50,660 bases of DNA from Gemmatimonadota bacterium (lineage in GTDB: Bacteria > Gemmatimonadota > Gemmatimonadetes > Longimicrobiales > Gaopeijiaceae), in NCBI GenBank assembly GCA_007121455.1, contig SKKN01000040.1:1-50660 (forward strand). The letters are read 5' to 3'. Below are positions 1-50,660 of the stretch, one piece after another (positions within the stretch are counted from its first letter, which is position 1; each line of letters starts with the position of its first letter). The translations under genes and the position numbers were made by a program. The notes below the pieces were generated by a model that worked only from the letters and a program-made list of their open reading frames with translations, was not told the origin of the DNA and searched no databases.

Positions 1-1000
1 CCGCGAGCTCCTCGAGCCGCTCCTTCGCCCAGGCGTAACTGCGTTGGTCTCCTGTAGCTCCGGAAGCTCGCGCGATCGACCCGAGTCCGATCGTACCCGC
101 ATGACCGGCGAGCCGAGGCAGGACCTGGAAGAAGACCGACAGGGCCGGAGCGTAGTAGCCGCGCTGTAGCCAGTAGTACCCGATGTCGTGCGCGAGCTGA
201 GGCAAAAGTCGGTGCCCCGGCCCGTATGCCTTTACGGCTCTTCGGGCGTACTCCCTCGCCGTCTCTGGATTACTGCATTCCTCCTCCAACACGAAGAGGT
301 CGTGCAGGGCCATCCCTTCGACATTTCGGAGACCCTGGCGAGTGGCTCGTCGAAGCGCCTTCAGGAAGTTCCGGCGGGCGGCCGGATAGGCTCCCTTTCG
401 CCTCATCAGGTTCCCGAGCGCGATGTACGCCCGGATGTATGTGTCCCAGTCGCGGGATTGTCTACTGAGACCCACCGCCCTCTGGAGCCAGGCTTCGGCG
501 CGCGAGTGCTGAGCCCGGTCCCGTGCTGCCCGACCCATCTGGAGGGCGTACCAGGCGTCGGATGGACATGCCACTGCCGCGGCCTGATAGAACTCCACTG
601 CGGTCAACCTGCGGCCGTCCTGTTCGGCCCACCGGCCCACCCGGCTGCATGCAAGCCCCACAGTGGATGGATCGACTCGTTCCGGATTGCGGGTGACGGC
701 CGCCAACGTCATCAGCGGCTCCTCGATCTCTTCGTCCACATCCAGAGCGAGGATCTCGGCCACCCTTCGGTCGTGGAGGTTGGACGGATAGAGGTCCTCC
801 CGCTCGCCCGGGCTCGTCTGGGCCCAGGTGAGGCTGGTTCTCAACGTCCTCCACAGAAGCGTCCCGAGTTCGGATGGAAACTCCTTCAGCACGTTGAGCC
901 CCATGGGACCGGGGGACTCCGCGTCGCGCAGCAAAGGAGGAGGGACGCGCCAGTGGCGCGTCAGAGCGGGTTCAGCCCGCGTTCTCGTTTCTCTGGTCAT
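1..1000 (-). CDS. TPR-repeat protein, 3' end cut by window edge
   Basis: Reading the minus strand from an ATG at 1000 gives an uninterrupted frame to the left edge (333 codons, no stop), so the C-terminus lies outside the window. A GGAGGG Shine-Dalgarno sits 5 nt before this ATG. After a polar N-terminus, from about residue 145 the protein is a series of helical pairs of tetratricopeptide type, for example around AWYALQMGRAARDRAQ, AYIALGNLMRRKGAYPAA and DIGYYWLQRGYYAPALSVF. Such repeats form protein-protein interaction scaffolds. No signal peptide, DNA-binding or catalytic domain is visible in the part present. It is divergent from the AbgT gene at 1253, sharing the 1001-1252 intergenic region. 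The specific partner is unknown. Confidence 0.8.
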   Translation of the reverse strand, partial: MTRETRTRAEPALTRHWRVPPPLLRDAESPGPMGLNVLKEFPSELGTLLWRTLRTSLTWAQTSPGEREDLYPSNLHDRRVAEILALDVDEEIEEPLMTLAAVTRNPERVDPSTVGLACSRVGRWAEQDGRRLTAVEFYQAAAVACPSDAWYALQMGRAARDRAQHSRAEAWLQRAVGLSRQSRDWDTYIRAYIALGNLMRRKGAYPAARRNFLKALRRATRQGLRNVEGMALHDLFVLEEECSNPETAREYARRAVKAYGPGHRLLPQLAHDIGYYWLQRGYYAPALSVFFQVLPRLAGHAGTIGLGSIARASGATGDQRSYAWAKERLEELA

Positions 1001-1252
1001 CGGCCCTCCGTGCCGCCGGGAAATAGTTTCCATCGAATAAACAAGATACCACCACCCGGAAAGAAAGGTTCTCTTCGCTCGAGTCGCAAGCAGAGTGTGC
1101 GTGGGGCAGGGTCGAGCGCAACCGCTTCGACGCTTTCCCCTCCGGCGTCCGGATGTTATCAGTCGGAGCCGGAACCGCTTCGCCCAAGGAGGGAGCGGAA
1201 TGCGTCCGCTCCGGGCCGGCTTGGTGCCCGGAGCTCGGGAGAGGGGGAGCGC

Positions 1253-2788
1253 ATGAACAAGCCGGGAACGGACGTACGGGGCGGGGAGTCAGGATGGGTG
1301 GATCGCGCCCTCGACTTCGTCGAACGCTCGGGTAACCGGCTCCCGGATCCGATTACGCTCTTCGTCATCTTCATGTTCCTCGTGCTCGGCGTGTCGTGGC
1401 TCGCCGCGGTCCTGGACTGGATGGCCGTGCATCCCGGCACCGGAGAGGAAATCCGGGCGGTCAACCTCGTTACTGCCGAGAGCCTCCAGCAGATCCTCGT
1501 GGAGATGCCCCGCACCTTCACCGACTTTCCACCTCTGGGGCTCGTTCTGGTGGTGATGATCGGTATCGGTGTCGCGGAGCGGAGCGGTCTGATCGAGACG
1601 GCATTGAAGGCTTTCGTCCGAAGCGTTCCGGGGTGGCTCGTGACCTCCGCGATCGTTCTGGCGGGCCTCCTCTCGAGCATGGCCGTCGACGCGGGATACG
1701 TCGTCTTGATTCCTCTGGGAGCTGTCATCTTCCATGGAATGGGACGTCATCCCATCGCCGGCCTCGCGGCCGCGTTTGCCGGCGTTTCGGGAGGCTTCAG
1801 CTCGAACCTCCTGCTCACTGCCCTCGATCCTCTCCTCGCGAGCTTCACCGAGCCTGCCGCCCGTCTACTGGACCCCGGATATGAGGTTCATGCAACGGCG
1901 AACTGGTGGCTCATGATCGCCCTGGTTCCGGTCTTCACCGTGGCGGGCACGTGGATCACCGAAAAGGTGCTCGAACCGAGGTTGGGCGAGTACACCGGCG
2001 ACCTCGAAGTGGAGGAGGGTGAGGATCTTTCGAAGGAGGAGGTGAGGGGCCTGTGGGCCGCGGGGTTCGTGCTCCTCGCCAGCCTCCTCCTCATCGCCTG
2101 GATGGCGGCTCCGGCCGACGGGGTGCTTCGGGGTCCCGAAGGGGAGATCGCGCCGCTGCTGAACAGCATCGTCGCTTTGATGCTCTTCGTGTTCTTCCTG
2201 CCCGGCCTCGCATACGGCATCGTGACCCGCAAGGTGCGAAGCGACAAGGATGTGGCGGAGATGACGTCGGAGACGATGGGGAGCATGGGGGCCTACATCG
2301 TCCTCGCCTTCGTCGCCGCGCACTTCATCGCCTTCTTCAACTGGTCCAACCTCGGTCTGATTCTGGCCATCAGTGGAGCGGACCTGCTTCAGGGAGTCGG
2401 TTTCACCGGGGTCCCGCTTCTCGTCGCCTTCGTGGGCGTTTCTGCCTTCATCAACCTTTTCATCGGAAGCGCCTCGGCGAAGTGGGCGGTGATGGCACCG
2501 GTCTTCGTTCCGATGCTGATGTTGATGGAATTCTCCCCGGAGTTGACGCAGGCGGGGTACCGAATCGGGGATTCGGTGACGAACATTCTCACCCCCCTTC
2601 TTCCGTACTACCCTCTGGTGATCATCTTCGCTCAGAAGTACGAGAAGGACATTGGGATCGGTACGATCATCTCCGCCATGCTTCCGTACTCGGTCGCGTT
2701 CACGCTCCTCGCGGTCCCGTTGCTCGTATTCTGGGTCCTTCTCGGAATCCCGCTCGGGCCCGAAGCTCCGAGCTACTACATGCCGTGA
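1253..2788 (+). CDS. AbgT family transporter
   Basis: A 511-residue polytopic inner-membrane protein of the AbgT family (the group of E. coli AbgT, p-aminobenzoyl-glutamate uptake, and MtrF-type sulfonamide/PABA exporters). It starts at the ATG at 1253 behind a GGGGGAG ribosome site; the open frame runs upstream to 188 but that part is antisense to the TPR gene. The N-terminal stretch ending FVERSGNRLPDPITLFVIF is characteristic, followed by about a dozen hydrophobic segments, a polar loop near residues 245-265, and a late segment with GDSVTNILTPLLPYYPLV resembling the conserved C-terminal hairpin of the family. Family members are proton-motive-force driven. No abgA/abgB hydrolase lies beside it, so substrate and direction cannot be told, although a secreted M14 carboxypeptidase is encoded convergently just downstream. 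Confidence 0.9.
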   Translation: MNKPGTDVRGGESGWVDRALDFVERSGNRLPDPITLFVIFMFLVLGVSWLAAVLDWMAVHPGTGEEIRAVNLVTAESLQQILVEMPRTFTDFPPLGLVLVVMIGIGVAERSGLIETALKAFVRSVPGWLVTSAIVLAGLLSSMAVDAGYVVLIPLGAVIFHGMGRHPIAGLAAAFAGVSGGFSSNLLLTALDPLLASFTEPAARLLDPGYEVHATANWWLMIALVPVFTVAGTWITEKVLEPRLGEYTGDLEVEEGEDLSKEEVRGLWAAGFVLLASLLLIAWMAAPADGVLRGPEGEIAPLLNSIVALMLFVFFLPGLAYGIVTRKVRSDKDVAEMTSETMGSMGAYIVLAFVAAHFIAFFNWSNLGLILAISGADLLQGVGFTGVPLLVAFVGVSAFINLFIGSASAKWAVMAPVFVPMLMLMEFSPELTQAGYRIGDSVTNILTPLLPYYPLVIIFAQKYEKDIGIGTIISAMLPYSVAFTLLAVPLLVFWVLLGIPLGPEAPSYYMP

Positions 2789-2839
2789 GGGAGTTCGGCT
2801 CGTGACGGCTGCAGGACGTCGCGGAGCTCTTCGGCGTCG

Positions 2840-4384
2840 TCAGGGAACTCGAAGAACCGGGAAGGGGCCAGGCTCGAGGAGGTCGCGAAAGGCGTCGTAC
2901 TGGTAGAGGGAATGCATCGACTCCGGGTCGAGCGCGGTAGCAACGAGGAGTCCGGCCGGCTGTGCGGTGGGAATCATCAGGTCCCCCGGACGGGCGCGGA
3001 AGAGGATCTCCTCCGTATGGACCTCCGGCAGGGTGACCGTGCCCTCGAGCGTCTCCGTGACGAAGCCTTCCACGACGATCCGCTGCGCCCGAAGTTCCTC
3101 GCCCTCCTCGAGCTCCGTCGCGCTCACGCCATGACGAGCGAGAAGGTCCTGCAGGCCCGGGTGCGACGCCGGGATCACATACGCGCGGGGGAGCGGGATC
3201 GTCCGGCGGGGGGCGACGAGCGGCCGATACTCCTCGATCTCGGCAACGACCGTATCGCCCACGATCCAGGATTCGCCATCTCGTCGCACCTCTTCGACCG
3301 GAATGCGGAGCGACCCCCCACTCGACTCGCGACTCATCGTGAGGACGATCTCCTCCACCTTTCCATCCGTGACCTCCCGGCGCGCGGATCGTACTGTCCC
3401 CAACACCTCTTCGTGGTGGAAGGCGAGGAAGCGGAGCAATGCCTCCATCGCGAGGTGCTGGCCACGGGCTCTGCGCTCGATGTCCTCGGCGGGCGTGCGG
3501 CCACGCCGCCCCTCGTAAATGAACGAGAGGCTGTTGAGTATGGCGAAGCCCTGACGGCCATCGTTCACGTTCGTCGTGCTGTAGCGGATCCCCTCGGGAG
3601 TCCCGATGAGGTAGTTGTGTGCAGTGAATCCCCGCTCCTCGAGAAAGTCCACGGCGAAAGAGAGGAACCCTTCCTCGGCGAGCCGTCGGACCGCCGGCCG
3701 GGTGTTCAGGTTCGTCGGCAGGCCGATCTGCTCGTCGAAGAGGCGAAGCCAACCCCGCTCCAGCCAGGACCCGCTCCACGGCGAATATTCATGGAGGTCC
3801 ACCGTGACCTCGGGATTCCATCGATGGAAGAGCTCTCTGAGGAGGCCTACTTCCGGCGCGTCGAGGATGAGGTGGCTTCGGTTGAGATCCTGCCCGAGTG
3901 CGTTCTGTCGCTCGTGACGCTCTGCTCCGTCCGGGTTCACCTGCGGGACCATGAGAAGATCGACAGATCTCAGGGGCTCGTCGTATTCTCCCACCGCCAG
4001 GTCACGGGCGAGCGCGAGCATCGCCTCCTTCCCCGAGGGCTCGTTCCCGTGCTGCTGCGCGAAGAGGAGGGCCACCAGCCGATGTTCCCGGTCTGCTCCG
4101 AACGGACCGGTGCTGACCTTCAGGTACGGGATCCGCCTCCCCTCTACGGAGCTCCCCAGGGTGTGCACCGAGATGCGATCGGAGCTTTCCGCCAGGCTCT
4201 CCAGGAAGGAGACGAGCTCGGAGTGGGAGGTGAGCCGCTCGAACCCATTCGCTTCCAGTGGCGTCTCCTGGGCGGTCATCGGAGCGGCGTCGATGGTCGT
4301 AAACGCGACGATGCCGGCGAGGAGGGCTCGGAGGAGGGTCGAGCTCCCCCGCCGGGGTCGCTGCTCGACTTCAGGCTTGCTCAT
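2840..4384 (-). CDS. M14 family zinc carboxypeptidase, secreted
   Basis: A 514-residue zinc metallopeptidase of the M14 (carboxypeptidase A-like) family. The N-terminus has RPRR followed by a hydrophobic stretch and a likely cleavage after MTA-Q near residue 39, so export to periplasm or outside is expected. Metal ligands are visible: H112 and E115 in QQHGNEPSG, and H198 in DLHEY; E291 in FIYEGRRG is the probable general base. After the catalytic domain, residues from about 330 to 514 form a beta-rich extension without recognised identity. The start overlaps the end of the upstream acyltransferase gene by 14 bases, implying translational coupling. Substrate is unpredicted: peptides or peptidoglycan side chains are both possible in this family. 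Confidence 0.88.
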   Translation of the reverse strand: MSKPEVEQRPRRGSSTLLRALLAGIVAFTTIDAAPMTAQETPLEANGFERLTSHSELVSFLESLAESSDRISVHTLGSSVEGRRIPYLKVSTGPFGADREHRLVALLFAQQHGNEPSGKEAMLALARDLAVGEYDEPLRSVDLLMVPQVNPDGAERHERQNALGQDLNRSHLILDAPEVGLLRELFHRWNPEVTVDLHEYSPWSGSWLERGWLRLFDEQIGLPTNLNTRPAVRRLAEEGFLSFAVDFLEERGFTAHNYLIGTPEGIRYSTTNVNDGRQGFAILNSLSFIYEGRRGRTPAEDIERRARGQHLAMEALLRFLAFHHEEVLGTVRSARREVTDGKVEEIVLTMSRESSGGSLRIPVEEVRRDGESWIVGDTVVAEIEEYRPLVAPRRTIPLPRAYVIPASHPGLQDLLARHGVSATELEEGEELRAQRIVVEGFVTETLEGTVTLPEVHTEEILFRARPGDLMIPTAQPAGLLVATALDPESMHSLYQYDAFRDLLEPGPFPVLRVP

Positions 4385-5738
4385 GTCTCACCTCCTCGCT
4401 CTCAAGGGGTTCGTCCACCGTCGGGTTCAAGCTCTGGCGGAGGCTGGACAGGCGGGAAGCCAGGTCGCGCTGGCGAACCAACAGCCGCGTCCGGATGTCG
4501 CTCCGTTCCCTGAGCAGGACGAACCGGCGGAGGTCCGCAATGGCGTTCCCCCAGCGGCCGTGCGTCCCGCACATCGCGAGCCCGAGGATCGGCAGCACGA
4601 GGAGTACGCCTGCAGCAGCGGCCCAACTCCATGATCGGAACGCCCAGATCGCGAGGAGGAGCGCCCATCCCGTGAAGGCGATGGTCCCGCCGATGACCTT
4701 GTACGAAGCGCGTACCTCCGGGCTGAGCTCCATGCGTTCCTCGACCAGTCCGACGAAATGCAGGGGTGCCCAGAAGATGAGGCCGCCCAGGAGAGCCAGG
4801 GGGGCGAGAAGTCCGAAGAAAAACACGTTCCGGAAGATCCAGCGGAGGGCAACGGTGGCAGGAGGTACGGAGCGGAGGTCCTCCGGGCGAAGGTGAAGGT
4901 GTGAAAGCACCCGGTCGTGCCGCTGAACGTCCCTCGCCAGGTCCTCCCACTCGGGCGAGCCGCCTCGCCGCATCGACGCGAGGTCGCTGCCGATCTTCCG
5001 CCTCCGGCGGAGTTGTTCCTCCGGGGCGCTTCCCCCGCCCGCTTCGGCAGCGTCGACCCTCTCCACCGCTTCCACGAGGGGTACGTCCTCCCATCGCTCC
5101 AGGTTCAAGGTGACCTCGGTGAGGCACTCGCCGATCCGGCGGGTCAGTTCCCGAACCGTATCCGGGCCGAGATCCGGCGTCGGGGAGGCGAGATCATCCC
5201 ACTCCACCTCCTTGCCCACGAGAGCAAGGGCCTCGGAGCGAAAATGCTCCTTCGCACGGAACGTGAGTCCCACCGGGATGATCGGAAACGTTCCGCCCAT
5301 GGTCCTTGCCGCACCCAGCGCGATTCGCGCCGCTCCGGTCTTCAGCGGTGCAAGGGAAGGCCCCCCGTGGCTCAGCCCCTCCGGGAAGATCCCGACCGCG
5401 GCACCTTCCTCCGCCAGCGCTCTCCAGACCGCTTCGAAGGTGTCCTCGTTCTGCGTGATCAGCCTGGGGTGGTCCACTCGTCGGTAGATGGGAATCGCGC
5501 CCATTCCCCGTACGAACCACCCGAGCCCGGGATGCTGGAAGAGCGGTGCGCGCGCCAGGAAGCGGACCGGGCGCCGCGCCGCCAAACCTACGAGCGCTGG
5601 ATCCAGAAGGGAATTCGGGTGGTTCGCGACAAGCAGGACCGGACCTCGAGGGGGCACCGGGTCCCCCGCTACCGAGACCCGGTAGTAGGCTCTCGCGAGG
5701 AGGACCGAAAAATGGTGGTAGAGGCGCTTTGACCCCAT
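4371..5738 (-). CDS. PlsC-type lysophospholipid acyltransferase
   Basis: A 455-residue membrane acyltransferase of the GPAT/AGPAT superfamily, expected to transfer an acyl chain to a glycerol-phosphate type acceptor. The catalytic histidine block reads NHPNSLLD (H40, D46), the HPN variant with five residues between His and Asp rather than the usual four. The acceptor-binding block FPEG is at 118-121. The C-terminal half is unusual for a minimal PlsC: it carries about three predicted membrane spans between residues 290 and 400, then a polar, helical tail rich in Arg and Glu. It is the first gene of a two-gene unit with the M14 peptidase. Exact acceptor specificity is not readable; it may act on a special lipid rather than in core phosphatidate synthesis. 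Confidence 0.85.
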   Translation of the reverse strand: MGSKRLYHHFSVLLARAYYRVSVAGDPVPPRGPVLLVANHPNSLLDPALVGLAARRPVRFLARAPLFQHPGLGWFVRGMGAIPIYRRVDHPRLITQNEDTFEAVWRALAEEGAAVGIFPEGLSHGGPSLAPLKTGAARIALGAARTMGGTFPIIPVGLTFRAKEHFRSEALALVGKEVEWDDLASPTPDLGPDTVRELTRRIGECLTEVTLNLERWEDVPLVEAVERVDAAEAGGGSAPEEQLRRRRKIGSDLASMRRGGSPEWEDLARDVQRHDRVLSHLHLRPEDLRSVPPATVALRWIFRNVFFFGLLAPLALLGGLIFWAPLHFVGLVEERMELSPEVRASYKVIGGTIAFTGWALLLAIWAFRSWSWAAAAGVLLVLPILGLAMCGTHGRWGNAIADLRRFVLLRERSDIRTRLLVRQRDLASRLSSLRQSLNPTVDEPLESEEVRHEQA

Positions 5739-5806
5739 GCCGGAACCGCGGGTCAGGGGAAATGTCGGATCAGCATCGAGAAGACGTAAGGATGCGCGCC
5801 GGTCGG

Positions 5807-7666
5807 TCAGGGGTCAACGTGGGGGCGCTCCCGGTCGTCGACCAGGGCTCGAATCTCGTCCGGGGCCGCCAAGGCATTGCCGGGGATCTCTTCCAGCTCG
5901 ATCCGGTCCACGGACATCGACTGGTCCCGACCCATGATGCGCTGGCGCATTCGCACCGGGAAGCGGAGGCCGTCCACGTCCCGGTACTCCTCGTAGACCA
6001 CGGAGACGCTCACCGGCCCGAGTTCGGTCACCTGCGTCGACTCGGTGGCAAGGAGGAGCCCCGTAGTCGTCGAGTAGCAGTCGCTCGTTTCCCGGCCCGA
6101 CGTCCAGCGGATCTCGATCCTGTAGCACACCTTTCCGTCGACCTCGTCGCAACCGGTTGTCACCGCATCGTCGATGAGGCTTTCGTCACGGAGAGCCCGG
6201 AGAACGGAGGCCTGGTCCGCGAGCTGGGCCGCCTCTTCCCCTTCGAGGAGCCGCGGACCGGTCACGGGGTTCACGGACCAGGCGTACTCTCCATCGAAGC
6301 CCGCCAGCACCTCTCCAATCCCGGCGACCTCCGTCCGCATCAGCATCCGGTCCGGAGGGGAGCGGAGAACGGAGTAGTTTCCTTCCAGACCGCCCAACTC
6401 GATCCGTCCCTCCGTGCGGACGCCGGCCACCTCGAGGTGTCGGCTGCGACCGCCGATCGCGGCGACGTACCGGTCGAACACTTCTCGAGGAGGCGGAAGC
6501 ATTTCTCCGCTCTCTTCTGCCTCTAACTGGGAGGAGACATCCTCCCCGAACTTCGGGATGGGACGGAGTGAGTGGTCGAGTTCGATCGTCACTCCCTGCA
6601 GGCCGCCCCGATCTTGAACGTCCGGGAATCGTGCATCGCCGATGACCACCTGGTGTCCACCGGCGGTCTCTCGGACCCGGAAGAAGGGAAAGCGGGACCA
6701 GGTGAGGTAGCGTCGGGCCTCGGGTGCCTGGCGAGCGGCCGCGACCACCGGTCCGTCGGCTCCCCGGTCGATCGGAGGATGCTTCCGAACGACCCGAGGC
6801 TCGTGGAGCCAGTGGAAGTTCCCCCTCAGGTAGCGGTCCGACGTCTCGACCACGAAGGAGCCCGCCATGGGGTTGGCCGGTTCCGGGGCCACCATCACCC
6901 GCCGAACGGTCACTTCCGACTCCGTGAAGTGCGCTTGGACCAGCGCGGCTGCCGCCTGTGCCTGCGCCACCATGCCCGCGATGTACACGCAGGCTCCGAC
7001 CGTGCAGGCTCGCGCCCACCGCATCCTACGGTACGGATCCGCGGGCATCGCACCGGCGACTATGCGGGTGACGACGAGCCCGATGATGCCGAGAGCCCAT
7101 ATGAGCTTTGCTCCAACGGGGATGGGAGCGATGAGCACGACCGCCGTGAGGACACCCCCGAAGAGGCCCCACGCTACCTGGGCGCGGGCCGAACCGGAGA
7201 AGACGAGGAAGGAGGCTCCCCCGAGGAGAAGCCAGAGCCACGGATCGATGATGAAGAGCGCGTCGCCATAGAACCACCGGCCGTCGAACGGCATCAGCCA
7301 CCGCATCCCATAGGTGTTCAGCCAATCGAGGGCCGGGTGCGTCCAGACACCCAGGGTCGCAAGCGCGAGCACGGGCCAGGGACGCGCGCGCTGCTGTGCG
7401 TCGGGGCTCCTACGGCGTCGGGCGAGCCGGTCCCAGAGGAGAATGGCTCCCGCCACGATGAAAGGGAGCACCACGAGAGCGAGGATTCCGTGGGTGACTC
7501 CTCGACGCCATTCCAGGGCGACGTACGGCCCGAAGAACTGTGCGACGATATCGATGTCTGGGGCGTTGGCGGCGAGCACGAGCGTCGCTGTCGCCAGAGG
7601 AGTGATCCGGCGCATGCCGCTCGCGGAGAGCGAGGCTCCTGCCAATGTGTGGGCGATCGGATCCAC
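5807..7666 (-). CDS. YdjM-type membrane metal-dependent hydrolase fused to LolA-like domain
   Basis: A single uninterrupted 619-residue frame holds two modules. Residues 1 to about 240 match the YdjM/DUF457 membrane-bound metal-dependent hydrolase family: H6 in MDPIAHTLAG, PDID at 36-39, RGVTHG at 55-60 and THPALDW at 109-115, with several membrane spans. Residues 240-390 are the extracytoplasmic part found in longer YdjM relatives. From about 392 on, PREVFDRYVAAIGG starts a beta-rich domain like those in outer-membrane lipoprotein-sorting (LolA/LolB-fold) proteins, with a later segment VVYEEYRDVDGLRFPVRM typical of such proteins in this kind of bacterium. The combination suggests a membrane enzyme with a lipid-handling module. 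It is divergent from the UppP-like gene at 7924. The domain boundary is approximate. Confidence 0.78.
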   Translation of the reverse strand: MDPIAHTLAGASLSASGMRRITPLATATLVLAANAPDIDIVAQFFGPYVALEWRRGVTHGILALVVLPFIVAGAILLWDRLARRRRSPDAQQRARPWPVLALATLGVWTHPALDWLNTYGMRWLMPFDGRWFYGDALFIIDPWLWLLLGGASFLVFSGSARAQVAWGLFGGVLTAVVLIAPIPVGAKLIWALGIIGLVVTRIVAGAMPADPYRRMRWARACTVGACVYIAGMVAQAQAAAALVQAHFTESEVTVRRVMVAPEPANPMAGSFVVETSDRYLRGNFHWLHEPRVVRKHPPIDRGADGPVVAAARQAPEARRYLTWSRFPFFRVRETAGGHQVVIGDARFPDVQDRGGLQGVTIELDHSLRPIPKFGEDVSSQLEAEESGEMLPPPREVFDRYVAAIGGRSRHLEVAGVRTEGRIELGGLEGNYSVLRSPPDRMLMRTEVAGIGEVLAGFDGEYAWSVNPVTGPRLLEGEEAAQLADQASVLRALRDESLIDDAVTTGCDEVDGKVCYRIEIRWTSGRETSDCYSTTTGLLLATESTQVTELGPVSVSVVYEEYRDVDGLRFPVRMRQRIMGRDQSMSVDRIELEEIPGNALAAPDEIRALVDDRERPHVDP

Positions 7667-7923
7667 GATGCTGCGCGTTCTCCAGCGTGCGTCCCGGGTC
7701 GTTTTGAGGAAAGGGGTTCTTCGCCTGGCCGGGAGCCGGTGCGAAGATTAGGCCCGCCCGACGTCGGGAACAAGAAATGAGGCGCGGATTTCCCCGTCTG
7801 CAGAAGACACAGTAGGATTCAACCTGCGGCACCTGCAGGCTGAGCTGGGGAGCTTCCGGGAAATGACGATGAGGAGCACGGCCGTGGACCCTTCCGAGTG
7901 AAGGCAGACGTGGGGATGGGGGT

Positions 7924-8808
7924 ATGACGTTCTGGGAATCTGTCCTCCTGGGGGTGATCCAGGGGATCTTCATGTTCTTTCCGGTGAGCTCGACGAGCCA
8001 CCTCGTCCTCACCCAGCACTTCCTGATCCAACAGGGGTCCGCACTGCCGTCTCCGGACCTTCCGGAGATGATCCTCTTCGACCTCATGGTGCATGTGGGC
8101 ACGCTGGTGTCCATGGCCGTGGTCTTCCGGAAGAGCCTTGCCGCCTTCATTCGATCCCTGACCTCCGGGCTATCCCGCGGCTTCTCCGGACCGAGCAGGA
8201 TTCGCGAGCGACTCACACTCCGCCTTACGCTTCTCGGCTTGCTCTCGGTGGCCGTCACCGGGCTCATCGGCTTTCCCCTGAAGTCACGCTTCGAGGTCGT
8301 GTTCGGCCAACCCGCGATCATTTCCGGCACGCTCGCGGTGACAGGGTTGCTTCTCTGGTGGACCGACGTCCTTCCCCCGAGGAAGGTCGGTCTGCGGCAG
8401 ATCGGCATCGGCACGGCGATCCTGATCGGGGCTGCTCAGGGATTCGCACTTCTCCCCGGACTCAGCCGGAGCGGGGTGACGATCGCGGTGGCGCTCTTCG
8501 CCGGCCTCAGACGGCGCTGGGCGGCGGAATACAGCTTTTTCATCGCATTTCCGACGATCCTCGGCGCGACCCTGCTGCAGGGCATCGAGGTCGCGGGTGC
8601 CGGCGGAATCGAGGGGGTGAGCGTCTGGAGCTTCCTGGTGGGGTTCGTGGTCTCGGCCGTCGTCGGAATCTTCGCGCTCCTCGTCGTCCTGCGTCTGCTC
8701 TACCGGGCCCGCTTCCGTTTCTTCGCCTACTACGTGTGGGTCCTGGCCGCGTTCATCGCGGTGGGGGTCTACCTGGGATGGCTTCCAGCCGATCTCTTTC
8801 CCCACTGA
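7924..8808 (+). CDS. Undecaprenyl-diphosphatase UppP homologue with altered active site
   Basis: A 294-residue polytopic membrane protein of the UppP/BacA family, which recycles undecaprenyl diphosphate to the monophosphate carrier for cell-wall synthesis. The second conserved block, PGLSRSGVT, is intact and so are the SSTSH serines and H26. The first block is changed: the canonical (E/Q)xxxE, E17 and E21 in E. coli, reads QGIFM here, with Q13 acceptable but M17 where the second essential Glu should be. The DNA (cag ggg atc ttc atg) shows no sign of a shift. The overall length is only slightly longer than usual, with an extra hydrophilic stretch near residues 38-46. It may be a divergent paralogue with another activity or none; the family assignment is firm, the activity is not. 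Confidence 0.82.
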   Translation: MTFWESVLLGVIQGIFMFFPVSSTSHLVLTQHFLIQQGSALPSPDLPEMILFDLMVHVGTLVSMAVVFRKSLAAFIRSLTSGLSRGFSGPSRIRERLTLRLTLLGLLSVAVTGLIGFPLKSRFEVVFGQPAIISGTLAVTGLLLWWTDVLPPRKVGLRQIGIGTAILIGAAQGFALLPGLSRSGVTIAVALFAGLRRRWAAEYSFFIAFPTILGATLLQGIEVAGAGGIEGVSVWSFLVGFVVSAVVGIFALLVVLRLLYRARFRFFAYYVWVLAAFIAVGVYLGWLPADLFPH

Positions 8809-8847
8809 CCGTCGGCGGTCCCGGTCAAGCGGCGCCGGCGCTCCCAC

Positions 8848-9066
8848 TCAGGTTTCAAGGGTCCTCCGGTCCAGCACGGTCGTCCTATCGCACGCGCCGC
8901 AGACCAACCAGAGCCGCCGGCGAACGTAGGAGACGCCTTCCGGGGGATCGATCTCCCTGGCGGCCAGGGCCGTGCCACAGCGCGGGCATTCGAAAGAACC
9001 GCCCGCCCTGATGTGCGCAGTGAGACGTGCCTTTTCATCCGGTGTGAACGGTCTCCTCTCGGTCAT
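8848..9066 (-). CDS. Small zinc-ribbon protein
   Basis: A 72-residue protein with two CxxC knuckles, CPRCGTAL and CGACDRT, about 30 residues apart, which together should bind one zinc ion in a ribbon fold. The N-terminal 25 residues are charged and helical (TPDEKARLTAHIRAGG). I chose the ATG at 9066, behind GGAAG; the frame stays open to 9294 but the extra residues look like translated non-coding sequence. It lies convergent to the UppP-like gene. Function is unknown; nucleic-acid or protein binding is usual for such ribbons. Confidence 0.65.
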   Translation of the reverse strand: MTERRPFTPDEKARLTAHIRAGGSFECPRCGTALAAREIDPPEGVSYVRRRLWLVCGACDRTTVLDRRTLET

Positions 9067-9437
9067 CTCGATCTTCCGGTTGCCGTCGATGATGGTGCGG
9101 GGATGGGCTAAGTCTCGCCCTGTCATGACGTTGCCGCGAACACCCGGGACAATGGGGGAGGATCCGGCGGTTCCGTTCGGAATGCAGGTGCGAGTCGGCG
9201 ATCGAGGGGCGACCGGCCGGGAAGTCAATGTGGATGCGGTTTTTCCGGGGATGTTTCCCTTGACGCCACAAACACTGCCCTTTACCGTACACACGTCTTG
9301 CGGGCCGTGGGGAGGACGACCGCTGGTCAGGCGGACGTAACCCTCCGCCGGTCATCCGAAACCGAGAACCCGATCGCGCCTGATCCGTACGGTGAACGCC
9401 GCGGATCTGTTCACTACCACCCAAGGAGAAACTCTCT
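9067..9437. other. Long intergenic region between zinc-ribbon gene and HU
   Basis: A 371-base stretch with no convincing gene on either strand. Its right part would carry the promoter and 5' untranslated region of the HU gene, ending in the AAGGAG ribosome site at 9423-9428. Frames that cross it (plus 8972-9340, minus 9035-9706) have compositions unlike the neighbouring proteins and no recognisable domain. Confidence 0.6.
9260..9288 (+). promoter_or_regulatory. Possible promoter of HU gene
   Basis: TTGACG at 9260-9265, a 17-base spacer, then TACCGT at 9283-9288. The -35 box is close to the sigma-70 consensus, the -10 box is poor. It lies about 150 bases before the HU start codon. Prediction by eye only. 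Confidence 0.25.
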
Positions 9438-9722
9438 ATGAACAAATCCGAGCTCGTGGATGCCCTGGCGAATGATACGGGGATGACGAAGGCGGATTCC
9501 ACGAAGGCCGTGGACGCCCTCTTCGGCACGGATGGAGGAATCATCTCAGGGGCCCTCAAGCAAGGGGACAGGGTCCAGATCACCGGCTTCGGGACGTTCG
9601 AGACCAAGGAGCGGAAGGCGAGGACCGGCCGGAATCCGAGGACCGGAGAGTCGATCCGGATCGCCGCGACGAAGACGCCTGGTTTCCGCGCGGGGAAAGG
9701 CCTCAAGGACGCGGTGAAGTAG
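9438..9722 (+). CDS. HU family DNA-binding protein
   Basis: A 94-residue nucleoid protein of the HU/IHF family. It begins MNKSELVDALA, typical of HU, with the DNA-bending arm containing GFGTFETKERKARTGRNP near residues 50-67, the site of the conserved HU signature. As a dimer it binds and bends DNA with little sequence preference, compacting the chromosome. A strong ribosome site (AAGGAG) lies 9 bases before the ATG, and a near-ideal terminator hairpin follows at 9811-9843, so the gene is a single-gene transcription unit with presumably high expression. HU and IHF-like members cannot be separated securely here, but the N-terminus favours HU. Confidence 0.95.
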   Translation: MNKSELVDALANDTGMTKADSTKAVDALFGTDGGIISGALKQGDRVQITGFGTFETKERKARTGRNPRTGESIRIAATKTPGFRAGKGLKDAVK

Positions 9723-9810
9723 AAATCTAGAGAGGGGTCCGGATCCGATGACGGATCGCCCCTTCCGCAAGAAGCTCTCCGGACCCGGCGAATCGGGGCT
9801 GAGTGGATTG

Positions 9811-9843
9811 AGAGGGCCGCGGCGTATCACGCCGCGGCCCTCT
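9811..9843 (+). terminator. Terminator hairpin between HU and the pseudo-helicase gene
   Basis: A perfect 15-bp inverted repeat, AGAGGGCCGCGGCGT (9811-9825) and its complement (9829-9843), separated by the loop ATC and followed by TCTC. It lies between two convergent genes and could serve both; the T tract on the plus side is weak. Confidence 0.8.
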
Positions 9844-9845
9844 TC

Positions 9846-11438
9846 TCATCGATCTCCTCGCCCCTTTCCTCCACGGGACTCACGCCCCCGTACCCCCCGG
9901 GTGCGGTCCTCCCGGTCGTAGTCCGCCCGCACGCTCCGGCCTCGGAGCGTCGTTCCGTTCAGCGCTCGGATCACCCGCCCCGCTACACTCTCCTCCACGT
10001 CCACCCTGGAAAAGGTATCCCTGATTTCGATCCTTCCAACCTGAGACCCTTCGATCTCGGCCTCCCCGGTGATCGCGCCCACCAGGTCTCCGGGTCTCAC
10101 CTGGTCCCGCTCCCCGATGCTGAGAAAGAGGCGCACCCACGCCGGAGGGCGAGCGGTCCCCCCGCTCCGACCTGACGGCGCGTCGGCGCCTCCCCCCGCA
10201 CCCTGGGCCTCTCCGGTTCCGGCTCGGACGAGATGCGATAACGCTCCGGCGACTTCCTGGGGCGACCACTCCTGGAAGAGCGGTTCGAGGAGGAGGACGT
10301 GCGGGGTCAAGTCGTGGTCCTCGAGTGTCTCCCGAACCCTCGCGAGGTGGCGACTCACATCGTCCATCACGTGGGCGGGAGTCTCGACCGGCGCCGTCTT
10401 CAGGGAGTAGCCGGCCTCTCTCGATACCTTTCGGAGGTGCGCCAACTCGCGTGGCCCCACGAGCACTCCGGAGGAGGTCGTTTTCGAGTGTCGTCGGTCG
10501 AGGGTGTCCGCATCCGCGGGGACGTCGATGCTCACGCTTGCTACGGAGATGTTCTCGTCCGAGGCGGCCTGCACGGCGGAGCGCGCCTCCAGAGCGTCCA
10601 CCCCTAGCCAGACTGGAACGTCCCGGTCCCCGGGAGGACCCACGGCGTATCCTCGAAGGCCGAGGATGTCCCCGACGTCGGCGGCGCGGTCGTCGGATCG
10701 GAAGAAGAGGAGGACATGGTCGTGGTCGGCGTCGAGGAGGTCGGTCACCATCTCGGCGACCTCGCTCTCCTCGTCCCTCGAGCGCACCCGGTAGCGAACC
10801 TCGCCGCGGTGGGGGCTCGCCGTGTCGGACTCCGCCCCCGCGTCCGAAGGGAGGAGAACGGCGCGGTGGGTGTGGGCATCGATGAACCGGCGGTCTTCCG
10901 TCGTGACGGGAAGCGACGTGAAGATTCGCTGCGCGTCCTGTGGCACCGCGCTCAAAACCGCCTCGAGCGGCGTGATCATACCCGCGGCGCGCATGCGCCC
11001 GAGGCCGTCACCGACGACGCAGCGCACGCCATCCAGCTTGACCCGTGCGGCCTCCACTCCTCGCCGGAGTGCTTCGGGCGTGGCGAGAAGGAGGTCTGCA
11101 TGTTCCGGGAGCGGCCAGGGGAGATCCAGGGCCGCGACCCGGTGCCCCGTGCTCGTGGCGAGGCGGGCGAGGGAGAGCGCGAGGCCCTCGACCTCGTCCC
11201 GGGAGGCCGCGAGGATCAGGGCCCGCGGTGCGGTGCCCTCCGATTCCAGCGACTCGAGGATTCCCGCGCTGTAGGCCAGGAAGATCCCCCCTCCCGGTCC
11301 TCCTTCCAGGAGAACGGAGCGTCCCCTGCGCACGAGTGGGATCGCTTCACGCTGGATCGCCGTGGGGACCTCGATCCCTTCGCCGGCGAGCGCCTCCACG
11401 AGCTCCGGTCGAAGCTCGAGGTCGTCAAACGATTGCAT
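9846..11438 (-). CDS. Degenerate DEAD-box protein with DbpA-type RNA-binding domain
   Basis: A 530-residue protein with the layout of a DEAD-box RNA helicase but without its ATPase residues. The Q motif survives (FDDL, then PTAIQREAIP with Q29). Motif I, normally AxTGxGKT, is EGGPGGGI at 45-52 with the Lys lost. Motif II, normally DEAD, is GDGL at 143-146. Motif III, normally SAT, is TSL at 174-176, and no HRxGRxxR motif VI is present. Motif Ib survives as TPEALRRG. Residues 430-510 resemble the DbpA/CsdA RNA-binding domain (RLFLSIGERDQVRPGDLVGAI), followed by an Arg/Gly-rich tail. It therefore probably binds RNA or ribosomes without unwinding. I chose the ATG at 11438 behind GAGGTGAGG; a GTG at 11450 is possible. 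It is last in a three-gene minus-strand group. Confidence 0.8.
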   Translation of the reverse strand: MQSFDDLELRPELVEALAGEGIEVPTAIQREAIPLVRRGRSVLLEGGPGGGIFLAYSAGILESLESEGTAPRALILAASRDEVEGLALSLARLATSTGHRVAALDLPWPLPEHADLLLATPEALRRGVEAARVKLDGVRCVVGDGLGRMRAAGMITPLEAVLSAVPQDAQRIFTSLPVTTEDRRFIDAHTHRAVLLPSDAGAESDTASPHRGEVRYRVRSRDEESEVAEMVTDLLDADHDHVLLFFRSDDRAADVGDILGLRGYAVGPPGDRDVPVWLGVDALEARSAVQAASDENISVASVSIDVPADADTLDRRHSKTTSSGVLVGPRELAHLRKVSREAGYSLKTAPVETPAHVMDDVSRHLARVRETLEDHDLTPHVLLLEPLFQEWSPQEVAGALSHLVRAGTGEAQGAGGGADAPSGRSGGTARPPAWVRLFLSIGERDQVRPGDLVGAITGEAEIEGSQVGRIEIRDTFSRVDVEESVAGRVIRALNGTTLRGRSVRADYDREDRTRGVRGRESRGGKGRGDR

Positions 11439-11483
11439 CGGGCGCCTCACCTCTGGGCTTTCGCGTGTCGTGATGGGAACGGG

Positions 11484-11786
11484 TCACTTCGGATCTCCCG
11501 AGCCGGGGCCGCCTTCGTCCTCCGGCTCGTAGGGAAGCAGGTTCAGGAATCTCTGGATCTCATAGTCCATCCGGGAGGTGCGCAGTCGGTCAGTGGAGGC
11601 CGTCACCTCGGTGAATGGTCCGTGCCGGTGAGCCGACAGGATCACCGTGCCCTCCTCGCCCGTGTACGTCGCTCCATGGTCGGACTCCTTGGTGTTCCGG
11701 AGCCCGATCCGGGCCGGAAGCACTTCCCTCGCTCTCTCGAGCACCTCCCGGATCGGAAGCGCCGTCTTTCTGGAATATCCTGCCAT
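11484..11786 (-). CDS. Small conserved-looking hypothetical protein
   Basis: A 100-residue, unrecognised protein. It starts MAGYSRKTALPIREVLERAR, then has a segment GATYTGEEGTVILSAHRHG that reads like a beta hairpin, a short helical part (YEIQRFLNLLPYEP) and an acidic Gly/Pro-rich tail. It has no signal peptide or membrane span. It lies 45 bases upstream of the pseudo-helicase gene and 40 bases downstream of the DsbA-like gene, all on the minus strand, so cotranscription is likely. Supported as a gene by this spacing and by normal amino-acid composition only. Confidence 0.55.
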   Translation of the reverse strand: MAGYSRKTALPIREVLERAREVLPARIGLRNTKESDHGATYTGEEGTVILSAHRHGPFTEVTASTDRLRTSRMDYEIQRFLNLLPYEPEDEGGPGSGDPK

Positions 11787-11826
11787 CGGCCGGTCTCGTG
11801 AATGTTCAGGTTCTCGTATGGATCCG

Positions 11827-12426
11827 TCAGCGCCCGTGCGGTTTCAGGCCGGTGAGAAATGCATCCAGCCCCTCGGGGCCTTGGAACCCCTCCATCCTGC
11901 GGGGTCCTGCGGCGAGGAGCGTTGGTACCCCTACCACACGGGTCCGAGCCGCCCGAACCCGCTCCTCTCGAACGGTGTCCAGAAAGCGGTCCACGTCCAG
12001 GGTCGCCTTCGTCTCGCTGCGGTCGAGGTCGTGCTCCTCGGCGATCTTCACGAGCACGTCGACCCGCCCGATGTCTCGCCCCTCCACGAAATGCGCTTCG
12101 AAGAGTGCACGGTGTACCCTGGGGAAGCAACCCTTCTCCCTCGCGTGGAACGCGAGCTCGTGAGCCTTTCGGCTTCGCGGAATGAGGTTGGGTCGATGGA
12201 GTGGGATATCGAGTTGAGCGGCCAGCGCCTGCATTTCTTCGTGGAGGCTGCGCCACGGCTCGGAGGACGGATCGGCAGCTGCCGCGGGGGGAGGTCGGAC
12301 CTCGAGCGGGATGTGTTCGAGCTGTTCTGGCGGAGTGGCGAGGGTCCGTTCCAGGAGGAGCGTGTCGAGGAGGTAGGAAGCCGGGTCCACGTAGTCGAAA
12401 AAAAAGTGGATGAGGGGTGGGGCCAT
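11827..12426 (-). CDS. DsbA-fold protein without CXXC (HCCA-isomerase-like)
   Basis: A 199-residue cytoplasmic protein with the DsbA/thioredoxin-like arrangement: an N-terminal strand and helix FFFDYVDPASYLLDTLLLER, a helical insertion, and a late strand with the cis-Pro type motif VVGVPTLLAA. The CXXC redox pair expected after the first strand is replaced by DPAS, so it is not a disulfide oxidoreductase. This pattern fits the group of 2-hydroxychromene-2-carboxylate isomerases and related glutathione-dependent enzymes, although the true substrate is unknown. It is the first gene of a minus-strand group with the 100-residue protein and the pseudo-helicase, and is divergent from the aminotransferase gene at 12658. 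Confidence 0.72.
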   Translation of the reverse strand: MAPPLIHFFFDYVDPASYLLDTLLLERTLATPPEQLEHIPLEVRPPPAAAADPSSEPWRSLHEEMQALAAQLDIPLHRPNLIPRSRKAHELAFHAREKGCFPRVHRALFEAHFVEGRDIGRVDVLVKIAEEHDLDRSETKATLDVDRFLDTVREERVRAARTRVVGVPTLLAAGPRRMEGFQGPEGLDAFLTGLKPHGR

Positions 12427-12657
12427 GGGTGAGGATGAAGGCCGAAGGGAGTCGATGGCGATGAAGCAGGGAGCCGTAGTGTATTGTCGCCCGGGTCGGT
12501 TGTCCCGCCAAGGGGTTCTCCTTCCCCTGGGCCCCTCGGCTCGATCGGGGGGAGCGGCCGTGAGGCGGGTTGCCCTGGGCTCGACGGCCGTCGATATTCG
12601 TCACAATCCGGATCTTGATGACCTTTCTCCGGGCCGTTTTCCACCGATGGGGGAGTA

Positions 12658-13869
12658 ATGGAGTTCAGCCAGAACATCGCCGACCTCAGCCCTTCCGCGA
12701 CGATGGCGGTGAGCGCGCTCGCACGAAGACTCCGCGCAGAGGGCAAGGACGTCATCAACCTGAGCGCGGGCGAGCCGGATTTCGACACGCCGGGCTGGAT
12801 CTCGGATGCGGCCGTCCGGGGTCTCCGCGAGGGGGGCACGCGGTACACCCCCCCCGCGGGCCTTCCGGAGCTAAGAGAGGCTGCGGCCGAGAGTCTCGCT
12901 CGGCTCGCTCCGGGCGGCGAACGGAGCTTTCGATCGGACGAGATCGTCGTTTCCTGTGGAGCCAAGCACTCCCTCTTCAACGCATGCTTTTCCCTTTTCG
13001 GGCCTGGCGACGAGGTGCTGGTCGCCGCGCCGTACTGGACCAGCTATCCCGAGATCGTGAAGCTCGCGCGGGCGGCACCGGTATTCGTGAAAGGACCCGA
13101 AGCGCGTGATTTCCGACTCGCCCCGGACGATCTGGAAGCGCGGCTGACGCCCCGGACGAAGGGGCTCATCCTCTGCTCCCCCGGCAATCCGACCGGCGCC
13201 GTGTACTCGGCCGATGAGCTGCGGGCCGTGGCGGAGTGGGCAAAGGCCCGCTCCGTGTGGCTCGTGAGCGATGAGATCTACAGGAGCATCTACTTCGGAC
13301 GGGGTGGACCGAACAGGGCGCCCAGTATTCTGGACCTTCCGGCCGGGTCCCTTGGCCCGGCCGTGCTCGTGGATGGACTGTCGAAGGCGTTCGCAATGAC
13401 GGGTTGGCGAATCGGATTCACCTGGTCGAGTGCAGCCGTCGCTTCGAGGATGGCCGCGCTGCAGAGTCACACGACCTCCAACCCGGCTACTCCTTCCCAG
13501 TTCGCCGCCCTGGAAGCCCTTCGGAGCCCCGAGCGGGCGGAGCGGGACATCGGGGAGATGCGGAAGGCTTTCCTTCGTCGCCGGGACCTGGCCGTGTCGC
13601 TCATGGAGCAACATCTGCCCGGGCTCTCCTACGTGCGACCGGAAGGAGCCTTCTACCTCTTTTTCCGGATCGACGGCACCCTGGGAGCCGAAGTCACAAC
13701 TTCCGAGGCGTGGTGCCAGCGGGTCCTCGAGGAGTCCGGTGTTGCGGTCGTGCCGGGGAGTGCGTTCGGGGACGATCGCTACGTCCGGCTCAGCTTCGCC
13801 ACCTCCGACGAGATGTTGTCCGAAGCGATGCGGCGGATGGGTGCCGTCGTCTCGGCCGTGCGGAGCTGA
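12658..13869 (+). CDS. Class I/II PLP aminotransferase (aspartate aminotransferase type)
   Basis: A 403-residue fold-type I PLP enzyme. The PLP-binding Lys is K243 in VDGLSKAFAMTGWRIGF; the cofactor-contacting SPGNPTG is at 174-180 and SDEIY at 204-208, with R251 near the substrate carboxylate site. INLSAGEPDFDTP at 33-45 is typical of the AspB/AspC-like subgroup that transfers the amino group of aspartate to 2-oxoglutarate, sometimes also acting on prephenate or aromatic acids. It starts at an ATG behind GGGGGAG. The O-methyltransferase gene follows 6 bases later, so the two are almost certainly cotranscribed, though no shared pathway is obvious. Confidence 0.92.
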   Translation: MEFSQNIADLSPSATMAVSALARRLRAEGKDVINLSAGEPDFDTPGWISDAAVRGLREGGTRYTPPAGLPELREAAAESLARLAPGGERSFRSDEIVVSCGAKHSLFNACFSLFGPGDEVLVAAPYWTSYPEIVKLARAAPVFVKGPEARDFRLAPDDLEARLTPRTKGLILCSPGNPTGAVYSADELRAVAEWAKARSVWLVSDEIYRSIYFGRGGPNRAPSILDLPAGSLGPAVLVDGLSKAFAMTGWRIGFTWSSAAVASRMAALQSHTTSNPATPSQFAALEALRSPERAERDIGEMRKAFLRRRDLAVSLMEQHLPGLSYVRPEGAFYLFFRIDGTLGAEVTTSEAWCQRVLEESGVAVVPGSAFGDDRYVRLSFATSDEMLSEAMRRMGAVVSAVRS

Positions 13870-13875
13870 TCCGTC

Positions 13876-14562
13876 GTGTCGACTCTACCGGACAGTCCGC
13901 TCTCCCGGCCCACGACCGCCGGCGCCCTCCCGGCGGCTCGCTTCGATGGATACCTCGAAGAGCTGTTCGCTCGTGAGGACGATTTGTTGAAACAGCTCCG
14001 CGCGGAGATGGAACGGCAGAAGCTTCCGGTGATCCAGGTGCCGGCTACTTCTGGGCGGGCTCTGCAGGTGCTCGCCGCGGCAGTGGGGGCACGCCGGATC
14101 CTCGAGGTCGGCACCCTGGCGGGGTATTCTGCGATCTGGATGGCCCGCGCCCTCCCCCCCGGCGGGGCGCTCGTCACTCTCGAGAAGGACGAGGTGCGTG
14201 CAGCGTTAGCGATGGAGTTCGTCCGTCGCGCAAGCCTCGAAACGGTGGTGGACGTACGGGTGGGTGAGGCGTCCGAGCTTCTACAGGACCTCGACCCCGA
14301 GGCACCGTTCGATCTCGTCTTCGTGGATGCCGACAAGGAGGGCAACCGGGAGTACGCGGAACACGCCGCTCGCCTGCTCCGGCCCGGCGGGCTCCTCATC
14401 GTGGACAACGCCCTTTGGCGCGGCACCGTGCTCGAGGAGGAACCGGGAGACGAACGGGATCGCGCGGTCGCCGAGTTCAACCGGGAGATTGCGGACGATC
14501 GGCGGTTCCTCGGCACGATCCTCACCGTGGGGGATGGGCTTCTCGTCGCCGTCCGACGTTGA
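13876..14562 (+). CDS. SAM-dependent O-methyltransferase (family 3)
   Basis: A 228-residue class I methyltransferase of the catechol/caffeoyl-CoA O-methyltransferase-like family. SAM-binding motif I is LEVGTLAGYSAIWMA (about residues 76-90), the acidic residue after the second strand is in LVTLEKDE, and the metal/substrate region is VFVDADKEGN, with a second metal-contact segment VDNALWRG. The long N-terminal helices (EELFAREDDLLKQLRAEMER) are typical of this family. It uses a GTG start; GGAG lies 10 bases upstream inside the preceding gene's end. Small molecules with vicinal hydroxyls are the usual acceptors, but the natural substrate is not deducible. Confidence 0.88.
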   Translation: MSTLPDSPLSRPTTAGALPAARFDGYLEELFAREDDLLKQLRAEMERQKLPVIQVPATSGRALQVLAAAVGARRILEVGTLAGYSAIWMARALPPGGALVTLEKDEVRAALAMEFVRRASLETVVDVRVGEASELLQDLDPEAPFDLVFVDADKEGNREYAEHAARLLRPGGLLIVDNALWRGTVLEEEPGDERDRAVAEFNREIADDRRFLGTILTVGDGLLVAVRR

Positions 14563-14638
14563 TCTGCCGGCGCGCATGAAGAGAGCAGTCCGGCACAGGC
14601 GCCGGACGTCTCCGACCACTCATCGCGGCGTCTCCGGG

Positions 14639-15535
14639 TCAGGCTTTCCCGAGAAGCCGGCGCACGTGGTCCATCGCCTGTGCGCGGTACCCCCCGCCGA
14701 ACAGGTTCACGTGGACGAGAAGGGGGTAGAGCTGATAGAGATCCCTTCGCACCTCCACATACCCTGACCGGAGGGGAAGGCGCTCGCGGTAGGCGCTCAG
14801 GAAGTCGTGGGGAACGCCGCCGAACAGCTCGGCCATCGCAAGGTCGACCTCATGGTCCCCGTAATACACCGCCGGATCGACCAACACGGGGTCCCCGTCC
14901 CTCGAACTGAGAACGTTTCCGCTCCACAGGTCGCCGTGGAGCAGAGAGGCTCCCGCAGGCCCATCCGTGAGGAGCGCGTCGACGCGGACGAGAAGGGCCT
15001 CGATCTCACGTTTCTCGCTCATAGAGATGCGTCGCCCGTCGTGTGCCCGGCGAAGCTGCGGGTGGATGCGGTGATCGCGCCAGAAGGCGGCCCAGTCCTC
15101 CACCCAGAGGTTCTCCTGGGGAAGCGGCCCGAGGTAGTTGGGCTTCGTCCAGCCGTAGCGCTCCGAGCCCGGCATGTGGAGCTCCGCGAGGGCGCGGCCC
15201 AGCCGTTTGCCGAATCCCGGACCGAACGGCGTGGAGTCGATGAACTCGAGGAGGAGCCATCCGTCTCCGACTCCCACGACCGTCGGTACGCGAATCGCCG
15301 CCGTTTGCCGAAGTGCTTCGAGTCCCTCGGCCTCGAGAAGGAAGAGTTCGGAGGGAAGCTCCTCGTTCCATTTGAGGAAGAAGGCGTCACCGGTCTCGAG
15401 TACGATCCGTGCAGCGGGATTGATGCACCCCCCGCCGAGACCGTGGATCTCAGCGATCGACGCAGCCCCACCGCCGCGCTCGGTGAGCCGTTCCTGGACC
15501 TCACGGATGATGCGGCGGGGAAGTCGGGTGCTCAT
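14639..15535 (-). CDS. Fructosamine/ketosamine 3-kinase family protein
   Basis: A 298-residue kinase of the fructosamine-3-kinase/APH fold. Nucleotide-binding K55 is in FFLKWNE, catalytic D202 in LLHGDLWSGN (HGDLWSGN is a family hallmark), and the metal-binding DPAVYYGD starts at D220. Family members phosphorylate sugar adducts on protein lysines (fructosamine in vertebrates; ribulosamine or erythrulosamine in bacteria and plants), making the adduct unstable and restoring the lysine. The gene is 67 bases downstream of a low-molecular-weight phosphatase gene on the same strand, a neighbourhood reported for other bacteria and consistent with repair of phosphosugar glycation. Confidence 0.9.
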   Translation of the reverse strand: MSTRLPRRIIREVQERLTERGGGAASIAEIHGLGGGCINPAARIVLETGDAFFLKWNEELPSELFLLEAEGLEALRQTAAIRVPTVVGVGDGWLLLEFIDSTPFGPGFGKRLGRALAELHMPGSERYGWTKPNYLGPLPQENLWVEDWAAFWRDHRIHPQLRRAHDGRRISMSEKREIEALLVRVDALLTDGPAGASLLHGDLWSGNVLSSRDGDPVLVDPAVYYGDHEVDLAMAELFGGVPHDFLSAYRERLPLRSGYVEVRRDLYQLYPLLVHVNLFGGGYRAQAMDHVRRLLGKA

Positions 15536-15602
15536 GCTCGCTCCGTCTGAACCCGCGGGTTGCAGGAGGCCGCCTGGTCCTCCGTCCGCCCGCTCGCTGT
15601 GG

Positions 15603-16091
15603 TCAACCCAGCTCGTGAAGCAGAGATCGACAGGAGCGCTGTACCATCCAGAAAACCTCCTCGAAGCCGCCCGGTCCTCCGTAGTAGGGGTCGGGGACCT
15701 CCGGGTCCGCCTCGTCGGCTTCGGGGTCGAACTCCCTCAGAAGGACAAGCGAGGCTGAGCCTCCGTGTTTCTCCTTCAACGACAACAGGTTTCGAAGGTT
15801 CTCCCGGTCCATTGCGACGATGCAGTCGAACGCATGAAGATCGTCGGGGTCGACTTGTCGGGCACGACCTTCCAATCGCACCCCGTGCTCATCCGCGACC
15901 ATGCGTGCCCGGGGATCCGGGGGTTCACCCACGTGGTATGCCCCGGTTCCCGCCGAGTCGATCTCGAAGTGGCGTCCCGGGTGCTCCTCGAGCACCAGGT
16001 GGCGGAAGACGCCTTCCGCGAGGGGAGAGCGGCAGATATTGCCGAGGCAGACGAAGAGGAGTTGGCTTGGCCTGGATGCGGAATCGGTCAT
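15603..16091 (-). CDS. Low-molecular-weight protein-tyrosine-phosphatase family
   Basis: A 162-residue phosphatase with the CX5R P-loop VCLGNICRSP (C15 nucleophile, R21) and the distal acid D134 in PDPYYGG. Length and order match the LMW-PTP family. Members dephosphorylate tyrosines, arginines (McsB partners) or, in the deglycation context, phosphosugar adducts such as ribulosamine 5-phosphate. Because it precedes the fructosamine-kinase gene, I favour a role in removing the 5-phosphate so that the kinase can act, but protein phosphatase activity is equally compatible with the sequence. The start has no strong ribosome site; MTDSASRPSQLLFVCLGN is the natural N-terminus. Confidence 0.9.
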   Translation of the reverse strand: MTDSASRPSQLLFVCLGNICRSPLAEGVFRHLVLEEHPGRHFEIDSAGTGAYHVGEPPDPRARMVADEHGVRLEGRARQVDPDDLHAFDCIVAMDRENLRNLLSLKEKHGGSASLVLLREFDPEADEADPEVPDPYYGGPGGFEEVFWMVQRSCRSLLHELG

Positions 16092-16214
16092 CGAGAGTCA
16101 CCTGGAGCTGTGGATGGTTTCCGCCCCCGGATTGATTGGCGGGATCCCATGGCGGCAATTCAGGGTACCCTGCCCCTGACCTATACGAGAATCAAGCGAG
16201 GATGTAAACGGAAG

Positions 16215-17525
16215 ATGACCGAACAAGAGAATGGGGACGGAGGAGCGAGCACGGTGCCGGAGGGGGGTGAGGAGCTTCGGACCTTCGACGCGCTCGGGCT
16301 CTCTCCGGAGCGGCTCGCCGCGGTGGAGGCGGAGGGTTGGACGGATCCCACGCCGATCCAGAGGAAGGCAATACCTTCCGCGATCCAGGGAAAAGACGTT
16401 GTCGGGATCGCTCAGACCGGGACGGGCAAGACCGGAGCGTTCATCCTTCCCTCGCTCGAAAGGATCGAGGCGGGTAAGGGCCTCCAGCTCCTCGTCCTCT
16501 GTCCCACGAGGGAACTCGCACAACAGGTCGCCGAGGACGCACGAGCCCTGGCCCGCGGCAGCACGCTCCGGGCGGAATTCGTGGTGGGAGGCGTCGGGTA
16601 CGGCCCGCAGACGGAGGCTTTTCGGGCCGGCTATGAGATCATCGCGGCGACCCCCGGCCGGTTCAACGACCACATGGGCCAGGGAAAGGTGGACCTGGGC
16701 AACCTCCGGGTGCTTGTCCTCGATGAAGCGGATCGGATGTTGGACATGGGGTTCCGCCCCCAGATCGAGGAGGTGCTCCAGCGGAGCCCGCGCACTCGCC
16801 AGACGATGCTCTTCTCCGCGACGATGCCGGATGGAGTCCATGCCCTCGCGCTCCGCGTCACCCGCGACCCGGTATGGGTCCAGGCCGCTCCCGGGACGAC
16901 GACCGCGGAAGGCATCACGGAGCGCGTGTACCCGGTCAAGCCGGAGAAGAAGCCGGACCTCCTGCTCCACCTCCTGGGGGAGACGGGGTGGGACCAGGTC
17001 CTCGTCTTTACCCGGACCAAGGCCGGGGCGGATACTCTGAAGGGGAGGCTGGATCGGGCTGGGATTCAGGCGGACGTGATGCATGGGGACCGGGAGATGC
17101 GTCATCGGACCCGGGCCCTGGACCGATTCGCTTCCGGATCCGTGAGAGTGCTCGTGGCGACGGACGTGGCTCAGCGGGGCCTCGACGTGGAGGGCATATC
17201 CCACGTCGTGAACTACGACGTTCCCCTGGACCCGGACGACTACGTGCACCGGATCGGAAGAACTGCCCGTGCCGGAGCAGCGGGGACCGCGGTGACCTTC
17301 GTGGCGGCCGAAGACTTCGGCCGCTTGAAGTCGATCGAGCGGCTCGTCGGTCGAAGCCTCGACCGGGTACACCTGGCGGAGTTCGATTTCGGTGGAGCGC
17401 CCACGTCCGAGGAAGAGCAGGCCCGGAAGGCCGCGGCGAGACATGCGCGTTCGTCGAAGGGGATGGGTTCGCGGGACCCCGGCGAGCTGTCTCCGGAAGA
17501 GCTGGACGCGCTTCTCCGCCCATGA
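16215..17525 (+). CDS. DEAD-box ATP-dependent RNA helicase (RhlE-like)
   Basis: A 436-residue helicase with complete motifs: Q motif PTPIQRKAIP (45-54), motif I AQTGTGKT (66-73), Ia PTRELAQQ, Ib TPGR, II DEAD (170-173), III SAT (201-203), and VI HRIGRTARAG. The linker and short acidic C-terminus lack a DbpA-type RNA-binding domain. The ATG at 16215 was chosen because the protein reads as a normal N-terminus from there; the upstream open frame is antisense to the phosphatase gene. Members unwind short RNA duplexes in ribosome assembly and RNA decay. The next gene overlaps by ATGA. This intact enzyme contrasts with the degenerate homologue encoded at 9846-11438. Confidence 0.93.
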   Translation: MTEQENGDGGASTVPEGGEELRTFDALGLSPERLAAVEAEGWTDPTPIQRKAIPSAIQGKDVVGIAQTGTGKTGAFILPSLERIEAGKGLQLLVLCPTRELAQQVAEDARALARGSTLRAEFVVGGVGYGPQTEAFRAGYEIIAATPGRFNDHMGQGKVDLGNLRVLVLDEADRMLDMGFRPQIEEVLQRSPRTRQTMLFSATMPDGVHALALRVTRDPVWVQAAPGTTTAEGITERVYPVKPEKKPDLLLHLLGETGWDQVLVFTRTKAGADTLKGRLDRAGIQADVMHGDREMRHRTRALDRFASGSVRVLVATDVAQRGLDVEGISHVVNYDVPLDPDDYVHRIGRTARAGAAGTAVTFVAAEDFGRLKSIERLVGRSLDRVHLAEFDFGGAPTSEEEQARKAAARHARSSKGMGSRDPGELSPEELDALLRP

Positions 17526-17932
17526 TCCTGCGGCGGTTCGGGGACACCATCGAGAGCGTGGAGCCGAAGTTCGAGGCCCATGCCCTGACCGAGATCAACT
17601 TTCGCCGTGATGGTCGGTGGTCGCTCCCGGTGCAGACATTCGAAGACATCTATCGGCGCGTCGAAGAGCGGGAGCTCGCACCGGAAGCCACGGGATGGGT
17701 TCAGTCGGAGACGGAGGCCGAGGTCCTCACCCGCCTCCGCCGGACGCTCGATGGCTGGCTGGGCAATCTGGACGATGCCGAGGTGCTCGTGGTGGAGAAC
17801 GAGCGGGGCGCGGATTATCCGAAGACGAAGGAACAGAGAGACGAGGTGCTCATTGAGGGAGAGAACCGTCATCGGTTCCATTGGCGGGTCGATCCCCCCC
17901 TGCGCATCGGAATTTATCAGCGGGAGGGTTGA
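17522..17932 (+). CDS. Hypothetical protein translationally coupled to the helicase
   Basis: A 136-residue soluble protein I do not recognise. Its ATG overlaps the helicase stop codon (ATGA at 17522-17525), so it is translated by coupling. Visible features are an N-terminal mixed region (MILRRFGDTIESVEPKFEAH), a long amphipathic Glu/Arg-rich helix near residues 62-83 and a C-terminal basic beta-like part ending LRIGIYQREG. It has no cysteines, signal peptide or membrane span. The tight coupling to an RNA helicase suggests a role in the same RNA process, an inference from position only. Confidence 0.7.
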   Translation: MILRRFGDTIESVEPKFEAHALTEINFRRDGRWSLPVQTFEDIYRRVEERELAPEATGWVQSETEAEVLTRLRRTLDGWLGNLDDAEVLVVENERGADYPKTKEQRDEVLIEGENRHRFHWRVDPPLRIGIYQREG

Positions 17933-17936
17933 CCTC

Positions 17937-18503
17937 TTGCTTCGTCGCTCGAGGGCGGGCTCTCCCGGCTGGCCCGCTCTCGTCCTCGCCCTGTTCTTCC
18001 TCGGTGCGGCCTGCACCTTCGAGCGTCGCCCGGATGGAGGGCCGGAGGTGGATCAGAACGGAAACGCCACCGTGCCGGAGGTGCCCGCTCCCGTTGCCGA
18101 GGACTCGATTCGGGCCGTCCACCGAACCTTTCAGGAAGCGATGGAGGCGGGCGACCTCTCGAGCGCCTTGTCCCTGGTGGATCGTGACGCGGTTCTGGTC
18201 GATCGTATCATCACCGTGGATCCATCGGCGTCGCGCGGCGAGATCCTCCTCGAGGTGCTGCGACGATATGCGGACGGGCTCCGGCTCGTGCCACTCCGAA
18301 CGGAGGTGAGCGTGTCCGAGGCCAGTTCCATCGTGCTGACCCGGTACGAGGTCTGGGACCAGGTCGATGGGGAGGCGGAGCGTGTGGGGCACGCGGTGGA
18401 AACCCTTCTCCTCTTCCGCGGGCCCGAAGGATGGAGGATCCAGCATCTTCACCGCTCTCCCGGAGACGGGCTGATCGAGGAACCCGATGCTCGGCCTCGA
18501 TGA
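17937..18503 (+). CDS. Lipoprotein with NTF2/SnoaL-like domain
   Basis: A 188-residue predicted lipoprotein. The start is a TTG at 17937, placed 9 bases after GGGAGG; it gives an N-terminus with basic residues, a hydrophobic core and the lipobox LGAAC (C26). After a Pro-rich linker, residues 55-175 read as a cone-shaped NTF2-like domain: a first helix (AVHRTFQEAMEAGDLSSALSLV), then alternating strands ending ETLLLFRGPEGWRIQHLH, which is the hallmark of DUF4440/SnoaL-like folds. Those domains bind small ligands or act as protein modules. Its 3' end overlaps the threonine ammonia-lyase start by 17 bases. Confidence 0.75.
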   Translation: MLRRSRAGSPGWPALVLALFFLGAACTFERRPDGGPEVDQNGNATVPEVPAPVAEDSIRAVHRTFQEAMEAGDLSSALSLVDRDAVLVDRIITVDPSASRGEILLEVLRRYADGLRLVPLRTEVSVSEASSIVLTRYEVWDQVDGEAERVGHAVETLLLFRGPEGWRIQHLHRSPGDGLIEEPDARPR

Positions 18504-19698
18504 TATTCGGCGGGCACGCGAGCGGCTCCGCGACCAGGTCGTGCCCACCCCGTGCTCCTTCACGACGCGTTTCAGCGACCTCGTCCCGGGAGCGGTCGCC
18601 CTCAAGCTCGAAAACCACCAGCACACCGGCTCGTTCAAGGCCCGCGGCGCGCTGAACCGGCTTCTCGAGCTCACAGAGGAGGAAAAGGGTCGGGGCGTGG
18701 TCACCGCCAGTGCGGGCAATCATGCTCAAGCTGTCGCCTACCACTCGGCCCGCCTGGGCATCTCCGCCACCGTGGTGATGCCCCTGACCACACCCCTCAT
18801 CAAGGTTTCGAACACACGTCGCTACGGTGCCGGTGTCGAGCTCGTGGGATCGACGTTCGACGCGGCGCTCGCGCATGCCCGGAAGCTGGAGGCTGAGGAC
18901 GGTCGGGTGATGATCCACGCCTTCGATGACGATCGGGTGATCGCGGGGCAGGGGACGATCGGAATCGAGATCGTCGAGCAGGCTCCGAACCTGGATGTGG
19001 TCGTGGTGCCAATCGGTGGGGGAGGTCTCGTCGCAGGGATCGCAACCGCAGTGAAGGCACTGCGTCCCGAGGTGCGGGTCATCGGGGTCGAGGCTTCCGC
19101 AGCTGCATCCGCACGGGCGTCCCTGAAGGCCGGGAGGATCGTGGAGATCGAGACGGCCGACACGATCGCCGACGGGATCGCCGTGAAACGCGTCGGCGAG
19201 CGCACGTTCCCATCGATCCGGGAGTGGGTCGACGAGATCGTGGTCGTGGACGACGATACCATCGCACGCGCGATTCTCCTCTTGCTGGAGCGGGAGAAGA
19301 CGGTGGTGGAAGGCGCGGGAGCCGCGTCTCTCGCGGCCCTGCTCGCGGGGCACGTCGAACACGAGGCGACGGAACGCGTGGTCGCGGTGATTGCCGGGGG
19401 AAATATCGACGTGAACATGATCTCCAGGATCATCGACAGGGGGCTCGTCGATGACGGCCGTCTCACGCGCCTGGTTGCCACGGTCCGCGACCGTCCGGGC
19501 GCCCTCGCCCTTCTCACCGAACTCGTCGCGAGCACCGGCGCCAACGTGCTCGAGGTCTCACACCTGCGGGCCTTCGCGGACATCTCCGTGGGGGATGTGG
19601 AGATCGTGCTCCAGCTCGAAACCCACGGTCGGGGGCATGTGGAGGAGATCCTGCGCCTGATGGAAGCGAAGGGTGTACCGGTGCGTCAGGCGGTTTGA
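18487..19698 (+). CDS. ilvA: Threonine ammonia-lyase with ACT domain
   Basis: A 403-residue fold-type II PLP enzyme that deaminates threonine to 2-oxobutanoate. PLP Lys K51 is in HTGSFKARGALNRL, the phosphate cup is PIGGGGLVAG near 176-185, and ASAGNHAQAVAY at about 77-88 is the substrate Asn loop. A C-terminal ACT domain occupies roughly 325-403 (LVATVRDRPGALALLTELVA). One ACT domain and 403 residues match the shorter threonine dehydratases found in many bacteria, which may be biosynthetic (ilvA) or catabolic (tdcB); the ACT domain suggests amino-acid feedback. The gene overlaps the end of the lipoprotein gene by 17 bases, and a terminator-like hairpin follows. Confidence 0.9.
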   Translation: MLGLDDIRRARERLRDQVVPTPCSFTTRFSDLVPGAVALKLENHQHTGSFKARGALNRLLELTEEEKGRGVVTASAGNHAQAVAYHSARLGISATVVMPLTTPLIKVSNTRRYGAGVELVGSTFDAALAHARKLEAEDGRVMIHAFDDDRVIAGQGTIGIEIVEQAPNLDVVVVPIGGGGLVAGIATAVKALRPEVRVIGVEASAAASARASLKAGRIVEIETADTIADGIAVKRVGERTFPSIREWVDEIVVVDDDTIARAILLLLEREKTVVEGAGAASLAALLAGHVEHEATERVVAVIAGGNIDVNMISRIIDRGLVDDGRLTRLVATVRDRPGALALLTELVASTGANVLEVSHLRAFADISVGDVEIVLQLETHGRGHVEEILRLMEAKGVPVRQAV

Positions 19699-19707
19699 TC
19701 GACGGTC

Positions 19708-19738
19708 CCGCGGCGCCGGCTGAAGAGCCTCGCCGCGG
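19708..19738 (+). terminator. Terminator-like hairpin after ilvA
   Basis: CCGCGGCG (19708-19715) pairs with CGCCGCGG (19731-19738), with an inner GGCT-GAAG-AGCC hairpin. It lies between the convergent ilvA and uridine kinase genes. No T tract follows, so termination strength is uncertain. Confidence 0.5.
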
Positions 19739-19759
19739 CACGGGCGGCACGCCGGCTTC

Positions 19760-20395
19760 TCACGCCCTCTCCAGCTCGGCCGAGATTCGGTTCAGGAGCC
19801 ACTGGACTCCCGTCTCGTTCCTCCCTCCCTCGGCGATGACGATGTCCGCGTGCTTCCTGCTTGGCTCCACGAACTCGAGGTGCATGGGCCGGACATACTT
19901 CAGATACTGTTGGATCACCGAATCGACGTCTCTTCCCCGTTCTCTCACATCCCTCTCCAGGCGCCGGATGAACCGAAGGTCGGCAGCCGTATCGACGTAG
20001 ACACGTACGTCGAGGAGGGCGCGGATCAAGGGTTCGGCAAGCACGAGCAGTCCGTCCACGATGACTGTCCGCGTCGGGTCCACCCTCCCGGTTTCCAACT
20101 TTCGGGTATGCGTGACGAAATCGTACGAGGGTACTTCGACCGCTCTGCCCGCCCGCAGTTCCTCCAGGTGGTGGACGAGCAACTCTGTCTCGAGAGCGCG
20201 GGGATGGTCGAAGTTGATCCGGTCGCGCTCCCCCGGTTCGAGGTCGCTGAGGTCCCGGTAGTAGGCATCGTGGTGGATCACGCTGGTGGGGTCCGGCCGG
20301 AATCCCTCCACGAGCCGCCGGACGACGGTCGTCTTTCCCGACCCGCTTCCGCCCGCCACCCCGACCATCACCGGGCGGGGTGCCCGGTCCGTCAC
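19760..20395 (-). CDS. udk: Uridine kinase
   Basis: A 211-residue P-loop kinase of the uridine/cytidine kinase family, which phosphorylates uridine and cytidine to the monophosphates in pyrimidine salvage. Walker A is GGSGSGKTT (15-23); HHDAYYRDL and NFDHPRALE are the nucleoside-binding segments characteristic of Udk, as is the later segment TRKLETGRVDPTRTVIVDG. Length is as usual for bacterial Udk. Its start overlaps the stop of the upstream MntR-like regulator gene by 4 bases, so a metal regulator and a salvage kinase are translationally coupled, which is odd functionally. Confidence 0.93.
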   Translation of the reverse strand: MTDRAPRPVMVGVAGGSGSGKTTVVRRLVEGFRPDPTSVIHHDAYYRDLSDLEPGERDRINFDHPRALETELLVHHLEELRAGRAVEVPSYDFVTHTRKLETGRVDPTRTVIVDGLLVLAEPLIRALLDVRVYVDTAADLRFIRRLERDVRERGRDVDSVIQQYLKYVRPMHLEFVEPSRKHADIVIAEGGRNETGVQWLLNRISAELERA

Positions 20396-21105
20396 GGCAC
20401 CTCGCCGCCGCCGGCCTTCCGCCGCCCGGCCGGTGCGACGTAGATTCTGCGTGCGAGATCCATCCCGAGCGTCTGCGCCTCTTCCCCTTTTCCAGTGACC
20501 CGGACGGTCACGGGTCCTTCGAAGGGGTCGCGGGTCTCGACGGTGAGTTGGACACGAGGCACGAGGCCTCGTGCCTCGAGGAAGCGGAGGCGCTCGGCAT
20601 CGTCATCCCGCACGGCCCGAATCTCGACCCGCTCTCCCTCCCCCACCTCGGCGAGTGAGGCGTAGTTCGTCGCTTCTACATCCCCGCCTCGCGTGGGGAT
20701 CGGAGCACCGTGCGGATCGTGCTGCGGGTCTTCGAGAGCGGCCGCCATGCGGTCGATCAGGTCGTCCGAGGCAGCGTGTTCGAGGCGTTCCGCTTCGTCG
20801 TGAACGTCGTCCCACGAGTATCCCAGGCGGGCGCTCAGGTACGTCTCGAGGATGCGGTGTCTGCGAACGATCCGGAGGGCTTCCCGTGTACCCTCAGCCG
20901 TGAGCCGCACGCCCCGGTAGGGCACGTGCTCCACGAATCCGGCTTCGGCGAGCCGCTTCACCATCCCGCTGACGGATGCAGGCTGGATCGCAAGCCCTTC
21001 GGCAATGTTGCTCGTGGACGCGGAGTCGCCCCGTTCCGTCAGGGAGTAGATTGCCTTCAGGTAGTCCTCCACGGACCGCGAAAGATTGGGAGGATCGTCG
21101 GTCAT
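20392..21105 (-). CDS. DtxR/MntR family metal-dependent repressor (Mn-type site)
   Basis: A 237-residue regulator with an N-terminal winged helix (SVEDYLKAIYSL, then a recognition helix around QPASVSGMVKRLAEAG), a dimerisation/metal domain and a C-terminal FeoA/SH3-like domain (from about 150). Aligning with DtxR by eye, the primary metal site M10 and C102 are replaced by D14 and E106, with E109, H110 and H83 conserved. Asp and Glu at these places are what B. subtilis MntR has, so Mn(II) sensing is more likely than Fe(II). I placed the start at the ATG at 21105; the open frame continues to 21300. Its coding sequence contains a perfect 24-base palindrome at 20555-20578. Confidence 0.88.
   Translation of the reverse strand: MTDDPPNLSRSVEDYLKAIYSLTERGDSASTSNIAEGLAIQPASVSGMVKRLAEAGFVEHVPYRGVRLTAEGTREALRIVRRHRILETYLSARLGYSWDDVHDEAERLEHAASDDLIDRMAAALEDPQHDPHGAPIPTRGGDVEATNYASLAEVGEGERVEIRAVRDDDAERLRFLEARGLVPRVQLTVETRDPFEGPVTVRVTGKGEEAQTLGMDLARRIYVAPAGRRKAGGGEVP
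20555..20578. repeat. Perfect 24-base palindrome inside the mntR-like gene
   Basis: CGAGGCACGAGG is followed directly by its exact reverse complement. It lies in the FeoA-like domain coding region, where the minus strand encodes LEARGLVPR. In RNA it would form a strong stem; in DNA it could be a protein site. Confidence 0.85.
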
Positions 21106-21280
21106 GTCGCCGTCCGGGCCAGAGTGCGGATGGGGGGCGCTCCGTCCGGCGGCCCCATTTCCCGATCGCATCCGCAATGTACCGGCCGAGCACAGGGGAG
21201 TCGAGGTTCTCGTACGGTTGTGGACCAGACCGCACCGCGTCCAGGCGGGCCGGCCCGGCGACGTCCAGAAGCCGGAAACC

Positions 21281-21310
21281 TTTACCGCCGGTGAGGTCAA
21301 GTGGTAAGTT
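21281..21310 (+). promoter_or_regulatory. Possible promoter for the 79-residue protein gene
   Basis: TTTACC at 21281-21286, an 18-base spacer and TAAGTT at 21305-21310, in a locally AT-richer patch just before the hairpin at 21318. Both boxes are imperfect. Confidence 0.28.
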
Positions 21311-21317
21311 AAAAGGG

Positions 21318-21341
21318 CTATTCCCCCGGTCGGGGGGATAG
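21318..21341 (+). promoter_or_regulatory. Leader hairpin or operator before the 79-residue protein gene
   Basis: CTATTCCCCCG and CGGGGGGATAG form a near-perfect inverted repeat (10 of 11 pairs) around GT. It ends 9 bases before the AAGGAGG ribosome site at 21351-21357, so it is either an operator dyad or a structured 5' leader. Confidence 0.55.
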
Positions 21342-21362
21342 AAGTCCACCAAGGAGGCTACT

Positions 21363-21602
21363 TTGGAAGACTCTGTGGCTGTGGATGCGAAGCGGATCCT
21401 GTTGCGATACGGAGCGCCCATCTCGGTGCTCGATCGGATCGAAGATCAAGATCGAATCGCCTTTGCCCGGGACGTGTCCCGCACGACGTTGGCAGATCGG
21501 GGCACGCGTGTCCGGGAGCTTCTCGTGGAAAACGGGTACGTCGAGGCGGACGCCCTGCCTCCGGTCCCGAAGGGTCGGAAGAGGAAGGCGAGCAAGAATT
21601 AA
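21363..21602 (+). CDS. Small hypothetical protein
   Basis: A 79-residue protein with TTG start, supported by a strong AAGGAGG 5 bases upstream and a terminator hairpin directly downstream, so it is a well-delimited single-gene unit. The sequence is helical and charged (VDAKRILLRYGAPISVLDRI; TLADRGTRVRELLVENGYVE) with a basic tail PKGRKRKASKN that could touch nucleic acid. I do not recognise a family. It is divergent from the MntR-like regulator, sharing its intergenic region of 257 bases. Confidence 0.7.
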   Translation: MEDSVAVDAKRILLRYGAPISVLDRIEDQDRIAFARDVSRTTLADRGTRVRELLVENGYVEADALPPVPKGRKRKASKN

Positions 21603-21635
21603 GGTAGAGCGAAAACGCTCCGCCACGACGGTCCA

Positions 21636-21673
21636 TCGGCCGGGAAGCGCATCCAAGCGCGCTTCCCGGCCGA
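21636..21673 (+). terminator. Terminator hairpin after the 79-residue protein gene
   Basis: TCGGCCGGGAAGCGC (21636-21650) pairs perfectly over 15 bases with 21659-21673, with an 8-base loop; TTTGT follows. It separates two convergent genes and may act in both directions. Confidence 0.78.
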
Positions 21674-21690
21674 TTTGTATCCCCCCTGGA

Positions 21691-23322
21691 CTAAACCGCG
21701 AATGCGGCGAGAAGGGTCGCGAGGGTAGCGCCTGCGCCGGCGGCCGCGAGCGCGAGCGGGAGCTGGGTCAGCACGTGCTCCATCACGTCGCATCCGCATG
21801 CCAGGCTGGAGAGGATCGTGGTGTCCGAGATCGGGGAGCACTGGTCTCCGAATACCGCGCCCCCGAGAACCGCCCCGAACGCGAGGGAGACGTAGAAGGG
21901 GTCGGGATTGATCGCATATGCCAGTGGCATCGCTAGCGGGAAGACCACGGCGTAGGTTCCCCAGGATGAACCGATCGAGAATGCGACTGCCATGCAGATT
22001 CCCATGAAGAGCGCGGGGAGGATCACCGGGTTCACGAACTCCGCCGTGGTCTCCACGATGAAGTTTGCGGTCCCCAACGTCTGAGATACATATCCCAGCG
22101 TGACGGCAAGGGCGAGGATGATCGCACCGATCGTGACGCCTTTGCAGCCGTCCACGAACCCGTTCACGACCTCCTTGAGCGCCATCCCCTTGATGAGGGC
22201 AAGGACCATCGCCGCGAGCACGGCGAGGCCGAACGCTTCCGCGAATGGGACGGAGATCCCTCCGAGGAAGAGCTCGATGTCACCGGCCTGTAGCGCCGGC
22301 ACCAGGGGGCCAACCACGCCCGTGAGTGCGACGCCGATCAGCACGCCGAGGGGGAGCAAGAAATCGATCAGCCCGGTGCGGTAGTCGGTCGGAATCCGCA
22401 GCCGGGTGAGCTCGTCTGCAGAAAGGGGGTCCGATCCCGGCCGGTCGAGGGTTCCGGTCTCGCGAGCCCGGACTCTCGCTTTCTTCATCCTCCGCCCCTC
22501 CCATGGGAGAAGCTCCAGGGAGAAGAGGAGGGTCATCACGACCGCAAAAATGCCGTAGAAGTTGAGAGGAATCGAGCGGAAGAAGAAGGTGATCGCTTCC
22601 TGTTCGGTGGCGAAGAGAGGAGTGGAGCCCGCGATCAGCCCCGCAACATAGAGCGGCCATGCGTTCAGCGGAATGACGGTCGCGATGGGCGAGGCGGTGG
22701 AGTCGACCACATATGTCACCTCCTCGTGAGCGACCCGCTGCTCGTCGGTCACCGGCCGTACCGTCGTCCCCGCGAGGACCGTCGAGATCGTGCCCCCCTG
22801 GTGGAAGACGACGCCCATCAGCCATGCGAAGAGCTTCGCGCTCCTCGGTCCACGAACGATCCTTGCCCCGGTCCATTCGGCGAAGTACCGGGCACCGCCC
22901 GTCCGCGTCCAGATTCCGATCAGCCCTCCGAGGCACCAGAGGTAGACGAGAAGGATCACGGCGAACGACTCGGACCCGATCGATGGGATCAGGAACTGGT
23001 CGATCACGTTCACGTTCATGACGACGAAGCCCGCCACGACGATCCCGAGAAAGAGCGAGCTCACCACGTCACGGGTGAAGAAGACGAGGATGAGGGTGGT
23101 AAGCGCCGGGAGAATGGAGGCGAAGCCGTAGTGGCCCCCCTCGTCGATCGGGTCGACAGGCTCGCTCGTCACGACGTATGCGACCAAGATGGCGAGGCCG
23201 GTCAGGACGAATGGAGCCCACCTCCGGATCGGGCCCTGGCGGCCGCCCTTCAGCCCGGCAACCGGGTCTGCCGGGCGGTCGGGCCGAGGGGGTTTCTCCA
23301 CCTGCTCCTCAGTGTGTGGCAT
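21691..23322 (-). CDS. NhaC-type Na+/H+ antiporter
   Basis: A 543-residue polytopic inner-membrane antiporter of the Na_H_antiporter (NhaC/YqkI-like) family. The diagnostic late segment GDQCSPISDTTILSS is present, as are VFHQGGTIST and the duplicated helical core; about 12-14 hydrophobic segments are visible. I chose the ATG at 23322 (MPHTEEQVEK) behind GGAGG; it overlaps the stop of the glycosidase-like gene by 14 bases. Relatives exchange Na+/H+ or transport malate-lactate or amino acids, so the ion or substrate is uncertain. It is last in the minus-strand run with the OMP pair and the CDF exporter. Confidence 0.88.
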   Translation of the reverse strand: MPHTEEQVEKPPRPDRPADPVAGLKGGRQGPIRRWAPFVLTGLAILVAYVVTSEPVDPIDEGGHYGFASILPALTTLILVFFTRDVVSSLFLGIVVAGFVVMNVNVIDQFLIPSIGSESFAVILLVYLWCLGGLIGIWTRTGGARYFAEWTGARIVRGPRSAKLFAWLMGVVFHQGGTISTVLAGTTVRPVTDEQRVAHEEVTYVVDSTASPIATVIPLNAWPLYVAGLIAGSTPLFATEQEAITFFFRSIPLNFYGIFAVVMTLLFSLELLPWEGRRMKKARVRARETGTLDRPGSDPLSADELTRLRIPTDYRTGLIDFLLPLGVLIGVALTGVVGPLVPALQAGDIELFLGGISVPFAEAFGLAVLAAMVLALIKGMALKEVVNGFVDGCKGVTIGAIILALAVTLGYVSQTLGTANFIVETTAEFVNPVILPALFMGICMAVAFSIGSSWGTYAVVFPLAMPLAYAINPDPFYVSLAFGAVLGGAVFGDQCSPISDTTILSSLACGCDVMEHVLTQLPLALAAAGAGATLATLLAAFAV

Positions 23323-24970
23323 GAACGACGAGCCTCCGATCTCGGTCCACGGGAAGTTGGAGACGGATGCCACGTCCTCCCGTCCATGGAAAACGGTCCA
23401 CCTCGGCCTCCGCACCGTCCAGGAGCACCGCCCCGATCTCCCTGGAGGGAAACCGCGGCTCGAAAACGACGTTCAGGGGAACGCGGCCACCCGTCGGCCG
23501 CAGGAGCAAGCTATAGCTACCCTCCTCACGGTGATAGTCGAGGGAGAGGCTCGCGTCGCCGACGCACAGGCGTCTCACATGGAGGTCGCCCCAGGTCGAT
23601 GGAATCTCGGGAGCGAGGCGGAGTCGACCGAAGAATGCGTCCGCCCGGGCGCCGAGCACACCGAATGCGAGGGATGTCATCCCTCGCGCCGCCTCCAGGG
23701 TTCGATCCTTTACCGCCTCGGATGGCGATTTGATTCGCGCCGTCGTCCCCTGGGGCCTCGACCGAGGCTCGCCGGTGCCGTCCCCGCCATCCCTGCTCGC
23801 TGCGGGCCAGGCGAAGGGGCCTGGAGGGAGGAAGGGGGATCGAGGAGACCCTCGTCGCACGATCTTCCGGAGCGCCGCGCTCGCTTCCCGCCTGCCGAGC
23901 GGCTCGAGGGCGTCGGCCAACTCCCGGAGCGCGAACGCCAGGACCGGTTCGGGGACGGTGGTCCCTTCGTGCAATCCCCGCTCGACCCATCGCTCCAGTC
24001 CAGGCACCCGGTTCGGGCTCCCCGACCAGAGCGCCGTCCATGCAGCGAGGAGGAGAACGAGAGGGGAAGAGCCTGGCGCTGTCGCCTCCAGTTCTTCAGG
24101 CGGAAGCATGTGTGCCAATGCACGACCCGCGAGATCGAATCGGCCGAGCGCCACAGCGGCGAGGCCGGCCCACGCCGGGTCGTCGCCCGAAAGTCTACGT
24201 GGCGAAGGAACCTGCGTGGCGCCGGCATCCACCCGCTCGGGGCCTGCACCGGCAAGGATTCCGGCGGAGCCGGATCCAGCGGCCTCCGAGCCGAGGAACG
24301 AGGTGACGATCTCTTCCTTCCAACGCTCCACCACCTCCGAGAGGTCTTTCCCCTCCGGCTGCGTGTGGAGCGAATCGGGGCCGGCGGGGACGGCATCGGC
24401 CGAGAAGTGGTCTTCCTGGAGAATCCGCCGTTCCGTCTGCTCCCTCCGCTCCATCACATCCGGGTGTCGTAGCGCATCGAGCGCCCGGCGAAGATCCTCC
24501 CCGGGAGCACCTCCAGCAACGGAGAGGACGACCCCTTTTCCCACCTCGACTGCCGCATGGGAAAGTGTGATTCGACGACCTCCGTTCTCTTCTTCGACGG
24601 TCCACGAGATCGCTTCCGGATCTTCTGCATCGGGCTCGACCAGAAACGCCACCTCCCAAGGCGGGTTCTGCCACCGGAGATGCAGGCGCCCACCCTGTAC
24701 CGAGGCGACGGAGGCGAGTGCGCTCCGGGCGGCCCAGAAGGAAAGAGCCGGGGGGTCGGTCGACGGCGACTCTCCAGCGACCGGAAACCGGAGTCGGGCT
24801 CCGGCGCGATCGTGGAGCAGGGTCACATGAGGCGGGGAAAGGTCAGGGCTCCGGCGGATCCTGAGCCCTGCTGGAAGGAAGGTATCACCTCGCGCGGATG
24901 GACCGAGGAGCCAGAGACCGTCCACATCCCCGTTCCCCTCGAAGAGGACGACCACACGTCCGCGAGACAC
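23309..24970 (-). CDS. Divergent glycosidase-like (alpha/alpha barrel) protein
   Basis: A 553-residue protein with GTG start. The N-terminal ~170 residues look like a beta-sandwich; the middle is helical (DPAWAGLAAVALGRFDLAGR, VLAFALRELADALEPLGR); the C-terminus (GARADAFFGRLRLAPEIP, then RRLCVGDASLSLDY) resembles the closing beta domain of amylo-alpha-1,6-glucosidase and related glycoside hydrolases. The segment SAGILAGAGPERVDAGA may be the remnant of the usual ILAG...WGRD catalytic loop, but the acidic pair is not there, and the barrel seems shortened. No signal peptide. It may be a non-catalytic homologue. It overlaps the NhaC gene and follows an outer-membrane protein gene by 42 bases. Family assignment is tentative. 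Confidence 0.6.
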   Translation of the reverse strand: MSRGRVVVLFEGNGDVDGLWLLGPSARGDTFLPAGLRIRRSPDLSPPHVTLLHDRAGARLRFPVAGESPSTDPPALSFWAARSALASVASVQGGRLHLRWQNPPWEVAFLVEPDAEDPEAISWTVEEENGGRRITLSHAAVEVGKGVVLSVAGGAPGEDLRRALDALRHPDVMERREQTERRILQEDHFSADAVPAGPDSLHTQPEGKDLSEVVERWKEEIVTSFLGSEAAGSGSAGILAGAGPERVDAGATQVPSPRRLSGDDPAWAGLAAVALGRFDLAGRALAHMLPPEELEATAPGSSPLVLLLAAWTALWSGSPNRVPGLERWVERGLHEGTTVPEPVLAFALRELADALEPLGRREASAALRKIVRRGSPRSPFLPPGPFAWPAASRDGGDGTGEPRSRPQGTTARIKSPSEAVKDRTLEAARGMTSLAFGVLGARADAFFGRLRLAPEIPSTWGDLHVRRLCVGDASLSLDYHREEGSYSLLLRPTGGRVPLNVVFEPRFPSREIGAVLLDGAEAEVDRFPWTGGRGIRLQLPVDRDRRLVVHATH

Positions 24971-25012
24971 CAGCTCCGGAGCTCTGCGGACCGTGGTGAT
25001 GGCAGGGAGGGG

Positions 25013-25756
25013 CTAAAAGGTGAGGATGCGGATCGGCATGGAAAGCCGAAGCACGATCTCGTGCTGGTGAAAAACCTGGAACGCGTCGCGGCCATCGTCC
25101 ACCATCACGAACCGATTGAAGTTGCCGGCCAACTCAGTGGCGAGGAGCCGACCGGCGAGGTCGAACTCGAGGCCCAGTCCATAGTGGACCCGGCCTCCGG
25201 CCGCGTCTTCGGGATAGTTGAAGCCGAGGCCGTCATCGGAAGGCTCCGCCCCACCGAATCTGTAGTCCTTCCATCCGAGCCCCACGAAGACGTAGGGAGT
25301 GAGCCGCTCGCCGACATACGGGTGATGGAGCACGTCCACGTCCAGAATCGTGATTGCTGTCGGTACGGTGAAGAGCCGCGACTGCTCGGTTTCGGTGCCG
25401 GGGAAGACCGTCCCCGTCACTTTGGTATCGAACCAATCGAATCGGTCCGCCCTCACGCGGACCGAGAAGGGAGCAGCTCCCCAGGCCGCATGCAGCCCGA
25501 GCGAGATCAGGGGGGCCTCGCCGAGGTCGGCTCGGGTGGGAGGAGGCCCTGACCGGTACAGCGCTGAGGTCGGCATCATGAACCCCGCAGAGGGCACGAC
25601 CCTGAGCTCCGGCGTCTGCGCCTCGAGCGGTGTCGGCAGCGGGAGGAGGAGCGCGCCGCCCGCCAGCATGCCCAGGAGGAGCGCGGGGAGGCGACCCGGA
25701 CGCACCCGGCTCCGTTCCGGCGACGCGTGGGAGTCGCTACGAGGTACGGCATGCAT
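25013..25756 (-). CDS. Outer-membrane beta-barrel protein, paralogue 1
   Basis: A 247-residue exported protein. The ATG at 25756 is preceded by GGGAG; the signal peptide is unusually long and Arg-rich (RVRPGRLPALLLGMLAGGAL) with cleavage near LEA-QTPELRVV. The mature part shows alternating hydrophobic residues of a small beta-barrel, with YVFVGLGWKDYRFGG and RVHYGLGLEFDLAG, and ends in Phe (ILTF), the usual beta-signal for outer-membrane assembly. It is clearly paralogous to the product of 26851-27573, with the same order of motifs. It is placed between the CDF exporter gene and the glycosidase-like gene. Function unknown; small barrels of this kind include OmpW-like channels. Confidence 0.8.
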   Translation of the reverse strand: MHAVPRSDSHASPERSRVRPGRLPALLLGMLAGGALLLPLPTPLEAQTPELRVVPSAGFMMPTSALYRSGPPPTRADLGEAPLISLGLHAAWGAAPFSVRVRADRFDWFDTKVTGTVFPGTETEQSRLFTVPTAITILDVDVLHHPYVGERLTPYVFVGLGWKDYRFGGAEPSDDGLGFNYPEDAAGGRVHYGLGLEFDLAGRLLATELAGNFNRFVMVDDGRDAFQVFHQHEIVLRLSMPIRILTF

Positions 25757-25864
25757 CAAGAGGATCTCCCACTGATGAAGTCCGGGCTGGAAGCGTGTTT
25801 GCAGAGCGACATCCATGCGTAACCTGCACCGGTGCTCCCGGCAAGCTGCCGCGACCTTCCAACC

Positions 25865-26773
25865 TCACTCCACGTCTCTCAGCAGAGAAGCGTCCTGGAA
25901 CGAGATCGGGTCCTCGATGGGCTCCAGGTGGGTGAATACGGTCGCACCCGAGATCGTTCCACGGATCCGCCGCTCGATCTCTTCCACGAGGTCATGCCCT
26001 CGTTGGACCGTCCATCCCCCGGGAACCAGGACGTGAACGGACACAAAGCTCTGTCGTCCTGCCCGTCTCGTTCGCAGGGCGTGAAACTCGATGCCCTGTC
26101 CTTCGAACTCCTTCAGGATCGCATGGACACGATCCACCTTCTCCTCCGGCAGGGCCGTATCGAGGAGCCCCATCGCCGACCTGCGCACGAGGTGCAGGCC
26201 CGTCACGACGATGTGCGCTGCGACCGCGAGCGCGATGAGTGGGTCGAGGCGGTGCCATCCTGTCACGGCCACGGCGCCGACCCCCACGATCACTCCGACG
26301 GAGGTCCAGACATCCGTCATCAGGTGGCGACCGGTCGCCTCGAGTGTGATCGAACCGTATCGAGCCCCGACCCCGGAGAGGTAGTGCGCCACGACCAGGT
26401 TCAGGAGGGCGGCGGCGCCGGCGATCGCGAGGCCCGGACCCACGACGTCCAGAGGCTCCGGGGAGAGAAGCCGCGGAAGCGCCGCGGCGGCGATGGTCGC
26501 GGCGGCGATGAGGATGAGCGCACCTTCGAAACCGCTTGCGAAGTACTCGGCCTTTCCGTGCCCGTACGCGTGCTCCTCATCCGGCGGCCGGGCCGCGAGG
26601 AGCAGCATGAGGTACGCCATGATCGCCCCGGCCAGATTGGCGAGGGATTCGAGGGCGTCCGAGAGGATGCCGACCGACCCGGTCAGCTGCCAGGCTACGG
26701 TCTTGAGAACGATGACGGCGATCGCTGCTGCGATCGCGATCCACGCGAAGCGGGCGAGCGACGGGACGATCAT
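25865..26773 (-). CDS. Cation diffusion facilitator (CDF) metal exporter
   Basis: A 302-residue CDF family antiporter, exporting a divalent metal in exchange for protons across the inner membrane. Six hydrophobic segments precede a cytoplasmic C-terminal domain (from about residue 210; VHVLVPGGWTVQRGHDLVEEIE). By comparison with E. coli FieF, transport-site residues D45/D49 become E42/N46 in SDALESLANLAG, while the TM5 pair HxxxD is retained (RHLMTD). HAYGHGKAEYFASGFEG is the conserved loop. This E/N/H/D set is a recognised variant, but it does not fix the metal. The gene lies between two outer-membrane protein paralogues, suggesting the three work on the same cation problem; an MntR-like sensor is encoded 5 kb away. 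Confidence 0.92.
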   Translation of the reverse strand: MIVPSLARFAWIAIAAAIAVIVLKTVAWQLTGSVGILSDALESLANLAGAIMAYLMLLLAARPPDEEHAYGHGKAEYFASGFEGALILIAAATIAAAALPRLLSPEPLDVVGPGLAIAGAAALLNLVVAHYLSGVGARYGSITLEATGRHLMTDVWTSVGVIVGVGAVAVTGWHRLDPLIALAVAAHIVVTGLHLVRRSAMGLLDTALPEEKVDRVHAILKEFEGQGIEFHALRTRRAGRQSFVSVHVLVPGGWTVQRGHDLVEEIERRIRGTISGATVFTHLEPIEDPISFQDASLLRDVE

Positions 26774-26850
26774 CGGGTCAGTCGCTGCCGTTCCTCCGGC
26801 GGGTCGATGCTTCCGGACCGGCGTCGAACTTCATCCTTTGCGCAGAACCG

Positions 26851-27573
26851 TCAGAAGGTGAGGATCTGGAGTGGTACGGCGAGCCGAAGGACGAACTCGT
26901 GTTGCGGATGGGGTCTGCTCGTGTCCCTCACGTCGTCCACCAGTACGAAGCGGTTGTAGCTTCCTCCCAGTTCGGTGACGATGGGCTGTTCCCCGACCTG
27001 GGCTTCGACACCCACTCCGTAGTGGATTCGCGCGCTGGCGCCATCCTCCGGGAAGTTGAACCCGATCGTGTCGGTCGGTTGCTCGGATCCGAACGAGTAG
27101 TCTTTCCAGCCCAGTCCCGCGAAGGCGTAGGGCATCCACACTTCTCCCCGAACGGGGTGGATGAGCAGGTCCCCGGTGAACATCGTGATCGTCGTCGGCA
27201 CCGTGAACGGATGGACTTCCTGTCCCGCGGTGCCGTGGACGTCCGTATCCAACCAGGCGGCTCGATCCGCGGTGACCCGAAACGAGAAGGGAAGGTTGTC
27301 CGCGGCCGCATGCAGTCCGAGGGAGAGGAGGGGAGCGTTGCCGAGGTCCCCTTTCGCCGGGGGGAGATCCGAGCGGTAGAGTACGGAGGTCGGGATCAAT
27401 ACACCTGCAGCCGGGACCACCCGAATCTCGACCTCCTGTGCCCCTGCATCCGTTGCGGGAAGAGAAAGCGAGAGAAGGAGTGCGGCGGCCAGCGGGACCA
27501 GCGTTGTGCGAGCGCGGGCGCCACGGACGTCCCTCCGCGAGCTGCTGAAGCCGGGAGGGCGGGAAAGGGACAT
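26851..27573 (-). CDS. Outer-membrane beta-barrel protein, paralogue 2
   Basis: A 240-residue exported protein, first gene of the minus-strand run. A strong AGGAGG sits 9 bases before the ATG. The signal peptide (TTLVPLAAALLLSLSLPATDAGA-QE) is followed by VEIRVVPAAGVLIPTSVLYRS, the same opening as in the paralogue at 25013. Shared motifs include LGLHAA, FTVPT, GLGWKDYSFG, GFNFPED, ELGGSYNRFVLVDD and the terminal ILTF. The barrel is short, perhaps eight to ten strands. Tandem duplication with a transporter between the copies argues for specialised roles rather than recent amplification, because the two have diverged considerably. Confidence 0.8.
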   Translation of the reverse strand: MSLSRPPGFSSSRRDVRGARARTTLVPLAAALLLSLSLPATDAGAQEVEIRVVPAAGVLIPTSVLYRSDLPPAKGDLGNAPLLSLGLHAAADNLPFSFRVTADRAAWLDTDVHGTAGQEVHPFTVPTTITMFTGDLLIHPVRGEVWMPYAFAGLGWKDYSFGSEQPTDTIGFNFPEDGASARIHYGVGVEAQVGEQPIVTELGGSYNRFVLVDDVRDTSRPHPQHEFVLRLAVPLQILTF

Positions 27574-27737
27574 TTAGGACCTCCTGTCGGATGAGCGGGG
27601 CGTCCTCAGGCCGGGCCCCGTTCGTCCGAACGGGGCGTAATGCGTAATCAGGTGCGTCGGTAGGAGCAAGCGGGCTGGGTCTTTTCCCGGCGTGGATGCG
27701 CCTCGGCGGCCAGCTCTCGCTCGACCGGGTCAGACGC

Positions 27738-29300
27738 TCATGGCTCTCCGAAAGGGTAAAACCGGGCGAGATCGACGTGTTCGTACTCGAGGGCGTCGAG
27801 TCGGATGGTCCCGAACCAATACCCCGGCGCATCTACGATGTGGATGGTCGGCGCATAGCCGGTTTCGTCGAAGCCGCGGCGAAAGTGGACCCGCGTCTTC
27901 AGGACGAAAACGTCGAAGTCGTCCGGCTCGATCGGGCCGAAGCGGATCTGCTCCGGGGTAGTGATCTGCTGATACGCGGGCACGAGGATGAGCACGTTCC
28001 CGTCTCCGTGTTCCACGGCGGCGACCCGGTCATATCCCCATCGCTCCCCTCGCCAGATCAGGGTTCCGTCGACTTGCACCGGGGGACCGGCCTGCGGTCC
28101 TGTGTACCCGCCTGCCTCCATGCGAACCGCGTCGCCCGGCTGAACCCCCTCTTCCCATATCCGGTCGAGCGTGGGCTCGGCGGTCAGGGCGGCGTAGAGG
28201 ACGCGGGAAACTCCCTGATCCAGGAGCGCGCTCAGAGTCCATGTCGCGTCCCCGGGACGATCCCAGTAATCCGCGAGCACGACCGGTACTTCCCCGGCTG
28301 CGGTCGCCTCCCGGGTCAACCGGACCGCCTCCTCAGGAGACGGGAAGGACCCGTGCGCGTAGTCCTCCCTCATCCGCCAGATATAGTCCGACACGTCCTC
28401 GGCGATATGTTCCGCCAGCTCCTGGTCGTCATTGGTCATCACGTGGACCGTCGTCCCGATGTTCGGTACGTCGGACCAGGGAAACCCCAGGAAGACGCTC
28501 ACGTAGACCCCGGGCTCACGCGCCTCCCATCGTCGGGCGCGCTCCATGATGTCCATCACCGGATAGGCGCCCGTCCACTGGAGTACGGTGGGGGTCACGA
28601 TGGGTGGACGCCGCGTGGCGGTCGTCGGCTGGTAGTCGCCCCGCATGACCAGGCGCAGGTACCGGGCCGCGCGCTCACCCTGAAGGTAGGAGTCGTAGTG
28701 GGGAAAGCGCTTCGTCACGAAGGCACCGTCCGCCCACTGGAGGAACTCCTCGTCCTCGTTGCCATGGAGGTCGAAGGTGGCGACGATCGGCACATTCGGT
28801 CCGACGACCTCGCGGAAGCGGCGCGCCATCTCCGCCTCCGGCCGCGTGATATTGCGAACTGCCATCGCTCCATGGAGGGAGAGGAAGACGCCATCGACCG
28901 GGAGCGCTGCCTCGAGTTCCTCCAACATCTGGCCGACGAAGTGATCGAAGACCTCCTCCTCGTTCCACGTTCTGGAGGACCCTCCCCAGACCCCCGTCGG
29001 TGAGGTGAGGCCCACGAGCTCGATGTCCCCGAACTCGCGGGCCTGCTTCACGAAGCCACCGACGTACGATCCGAGCTCGAGAAGCTCGTCGCCCCGGTAC
29101 GGCTCCCGCGTGCGCGTCCAGTCTTCGATGCCAGGGTCGGGGCCGGGGCAGAAGGTGCAGGTCTCATGGGAGAAGCGGGCGACCGCCACCCTGTGGGGGG
29201 TCCCGTCCTCATCCTCGGCTGTCGCGCACGCCGTGGGAATCGCGGGAAGTGCGACGACGAAGAGAAGCCCGAGGAACGGAAAAGCGCCCCGCCCCCCCAT
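27738..29300 (-). CDS. M81 family metallopeptidase (MlrC-like), lipoprotein
   Basis: A 520-residue protein of the M81 family, named from microcystinase MlrC. Zinc-site motifs are FLSLHGAMAV, ATFDLHGN and FPHYDSY; a C-terminal MlrC_C-like domain is seen (EAGGYTGPQAGPPVQVDGTL). The start is the ATG at 29300, 5 bases after the upstream stop, behind GGAAAGGAA. The N-terminus has a hydrophobic stretch ending IPTAC (C25), a likely though imperfect lipobox, so the protein would sit on a membrane outside the cytoplasm. Many M81 members of environmental bacteria are not microcystin degraders; linear peptides or other amides are possible substrates. Confidence 0.88.
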   Translation of the reverse strand: MGGRGAFPFLGLLFVVALPAIPTACATAEDEDGTPHRVAVARFSHETCTFCPGPDPGIEDWTRTREPYRGDELLELGSYVGGFVKQAREFGDIELVGLTSPTGVWGGSSRTWNEEEVFDHFVGQMLEELEAALPVDGVFLSLHGAMAVRNITRPEAEMARRFREVVGPNVPIVATFDLHGNEDEEFLQWADGAFVTKRFPHYDSYLQGERAARYLRLVMRGDYQPTTATRRPPIVTPTVLQWTGAYPVMDIMERARRWEAREPGVYVSVFLGFPWSDVPNIGTTVHVMTNDDQELAEHIAEDVSDYIWRMREDYAHGSFPSPEEAVRLTREATAAGEVPVVLADYWDRPGDATWTLSALLDQGVSRVLYAALTAEPTLDRIWEEGVQPGDAVRMEAGGYTGPQAGPPVQVDGTLIWRGERWGYDRVAAVEHGDGNVLILVPAYQQITTPEQIRFGPIEPDDFDVFVLKTRVHFRRGFDETGYAPTIHIVDAPGYWFGTIRLDALEYEHVDLARFYPFGEP

Positions 29301-29304
29301 TCGG

Positions 29305-30156
29305 CTATTCCTTTCCGGAGGGCACGAGGAGGACGGGGGCGGCAGCGCGGCGCGCCACCTGGCGGCTCTCGCTACCCAGGACGATCCCGGGCAGGAAGCC
29401 ACGTCCCTGGGTTGCCATGACGACCATCGAATCGGGGTCCCGCCCGCCTACCGCGAGAACCTCCTCGGAGGGGACTCCGGAGCGGATCACCGCCCGCACC
29501 TTCGCGGCTCCCGCTTCCCGAAGCTGCGTTGCCAGGAGATCGAGCCTGCCCTGGGCTTCGGTGCGGGTCTCCGCTGTATCCGCATCTTCTACATGGAGGA
29601 CGATGAACTCGGACACGCCCAGGGCGGCGAGTTGAAGCACCCAGGGAAGGGCCCGCTCCGCCGCCTCCGAGAAGTCGGTTGCGTACACCACCGAGTTGGG
29701 AACTCCGGAGCTCCGGGACTCGAGCGCGGCTTCCGGGTCGGGACGGCTCGCCTCGATCCGGTGGAGGAGCACCGGCCTCTGTGCGCGTCGGACCAGCTCC
29801 CATGCCACGCTTCCCACGAAGGCCTCGTAGAGCTTGGTGTGGCTCCGCGTTCCGACCATCAGGATGTCCGGATCCCACTCGTTTGCGATCCGGACGATCT
29901 CTGCTGCGGGAGAGCCCGTTGGAACATCCACGGTCACCGTGAGTCCGGTCTCCTCCAACCGGGCCGCAAGCGTTCGCAACCGTGCACGGATGTCTTCGAC
30001 GCGGCGAAGCGACTGTGAGACGGGATTTTTCACAGGCTTCGCGGCGTGAACCAGGTTCACCTCCTTGGTCCCGAAATCCTTCAGGTCGGGGAGCACGGAG
30101 ACGAGGGCCTCCGTGGCGGGCGAGAGGTCCATCGCGACGAGCACTCGGTCGAACAT
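29305..30156 (-). CDS. Universal stress protein, two tandem Usp domains
   Basis: A 283-residue cytoplasmic protein with two UspA folds (about 1-145 and 155-283). Each has the ATP-binding G-x2-G-x9-G(S/T) type motif: VGTRSHTKLYEAFVGSVA in the first and MATQGRGFLPGIVLGSES in the second; the first has a less perfect glycine pattern. The start is the ATG at 30156 with GGAG 6 bases upstream; the longer frame to 30375 reads as non-coding. It is the first gene of a unit with the M81 peptidase. Two-domain Usp proteins respond to starvation, redox or osmotic stress. Confidence 0.92.
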   Translation of the reverse strand: MFDRVLVAMDLSPATEALVSVLPDLKDFGTKEVNLVHAAKPVKNPVSQSLRRVEDIRARLRTLAARLEETGLTVTVDVPTGSPAAEIVRIANEWDPDILMVGTRSHTKLYEAFVGSVAWELVRRAQRPVLLHRIEASRPDPEAALESRSSGVPNSVVYATDFSEAAERALPWVLQLAALGVSEFIVLHVEDADTAETRTEAQGRLDLLATQLREAGAAKVRAVIRSGVPSEEVLAVGGRDPDSMVVMATQGRGFLPGIVLGSESRQVARRAAAPVLLVPSGKE

Positions 30157-30182
30157 CGGGGCTCCTTGACTTGGGTGAGGAT

Positions 30183-30230
30183 CGAATGTGTAGAACGAGG
30201 AGGGGTTTCGCCAGTTCCGTACCACATTCG
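30183..30230. repeat. Spaced inverted repeat in the usp upstream region
   Basis: CGAATGTG (30183-30190) and CACATTCG (30223-30230) are exact inverted copies 32 bases apart, located 27-74 bases before the usp start codon. They could be operator half-sites looping over the promoter, or chance. Confidence 0.4.
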
Positions 30231-30414
30231 GTTCCGGAGGATGGGGCGAGGCTGGTGGCGGACGAACTCGGGGGAGCGCGCCCTGCGCGAGACCTCCGTG
30301 GTAAGCAGAACTGGCCCGACATGGGACATGCTGGCCCGCGCCGGACGGCGCGCGCCATGGTGCGGTCCGACGCAAGCGGGCGCTTCTGCGCGCCAGGCTA
30401 CCGGGTCGTCCAGG

Positions 30415-30792
30415 TCACTCCTCCTCGAGCAGCTCGATTCGGTCCTCGTCGTCGGGAACCACGCAGAGAAATTCGAAGGCCTCGTCGCCCTCGGCGCGGT
30501 ACCAGTGCGGGACCCCTGCAGGAATGTGCAGCGTCGTGCCGGCTTCGACGGATACGGCTTCCTCCCCGATCCCCACGGTGGCCCGGCCCCGGAGAACGTA
30601 CTGCTGGTGCTCCACCTCGTTCCGGTGTCGTGGCATCCCGCCTCCAGGCTCCATCACGAACCTTCGCATGTGAAAACCCGCGCCGTCTCCGCGGCGGGTG
30701 AGCACCTGTCGTGTCGTTCCCTTGCCGGCGGCTACCGGCTCCAGCGGCAGGTCGCGAGCGCCGTGCACCTTCGCGTCCATTTCAAACTCCAT
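30415..30792 (-). CDS. Single-domain cupin protein
   Basis: A 125-residue cupin. Motif 1 is PRHRNEVEHQQYVLRG (metal-binding H, H, Q/E, H type) and motif 2 is AGTTLHIPAGVPHWYRAEG with the final His. These would bind one divalent metal in a small beta-barrel. The N-terminal part GTTRQVLTRRGDGAGFHMRRF is common to cupins annotated as mannose-6-phosphate isomerase-like or quercetinase-like, but the substrate is unknown. The gene starts 10 bases after the end of the COG3044 ATPase gene, so both are cotranscribed; a cytoplasmic location is expected. Confidence 0.85.
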   Translation of the reverse strand: MEFEMDAKVHGARDLPLEPVAAGKGTTRQVLTRRGDGAGFHMRRFVMEPGGGMPRHRNEVEHQQYVLRGRATVGIGEEAVSVEAGTTLHIPAGVPHWYRAEGDEAFEFLCVVPDDEDRIELLEEE

Positions 30793-30802
30793 TCCGTGGG
30801 TG

Positions 30803-32524
30803 CTACCGGACCTTCAGGGTCCGGAGTCGGTTGAGGGCGGCAGCGAGCTCGAAGCGTCGAAATGCCACCAGGTCACCTGGAAACCGGTCGGAGAGGATGT
30901 CGAGCCCCGACTCCTCCACCGCCTCCATCACTCCATCGAGAATCTCGGGGATCGACCGCTTTCCGTCCATGAATTCGTTTCGGGCGAGTAGGAGCGCCTG
31001 GGCGAGGGTGCCGGCCTGGGCCCAGGACACGACCTGCTCCACAGCCGAGAGGTCGATCGGTGTCGTGCCGAAGAGGATCTCGTCCCGGCCGTGCGCTTTC
31101 AGGTGGACGCTCCTTCTTCCTCGACTGGGGTCGAGGGAGTCGGCGAGGGGAACGCGGCGACCCTGGACCTCGACCCCTCCGGGCACCTCCGCGATCCGCC
31201 CGGTGGGGAAGTCCAGCGCCACCTGATGGGCGCGATCGGAGATATCTTCGGCCTCGTACCGGGTCATGGCGATGACCGTGTCCGCCACATCGAGGTAGTC
31301 GCCGCTCCCCCCGAGCGCGAGCAGCGAGCTCACGCCCTTCTCGGTGTGCAGCTCTCCGATCCGGTCGATCAACGGGGTGATGGGCTCGCGATCGCGCGGC
31401 ACGAGGGCCTGCATCCTCCGGTCCCGGATCATGAAGTTGGTCGCCGCGGTGTCCTCGTCGATCAGGAGGAGCCGCGCTCCGGCCTCGAGGGCTTCGATGA
31501 TCGTCGCCGCCTGGCTCGTGGAGCCGGAAGCGTTGTCGGTGGAGAACCTCCTCGTATCGCTTCCGCCCGGCAGGCCCTGGATGAAGGCCGAGATGTCCAC
31601 GCGGCGGACCGACCGGCCGTCCTCCGCCCGAATCTTCACGGCGGCGGGATCGGAGACGACCTGCTCCCTCCCGTCTCCCGGCCGGTGGTTATAGATGCCA
31701 CTTTGCACGGCTCGAAGCAGCGTGCTTTTCCCATGATAGCCGCCCCCCACGATGAGGGTCACTCCGCGCCTGATTCCCATCCCCGCCACCCAGCCCGCGT
31801 TCGGCGCCTCGAGGCTCACCCGGAGTGAAGCCGGTGACCGGAATGGAACGACGCCGTCTCCCCGGAGCGGACGGTCATCGACCCCGCTTCGGCGCGGAAG
31901 GACCGAGCCATCGGCGACGAAGGCGACGAGGCCCTTGGATGCGAGGGCGGCGCGGAGTGCCTCGGCATCCTCGTTCACCTCCGCATGGAGATGAAGTTTC
32001 TCTTCGTCGTAGGCTCCTGAGGTCAACGTGCGTGCGATCAGCGACGGCACCGCGTCGCAGAGCAGCTCCGCAGCCTGCCGGCCGAGGATCGTCCGCCCGC
32101 GGGCGGGAAGCCCCACGGTGAAGCGGGCTTCCAGGTCCCCGGAGCTTTCGATCCGGATGGCGGTGGTGGGTATGACCTTCTGCTCGGTCGATTCGATCCG
32201 GATCTGCCCGCTTTTTCCGCTTCCGGAGCCCCGGATCCGGCCGGCCTCCCCGGAGAACCGGCGAGAGAGCAGGCAGGCCACGCCGGTCGCCCTCGCGACC
32301 GGATCGCAGACCTCCACGGGGAAGCCAGCCACCTGCGCGGGCAGTCGCACCCGGACCCGGCTCGGTGCCGCGAACGGGTCGCCCTGGACGTGGTCGATCG
32401 TGAGGGAGAAGCTCTGGAAGCTCCACTGTCCCCCGATCTCCTTATACGCCTTGTAGCCCCGACCGTCCAATGCCTCGAGAGCTCGTCGCAGGTCGTGGTG
32501 GTCGCGTCCAGGGGAATTGGGCAT
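30803..32524 (-). CDS. ABC-class ATPase, COG3044 type
   Basis: A 573-residue soluble ATPase of the family called predicted ATPase of the ABC class. The N-terminal ~245 residues are a family-specific domain, beginning HHDLRRALEALDGRGYKAYK. The ATPase part has Walker A GGGYHGKST (260-268), a signature-like NASGSTSQA (331-339) and Walker B LLLIDED (352-358), then a helical C-terminus. No membrane spans or transporter partner are present. The start at 32524 is chosen because family members begin near the HHDLR motif; the ribosome site is weak. Biological role is not established for this family; nucleic-acid or RNA-related roles have been speculated. The cupin gene follows after 10 bases. Confidence 0.85.
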   Translation of the reverse strand: MPNSPGRDHHDLRRALEALDGRGYKAYKEIGGQWSFQSFSLTIDHVQGDPFAAPSRVRVRLPAQVAGFPVEVCDPVARATGVACLLSRRFSGEAGRIRGSGSGKSGQIRIESTEQKVIPTTAIRIESSGDLEARFTVGLPARGRTILGRQAAELLCDAVPSLIARTLTSGAYDEEKLHLHAEVNEDAEALRAALASKGLVAFVADGSVLPRRSGVDDRPLRGDGVVPFRSPASLRVSLEAPNAGWVAGMGIRRGVTLIVGGGYHGKSTLLRAVQSGIYNHRPGDGREQVVSDPAAVKIRAEDGRSVRRVDISAFIQGLPGGSDTRRFSTDNASGSTSQAATIIEALEAGARLLLIDEDTAATNFMIRDRRMQALVPRDREPITPLIDRIGELHTEKGVSSLLALGGSGDYLDVADTVIAMTRYEAEDISDRAHQVALDFPTGRIAEVPGGVEVQGRRVPLADSLDPSRGRRSVHLKAHGRDEILFGTTPIDLSAVEQVVSWAQAGTLAQALLLARNEFMDGKRSIPEILDGVMEAVEESGLDILSDRFPGDLVAFRRFELAAALNRLRTLKVR

Positions 32525-32589
32525 CTTAAGGACGTTTCGCGAGATGGGAAGTGCCAGGACTCCAGCGAATCCTGAGACAGGTCCAGCCG

Positions 32590-33093
32590 ATGACATCGAC
32601 GAAAGCGCGGATGGTCGTACCCGTGATGATCGAGGTTCCGAAGGGGAGCCGCAACAAATACGAGTACGACAAGGCACGACAGAGGATCCGGTTCGACCGT
32701 CTCCTCTTTTCTCCGGTCCACTACCCGACGGATTACGGGTTCATCGAGTCGACGCTCGCGTTGGACGGCGACCCGATCGACGCGCTCGTGCTGGTGTGGG
32801 AGCCGACCTTCCCCGGATGCCTGATCGAAGCCGCCCCCGTAGGCCTCTTCGAGATGCATGACGAGAAGGGGCCCGACGAGAAGATCCTCTGCGTCCCGAT
32901 CCATGATCCGCACTGGAGCTCCATCGAAACGCTCGACGACGTCCCTTTTCACCTGCTACGGGAAGTGGAGCACTTCTTCACGATCTACAAGGACCTGGAG
33001 GAGAAGGAGGTGCGGGTGGAGGGATGGCGGCCGAGGGAGGCCGCCGAGGCAAGGGTGAGGGAGGCGCGCGAGCGGTTCTCCGGCTCGCCTTAG
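32590..33093 (+). CDS. ppa: Inorganic pyrophosphatase, family I
   Basis: A 167-residue soluble pyrophosphatase, hydrolysing PPi to phosphate and pulling biosynthetic reactions forward. The family I sequence is clear: IEVPKGSRNKYEYDK, PVHYPTDYGFIEST and GDPIDALVL, the last holding metal-binding aspartates. The start is uncertain: I use the ATG at 32590; a GTG at 32551 and an ATG at 32611 are in frame, and none has a strong ribosome site. It is divergent from the COG3044 ATPase gene with only 65 bases between them, and a secreted amidohydrolase gene follows after 70 bases. Confidence 0.93.
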   Translation: MTSTKARMVVPVMIEVPKGSRNKYEYDKARQRIRFDRLLFSPVHYPTDYGFIESTLALDGDPIDALVLVWEPTFPGCLIEAAPVGLFEMHDEKGPDEKILCVPIHDPHWSSIETLDDVPFHLLREVEHFFTIYKDLEEKEVRVEGWRPREAAEARVREARERFSGSP

Positions 33094-33163
33094 GTCGGGG
33101 TGGTCGGAAGTGCAGTTGGGAGGAGTAGACCGAGTCGGGGAACATCTTCGGAGGAGGTCCATC

Positions 33164-34768
33164 ATGCGCACGGCGCCCACATGGCTCATCGCCGGTCTGC
33201 TGGCTCTGGTATTGACGGGGCTCGGTCCTCCCATCGGTGCGCAGCAGCCGTTGGACGAAAGACACTTCGACGTGCTCATCCGGGGAGGAAGGGTTCTGGA
33301 CGGCGCGGGCAACCCCTGGTTTCGAGCCGATGTGGGAGTCCAGGACGGCCGGATCGTCGCGGTGGGGCGCCTCCCGTCGGCAACGGCATCCGAGGAGGTC
33401 GATGCACGGGGCCTCCATGTGGCGCCGGGTTTCATCGACGTACATTCGCATGCCGGGGGAGGACTCGCGACCGAGGACCGGAGCCACGCCCGCCCGCTGC
33501 TTGCTCAGGGGATCACCACGGTCGTTGTGAATCCCGATGGTGGAGGACCGGTCGATCTCGCCACTCAGCGGAGGGAGCTGCTCGAGGACGGGCTCGGGGT
33601 CCACGCAGCCCTCCTCGTCCCCCACGGCTCCATTCGGAACGAGGTTCTCGGCATGGAGGACCGGCCGCCTACGGAAACGGAGCTCGAGCGGATGCGAGCG
33701 CTCGTCCGCACCGGGATGGAGGAGGGGGCATTCGGGCTCTCCAGCGGCGTCTTCTACGCTCCCGGGAGCTTCGCCGACACGGATGAGCTCGTGGCTCTCT
33801 CCAGCGTCATCGCGGAGTTCGGCGGCGTCTACACGAGCCACATCCGTGACGAGTCGAACTACACGATCGGGGTGCTGGAGGCAGTGGAGGAGGTCATCGC
33901 CGTAGCGCGCGAGGCCGAGGTCCGGGGCATCGTGACGCATGTGAAGGCCCTTGGCCCGCCTGTCTGGGGCTTCTCCGAGGCCATCGCGCTTCGAGTCGAG
34001 CGTGCACGGGACGAAGGCGTCGAGGTGTTCGCCGACCAGTATCCCTACACCGCCTCTGCCACAGGGCTCGCTGCCGCGCTCGTCCCCCGGTGGGCACAGG
34101 CCGGAGGAGACGCATCGTTCGAGGAGCGCCTGGCAGATGCGGAGGCGCGGCGACGGATCGAGCGGGAAATGCATGAAAACCTGGCTCGTCGGGGTGGGGC
34201 GGAGCGGATCCAGTTCCGACGCTTCGAGGAGGACCCCTCCCTGGAGGGGCGGACGCTGGATGCGGTGGCGCGGGAACGGGGGGTGGACCCGGTGGATCTC
34301 ACCCTCGAGCTGCTGCAAATCGGTGCGCCGGCGATCGTCTCCTTCAACATGCTGGGCGAGGACGTGGAGCGACTCATGCGCCGGCCGTGGACGATGACCG
34401 GATCGGACGGCGGCCTGCCGGAATGGGAGGTTGGAGTTCCCCATCCTCGCTCCTACGGCGCGTTTCCCCGGAAGCTCCGTCAGTATGTGGTGGAGGATGG
34501 CGTGCTCACCCTGGAGGAGGCCGTGCGGAGCATGACCGGGCTTTCCGCAACCGTGTTCGGGATGGAGGAGCGGGGCTTCATCCGGACCGGTGCGGTCGCC
34601 GATGTGGTCGTCTTCGATCTCGACGAGGTGCATGATCCGGCTACCTTCACCGACCCTCACCAACTTGCGGAGGGGATGGAGCATGTCCTCGTGAACGGCG
34701 AGTTCGCCATCCGCGACGGGGCCTTCACTGGAGTGCGCGCCGGCGAGGTCCTGCGCGGGGGACGCTGA
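33164..34768 (+). CDS. Secreted amidohydrolase, N-acyl-D-amino-acid deacylase-like
   Basis: A 534-residue metal-dependent amidohydrolase with signal peptide (WLIAGLLALVLTGLG, cleavage near GAQ). It starts at an ATG behind GGAGGAGG; the frame open from 33110 is not needed. Metal-site motifs: HxH at H94/H96 in GFIDVHSHAG, H226 in YTSHIRDE, H259 in VTHVKALG and D415 in TGSDGG. The order matches D-aminoacylase and dihydroorotase-like relatives. In D-aminoacylases a metal-binding Cys follows as VVVGNCG; here the segment reads VVVNPDGG, with Asp in place of Cys, so the site is altered. Likely substrates are N-acylated amino acids or small cyclic amides in the periplasm. Confidence 0.88.
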   Translation: MRTAPTWLIAGLLALVLTGLGPPIGAQQPLDERHFDVLIRGGRVLDGAGNPWFRADVGVQDGRIVAVGRLPSATASEEVDARGLHVAPGFIDVHSHAGGGLATEDRSHARPLLAQGITTVVVNPDGGGPVDLATQRRELLEDGLGVHAALLVPHGSIRNEVLGMEDRPPTETELERMRALVRTGMEEGAFGLSSGVFYAPGSFADTDELVALSSVIAEFGGVYTSHIRDESNYTIGVLEAVEEVIAVAREAEVRGIVTHVKALGPPVWGFSEAIALRVERARDEGVEVFADQYPYTASATGLAAALVPRWAQAGGDASFEERLADAEARRRIEREMHENLARRGGAERIQFRRFEEDPSLEGRTLDAVARERGVDPVDLTLELLQIGAPAIVSFNMLGEDVERLMRRPWTMTGSDGGLPEWEVGVPHPRSYGAFPRKLRQYVVEDGVLTLEEAVRSMTGLSATVFGMEERGFIRTGAVADVVVFDLDEVHDPATFTDPHQLAEGMEHVLVNGEFAIRDGAFTGVRAGEVLRGGR

Positions 34769-34906
34769 CGCAACCCGGCCGTGGAAGCTTCCCCTTGGTT
34801 CCCTGGATCGACAGAACTGAGCGCGGTACCTTGGGGGGAGCCGCCGATCCGGCGGTTCTGCCGGATGCCGAGCGGCGCCGTGACGTAGCGTAGGAGGGAT
34901 GTCTTC

Positions 34907-35953
34907 GTGATGACGAGAGCAGGGATTTCGACCTCACCCGACCCGGGGATCGCGGCTTCGGAAGTCGGGGCCGAGCGCGGAGCGGTTCGCGGCTTCATGG
35001 AGCACCACTACCGGCATTTCAATGCGCGGGAGACCCTCGGCGCGGCCAGGGCGTACGAAGCCCACATCGATGCCGGGGGAAAGATGCTGGTCTCCCTGGC
35101 CGGCGCCATGTCCACAGGCGAGCTCGGGATCATCCTCTCCCGAATGATCCGGGAGGGAAAGGTCCATGCGATCTCGTGCACGGGCGCGAATCTGGAGGAG
35201 GATGTCTTCAACCTCCTCGGGCGCGACACCTACGAGATCATCGGGGACTGGAGGGCGCTCTCGGTGCGCGACGAGGTGGATCTCTTCGAGCGCGGCATGA
35301 ATCGGGTGACGGACACCTGCATCCCCGAGGACATCATGAGGCATCTCGAGGCACGGCTTTTGGAGCGCTGGGGAGAGGCGTGCGAGCAGGGCGTACGAAA
35401 GTTTCCCTACGAGTTCCTCTTCGACACCCTCGGCTCCGGCGAGTTGGACGAGCACTTCCAGATGGACCCGAAGGAGTCGTGGATGTGGGCTGCGATGGAG
35501 GCCGGCATTCCTGTGTACTCCCCCGGGTGGGAGGACTCGACGACCGGCAACATGTTCGCGGCGGCGGTCATGAGCGGAGTGCTCCCCCACCATCAGTGCG
35601 TGAAGTCGGGGACGGAGCAGTTCCAGGCGGTGATGGAGTGGTACCTGGAGAACAATGGGGAGAAGATCGGGGCGCCTTCCGTGGGGTTCTTCCAGATCGG
35701 CGGAGGAATCGCCGGTGATTTCGCGATCTGCGCCGTCCCCTCCATCATCCAGGATCTGAAACGCAAGACCCCCTTCTGGGGGTACTTCGCCCAGATCTCC
35801 GACGCGGAGGTGTCGTACGGCGGGTATTCGGGTGCGGTCCCCAACGAGAAGATCACCTGGGGCAAGCTCGCTGCGGACACCCCGAAGTTCCTGGTCAAGT
35901 CAGATGCCACGATCGTGGCGCCCCTCATATTTGCGTACGTCCTCGGCGACTGA
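34907..35953 (+). CDS. Deoxyhypusine synthase family enzyme
   Basis: A 348-residue NAD-dependent enzyme of the deoxyhypusine/homospermidine synthase family, which moves the butylamine group of spermidine to a lysine or amine. Conserved family features include MLVSLAGAMSTGELGIIL, ISCTGANLEED, YSPGWEDSTTGNM and the catalytic Lys K320 in ITWGK. By comparison with human DHS, the GGG segment continues IAGDFA rather than VPKHHIANA, so the spermidine-contacting His is missing, and SDSG is GYSG. Bacteria lack eIF5A, so the role is unlikely to be hypusination; polyamine transfer is an inference. The start may be the GTG at 34907 (9 bases after GGAGG) or the ATG at 34910. Confidence 0.88.
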   Translation: MMTRAGISTSPDPGIAASEVGAERGAVRGFMEHHYRHFNARETLGAARAYEAHIDAGGKMLVSLAGAMSTGELGIILSRMIREGKVHAISCTGANLEEDVFNLLGRDTYEIIGDWRALSVRDEVDLFERGMNRVTDTCIPEDIMRHLEARLLERWGEACEQGVRKFPYEFLFDTLGSGELDEHFQMDPKESWMWAAMEAGIPVYSPGWEDSTTGNMFAAAVMSGVLPHHQCVKSGTEQFQAVMEWYLENNGEKIGAPSVGFFQIGGGIAGDFAICAVPSIIQDLKRKTPFWGYFAQISDAEVSYGGYSGAVPNEKITWGKLAADTPKFLVKSDATIVAPLIFAYVLGD

Positions 35954-35955
35954 AG

Positions 35956-35984
35956 CCCTCGTGAGGGTTCGGGCCCGAGGCCCG
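35956..35984 (+). promoter_or_regulatory. Two small tandem hairpins in the gap before the beta-propeller gene
   Basis: CCCTC-GT-GAGGG (35956-35967) and CGGGCC-CGA-GGCCCG (35970-35984) lie side by side right after the deoxyhypusine-synthase-like stop codon and 12 bases before the next start. They may slow transcription or protect mRNA; no T tract follows. Confidence 0.4.
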
Positions 35985-35996
35985 TTGGAGTGCCTG

Positions 35997-37394
35997 ATGA
36001 ATCATCATCGATCCGGTATTCTCGATCTCCTCCACTACTCCCGCCGTATACGTGCCGCGGGGGTACTCGCCGTCCTCGGGAGTGCTCTGACGCTCGGAGC
36101 GTGCGAGGAGCCCGAGGCAGGTGACGAGGGTGCTTCTTCTTCGTTTGAAGTGTGGATCGTGGATCAGTCGGACAGCGACCACGTAGGCAGCTTCGGCGGG
36201 GCGATGCACGTCTTCGCCGGTGACGACCTGATGGGTGCGTCGCCGGGAGATGCCGCGCCGTCCCGCAGTGTGGATCTCGGGGCCGAGACAGCGGACCTCT
36301 GCCGGGAGGCGACAGGGGCGAACCCAGTGCGGCCCCACATGCTCCTCTTCAACGAGCGCGGGAGCCATGCCGTTCTCTCGTTCGTCGCGAGCGGGCACGT
36401 GGTCATCTACGACGCGGCCTCGAGCGAGCCGCTGGAGTGCTTCCGGATGTCCCCCGGAGCGGGAGATTCCCAGCAGGCGCATGCTGCGTTCCCGAGCCCG
36501 GACGGAACGTATATCGTCGTGGCGAACCAGAACGGAAAGCTCCTCGAACGGATCGATACGGATTTCGAGGCGAACTCCTTCAGGCACAACACCGAGGCGA
36601 CCCTCGACCTGGCGGGAGGCACGACCCCGAGGGGGCACCCGAAAGAGGACGAGATCCTTCGTCCCGACAATGCACCGATCTGCCCCGTCATCGACGAGCA
36701 GGGACGGTACGCGTGGGTCACGCTGCGCGGCGGCGGCCTCTTCGTCGTCGACGCACGGAGCACACCGATGCAGATCGTGGCCGAGTATGATCGCGACACG
36801 GTGAAGGGGAACGGGTGCGGAGGCGTTCAGGTCGGGAACCGGATGTTCCTGAACTCCGGCGGCGCTCCAGTGAACCTCGGCGGAGAGGAGCACCCCCATC
36901 TTCCCCTTCATGGGTTTGACGTCTACCGGTTTCCGATCGACGGCTATGGCCCACACAATCCGGTGAACGCCCCCGCACCCGAGCTCCTGTTCAGTGCCGA
37001 GGGCGAGCGGGATTCGCATGGAATGGCAGCGGTCCTGGACGGCCGTCATGTCTGGGTCCTGGACCGTCACGCCGATCTGGCGGAGGTGCTACAGGTCGAG
37101 GGTGGGGGGCATGCCGGAACCGTGACGCTGGCCGGCGACCTCTCCGAAAACCCCGCCCCCGACCTGGTGGACGTGTCCCCCTCGGGCGACCGCCTCTTCG
37201 TGTCGCTCCGCGGGCCTACTCCCCTTACCGGTGATCCCCACAATGCGACCGGGACCACGCCGGGCCTCGGTATCATCGAAGTGACCGGGGATGGGACCGA
37301 CGGGAGCCTCATCGGAATCGTCCCCTTCACGAATGTCCATGAGGGCCGCGAGCTCGCGGATCCCCACGCGGTCAGGGTCCGGCCTCTGGAATGA
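35997..37394 (+). CDS. Beta-propeller-like lipoprotein
   Basis: A 465-residue exported lipoprotein. The ATG at 35997 follows GGAG by 7 bases; the signal sequence ends in the lipobox LTLGAC (C36). The mature protein shows repeating four-strand blades of YVTN/cytochrome-cd1-propeller type: HAVLSFVASGHVVIYDAASS, GTYIVVANQNGKLLERIDTD, RYAWVTLRGGGLFVVDARS, DRLFVSLRG. It contains several histidines in a loop (EEHPHLPLHGFDVYRFP), conceivably metal-binding. Such propellers bind metals, cofactors or partner proteins; no catalytic motif is visible. It is transcribed with the three DUF1028 genes downstream. Confidence 0.78.
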   Translation: MNHHRSGILDLLHYSRRIRAAGVLAVLGSALTLGACEEPEAGDEGASSSFEVWIVDQSDSDHVGSFGGAMHVFAGDDLMGASPGDAAPSRSVDLGAETADLCREATGANPVRPHMLLFNERGSHAVLSFVASGHVVIYDAASSEPLECFRMSPGAGDSQQAHAAFPSPDGTYIVVANQNGKLLERIDTDFEANSFRHNTEATLDLAGGTTPRGHPKEDEILRPDNAPICPVIDEQGRYAWVTLRGGGLFVVDARSTPMQIVAEYDRDTVKGNGCGGVQVGNRMFLNSGGAPVNLGGEEHPHLPLHGFDVYRFPIDGYGPHNPVNAPAPELLFSAEGERDSHGMAAVLDGRHVWVLDRHADLAEVLQVEGGGHAGTVTLAGDLSENPAPDLVDVSPSGDRLFVSLRGPTPLTGDPHNATGTTPGLGIIEVTGDGTDGSLIGIVPFTNVHEGRELADPHAVRVRPLE

Positions 37395-37426
37395 TCCGCG
37401 GGGAAGGGGTACCTAATTTGTTTCCA

Positions 37427-37451
37427 CCCTCCGCCCTCTCCGACCGGAGGG
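37427..37451 (+). promoter_or_regulatory. Hairpin upstream of the first DUF1028 gene
   Basis: CCCTCCG (37427-37433) pairs with CGGAGGG (37445-37451) across an 11-base loop, ending a few bases before the AAGGAG ribosome site at 37457. It could attenuate or stabilise the DUF1028 mRNA. Confidence 0.4.
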
Positions 37452-37469
37452 GCTACAAGGAGATTGCTG

Positions 37470-38312
37470 ATGGGTTGGAGACCTATGCGTTCCATGTATC
37501 TGGGACTGTTCCTCGGCATCGTCGCGCTCGCAGTAGCACCGTCGGCCGCTTCGGCGACGTGGTCCGTGATCGCCCTGGACCGCGAGAGCGGTCAGGTGGT
37601 GATCGCCTCGGCGACATGTGTGTCGGCGGAAGGCCTGCGGACCCGCGGGGGGCTCATGTCCATCCAGGCGGTGGTCGCTCCCGGGGTAGGAGTGGCAGCC
37701 GCGCAGGCCGGGGTGGATCGCACCCGTGAGAACCAGAATCTCATCTACCGCGAGCTTCATGAGGGGACCCATCCGGAGCAGATCCTCGAGTTATTGAGGG
37801 AGGATCCGGACATCGAGCGTCGGCAGTTCGCGATTCTGGATCTTCAGGGCCGTGCTGCCGGCTTTTCGGGGAGCGAGAACGGCGATGCTGCGCTGGCGGT
37901 CGATGGGCAGGTGCCCGGGACGGAGATCTTCTTCTCGGTGCAGGGAAACATCCTCGCGTCGGACGAGGTCGTGCACGACGGAGTCGACGCGTTTCTCGCC
38001 ACGGAGGGAGAGCTCGGCGACCGGGTCATGGCAGCGATGGAAGCAGCGGACCGGGCAGGTGGGGATCGCCGATGCACCTGTGACACGGAGCCGATCCCCG
38101 ACGCGCAGTGCACGGCGAAGACATCCCACGTCGCATACATCGTGATTGCGGACCCCGACGACCCTCCGGGTGACTCGCACAACGACGGAGACTACTTCCT
38201 CTTCACCGACGTCGACGACGAGAACATCCGCCCGCACGAAGACGCGAACCCTGTGGTCACGCTGAGGATGCGCTACGACGAGTGGAAGACCGAACAACAG
38301 GCGGGGCGCTGA
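37470..38312 (+). CDS. Secreted DUF1028 protein (Ntn-hydrolase-like), copy A
   Basis: A 280-residue exported DUF1028 family protein. The ATG at 37470 follows AAGGAG by 7 bases. The signal peptide ends PSAASA, directly before T30-W-S-V, so cleavage would expose an N-terminal Thr followed by WSVIALDRESGQVVIAS, the opening strand-turn of the family; this is where Ntn hydrolases hold their nucleophile. Further features are GVGVAAAQAGVD, ERRQFAILDLQG, FFSVQGNILAS and a Cys-containing insert CTCDTEP. DUF1028 has no established substrate. It is closely similar to copy C at 39332; the stop is two bases from the start of copy B. Confidence 0.85.
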   Translation: MGWRPMRSMYLGLFLGIVALAVAPSAASATWSVIALDRESGQVVIASATCVSAEGLRTRGGLMSIQAVVAPGVGVAAAQAGVDRTRENQNLIYRELHEGTHPEQILELLREDPDIERRQFAILDLQGRAAGFSGSENGDAALAVDGQVPGTEIFFSVQGNILASDEVVHDGVDAFLATEGELGDRVMAAMEAADRAGGDRRCTCDTEPIPDAQCTAKTSHVAYIVIADPDDPPGDSHNDGDYFLFTDVDDENIRPHEDANPVVTLRMRYDEWKTEQQAGR

Positions 38313-38313
38313 G

Positions 38314-39318
38314 ATGAGGAGCTGCCGCGGCTTGTTGATGGTGGTTCTCCTCCCCTTGCAGCTGCATGGCCAGAACGAGCCTTCGGCAATCCTCGGAGAG
38401 GAGGACGTTTCGACCTTTTCCATCATCGCGTACGATCCGGATACCGAAGAGCTGGGCATCGGTATCCAATCCCGGGCCTTCCGGGCAGGGGCGATCGTCT
38501 CGTGGGCTGAAGCGGGTGTCGGTGCAGTGGCCACCCAGGCGTCCGCGAACCAGCTGTACAAGCAGCGGGCGATGGAGCTTCTGAAGGAGGGGCACTCTCC
38601 GGAGGGAGCCGTGGAGATCATGACCGGAGAGGATCCGGGCCGTGATCAGAGGCAGGTTGCGGTGATCGATGTCGAAGGCCGGATCGGTGTTCATACCGGC
38701 GCCGACCGGATTGCACGCCCCGATCAGTACGCTGGACACATCGTGGGGTCGAACTACTCGGTGCAGGGAAACACCCTGGCGGGCCGGTGGGTCCTCACGG
38801 AGATGGCGCGGGTCTACGAGGAGACCGAGGGAGAAATGGCGGAGCGGCTTCTCGCCTCGCTCGAGGCTGGGGAAGCGGTGGGGGGAGACGTACGAGGCAT
38901 GCAGGCCGGGTCGATCCTGGTGGTTCGGCCGATCGATGGGAACCGGACGACGGACCGATGGGTCGATATCCGGGTCGACGACGCGGATGATCCCTACGCA
39001 GAGCTCCGCCGGCTGCTGGACATGAGTCTGAGCGGCAGGGAAGCCGACCGGGCCGCCGCTCTCCTGGAAGGGGGACGGGTGGCCGAGGCGATCGAAGTCC
39101 TGGAGGCGGCGATTCGGATGAACCCGCGCCGGGACAACTGGATGTTCACGCTGGCCGAATGGCACGCCGAGGCGGGGGAAGACCGGGAGGCGCTCAACAC
39201 GTTGAGGCGTGCGATCCGGCAGAACCCGCAGTGGAAGGCCGAGGCTCGCGGGAGCTCCGTGCTCTCCCGCTTCGCGGACCTGGATGAGTTTCAGCAGATG
39301 ACACGAGATGAACCGTAG
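38314..39318 (+). CDS. DUF1028 protein with TPR-like tail, copy B
   Basis: A 334-residue exported DUF1028 protein, starting one base after the previous stop. The signal sequence GLLMVVLLPLQLHG is short; the family core begins later with T34 in STFSIIAYDPDTEELGIGI, so exposure of the Thr would need further trimming. It is nearer the common form of the family (AIVSWAEAGVGAVATQASAN, YSVQGNTLAG) than copies A and C. Residues 245-320 add a TPR-like helical tail (RVAEAIEVLEAAIRMNPRRD, EALNTLRRAIRQNPQ) that could bind a partner. The position between two closely related copies suggests a three-component assembly or processing series, an inference. Confidence 0.83.
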   Translation: MRSCRGLLMVVLLPLQLHGQNEPSAILGEEDVSTFSIIAYDPDTEELGIGIQSRAFRAGAIVSWAEAGVGAVATQASANQLYKQRAMELLKEGHSPEGAVEIMTGEDPGRDQRQVAVIDVEGRIGVHTGADRIARPDQYAGHIVGSNYSVQGNTLAGRWVLTEMARVYEETEGEMAERLLASLEAGEAVGGDVRGMQAGSILVVRPIDGNRTTDRWVDIRVDDADDPYAELRRLLDMSLSGREADRAAALLEGGRVAEAIEVLEAAIRMNPRRDNWMFTLAEWHAEAGEDREALNTLRRAIRQNPQWKAEARGSSVLSRFADLDEFQQMTRDEP

Positions 39319-39331
39319 AGGAGTTCGTTCC

Positions 39332-40174
39332 ATGCGTATGCCACGTCTTCGTTCAGAAGTGCTCGGGTTCGCGGGCATCTGTGCCGCGCTCTTCTTCACG
39401 CCCCTGCACGGCTCGGCCACCTGGTCGGTGCTCGCGTTGGACGAAGACACGGGGCAGGTCGTCATCGCCTCGGCGACGTGCGTGCCCCAGGAACGGCTGC
39501 GAACCTTCCCCTCCAACGGCCTCATGGACATCCAGGCCATCGTGGTCCCGGGTGTGGCGGTAGCCGCCGCCCAGGCCGGTGTGGACGTCACCCGCGAGAA
39601 CCAGAACGTGATCTACCGGGAGCTCAGGCGGGGCAGCGAGCCGGCGAGCATCCTCGAGCTCTTGAAGGAGGATCCCGAGATCGAGCGGCGGCAGTTCGCG
39701 ATCCTCGATCTTCAGGGTCGTTGGGCAGGCTTTTCCGGAAGTGGGAACGGCTCCGTGGCCGATCATAGCTATGGACACATCCCCGGGACCGGAATCCACT
39801 TCTCGGTGCAGGGGAACATCCTGGCGTCGGAGCGCGTCGTGTACGACGCCGTGAAGGCCTTCATGGCGGACGACGGTTCGCTCACCGACCGGGTCATGGC
39901 GGCGATGGAAGCCGCGGATGCCGCGGGAGGGGATTCCCGGTGCACCTGCGAGACCGAGCCTCCCACGGCCGCCGCTCAGTGTACCGGAAGGACGTCCCAC
40001 GTCGCGTACATCCTGGCCGCTAATCCAGGGGACGCGGCTGGAGAGAGCTTCAACGACGGAGACTACTCGCTCTTCCTCGACGTGCATGACGAGAACATCC
40101 GTCGGGAAGAGGACGCGAACCCCGTCCGCACCCTGCGCATGCGCTACGACGCCTGGAAGGAATCCCGCCGCTGA
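39332..40174 (+). CDS. Secreted DUF1028 protein (Ntn-hydrolase-like), copy C
   Basis: A 280-residue protein, the same length as copy A and strongly similar throughout. The ATG at 39332 is used because GAGGAG lies 9 bases upstream; an ATG at 39308 would overlap copy B. The signal peptide ends LHGSA, and again T30 of TWSVLALDEDTGQVVIAS follows immediately. The conserved insert CTCETEP and the segments GVAVAAAQAGVD, RRQFAILDLQGRWAGFSG and HFSVQGNILAS match copy A. The Cys pair in both may form a disulfide outside the cytoplasm. The reaction is unknown. Confidence 0.85.
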   Translation: MRMPRLRSEVLGFAGICAALFFTPLHGSATWSVLALDEDTGQVVIASATCVPQERLRTFPSNGLMDIQAIVVPGVAVAAAQAGVDVTRENQNVIYRELRRGSEPASILELLKEDPEIERRQFAILDLQGRWAGFSGSGNGSVADHSYGHIPGTGIHFSVQGNILASERVVYDAVKAFMADDGSLTDRVMAAMEAADAAGGDSRCTCETEPPTAAAQCTGRTSHVAYILAANPGDAAGESFNDGDYSLFLDVHDENIRREEDANPVRTLRMRYDAWKESRR

Positions 40175-40303
40175 CGGCCCGCGCGGCACCTGCCCTGCAC
40201 ATCCGAGTCCAGATTCGCTAAATTTACGGGCTCTGGTCCAGCGGACACTCGCCGGGCTGCTTCATTCTCCCTCACGCATCGGGTCTTCCGGCCCGGAACG
40301 TAC

Positions 40304-42142
40304 ATGAGCATTCGAAACATCGCGATCATTGCGCACGTCGATCACGGCAAGACGACCCTCGTGGATCAGATGCTGCGTCAGGCCGGCGTCTTCCAGGAGC
40401 ACCAGGAGGTCCAGGAACGGGTCATGGATTCCAACCCGCTCGAGCGGGAGCGTGGAATCACGATTCTGTCCAAGAACACCGCGGTGCGCTGGGGCGACGT
40501 GAAGGTGAACATCGTCGATACTCCGGGTCACGTGGACTTCGGGGGGGAGGTGGAGCGAATCCTCCGTATGGTCGACGGCGTGCTGATTTTGGTGGATGCG
40601 GCGGAAGGACCGATGCCGCAGACCCGTTTCGTGACCCGCAAGGCGCTCGATCTCGGGCTCCAGCCGGTTGTCGTTATCAACAAGGTCGACCGTCCGGACG
40701 GCCGTCCGAAGGAGGTCCACGACGAGGTACTCGAGCTGTTCATGGACCTCGAGGCGACGGACCAGCAGCTCGATGCACCCTTCCTCTACGCTTCGGGCCG
40801 GGACGGTTGGGCTTCCGTGTCCTCCGAGGCTCGCGGTGGGGACCTCGCTGCGCTGTTCGATGCGATTGTGGAACGAGTGCCGCCTCCGGCAGGAGATGCA
40901 GACGCGCCCTTCCAGATGCTGGTGTCCACCCTCGACCATTCGCCCTACGTCGGCCGGATCGCGATCGGGAAGGTGGAACGCGGCCGTGTGCTTGTGGCCC
41001 AGCCGATTTCACTGCTTTCCTTCGGTGAGGCGGGGCCGGCCGGCCAGGAGGAGGGCACTGCGGCGAAGGTCGTGAAGCTCTATGGCTTCGAGGGGCTCGA
41101 CCGAGTCGAGATCGAAGAGGCTGTCGCGGGCGACATCATCGCACTCGCCGGTCTGGAAGGAGTGGAGATCGGGCAGACTTTGTCCGACCCGGCGCATCGG
41201 GAGCGGATGCGCGGCATCCAGGTCGAGGAGCCCACCCTCTCGGTGGACTTCTCCGTGAACAATTCTCCGTTCTCCGGCCGCGACGGGAAGTTCGTCACGA
41301 CGCGGCAGCTCCGCGAGCGGCTCTTCCGGGAGCTGGAGCGCAACGTCGCGCTCCGCGTGGAGGACACGGAGAACCCCGACACCTTCCAGGTTGCCGGGAG
41401 AGGAGAGCTGCATCTCACCATCCTCATGGAGACGATGCGCCGGGAGGGCTACGAGTTCCAGGTGGCCCGGCCGCGGGTGATCGCTCGCACGGATGAGGCC
41501 GGGAATCGACTGGAGCCGTACGAGGAGGTTCTGGTCGACGTTCCCGAGGAGATGGTGGGGACGGTCATGGAAAAGCTGGGAGCGCGGAAGGGAGAGTTGT
41601 CAGACCTCCGCACGAGTGGAGACGGGATCACGCGCCTCACCTTCCGGATCCCGGCCCGAGGACTCTTCGGCTACCGCTCCGAGTTCCTGACGGACACCCG
41701 GGGAGAGGGGCTGCTGAACCAGCGGTTCCTCGAGTACGGACCCTGGTCCGGAGTCATCGCCGGACGGAAGCGTGGGGCGCTCGTAGCAGACCGGGAGGGG
41801 GTGGCCGTGGCCTACGGGCTCTTCAATCTGCAGGACCGAGGGACGATGTTCATCCGGCCTGGGGAGCCGGTCTATCCGGGAATGATCGTGGGGGAGCACA
41901 TCCGTCCCGGGGATCTCGACGTGAACGTGAACCGGGAAAAGAAGCTCACGAACATGCGGACCACGTCCGCCGACGAGAACATCCGCCTCGAGCCGCCTCG
42001 GGCCCTCACGCTCGAGCTCGCCCTCGAGTTCATCGGAGATGATGAGCTGATCGAGGTCACGCCTTCCGCACTCAGGCTACGGAAGCGGATTCTCGAGCAG
42101 AATCGCCGCCGGAAGGCGCAGAAGGCCGGAGTGGGAGCGTAG
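40304..42142 (+). CDS. typA: Translational GTPase TypA/BipA
   Basis: A 612-residue ribosome-binding GTPase. The G-domain shows G1 AHVDHGKTTLV (10-20), G2 RERGITI, G3 VDTPGH and G4 NKVDRPDGR. It then has domain II, two alpha/beta domains and the BipA-specific C-terminal domain (GYRSEFLTDTRGEGLLN, and the RTTSADENIRLEPP block near the end). TypA acts in 50S maturation and growth under cold or stress. The upstream gap of 129 bases contains an AT-richer patch (gctaaatttacg at 40219-40230) that could hold its promoter; the ribosome site is only GGAA. Confidence 0.96.
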   Translation: MSIRNIAIIAHVDHGKTTLVDQMLRQAGVFQEHQEVQERVMDSNPLERERGITILSKNTAVRWGDVKVNIVDTPGHVDFGGEVERILRMVDGVLILVDAAEGPMPQTRFVTRKALDLGLQPVVVINKVDRPDGRPKEVHDEVLELFMDLEATDQQLDAPFLYASGRDGWASVSSEARGGDLAALFDAIVERVPPPAGDADAPFQMLVSTLDHSPYVGRIAIGKVERGRVLVAQPISLLSFGEAGPAGQEEGTAAKVVKLYGFEGLDRVEIEEAVAGDIIALAGLEGVEIGQTLSDPAHRERMRGIQVEEPTLSVDFSVNNSPFSGRDGKFVTTRQLRERLFRELERNVALRVEDTENPDTFQVAGRGELHLTILMETMRREGYEFQVARPRVIARTDEAGNRLEPYEEVLVDVPEEMVGTVMEKLGARKGELSDLRTSGDGITRLTFRIPARGLFGYRSEFLTDTRGEGLLNQRFLEYGPWSGVIAGRKRGALVADREGVAVAYGLFNLQDRGTMFIRPGEPVYPGMIVGEHIRPGDLDVNVNREKKLTNMRTTSADENIRLEPPRALTLELALEFIGDDELIEVTPSALRLRKRILEQNRRRKAQKAGVGA

Positions 42143-42194
42143 ACCGCGGGACGGGCCGTCGGGCGGGTCGGTGGGGGGCTTGGCCGGCCCAACT

Positions 42195-43457
42195 TCAGGG
42201 ACGGGTATGCCCCGTGCCCCGGACCCGGTACTTGTAGCTGGTCAGATGCTCCGCGCCCACCGGGCCGCGTGCGTGGATCCGGCCGGTGGCGATGCCGATC
42301 TCCGCACCGAACCCGAATTCCCCACCGTCGGCGAACTGCGTGGATGCGTTGTGGAGGACGATCGCAGCGTCGACCTCGGAGAGAAACCGTTCGGCGGCCT
42401 CGGCCCCTTCCGTGATGATCGCCTCGGTGTGACCGGTCCCGTGGGATGCGATGTGGCGGAGGGCTCCATCGATCCCATCGACCACCCGGACTCCGATGAC
42501 CGCGTCGAGCCATTCCGTATCCCAGTCGGCCGCGGTCGCACGCTCGAGGTCGGGAACGATCGCTCGCGCCGCCTCGTCCGCTCGGATCCGGCAGCCTGCC
42601 TCACGGAGGGCGGCGACGAGCCCCGGGAGGTATTCGGGAGCCACCGGGCGATCCACGAGAACGGTCTCCGTCGCCCCGCAGATCCCTGGGCGGCGCATCT
42701 TCGCGTTGACGACGACACGCACGCCCATGTCGAGGTCGGCCTCGGCGTGGACGAAGGTGTGGTTGATGCCCATGAGGTGCCCCAGGACCGGCACTCGGCT
42801 CTCCCCCTGCACCCGCTCTACGAGGGACCGGCCCCCACGCGGGATCAAGAGGTCGATGAACTCCGTCATCTCGAGCAGGTGCCCGACGGCTTCCCGATCC
42901 TGCGTGGGGACGGCCTCGACGGCGGCCAATGGAAGCCCGGCCGACCTGAGTCCTTCCGTCACCGCGTCGAGGATGACTTCTACGGACTTCGCGCTCTCCG
43001 ACCCTCCTCTCAGAATCGCCCCGTTCCCGGATTTCACCGCGAGGCCCGCTGCGTCGGCCGCGACGTTCGGGCGACTCTCGAAGATCACTGCGATCACGCC
43101 GAGCGGGACGCGTACCCGCTCGAAGGCGAGGCCGTCGTTCCGGGCCCAGCTCTGATCCACGACTCCGAGGGGGTCGGGGCGGTCCGCGATCGCCTCCAGG
43201 CCGGCGGACATCGCCTCGATCCGGTCTTCATCGAGGCGGAGTCGGTCGAGGAATGCATCCGATCGTCCTCGGGCGCGGGCCGCGTCGACGTCCAGGTCGT
43301 TCGCCTCCAGCAGCTCGGACCGGCGCGCGCGGATCGCCTCCGCGGCTGCTCGGAGCGCCGACTGGCGAGATTCGTGCGAGCTCGAGCCGAGCGTTCGCTG
43401 TGCGTCCCGTACGGCCCGGCCGAGCCGTGTCATCTGGTTCTTCAGTTCGTCGTTCAT
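42195..43457 (-). CDS. proA: Glutamate-5-semialdehyde dehydrogenase
   Basis: A 420-residue enzyme reducing gamma-glutamyl phosphate with NADPH to glutamate semialdehyde, step two of proline synthesis. The aldehyde-dehydrogenase-like catalytic Cys is in MRRPGICGATETVLV; IFESRPNVAADAAGLAVKSG and GRIHARGPVGAEHLTSYKY are strongly diagnostic for ProA. Length fits the family. Its start is 4 bases after the stop of proB on the same strand, so the pair form a compact proBA operon, and the two enzymes usually associate to protect the labile phosphate intermediate. Confidence 0.96.
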   Translation of the reverse strand: MNDELKNQMTRLGRAVRDAQRTLGSSSHESRQSALRAAAEAIRARRSELLEANDLDVDAARARGRSDAFLDRLRLDEDRIEAMSAGLEAIADRPDPLGVVDQSWARNDGLAFERVRVPLGVIAVIFESRPNVAADAAGLAVKSGNGAILRGGSESAKSVEVILDAVTEGLRSAGLPLAAVEAVPTQDREAVGHLLEMTEFIDLLIPRGGRSLVERVQGESRVPVLGHLMGINHTFVHAEADLDMGVRVVVNAKMRRPGICGATETVLVDRPVAPEYLPGLVAALREAGCRIRADEAARAIVPDLERATAADWDTEWLDAVIGVRVVDGIDGALRHIASHGTGHTEAIITEGAEAAERFLSEVDAAIVLHNASTQFADGGEFGFGAEIGIATGRIHARGPVGAEHLTSYKYRVRGTGHTRP

Positions 43458-43461
43458 CCGT

Positions 43462-44577
43462 TCATCCAGTGGGGTCGCGGGATCCGGCGACGACCAGGTT
43501 GTCCCGGTGGATCAGCACATCCGGTCCGTCGTATCCGAGGAGCTCCAGGAGTCGGTCCGAGCGGTGCCCCGCAATGAGGGCCGCCTCCGCTTCATCATAG
43601 TTTACCAGGCCGACCCCCGCCTCCTCTCCATCCTCGCTCACGAGCCGGACCGGGTCTCCCTTCCGAAATCCGCCCCCTACCGAGAGCACACCGACGGTGA
43701 GGAGGCTGCCGCCCTTCTGGACCGCTCTGAGCGCCCCGCTGTCGGCCACGACCCGGCCTCTGGGGGTAAGCGTCGCTGCGATCCAGGCCTTCCTCGCCGT
43801 CAGCGAGTCGACCGAGGGAAGGAACCAGGTTGCGCGCCCTCCGTTGAAGAACGAGGCGAGCGCACCTTCAGGGAGCCCAGGCGCGATCGCGAAGTAGGCC
43901 CCGGCGGCGAGGGCGATCCGGGCGGCCTCGAGCTTGGACGCCATTCCTCCGGTGCCGAGAGGAGTCCCTGGTTCCCCCGCCATCGCCTCGATCGTGGGTG
44001 TGATGGCATGAACCACCGGGACGTGCTGTGCATCGTGGTGGATTCGGGGGTCTGCCGTATAGAGGCCATCCACATCCGAGAGTAGGACCACGAGGTCCGC
44101 GCTGACGAGCTGGGCGACCCTCGATGCGAGCCGGTCGTTGTCCCCGAACTTGAGCTCGTCCGTAGCCACCGTGTCGTTCTCGTTGATCACCGGGATGATC
44201 GAGTGCCCAAGCAGGGTCTCGATCGTCGCCCGCGCATTCAGGTGTCGTCGGCGGTCTTCGGTGTCGCCGGGGGTGAGGAGCACCTGAGCGGTCGTGATTG
44301 CACGACGCGCCAGAGCCGCTCGGTACGCTTCGCTCAGACGAACCTGTCCGATCGCGGCAGCGGCCTGCCGGTCCGCGATCTGGTTCGTATCCGACCCCAA
44401 TGCGCCTCGTCCGAGCCCGACCGCTCCCGAACTCACGAGGACCATCGACTGACCCCTCTCCTGGCGTTCCGCCACGTCGTCGGCGAGCCGCTCCAGCCAC
44501 GGTCGGTCGAGCCGGCCGTCGCGGAGGAGGAGGGAGGAGCCGATCTTCACCACGACCCGCCGGGCTCCCTCGAGCAT
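43462..44577 (-). CDS. proB: Glutamate 5-kinase with PUA domain
   Basis: A 371-residue kinase phosphorylating the gamma-carboxyl of glutamate, the first and usually proline-inhibited step of proline synthesis. The amino-acid kinase domain includes VVVKIGSSLL, VLVSSGAVGLGR, PVINENDTVA and GTGGMASKLEAARIA; the C-terminal PUA domain (about 280-371) is present as in E. coli. The start ATG at 44577 follows GGAAGGA by 7 bases; the long upstream frame to 45342 is antisense to the deaminase gene. It precedes proA in the operon. Confidence 0.95.
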   Translation of the reverse strand: MLEGARRVVVKIGSSLLLRDGRLDRPWLERLADDVAERQERGQSMVLVSSGAVGLGRGALGSDTNQIADRQAAAAIGQVRLSEAYRAALARRAITTAQVLLTPGDTEDRRRHLNARATIETLLGHSIIPVINENDTVATDELKFGDNDRLASRVAQLVSADLVVLLSDVDGLYTADPRIHHDAQHVPVVHAITPTIEAMAGEPGTPLGTGGMASKLEAARIALAAGAYFAIAPGLPEGALASFFNGGRATWFLPSVDSLTARKAWIAATLTPRGRVVADSGALRAVQKGGSLLTVGVLSVGGGFRKGDPVRLVSEDGEEAGVGLVNYDEAEAALIAGHRSDRLLELLGYDGPDVLIHRDNLVVAGSRDPTG

Positions 44578-44760
44578 CGCCGTTCCTTCCTGCATGCGAA
44601 CCATATCCACGCAAAGGGTGCATGTTCTGATGTGCGATCGAGGGACCTTCTTGCGCCGAGAGGAACGTCCCGCACGATCGGTACCGAGAATGCAGACAGC
44701 GCTGCCGCGCCGAAAGCCCCGGGCTTGACGAACGCCCGACAGACCCGGATCGTGCGGCTC

Positions 44761-45276
44761 ATGGCCACCCTCTTCAAAGACGCCGTCCGGGAGAATGTCC
44801 ATCCGCTGAACCTGGTGGAGGCGGGGGACGCGGAGGTGGAGGAATGGGAAGTCACCCGTCCGCCGCTCTTCGAGGTCTACATGCGAATGGCCGAGGAGCT
44901 CGCGAAACGTAGTACCTGTCGCCGGCTCCAGGTCGGCTCCGTGATCACGGACGCGAATCTCGAGAACGTCGTCGGAATCGGGTACAATGGGAACGCCCGG
45001 CACTTTCCGAACGACTGCGACGGGCCGACCCCCGGCGCCTGCGGCTGCATCCACTCCGAGATGAACGCACTGGTCAAGGCGCCGGGGCAACTGAGGAGCA
45101 AGGTTGCATTCGTTACCGCTTCCCCATGCGTGATGTGCGCGAAGCTGATGGTGCAGGCGAACATCACGCACCTCTACTACCGGACCGCATACCGGAGTCC
45201 TGCCGGGCTCGAAGTGCTGGCACAGGCGGGGGTGCACGCCGTCCACTACGAACGATGGGCGGAGCACTGGCGCTGA
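44761..45276 (+). CDS. dCMP/cytidine deaminase-like zinc enzyme
   Basis: A 171-residue member of the cytidine/deoxycytidylate deaminase superfamily. Zinc ligands and general base are H98 and E100 in CIHSEMNAL, with C123 and C126 in SPCVMCAKLM, in the order used by dCMP deaminases and ComE-B type proteins. The extended loop GIGYNGNARHFPNDCDGP contains extra Cys and His residues that could form the second zinc site seen in dCMP deaminases. The product would supply dUMP for thymidylate synthesis. The start at 44761 is chosen on homology-like content; no strong ribosome site is seen. It is divergent from proB. Confidence 0.85.
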   Translation: MATLFKDAVRENVHPLNLVEAGDAEVEEWEVTRPPLFEVYMRMAEELAKRSTCRRLQVGSVITDANLENVVGIGYNGNARHFPNDCDGPTPGACGCIHSEMNALVKAPGQLRSKVAFVTASPCVMCAKLMVQANITHLYYRTAYRSPAGLEVLAQAGVHAVHYERWAEHWR

Positions 45277-45364
45277 TGCGCGGGTCCGGGTCCGGATCGG
45301 TCGCCGAGATGGCCAGGGGGTAGAATATTTGACGCGATCCATTACTTTACCGTCCCTTCAGCAC

Positions 45365-45393
45365 TTGATTTCAGTGATATCGTTACCTACCGA
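45365..45393 (+). promoter_or_regulatory. Possible promoter of the aminotransferase-serA operon
   Basis: TTGATT (45365-45370), 17 bases, TACCGA (45388-45393), in the AT-rich part of the 228-base gap. It resembles the candidate at HU (TTGACG-17-TACCGT), which slightly raises its credibility. Confidence 0.25.
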
Positions 45394-45468
45394 GCCTTCG
45401 AGGCACGGGATCGCCTGCCGGACGCCGTCCGTGGCGGGCCCGTGGTTGGACCTCGAGGGCCCCCTGAT

Positions 45469-45489
45469 CCGTCCCTTCGAGAGGGACGG
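45469..45489 (+). promoter_or_regulatory. Leader hairpin next to the ribosome site of the serine operon
   Basis: CCGTCCCT (45469-45476) pairs with AGGGACGG (45482-45489) over a TCGAG loop. The stem base overlaps the GGAGGAG ribosome site (45488-45494), so its folding could limit translation. Smaller inverted repeats lie upstream (CGGAC-GCC-GTCCG near 45420). Confidence 0.5.
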
Positions 45490-45504
45490 AGGAGACTTCG
45501 ACCT

Positions 45505-46623
45505 GTGAGCCACGCACCAGAAGAACCGAGAACACCGGAGTTCCGCCGTTTCTTCCTCCCGGGCCCGACATCGGTACGCCCGGAAGTGCTCGAGGCGATG
45601 AAGGGTCCGATGATGGGCCACCGTGACCAGGGAGTCGTGGAGCTCATGGGAGAGCTTCAGGAAGGCCTTCGGACGGTATTCCGGACCGAACGCCCCGTCG
45701 TGGTGAGCACCTCCTCGGCCACGGGACTGATGGAGGCGGGGATCCGGTGCGGAGTCGGCAAACGCCTCCTTGCTCTGGTGAATGGAGCCTTTTCCGAGCG
45801 GTTTGCGAAGATCGCCGAAGCGTGCGGGAAGCCGGTGGACCGGCTCGAGGTGCCCTGGGGTGACACCCACGACCCGGAGCAGGTGGCGGATGCCCTTCGG
45901 GCCGGAGATTACGACGCGGTGACCGTGGTCCACTCCGAGACCTCTACGGGCGCCTTGAACCCGATCGAGGAGATCTCGCGCGTGGTCCATGAGGCGGATG
46001 ACGTCCTCCTGCTCGTGGATTCGGTCTCCGGCCTCGCCGGGGCTCCGCTTCATACGGACGACTGGAACCTCGATTTCGTTCTGACCGGAACCCAGAAGGC
46101 GCTCGCGGTACCGCCGGGGCTTGCCTTCGGGGTGTCGTCGCCCGCACTGCTCGAGCGGGCCAAGAATATTCCAGGTCGTGGCATGTACTTCGACCTCGTC
46201 GAGTTCAACGACAGGTTGAAGAAGCTTCACACCCCGAACACCCCGGGTCTCTCGCTGATGTACGCCCTCCAGGCTCAGCTCCGCGTCATCGTGGCGGAGG
46301 GGATGGACGCCCGGTGGGAGCGGCACCGGAAGATGGCAGAGCGGATGTGGAGCTGGGTGGACGGTCTGCGGGAGAATCGTGGGCTCGCCGTCTCCGTACT
46401 GGCGCATGAAGGAGGTCGCTCACCGACCGTCACCTGCGTCCGGGTGCCAAAGGATCAGGAGGTCGCCGCGATCCTCGGAACCATGCGCGAGCGCGGCTAC
46501 GTCATCGCCAGCGGTTACGGCCGCCTAAAGAAAGAGACGGTCCGGATCGGGCACATGGGCGAGCATACGATGGACGAACTCGACGAGCTTCTGGAAGTGC
46601 TCGAGGAGGTGCTCGTCGGATGA
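45505..46623 (+). CDS. Class V aminotransferase (serine/alanine-glyoxylate type)
   Basis: A 372-residue fold-type I PLP enzyme of class V. GTG start behind GGAGGAG. FFLPGPTSVRPEVLEAM is the typical opening; the PLP Lys is in FVLTGTQKALAVPPG, and LLVDSVSGLAGAPL carries the PLP-contacting Asp. Members transfer amino groups among serine, alanine, glyoxylate, pyruvate and phosphohydroxypyruvate. Since serA follows immediately and no other serC is in sight, the likely role is as the phosphoserine aminotransferase of this organism, as in some archaea and bacteria without canonical SerC; the sequence alone does not prove the substrate. Confidence 0.88.
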   Translation: MSHAPEEPRTPEFRRFFLPGPTSVRPEVLEAMKGPMMGHRDQGVVELMGELQEGLRTVFRTERPVVVSTSSATGLMEAGIRCGVGKRLLALVNGAFSERFAKIAEACGKPVDRLEVPWGDTHDPEQVADALRAGDYDAVTVVHSETSTGALNPIEEISRVVHEADDVLLLVDSVSGLAGAPLHTDDWNLDFVLTGTQKALAVPPGLAFGVSSPALLERAKNIPGRGMYFDLVEFNDRLKKLHTPNTPGLSLMYALQAQLRVIVAEGMDARWERHRKMAERMWSWVDGLRENRGLAVSVLAHEGGRSPTVTCVRVPKDQEVAAILGTMRERGYVIASGYGRLKKETVRIGHMGEHTMDELDELLEVLEEVLVG

Positions 46624-46688
46624 CGACGGATTCAACGCGAACGATCGACGGAGCGAACCGCCGATTCGATATAGGAGGAGTAGACGAC

Positions 46689-48299
46689 GTGGAAGCCGAT
46701 ACCCCGAAAACGTTCCGGGTCGTAGTCCCGGATAAGGTGTCCGAAGACGGACTGCAGGTATTGATGGAGGATTCTGGGTTCGAGGTGGTGCAAGCCGCAG
46801 GTTGGGAGAAGGAACGCCTCTACGAAGCGCTGGCCGGAGCGCACGCGGTGATCGTGCGGTCGTCCACGACGGTCGATCGGGAGTTCATGGAGCGGGCTCC
46901 GCTCCTTCGGGTGATCGGTCGCGCCGGTGTCGGTGTCGACAACATCGATGTCGAAGCGGCAACCGCACTCGGGATCCCCGTCCTGAACGCGCCCGCGGGT
47001 AATACCGTCTCCGCAGCGGAGCTTGCCTTCGCACTCCTCCTCTCCGTGGTGCGAGGAATCCCGGGGGCGGACCGCTCCGTACGTGGGGGAGCGTGGGAGC
47101 GTTCCCGGTTCAAGGGGATCGAGCTCCGCGGCAAGATCCTCGGGCTCGTGGGAGCGGGCCGGATCGGGGGAGAGGTGGCGCGACGGGCGCGGGCTTTCGA
47201 GATGACCATAATCGCCCACGACCCGTATCTTTCGGACGAGCAGGCAGAGGAGCTGGGGGTCGAGCGCGCCACGCTCGACGAGATTCTGGACCGGGCCGAC
47301 GTCATCTCGCTTCACACCCCGCTCACCTCCACGACTCGCGGAATGATCGACGAGGACGAGCTGCGCCGCATGAAATCCACGGCGTTCCTCGTCAACGCGG
47401 CCCGTGGCGGTGTGGTGGTCGAGGCCGCGCTTGCGCGGGCTCTCGAGGAGGGGTGGATCGCCGGCGCCGCCCTCGACGTGTACGCGAACGAGCCGCTGGA
47501 GGAGGGTAGTCCTCTGCGCGGGGTGGAGAATGCCGTGCTGACCCCGCACCTGGGCGCTTCGACCGTGGAGGCGCAGGAGTTGGTGGCTTCGGAGATCTGC
47601 GGAGCGATCAAAGCCGCGCTCGCTGAGGGTGACCTGTCGAGGGCACTCAATGCACCTGCGATCGGCGGCGAGACGCTTCGGCGGCTCAGGCCGCTGCTCC
47701 GCCTCGCCGAAGGAGTGGGCCGACTGGCCTGCGCGCTCTCCCGCGGGGGAATCAAGTCGGTCGAGGTCCGCTACGCCGGCCACGAGGAGGAGGCCATTGG
47801 GTCGGTCTCCGCCGCTCTGCTCACCGGGCTCCTCACGGAAATCCTCGGCCACGACCAGGTGAACTTCGTGAACGCACGCCACCTGGCGGAGGCTCGCGGG
47901 ATCAAGGTCGCGAGCACCACGGTTTCCCGCCTGGCGGACTATCCGGAGTTTCTCGAAGCTCGACTCGAATCTGAGGATGGGGATGTTCGGGTCGCTGGGG
48001 CGCTACTCGGGGACCGTCACCCGCGGATCGTGGGGATCGACGACTTCCAGATCGACATGGTGCCTGCGGGGACGATGGTGGTGATCTGGAACCGGGACGT
48101 TCCAGGTGTGATCGGGAAGGTCGGGGGGATCCTGGGCTCGCTCGGACTGAACATCGCCGGGTACCACCAGGCTCGGCTGGGTCCGGGGGGTGCAGCGCTC
48201 GCGGCAGTGACCGTCGATGGTGAGGTCACATCCGCGGTGCTCGAGAAGCTGCGGGGACTGGAAGAGGTGACGGACGTCCGGGTCGCCGAGCTCGCCTGA
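46689..48299 (+). CDS. serA: D-3-phosphoglycerate dehydrogenase
   Basis: A 536-residue NAD-dependent dehydrogenase opening the phosphorylated serine pathway. Substrate/NAD core: RVIGRAGVGVDNIDVEAAT, the Rossmann loop GLVGAGRIGGEVARRA, catalytic Arg in NAARGGVV and the His in LTPHLGAST. An intervening domain (about 320-450) and a C-terminal ACT domain (VVIWNRDVPGVIGKVGGIL) follow, as in the long type I SerA subject to serine feedback. I prefer the GTG at 46689 because a strong AGGAGGAG lies 8 bases upstream; an ATG at 46620 overlapping the aminotransferase stop is possible and would add 23 residues. Confidence 0.95.
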   Translation: MEADTPKTFRVVVPDKVSEDGLQVLMEDSGFEVVQAAGWEKERLYEALAGAHAVIVRSSTTVDREFMERAPLLRVIGRAGVGVDNIDVEAATALGIPVLNAPAGNTVSAAELAFALLLSVVRGIPGADRSVRGGAWERSRFKGIELRGKILGLVGAGRIGGEVARRARAFEMTIIAHDPYLSDEQAEELGVERATLDEILDRADVISLHTPLTSTTRGMIDEDELRRMKSTAFLVNAARGGVVVEAALARALEEGWIAGAALDVYANEPLEEGSPLRGVENAVLTPHLGASTVEAQELVASEICGAIKAALAEGDLSRALNAPAIGGETLRRLRPLLRLAEGVGRLACALSRGGIKSVEVRYAGHEEEAIGSVSAALLTGLLTEILGHDQVNFVNARHLAEARGIKVASTTVSRLADYPEFLEARLESEDGDVRVAGALLGDRHPRIVGIDDFQIDMVPAGTMVVIWNRDVPGVIGKVGGILGSLGLNIAGYHQARLGPGGAALAAVTVDGEVTSAVLEKLRGLEEVTDVRVAELA

Positions 48300-48315
48300 A
48301 GGCTCCGGCGTTTTT
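48284..48315 (+). terminator. Terminator overlapping the serA 3' end
   Basis: CGCCGAGC (48284-48291) pairs with GCTCCGGCG (48302-48310) with one bulged base; five T residues follow at 48311-48315. The stem includes the final serA codons. Confidence 0.6.
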
Positions 48316-49511
48316 CAGGGATCGATCATGTTGTAGCGGCGGAGGACCTCCCGCACCTCGTCGAGAGGGAGGGCCTCCGCCGTGCTTCCCATGCCCGTGA
48401 CGGTCGTCGCCATGAGGAGCGAGTTATAGATCGCCTCCTCCGTACTCTCGACCACGGCCTGAAAGAGCGCCGAGGCGGCTGCGTTCGGAAGCTCCTCGGT
48501 TCGCAGACGATCCTGCCCCGTACGACGCCGGACCTCGGTAGCGGTCGAAAACGCGATCACGTAGTCGCCCGACCCGTTCGACATGAAGGAGCCCGTTCGG
48601 GCCAGACCCATCACCGCGCGGGATGCGAGCCGTTCCAGATTCCGGTCGGAGAGGGGAGCATCCGTCGCGACGACGATCATAATCGAACCCTCCTCCTCCT
48701 CACCGTTCGGTTCGACGTCGCCGCGGAAGGAGTACCGTCCTAGCTCCTGGCCCACCGGTGCGCCGGCGATCGATAGAATTCCTCCGTAGTTCGACTGGAC
48801 GAGCACCCCTACGGTCCACCCGCCGAGCGTTCCGGGGAGAACCCGGCTGCTCGTCCCGATGCCCCCTTTCCATCCGAACGCGCGGGTTCCGGTACCCGCC
48901 CCCACGGAGCCTTCCTCCACGGGGCCCGGTCGAGCGCCCTCGAGAGCCTCCCAGACGACCTCCGGGGTGATGGGCCGGCTCCGGATGTCGTTCAGGCCCC
49001 CGTCGTTCGTCTCTCCTACGACCGGGTTGATCGAGCGGACATCCTCCATCCCATCTTGACGCAGGAGCCACTCCGTCATGGCGTCGGCGGCCTGCCAGAC
49101 GCAGAGGGTGCATGTCAGCAGGATCGGGGTCTCGAGCTCGCCCAGCTCCCGGACCTGCGTAATTCCGAGAAGCTTTCCGAAACCGTTTGCCACGTGGATC
49201 GCCGCGGGTGCCCGCTCCCGGAACAGATCGCCCCCATGGGGAAGGATCGCGGTCACGCCGGTATTCACGCGTTCCCCTTCACGAAGCGTGACCTGGCCCA
49301 CCCGGACGCCTTCCACGTCCGTGATCGCGTTCGCGGCGCCAGGCGGGAAGATGCCGACTTCGATACCCATGTCGCGCGCACGGGTGCGTCCCTCCTCCCC
49401 GGCCGAAGTGCTTTCCAGGGCCGGTCCATGGCCGGGCGGAGGGGGTGTTTGGCTCACCAATACCACGGGGAGGAGCAGGAGCGGGAGAAGTGTGAGGGCG
49501 AAGCGGTGCAT
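48315..49511 (-). CDS. P1 family peptidase, DmpA-type self-processing aminopeptidase
   Basis: A 398-residue exported peptidase of the S58/DmpA family. The signal peptide FALTLLPLLLLPVVLVSQT is followed by the family body: ITDVEGVRVGQVTL, NPVVGETNDGGLND, GTGTRAFGWKGGIGTSSR, and SFMSNGSGDYVIAFST. By comparison with O. anthropi DmpA, autoproteolysis would take place at G275-S276 (EEEGSIMIVVATDAPL), leaving Ser276 as N-terminal nucleophile of the beta chain, an Ntn-like mechanism of the DOM fold. Members release D- or beta-amino acids from small peptides. It is a further secreted peptidase beside M14, M81 and DUF1028 proteins in this window. Confidence 0.92.
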   Translation of the reverse strand: MHRFALTLLPLLLLPVVLVSQTPPPPGHGPALESTSAGEEGRTRARDMGIEVGIFPPGAANAITDVEGVRVGQVTLREGERVNTGVTAILPHGGDLFRERAPAAIHVANGFGKLLGITQVRELGELETPILLTCTLCVWQAADAMTEWLLRQDGMEDVRSINPVVGETNDGGLNDIRSRPITPEVVWEALEGARPGPVEEGSVGAGTGTRAFGWKGGIGTSSRVLPGTLGGWTVGVLVQSNYGGILSIAGAPVGQELGRYSFRGDVEPNGEEEEGSIMIVVATDAPLSDRNLERLASRAVMGLARTGSFMSNGSGDYVIAFSTATEVRRRTGQDRLRTEELPNAAASALFQAVVESTEEAIYNSLLMATTVTGMGSTAEALPLDEVREVLRRYNMIDP

Positions 49512-49569
49512 GGCGGACTCCCTTGTCCGTACAGGACTCGGTTCGTTGTTGTCGCAGGCCGCCGGAGCA

Positions 49570-50469
49570 TCAAACCCGTACGGTATCCACGAGCATGAGC
49601 CCCAGCAAAAGGGGCTGGTAGGCCAGCGATGCGAGAAAGACCCCTCGCGCCTTCCGGGCGGTCATCTCCCGGTACGCTCGCACGCTGAGCGCGAGGAGGC
49701 CGATCCCGAGTGCCAGCGCTCCGGCGAGGTAAATCCCCCCCGTGAGCCCGAGTGGCGTGGGCAGAAGGCTCATCGGGACGAGCGCAGTCGAGTAGAGGAT
49801 CATCTGCCGCCCGATCACCTTGCCCTTCGCGTCCGCAGGTGGAGTGAGGAGGAACCCTGCGCGGTCGTAGTCCACCCGGAGAATCCAGGCGAGGGCGAGC
49901 ACGTGCGGGAGTTGCCAGAGGAAGGCGATCCCGAAGAGGACGATTGCGCCCAACGTCACCTGCCCGGTGGCCGCGCTCCAGCCGATCAGGGCCGGCATCG
50001 CCCCCGGAATCGCGCCGGCGAGGGTCGCCATGTACGAGCGCGGCTTCATCGGAGTGTAGACCCCGTTGTACGCGACCGCAGAGGCGAGCGTGAGGACCGC
50101 AGGAAGCCAGCCCACCGCGACCCACAGGTGCCCCACCCCGATCAGGACGAGAAGGAGTCCGAACGCGAGCGCTTCCCGAGGACGCAGTCGCCCCGAAGGG
50201 AGGGGCCGAGTCTTCGTGCGCTCCATCAGCCCGTCTACCTGCCGTTCGACGTACTGGTTGAGGGCCAAGGCCCCGGCCGTGGCGAGGAGGACCCCCACGA
50301 GCATATGTAGGAGGGGAGCGACAACGACCCGGCCACCCGTTGCCACATAGAAGCTCACGCCCGCGGTGAGCACGACGAACCCGGCGATCCCCGGTTTCGT
50401 AAGCTCGTAGTAGGCGGAGAGGCGGGAGGGGCTCGACGCTCTCCCCAGGAGGGTCTTAGGCAAGGACAT
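49570..50469 (-). CDS. ctaB: Protoheme IX farnesyltransferase (heme O synthase)
   Basis: A 299-residue UbiA-family prenyltransferase with about nine hydrophobic segments. The prenyl-diphosphate/Mg motif is NQYVERQVDGLMERTKTRP (N71 to P89) and the second conserved region includes AYNGVYTPMKPRS and VDYDRAGFLLTPP. It converts heme b to heme O for terminal oxidases, so a heme-copper oxidase is expected in the genome. The P1 peptidase gene lies 58 bases downstream on the same strand. CtaB/CyoE naming depends on the oxidase operon, which is not in view. The last 190 bases of the window (50470-50660) show no gene I can support. Confidence 0.95.
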   Translation of the reverse strand: MSLPKTLLGRASSPSRLSAYYELTKPGIAGFVVLTAGVSFYVATGGRVVVAPLLHMLVGVLLATAGALALNQYVERQVDGLMERTKTRPLPSGRLRPREALAFGLLLVLIGVGHLWVAVGWLPAVLTLASAVAYNGVYTPMKPRSYMATLAGAIPGAMPALIGWSAATGQVTLGAIVLFGIAFLWQLPHVLALAWILRVDYDRAGFLLTPPADAKGKVIGRQMILYSTALVPMSLLPTPLGLTGGIYLAGALALGIGLLALSVRAYREMTARKARGVFLASLAYQPLLLGLMLVDTVRV

Positions 50470-50660
50470 CCAGGCTCAATCGCAACGGGTGAATCGTCGG
50501 GATCGCATTGGAAAACCTGGGTCGATTCGACTCAATTCCGCCGCCGGAAGGAGGGGGGAAGGGCATCCCGGATAGAGTACCCCCTCGGAAACTGTCCGCC
50601 CCCTGTGAGGGGCGCAAGTCGCTCCTCGTGCCCTGGTGTAGCGTTGCAGTAGAAATGTCC

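Follow-up and report, generated by a model that had tools for sequence, protein, structure and literature searches.

A degenerate DEAD-box protein with a conserved DbpA-type RNA-binding domain in Gemmatimonadota

Described relatives and the pseudo-helicase in the window

Work on pseudo-enzymes has dealt extensively with kinases and very little with RNA helicases. The eukaryotic SSU-processome factor Utp25/Def has two degenerate DEAD-box-type RecA domains that have lost catalysis, and is retained as a working factor; it is essential although its DEAD-box motifs are dispensable, and a 2022 paper describes it as the first fully validated pseudohelicase (PMC9539457). Of the bacterial DEAD-box proteins, DbpA is targeted to nascent ribosomes by its RRM, which binds hairpin 92 of 23S rRNA (PMC7973409). 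YxiN and Hera use main-chain amides to recognise a guanine (I436, G437 and I439 in YxiN), K427 of YxiN reads a uridine, and the RNA-binding domain (RBD) of Hera binds GGGPyr and not the hairpin 92 loop (PMC3695512). Our literature search, made mostly outside subscription papers, returned no bacterial DEAD-box pseudohelicase and lends novelty weak support. With a probability of about 0.6, sequence comparison suggests that the protein described here is a maintained, non-catalytic descendant of DbpA/DeaD that binds rRNA, probably hairpin 92 of 23S rRNA, in assembly or quality control of the 50S subunit.

The gene lies at 9846..11438 on the minus strand of the window, i.e. the whole stretch of 50,660 nucleotides that was analysed, which is contig C56 of an assembly of 3.53 Mb and 95.6% completeness. 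Those of its relatives that are named all belong to Gemmatimonadota. The frame is free of stops over 534 codons (9846-11450, minus strand), and an in-frame GTG at 11450 overlaps the ribosome-binding site AGGTGAGG found about 8 nt upstream of the ATG at 11438. As all homologues align from this ATG and the site precedes it, we place the start there, so that the coordinates and the open frame of 530 codons given in the earlier note yield the right 530-aa protein.

Motif I reads GGPGGGIF and lacks the lysine, the motif II position reads V-GDGL instead of DEAD, at motif III TSLP replaces the SAT of intact relatives, motif V is beyond recognition and motif VI (HRIGRxGR) is missing, while the Q-motif residues F4, P25, T26 and Q29 are kept. 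The earlier note had read motif I as GGPGGG without Lys, motif II as GDGL, motif III as TSL, motif VI as absent and the Q motif as retained, and sequence and alignment bear this out throughout. Its summary that the ATPase motifs are lost was correct but incomplete. The core motifs contacting RNA (Ia Arg, GG, Ib Arg and QxxR) have disappeared together with the ATPase residues, which makes a helicase-like grip of the core on RNA improbable. Judged from its lost motifs, the protein is non-catalytic.

Four domains are predicted. A degenerate RecA1 (aa 1-198; 10845..11438, minus strand) has, in model and alignment, kept the Q motif and lost motifs I, Ia, GG, Ib, II and III. In the degenerate RecA2 (aa 212-348; 10395..10805, minus strand), delimited by the model, motifs IVa, V and VI are lost. 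Pfam detects the first of them weakly (DEAD, PF00270, E=1.7e-8, aa 30-179 of the 534-aa frame) and finds no Helicase_C match in the window protein. A helical domain of dimerisation type follows in the model (aa 355-407; 10218..10376, minus strand) with a weak match to DeaD_dimer (PF25399, E=0.005; 17.3 bits, below the cut-off of 23). The DbpA RBD at about aa 434-508 (9915..10137, minus strand), seen in Pfam and model, is strongly conserved and precedes a disordered RG-rich tail; the match to PF03880 (E about 1e-24, aa 440-509 of the 534-aa frame) substantiates the DbpA/CsdA-like C-terminal domain suggested before.

For an AlphaFold model, 16 sequences from the window and from named loci were used; its mean pLDDT is 83, and both the linker between helical domain and RBD and the C-terminal tail are disordered in it. 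Foldseek ranks RNA-bound E. coli DbpA first (7pli, E=1.8e-24). RecA1 of the model superimposes on DeaD (5gju) with 1.6 Å over 197 residues (Z 30.6), and CshA and eIF4A are matched over two domains. The whole-model TM of about 0.4 and the large overall rmsd are expected if the domain orientations differ. According to the model, two RecA-like domains are kept, so that the fold check proposed in the earlier note returned a RecA pair and a DbpA-type RBD.

DbpA/YxiN resembles the protein in its order RecA1-RecA2-RBD, in the PF03880 family of its RBD and as the top match in sequence and fold. Unlike DbpA/YxiN, however, the pseudo-helicase has neither ATPase nor core RNA-clamp motifs, carries an extra helical domain before the RBD and scores 107 bits against the cut-off of 524 for the DbpA equivalog NF008744. 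Hera has a similar layout (RecA1-RecA2-dimerisation domain-RBD-basic tail), and CshA aligns over aa 1-408. In contrast to DeaD/CsdA, CshA and Hera, the pseudo-helicase is devoid of catalytic motifs and its dimerisation domain is only weakly recognised.

Graded motif loss at a conserved locus

Whole-genome searches recovered orthologues from the great majority of genomes in the window's family and order of Gemmatimonadota, mostly full-length and with about 38-55% identity. In two genomes of the order that are at least 90% complete (G036 and G139), no clear pseudo-helicase was found, which reflects either loss or an assembly gap. DEAD and motif VI are absent from 46/46 aligned sequences of the order, and since all 45 orthologues among them share this loss it cannot be put down to chance. 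In the same set Pfam finds Helicase_C in none and the DbpA RBD in all 46. The lysine of motif I is present in 8/46, as opposed to 22/22 intact homologues; it is gone in the window's own family f1 and in f2 and kept as GSGSGKTL in the sister family f3. Its persistence in one sister family places the loss of DEAD and motif VI first. Q29, G49 and G51 are invariant across the 46 sequences, and F4, G21, P25 and T26 each occur in 90% or more of the order.

Other families of the class extend the series. DEAD is lost and the P-loop largely kept in f9, whereas f4-f7 are more degenerate and have lost both Q motif and P-loop. In part of f5 an RG-rich tail replaces the RBD, and the pseudo-core and the helical domain persist. 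Thus, a single phylum holds a graded series running from the loss of DEAD and motif VI through that of the P-loop lysine and the Q motif to that of the RBD. Individual sequences illustrate its stages: Walker A is intact as GSGSGKTL or similar in the f3 type (L042, L044, L045, L054 and L072) and in f9 (L158-L159), and in both DGAS or DGVS stands in place of DEAD, which marks an intermediate step. In a Gemmatimonadota family other than that of the window, several genomes (L184-L189) encode a form without RBD that retains the degenerate RecA core and the helical domain and ends in a disordered RG-rich tail; one such orthologue, L186, matches no Pfam family.

A profile scan covered 84,980 named genomes, and the best 80 of 514 related stretches were examined. 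Among these 80, degenerate versions came from Gemmatimonadota only, and every homologue from outside the phylum had intact GKT, DEAD, SAT and HRIGR-type motifs. The class-wide profile matches 148/150 genomes of the phylum, a figure that includes intact DbpA-type proteins and hence is not a count of pseudo-helicases. Plasmid records gave distant matches only, the best of them labelled as regular DEAD/DEAH-box helicases. No intact version with GKT and DEAD occurred among the orthologues examined; the motif losses are common to related genomes and do not mark an isolated decayed copy, the point on which the earlier note had suggested a homologue search.

All degenerate sequences form one clade with respect to the intact homologues (SH-aLRT/UFBoot 100/100), which all fall outside it, and FastTree recovers the same clade. 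Long branches could inflate this support; synteny, however, does not rest on the tree. The arrangement aminotransferase (divergent), DsbA, 100-aa protein, pseudo-helicase and HU (convergent) is shared by much of the order. In the window, the run starts with a DsbA-like thioredoxin gene (PF01323; 11827..12426, minus strand), continues with the operon gene for the conserved 100-aa protein (11484..11786, minus strand) and meets the gene of the HU DNA-binding protein, assigned by Pfam (9438..9722, plus strand). The divergent flank (12658..13869, plus strand) is a gene that we take to be aminotransferase-like from its sequence alone. Aminotransferase and HU are also syntenic in other families of the class, where one or both flank most of the more degenerate copies. 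Judging from the sequences, the gene has probably been inherited vertically, from one ancestral loss of catalysis. The 100-aa protein is itself better conserved than the pseudo-helicase (51-76% identity). It has no Pfam match, and its model (pLDDT 81), with a predicted β-α-β4-α fold, gave no significant structural match in the PDB.

The RNA-binding domain and possible roles of the protein

The closest sequence match of the window RBD is E. coli DbpA. The main-chain guanine strip is kept, I436-G437-I439 of YxiN corresponding to V467-G468-I470, and G468 is invariant in the order alignment. Gly takes the position of YxiN Lys427, which is also the case in E. coli DbpA, and the first loop of the domain (β1-α1) resembles that of the DeaD/CsdA RBD; on both counts, specificity for hairpin 92 is not assured. 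Hairpin 92 (GGGCUGUUCGCCC) with its loop UGUUC is canonical in the 23S rRNA genes of relatives, from which alone it was read because 23S rRNA was not found in the own genome, nor by an RNA model in G004 and G034. One further genome (G006, L178; G006:C83:584-602) has two hairpin 92 versions, followed downstream by GCCATTT and GCCCGTT, one of which may stem from a contaminating contig.

In a census of 34 family genomes, each at least 90% complete, 27 encode a single DbpA-RBD protein, and in 25 of these 27, including the single-contig genomes G021, G024 and G122, its coordinates identify it as the pseudo-helicase. The own genome also has an intact RBD helicase on contig C38 (652-aa frame). Like its counterparts elsewhere (L055-L057), it shares domain order and RBD type with the pseudo-helicase but has all catalytic motifs intact, lies at another locus and groups with other intact helicases outside the pseudo-helicase clade. 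The intact DEAD-box gene at 16215..17525 (plus strand), which the earlier note had taken to cover canonical function, is indeed intact by Pfam and alignment. It is RhlE-like without an RBD, however, and therefore does not cover DbpA function; it is a paralogue and not a substitute. A weak PF00270 match (23.8 bits) in another 534-aa frame of the own genome (G000:C30:737-1204) possibly represents one more degenerate helicase.

On the proposed 50S reading, a DEAD-box helicase of DbpA/DeaD type would have lost catalysis and kept its fold and RBD. The RBD would bind rRNA, most likely in the region of 23S hairpin 92, the target of DbpA/YxiN, and the RG-rich tail may also contact rRNA. Without ATP turnover, the protein would have a passive part on 50S precursors. 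It might hold the immature peptidyl-transferase centre, as a placeholder or chaperone, or offer a platform to a partner; the RNA or rRNA chaperone suggested in the earlier note would be a reasonable role. The two RecA domains would provide a scaffold, and self-association, possibly as a dimer, would fall to the helical domain. As part of f5 has exchanged the RBD for an RG-rich tail, binding of rRNA through the RBD cannot be the whole function everywhere.

A less specific role, as general RNA chaperone or as CsdA- or cold-shock-like regulator of mRNA or translation, would likewise use RBD and RG tail, here to bind structured RNA, but without being confined to the 50S subunit. The DeaD/CsdA-like β1-α1 loop, the lineages in which the RG-rich disordered tail is all that is left C-terminally and the preference of the Hera RBD for GGGPyr over the hairpin 92 loop (PMC3695512) are consistent with it. 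We nevertheless regard it as rather unlikely, because the RBD is closest to that of E. coli DbpA and because most family genomes encode no DbpA-RBD protein besides the pseudo-helicase.

The helical domain raises the question of a partner. PF25399 is matched by 26/46 members of the order (E<=0.01), residues A397-A399 are nearly invariant in the order alignment, and pairs of a pseudo-subunit and an active subunit are a known theme, as in AddAB/RecBCD. This DeaD_dimer-like conservation could indicate a regulatory, non-catalytic subunit that pairs with an active DEAD-box helicase. In G021, G024 and G025, however, whose genomes are closed or nearly so, the pseudo-helicase is the only protein with a DbpA RBD, and a DeaD_dimer protein was not detected; this speaks against obligatory pairing with a helicase of DeaD type. 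Helicases without the dimerisation domain, e.g. that at 16215, could still be partners, but on balance we give such a pairing little credence.

Slightly less credible again is a nucleotide-sensing switch, in which the Q motif and the GxG loop would still take up an adenine nucleotide, leave it unhydrolysed and so gate RNA binding. With Q29 and G49xG51 invariant in the order, residual nucleotide binding may remain, and one sister family keeps GSGSGKTL. This invariance could equally be structural, and in other families of the class the gene persists despite the loss of Q motif and P-loop.

Selection and the meaning of a degenerate series

The nearest orthologues of the window protein are about 55% identical and dS would saturate; therefore, dN/dS was determined for closer pairs elsewhere in the class and not for the window's own lineage. 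The closest pairs gave 0.08-0.16 at dS of about 0.2, a value of 0.10 was reached at dS of about 1, and most other pairs were in the range of 0.17-0.28, with one pair (L049-L054) at 0.47. Mean pairwise identity of RecA1/RecA2 decreases from 0.58/0.58 in intact homologues to 0.40/0.37 in the own order and 0.29/0.27 in other families, whereas the helical domain stays flat (0.36, 0.39 and 0.38) and the RBD reaches 0.47, 0.58 and 0.48, respectively; since some groups are phylogenetically broader than others, comparing domains inside one group tells more than the absolute values do. The core has acquired conserved residues of its own, namely the clade-specific W108 (42/46; Gln in 19/22 intact homologues) and H317 (44/46). 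The locus is conserved, and purifying selection acts on the gene. With the predicted fold kept and no intact orthologue among those examined, dN/dS and synteny agree with the earlier view of a maintained rather than decaying gene.

A decaying pseudogene, i.e. an isolated DEAD-box copy losing motifs by drift, would explain why core identity lies below that of intact homologues and why degeneration continues across the class, but it is scarcely conceivable given the shared orthologues with an open frame in essentially all of them, the conserved locus, dN/dS well below 1, an RBD more conserved than in intact helicases and the new conserved core residues. A sequencing or frameshift artefact was also dismissed, the same losses recurring in independent assemblies.

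Judged from sequence and predicted fold, the protein is a pseudohelicase in the sense of Utp25: the helicase fold is kept, the catalytic motifs are lost and the gene is maintained by selection. By analogy, and as far as can be told, Utp25 is its closest precedent and the protein would work like it. Unlike the bacterial protein, Utp25 is eukaryotic, belongs to the small subunit and has no DbpA RBD, and we claim homology no closer than the DEAD-box fold. A 2009 study, to go by its title in the references of PMC7973409, reportedly makes a natural, tolerated inactive version puzzling.

More tentatively, and with slightly less than even odds, the graded series may represent a class-wide pseudo-helicase of ribosome assembly, in which catalysis was lost once before the sampled families split and an ATP-free role at hairpin 92 was taken where the active DbpA-type enzyme has been dropped. 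One phylum keeps the whole degradation series at one locus, and many of its members lack an active enzyme of DbpA type. Together, these features make it testable how much of the role of a DEAD-box protein in 50S assembly needs ATP.

Follow-up and report, generated by a model that had tools for sequence, protein, structure and literature searches.

A clade of exported DUF1028 proteins with a threonine predicted to be exposed by signal peptidase at the nucleophile position of the Ntn-hydrolase fold

Can the removal of a signal peptide be, by itself, the step that switches an enzyme on? The question is raised by a 50,660-nucleotide stretch of DNA from a Gemmatimonadota bacterium (contig SKKN01000040.1, positions 1 to 50,660, here called the window), in which three adjacent genes encode exported proteins of the DUF1028 family, two of them with a threonine directly behind the signal peptide. 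DUF1028 occurs in bacteria and archaea, with one deposited structure and no peer-reviewed function. It has already been classed as a family of Ntn hydrolases, and activity has been reported for no member (PMC9140057). In the open literature searched, no papers on DUF1028, PF06267 or COG3342 were found, and SPO2555, the protein of the deposited structure, appeared in one review only.

The reading favoured here, to which we give a probability of about 0.7, is that the first and third copies (A and C) are exported enzymes of the Ntn fold, which would be activated at export by a type I signal peptidase cut before the threonine, and that the second copy (B) would carry a further propeptide.

The three genes are located on the forward strand at 37470-38312 (A, 280 residues), 38314-39318 (B, 334 residues) and 39332-40174 (C, 280 residues). 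All of them exceed the curated cut-off of 26.2 bits for the Pfam DUF1028 profile (PF06267), with 98, 214 and 93 bits, respectively, and signal peptides were found in all, so the initial annotation of three consecutive secreted DUF1028 genes holds. The similarity that it had noted between the two 280-residue copies was also found, with 71% identity between the mature parts of A and C. Both cover only positions 1-158 of the 193 in the profile, and B is a canonical member. The 2imh structure was matched by A (E=5.7e-12) and by B (E=7.4e-20). The source genome contains 10 DUF1028 genes.

The signal peptidase junction and the predicted fold

The signal peptide of A (37470-37556) ends in PSAASA and that of C in LHGSA, and both are directly followed by Thr30-Trp31-Ser32, as annotated; Thr30 maps to 37557-37559 in A and to 39419-39421 in C. 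Both copies show the features of type I signal peptidase substrates, namely a short hydrophobic N-terminus and small residues at -3 and -1 (ASA in A, GSA in C), and the best rule-based site was at offset 0 from the threonine in each of them.

Homologs of this kind (A-type proteins) were collected with search patterns placed away from the N-terminus, which were built on an alignment of 20 mature parts. The 80 relatives obtained have Thr at +1 and Trp at +2 without exception, Ala at -1 in 78 cases and Ala, Leu or Val at -3 in 78, with the start methionine mostly 19-30 codons ahead of the threonine. A second, independent family of the phylum showed the threonine junction in 20/20 proteins, all with Ala at -1. 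Together with A, C and a third copy from the same genome, these make 103 A-type sequences from Gemmatimonadota, Acidobacteriota and Steroidobacter; threonine lies directly behind a predicted type I site in all 103 and Ala is at -1 in 101, some of these rows being near-identical strains and all sharing descent, so that they do not count as independent events. Signal-peptide length varies while the junction is constant, and the median identity is 33% for the signal peptides minus their last three residues versus 62% for the mature parts. With the simple -3/-1 rule, the top-scoring site coincided with the threonine junction (offset 0) in 68 of the 81 A-type proteins scored, but in 0 of the 23 exported canonical DUF1028 proteins. 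This predictor is crude, and where canonical proteins gave negative offsets, as several did, the start codon had been chosen too close. The counts in the two families and the absence of such a site in the canonical proteins indicate that the junction is conserved beyond chance. A signal-peptidase-exposed threonine is thus well supported as a prediction for A and C, with type I cleavage expected exactly before Thr30.

An AlphaFold2 model of mature A (pLDDT 91, pTM 0.91) gave 2imh as the top Foldseek match, followed by proteasome and HslV subunits. In VIA-align the Z score was 25.3 for 2imh (200 residues at 2.4 A), and it fell to about 15.8 for circularly permuted taspase-1 and to about 10 for the proteasome subunits. 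The alignments started with residue 1 of mature A, which was paired with residue 2 in 2imh and with Thr1 in two archaeal beta subunits, 1pma and 1j2q, indicating that Thr30 of the precursor occupies the place of the Ntn nucleophile. The confident AlphaFold model predicts an Ntn-hydrolase fold for A with the threonine at the nucleophile position, as the initial annotation had proposed; the first strand of the fold begins with this residue. In silico, neither a cleavage of A and C elsewhere nor a threonine away from the catalytic position was found, the two outcomes that would have spoken against that proposal.

In an alignment of 106 rows, Thr1, Trp2 and Ser3 of the mature protein are all invariant, as are R89, Q90, N131, D155, D170 and R172, and catalysis by the threonine is predicted for A and C. 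No column of this alignment had Lys in at least 90% of the rows and no invariant Lys was found in a second alignment, indicating that Lys33 of the proteasome is not shared and that catalytic details differ. Cysteine as the N-terminal nucleophile was not found either, threonine being present in every A-type row (80 + 20).

All 103 A-type proteins have four cysteines in common (Cys21, 173, 175 and 185 in the numbering of mature A); Cys21 maps to 37617-37619 and its proposed partner Cys173 to 38073-38075. Three lipoprotein-type relatives have retained Cys21 and Cys173 and lost both 175 and 185. This joint loss suggests the pairs 21-173 and 175-185, so that the invariant cysteines may form two disulfides.

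Copy B and other members with residues ahead of the threonine

In copy B the likely signal peptidase cut is MRSCRGLLMVVLLPLQLHG/Q, and Thr34 (38413-38415) lies about 14 residues beyond it. Exposure of the threonine by signal peptidase, which had been annotated for all three copies, therefore stands for A and C and was rejected for B. The linker of B (38371-38412), a possible propeptide, was modelled as disordered (pLDDT about 36). Beyond it, AlphaFold2 gave a DUF1028 fold as in A followed by a TPR tail (TPR_19, residues 250-310, 39061-39243), so that B differs from its neighbours in the way first described. Residue 14 of the model aligned with Thr1 of the proteasome despite the linker, and B in this respect resembles a propeptide-bearing precursor.

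Longer linkers ahead of the threonine were found in canonical exported DUF1028 proteins. Among 12 plasmid-borne cytoplasmic relatives, 8 start with Met-Thr, as do the two plasmid-borne relatives closest to 2imh, and removal of the methionine would bare the same threonine; in 4/12 there are 3-17 residues after the start residue. Members with residues ahead of the threonine suggest that a free N-terminus may be dispensable across the family, or that other processing exists. For those with linkers or fusions, this processing would be a second cleavage, perhaps self-made, unless a free threonine is dispensable in them.

The lipoprotein-type relatives of A (L007, which is contig C50 of the same genome, L039 and L040) have a lipobox cysteine, a linker and then Thr-Trp-Ser, with Cys21 and Cys173 only. 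A cut before their threonine would also detach the enzyme from its lipid anchor. In two other loci (L064, 7281-11042, and L071, 8444-11754) a fusion protein has an M28 peptidase with membrane segments ahead of its canonical DUF1028 domain, and the threonine is near residue 1000, behind WPPAG or WPPVG. The architecture of these fusions suggests a peptide-related role and, if the threonine is the nucleophile, an internal cleavage.

Distribution, gene neighbours and alternative readings

A-type proteins were found in 111/395 genomes of the phylum, and also in Acidobacteriota and in Steroidobacter agaridevorans. Their recurrent, non-universal neighbours encode a metallo-beta-lactamase-fold lipoprotein, a PhoX-like protein, a class I/II aminotransferase and a creatininase. 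These point to no clear pathway, and deduction of the substrate from them was dropped. In L052 (G007) no stop codon separates the A-type frame from that of a metallo-beta-lactamase-fold protein, which is often encoded downstream of A-type genes elsewhere; this is either a fusion or an assembly error.

Cytoplasmic members of the family adjoin RidA, acetylornithine deacetylase, a gamma-glutamyltransferase-like protein or peptide-type ABC transporters. Many genes of the window itself code for exported proteins or are linked to peptides or amides, among them those for a peptidase S58 of the self-processing DmpA type, Amidohydro_3, M14, M81 and an AbgT transporter (48315-49511 (-), 33164-34768 (+), 2840-4384 (-), 27738-29402 (-) and 188-2788 (+)). 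Neighbour genes offer a hint in favour of amide or peptide substrates, and the substrate of A and C may be a small amide, a peptide or an acyl-amino compound. Also present in the window are a bacterial deoxyhypusine synthase family protein (34907-35953 (+), PF01916, 136 bits), two genes upstream of A, and a predicted ABC-class ATPase with ABC_N, ABC_ATPase and MRB1590_C domains (30803-32677 (-)).

The locus had been interpreted as a dedicated extracytoplasmic system composed of A, B, C and the lipoprotein gene upstream of A. The spacing agrees with this: 1 base separates A from B and 13 bases separate B from C, or the latter two overlap if C starts at another possible ATG (39308), so that the three genes look like a single transcript. 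One other genome (L061) also carries a canonical copy immediately upstream of its C orthologue. However, none of the other genomes searched has the A-B-C order, only 5/80 A-type loci have another DUF1028 gene within about 6 kb, and the lipoprotein gene, initially annotated as coding for a propeller but without a Pfam match in the profile search, is not conserved beside A-type genes. In the tree, C is sister to the L061 protein (support 100/99) and A is placed elsewhere, which also led to the rejection of a recent tandem duplication as the origin of A and C. With neither order nor neighbours conserved, the dedicated system was rejected as a very unlikely explanation.

Two further readings concern the threonine itself. 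It could be structural, the junction being fixed by packing since the first strand begins there, and the protein could be a non-enzymatic binder or a pseudo-enzyme. The lack of a known activity in the family would fit such a role, and so would the invariance of Trp2 and Ser3, equal to that of Thr1, and the retention of the threonine behind preceding residues in other DUF1028 members. But relatives of the same fold bear long extensions before it, indicating that packing does not forbid them, and the six invariant Arg, Gln, Asn and Asp residues listed above are as expected for an active site, making a purely structural threonine unlikely. Alternatively, signal peptidase could cut A and C elsewhere and the threonine could be bared later, by autoproteolysis or trimming, as B requires if its threonine is catalytic. 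The simple rule did favour another site in 13 of the 81 scored proteins; yet the threonine site was among the top three in all 13, 8 of the 13 alternatives fall inside the mature strand, and Ala at -1 is retained almost throughout (101/103), which leaves a later step highly improbable.

Proposed activation and comparison with known systems

Under the favoured reading, activation by the signal peptidase cut, type I signal peptidase would cleave A and C right before the threonine, turning Thr30 of the precursor into Thr1 of the mature protein. The cut would free the alpha-amino group of this residue, with which the first core strand begins, and its hydroxyl would act as the nucleophile. As the nucleophile would be freed only by this cut, the enzyme would be inert in the cytoplasm and competent once exported, with no need for autoproteolysis; export itself probably switches A and C on. 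Outside the cell, the two putative conserved disulfides would stabilise them. Copy B, a canonical DUF1028 protein with a TPR tail, would carry an additional propeptide of about 14 residues. If its threonine is also the nucleophile, a second cleavage would be required, which B might carry out itself, as proteasome beta subunits do.

An Ntn enzyme activated by export alone would be safe intracellularly. What appears to be new, judging from the sequences, is a widespread clade of threonine Ntn hydrolases matured by signal peptidase itself. We lean towards type I signal peptidase being the sole maturation protease of this clade, with sister groups using methionine removal or a second propeptide cleavage, and, as part of the same reading, it is somewhat probable that one fold would reach an N-terminal threonine by three routes. 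The clade provides a testable prediction of the catalytic residue and the activation step of DUF1028, and a cultured A-type relative is available in Steroidobacter agaridevorans (L140).

The closest known protein is SPO2555 of Silicibacter pomeroyi (PDB 2imh, SCOPe d.153.1.7), listed as a subfamily of N-terminal-threonine Ntn hydrolases (PMC9140057). It shares with A the Pfam family, the fold, the N-terminal Thr-aromatic-Ser and the residues Q50, R89-Q90, G130-N131, D170 and R172. Unlike A, it is cytoplasmic and lacks the signal peptide, the four cysteines and the insert around them. Its threonine is numbered 2 in the entry yet comes fourth in the chain sequence, from which we infer extra construct residues that would block it, the native start being Met-Thr. 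The free-threonine form of DUF1028 thus seems not yet to have been seen in the 2imh crystal, and activity may have escaped assays on a tagged cytoplasmic protein.

Exposure of the nucleophile by signal peptide removal has a precedent in the Gram-negative penicillin V acylases and the Bacteroides bile salt hydrolases, exported Ntn hydrolases in which it bares a cysteine. A and C, also exported, are predicted to share this mode of exposure, but the acylases and bile salt hydrolases have a cysteine nucleophile and belong to another subfamily, and no sequence kinship with them was found. No report of a threonine-type Ntn enzyme exposed in this way was found in the literature searched.

Proteasome beta subunits and HslV resemble A and B in the Ntn fold and in the threonine aligned with Thr1, and the linker of B resembles the beta propeptide. 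A and C differ from them in having no conserved equivalent of Lys33 and no sign of ring assembly or an unfoldase, and from the beta subunits in their predicted maturation by signal peptidase instead of autoproteolysis. Taspase-1 and the glycosylasparaginases share with A the Ntn fold and a threonine nucleophile, proposed in the case of A, but in these enzymes the nucleophile is normally freed by internal autoproteolysis.
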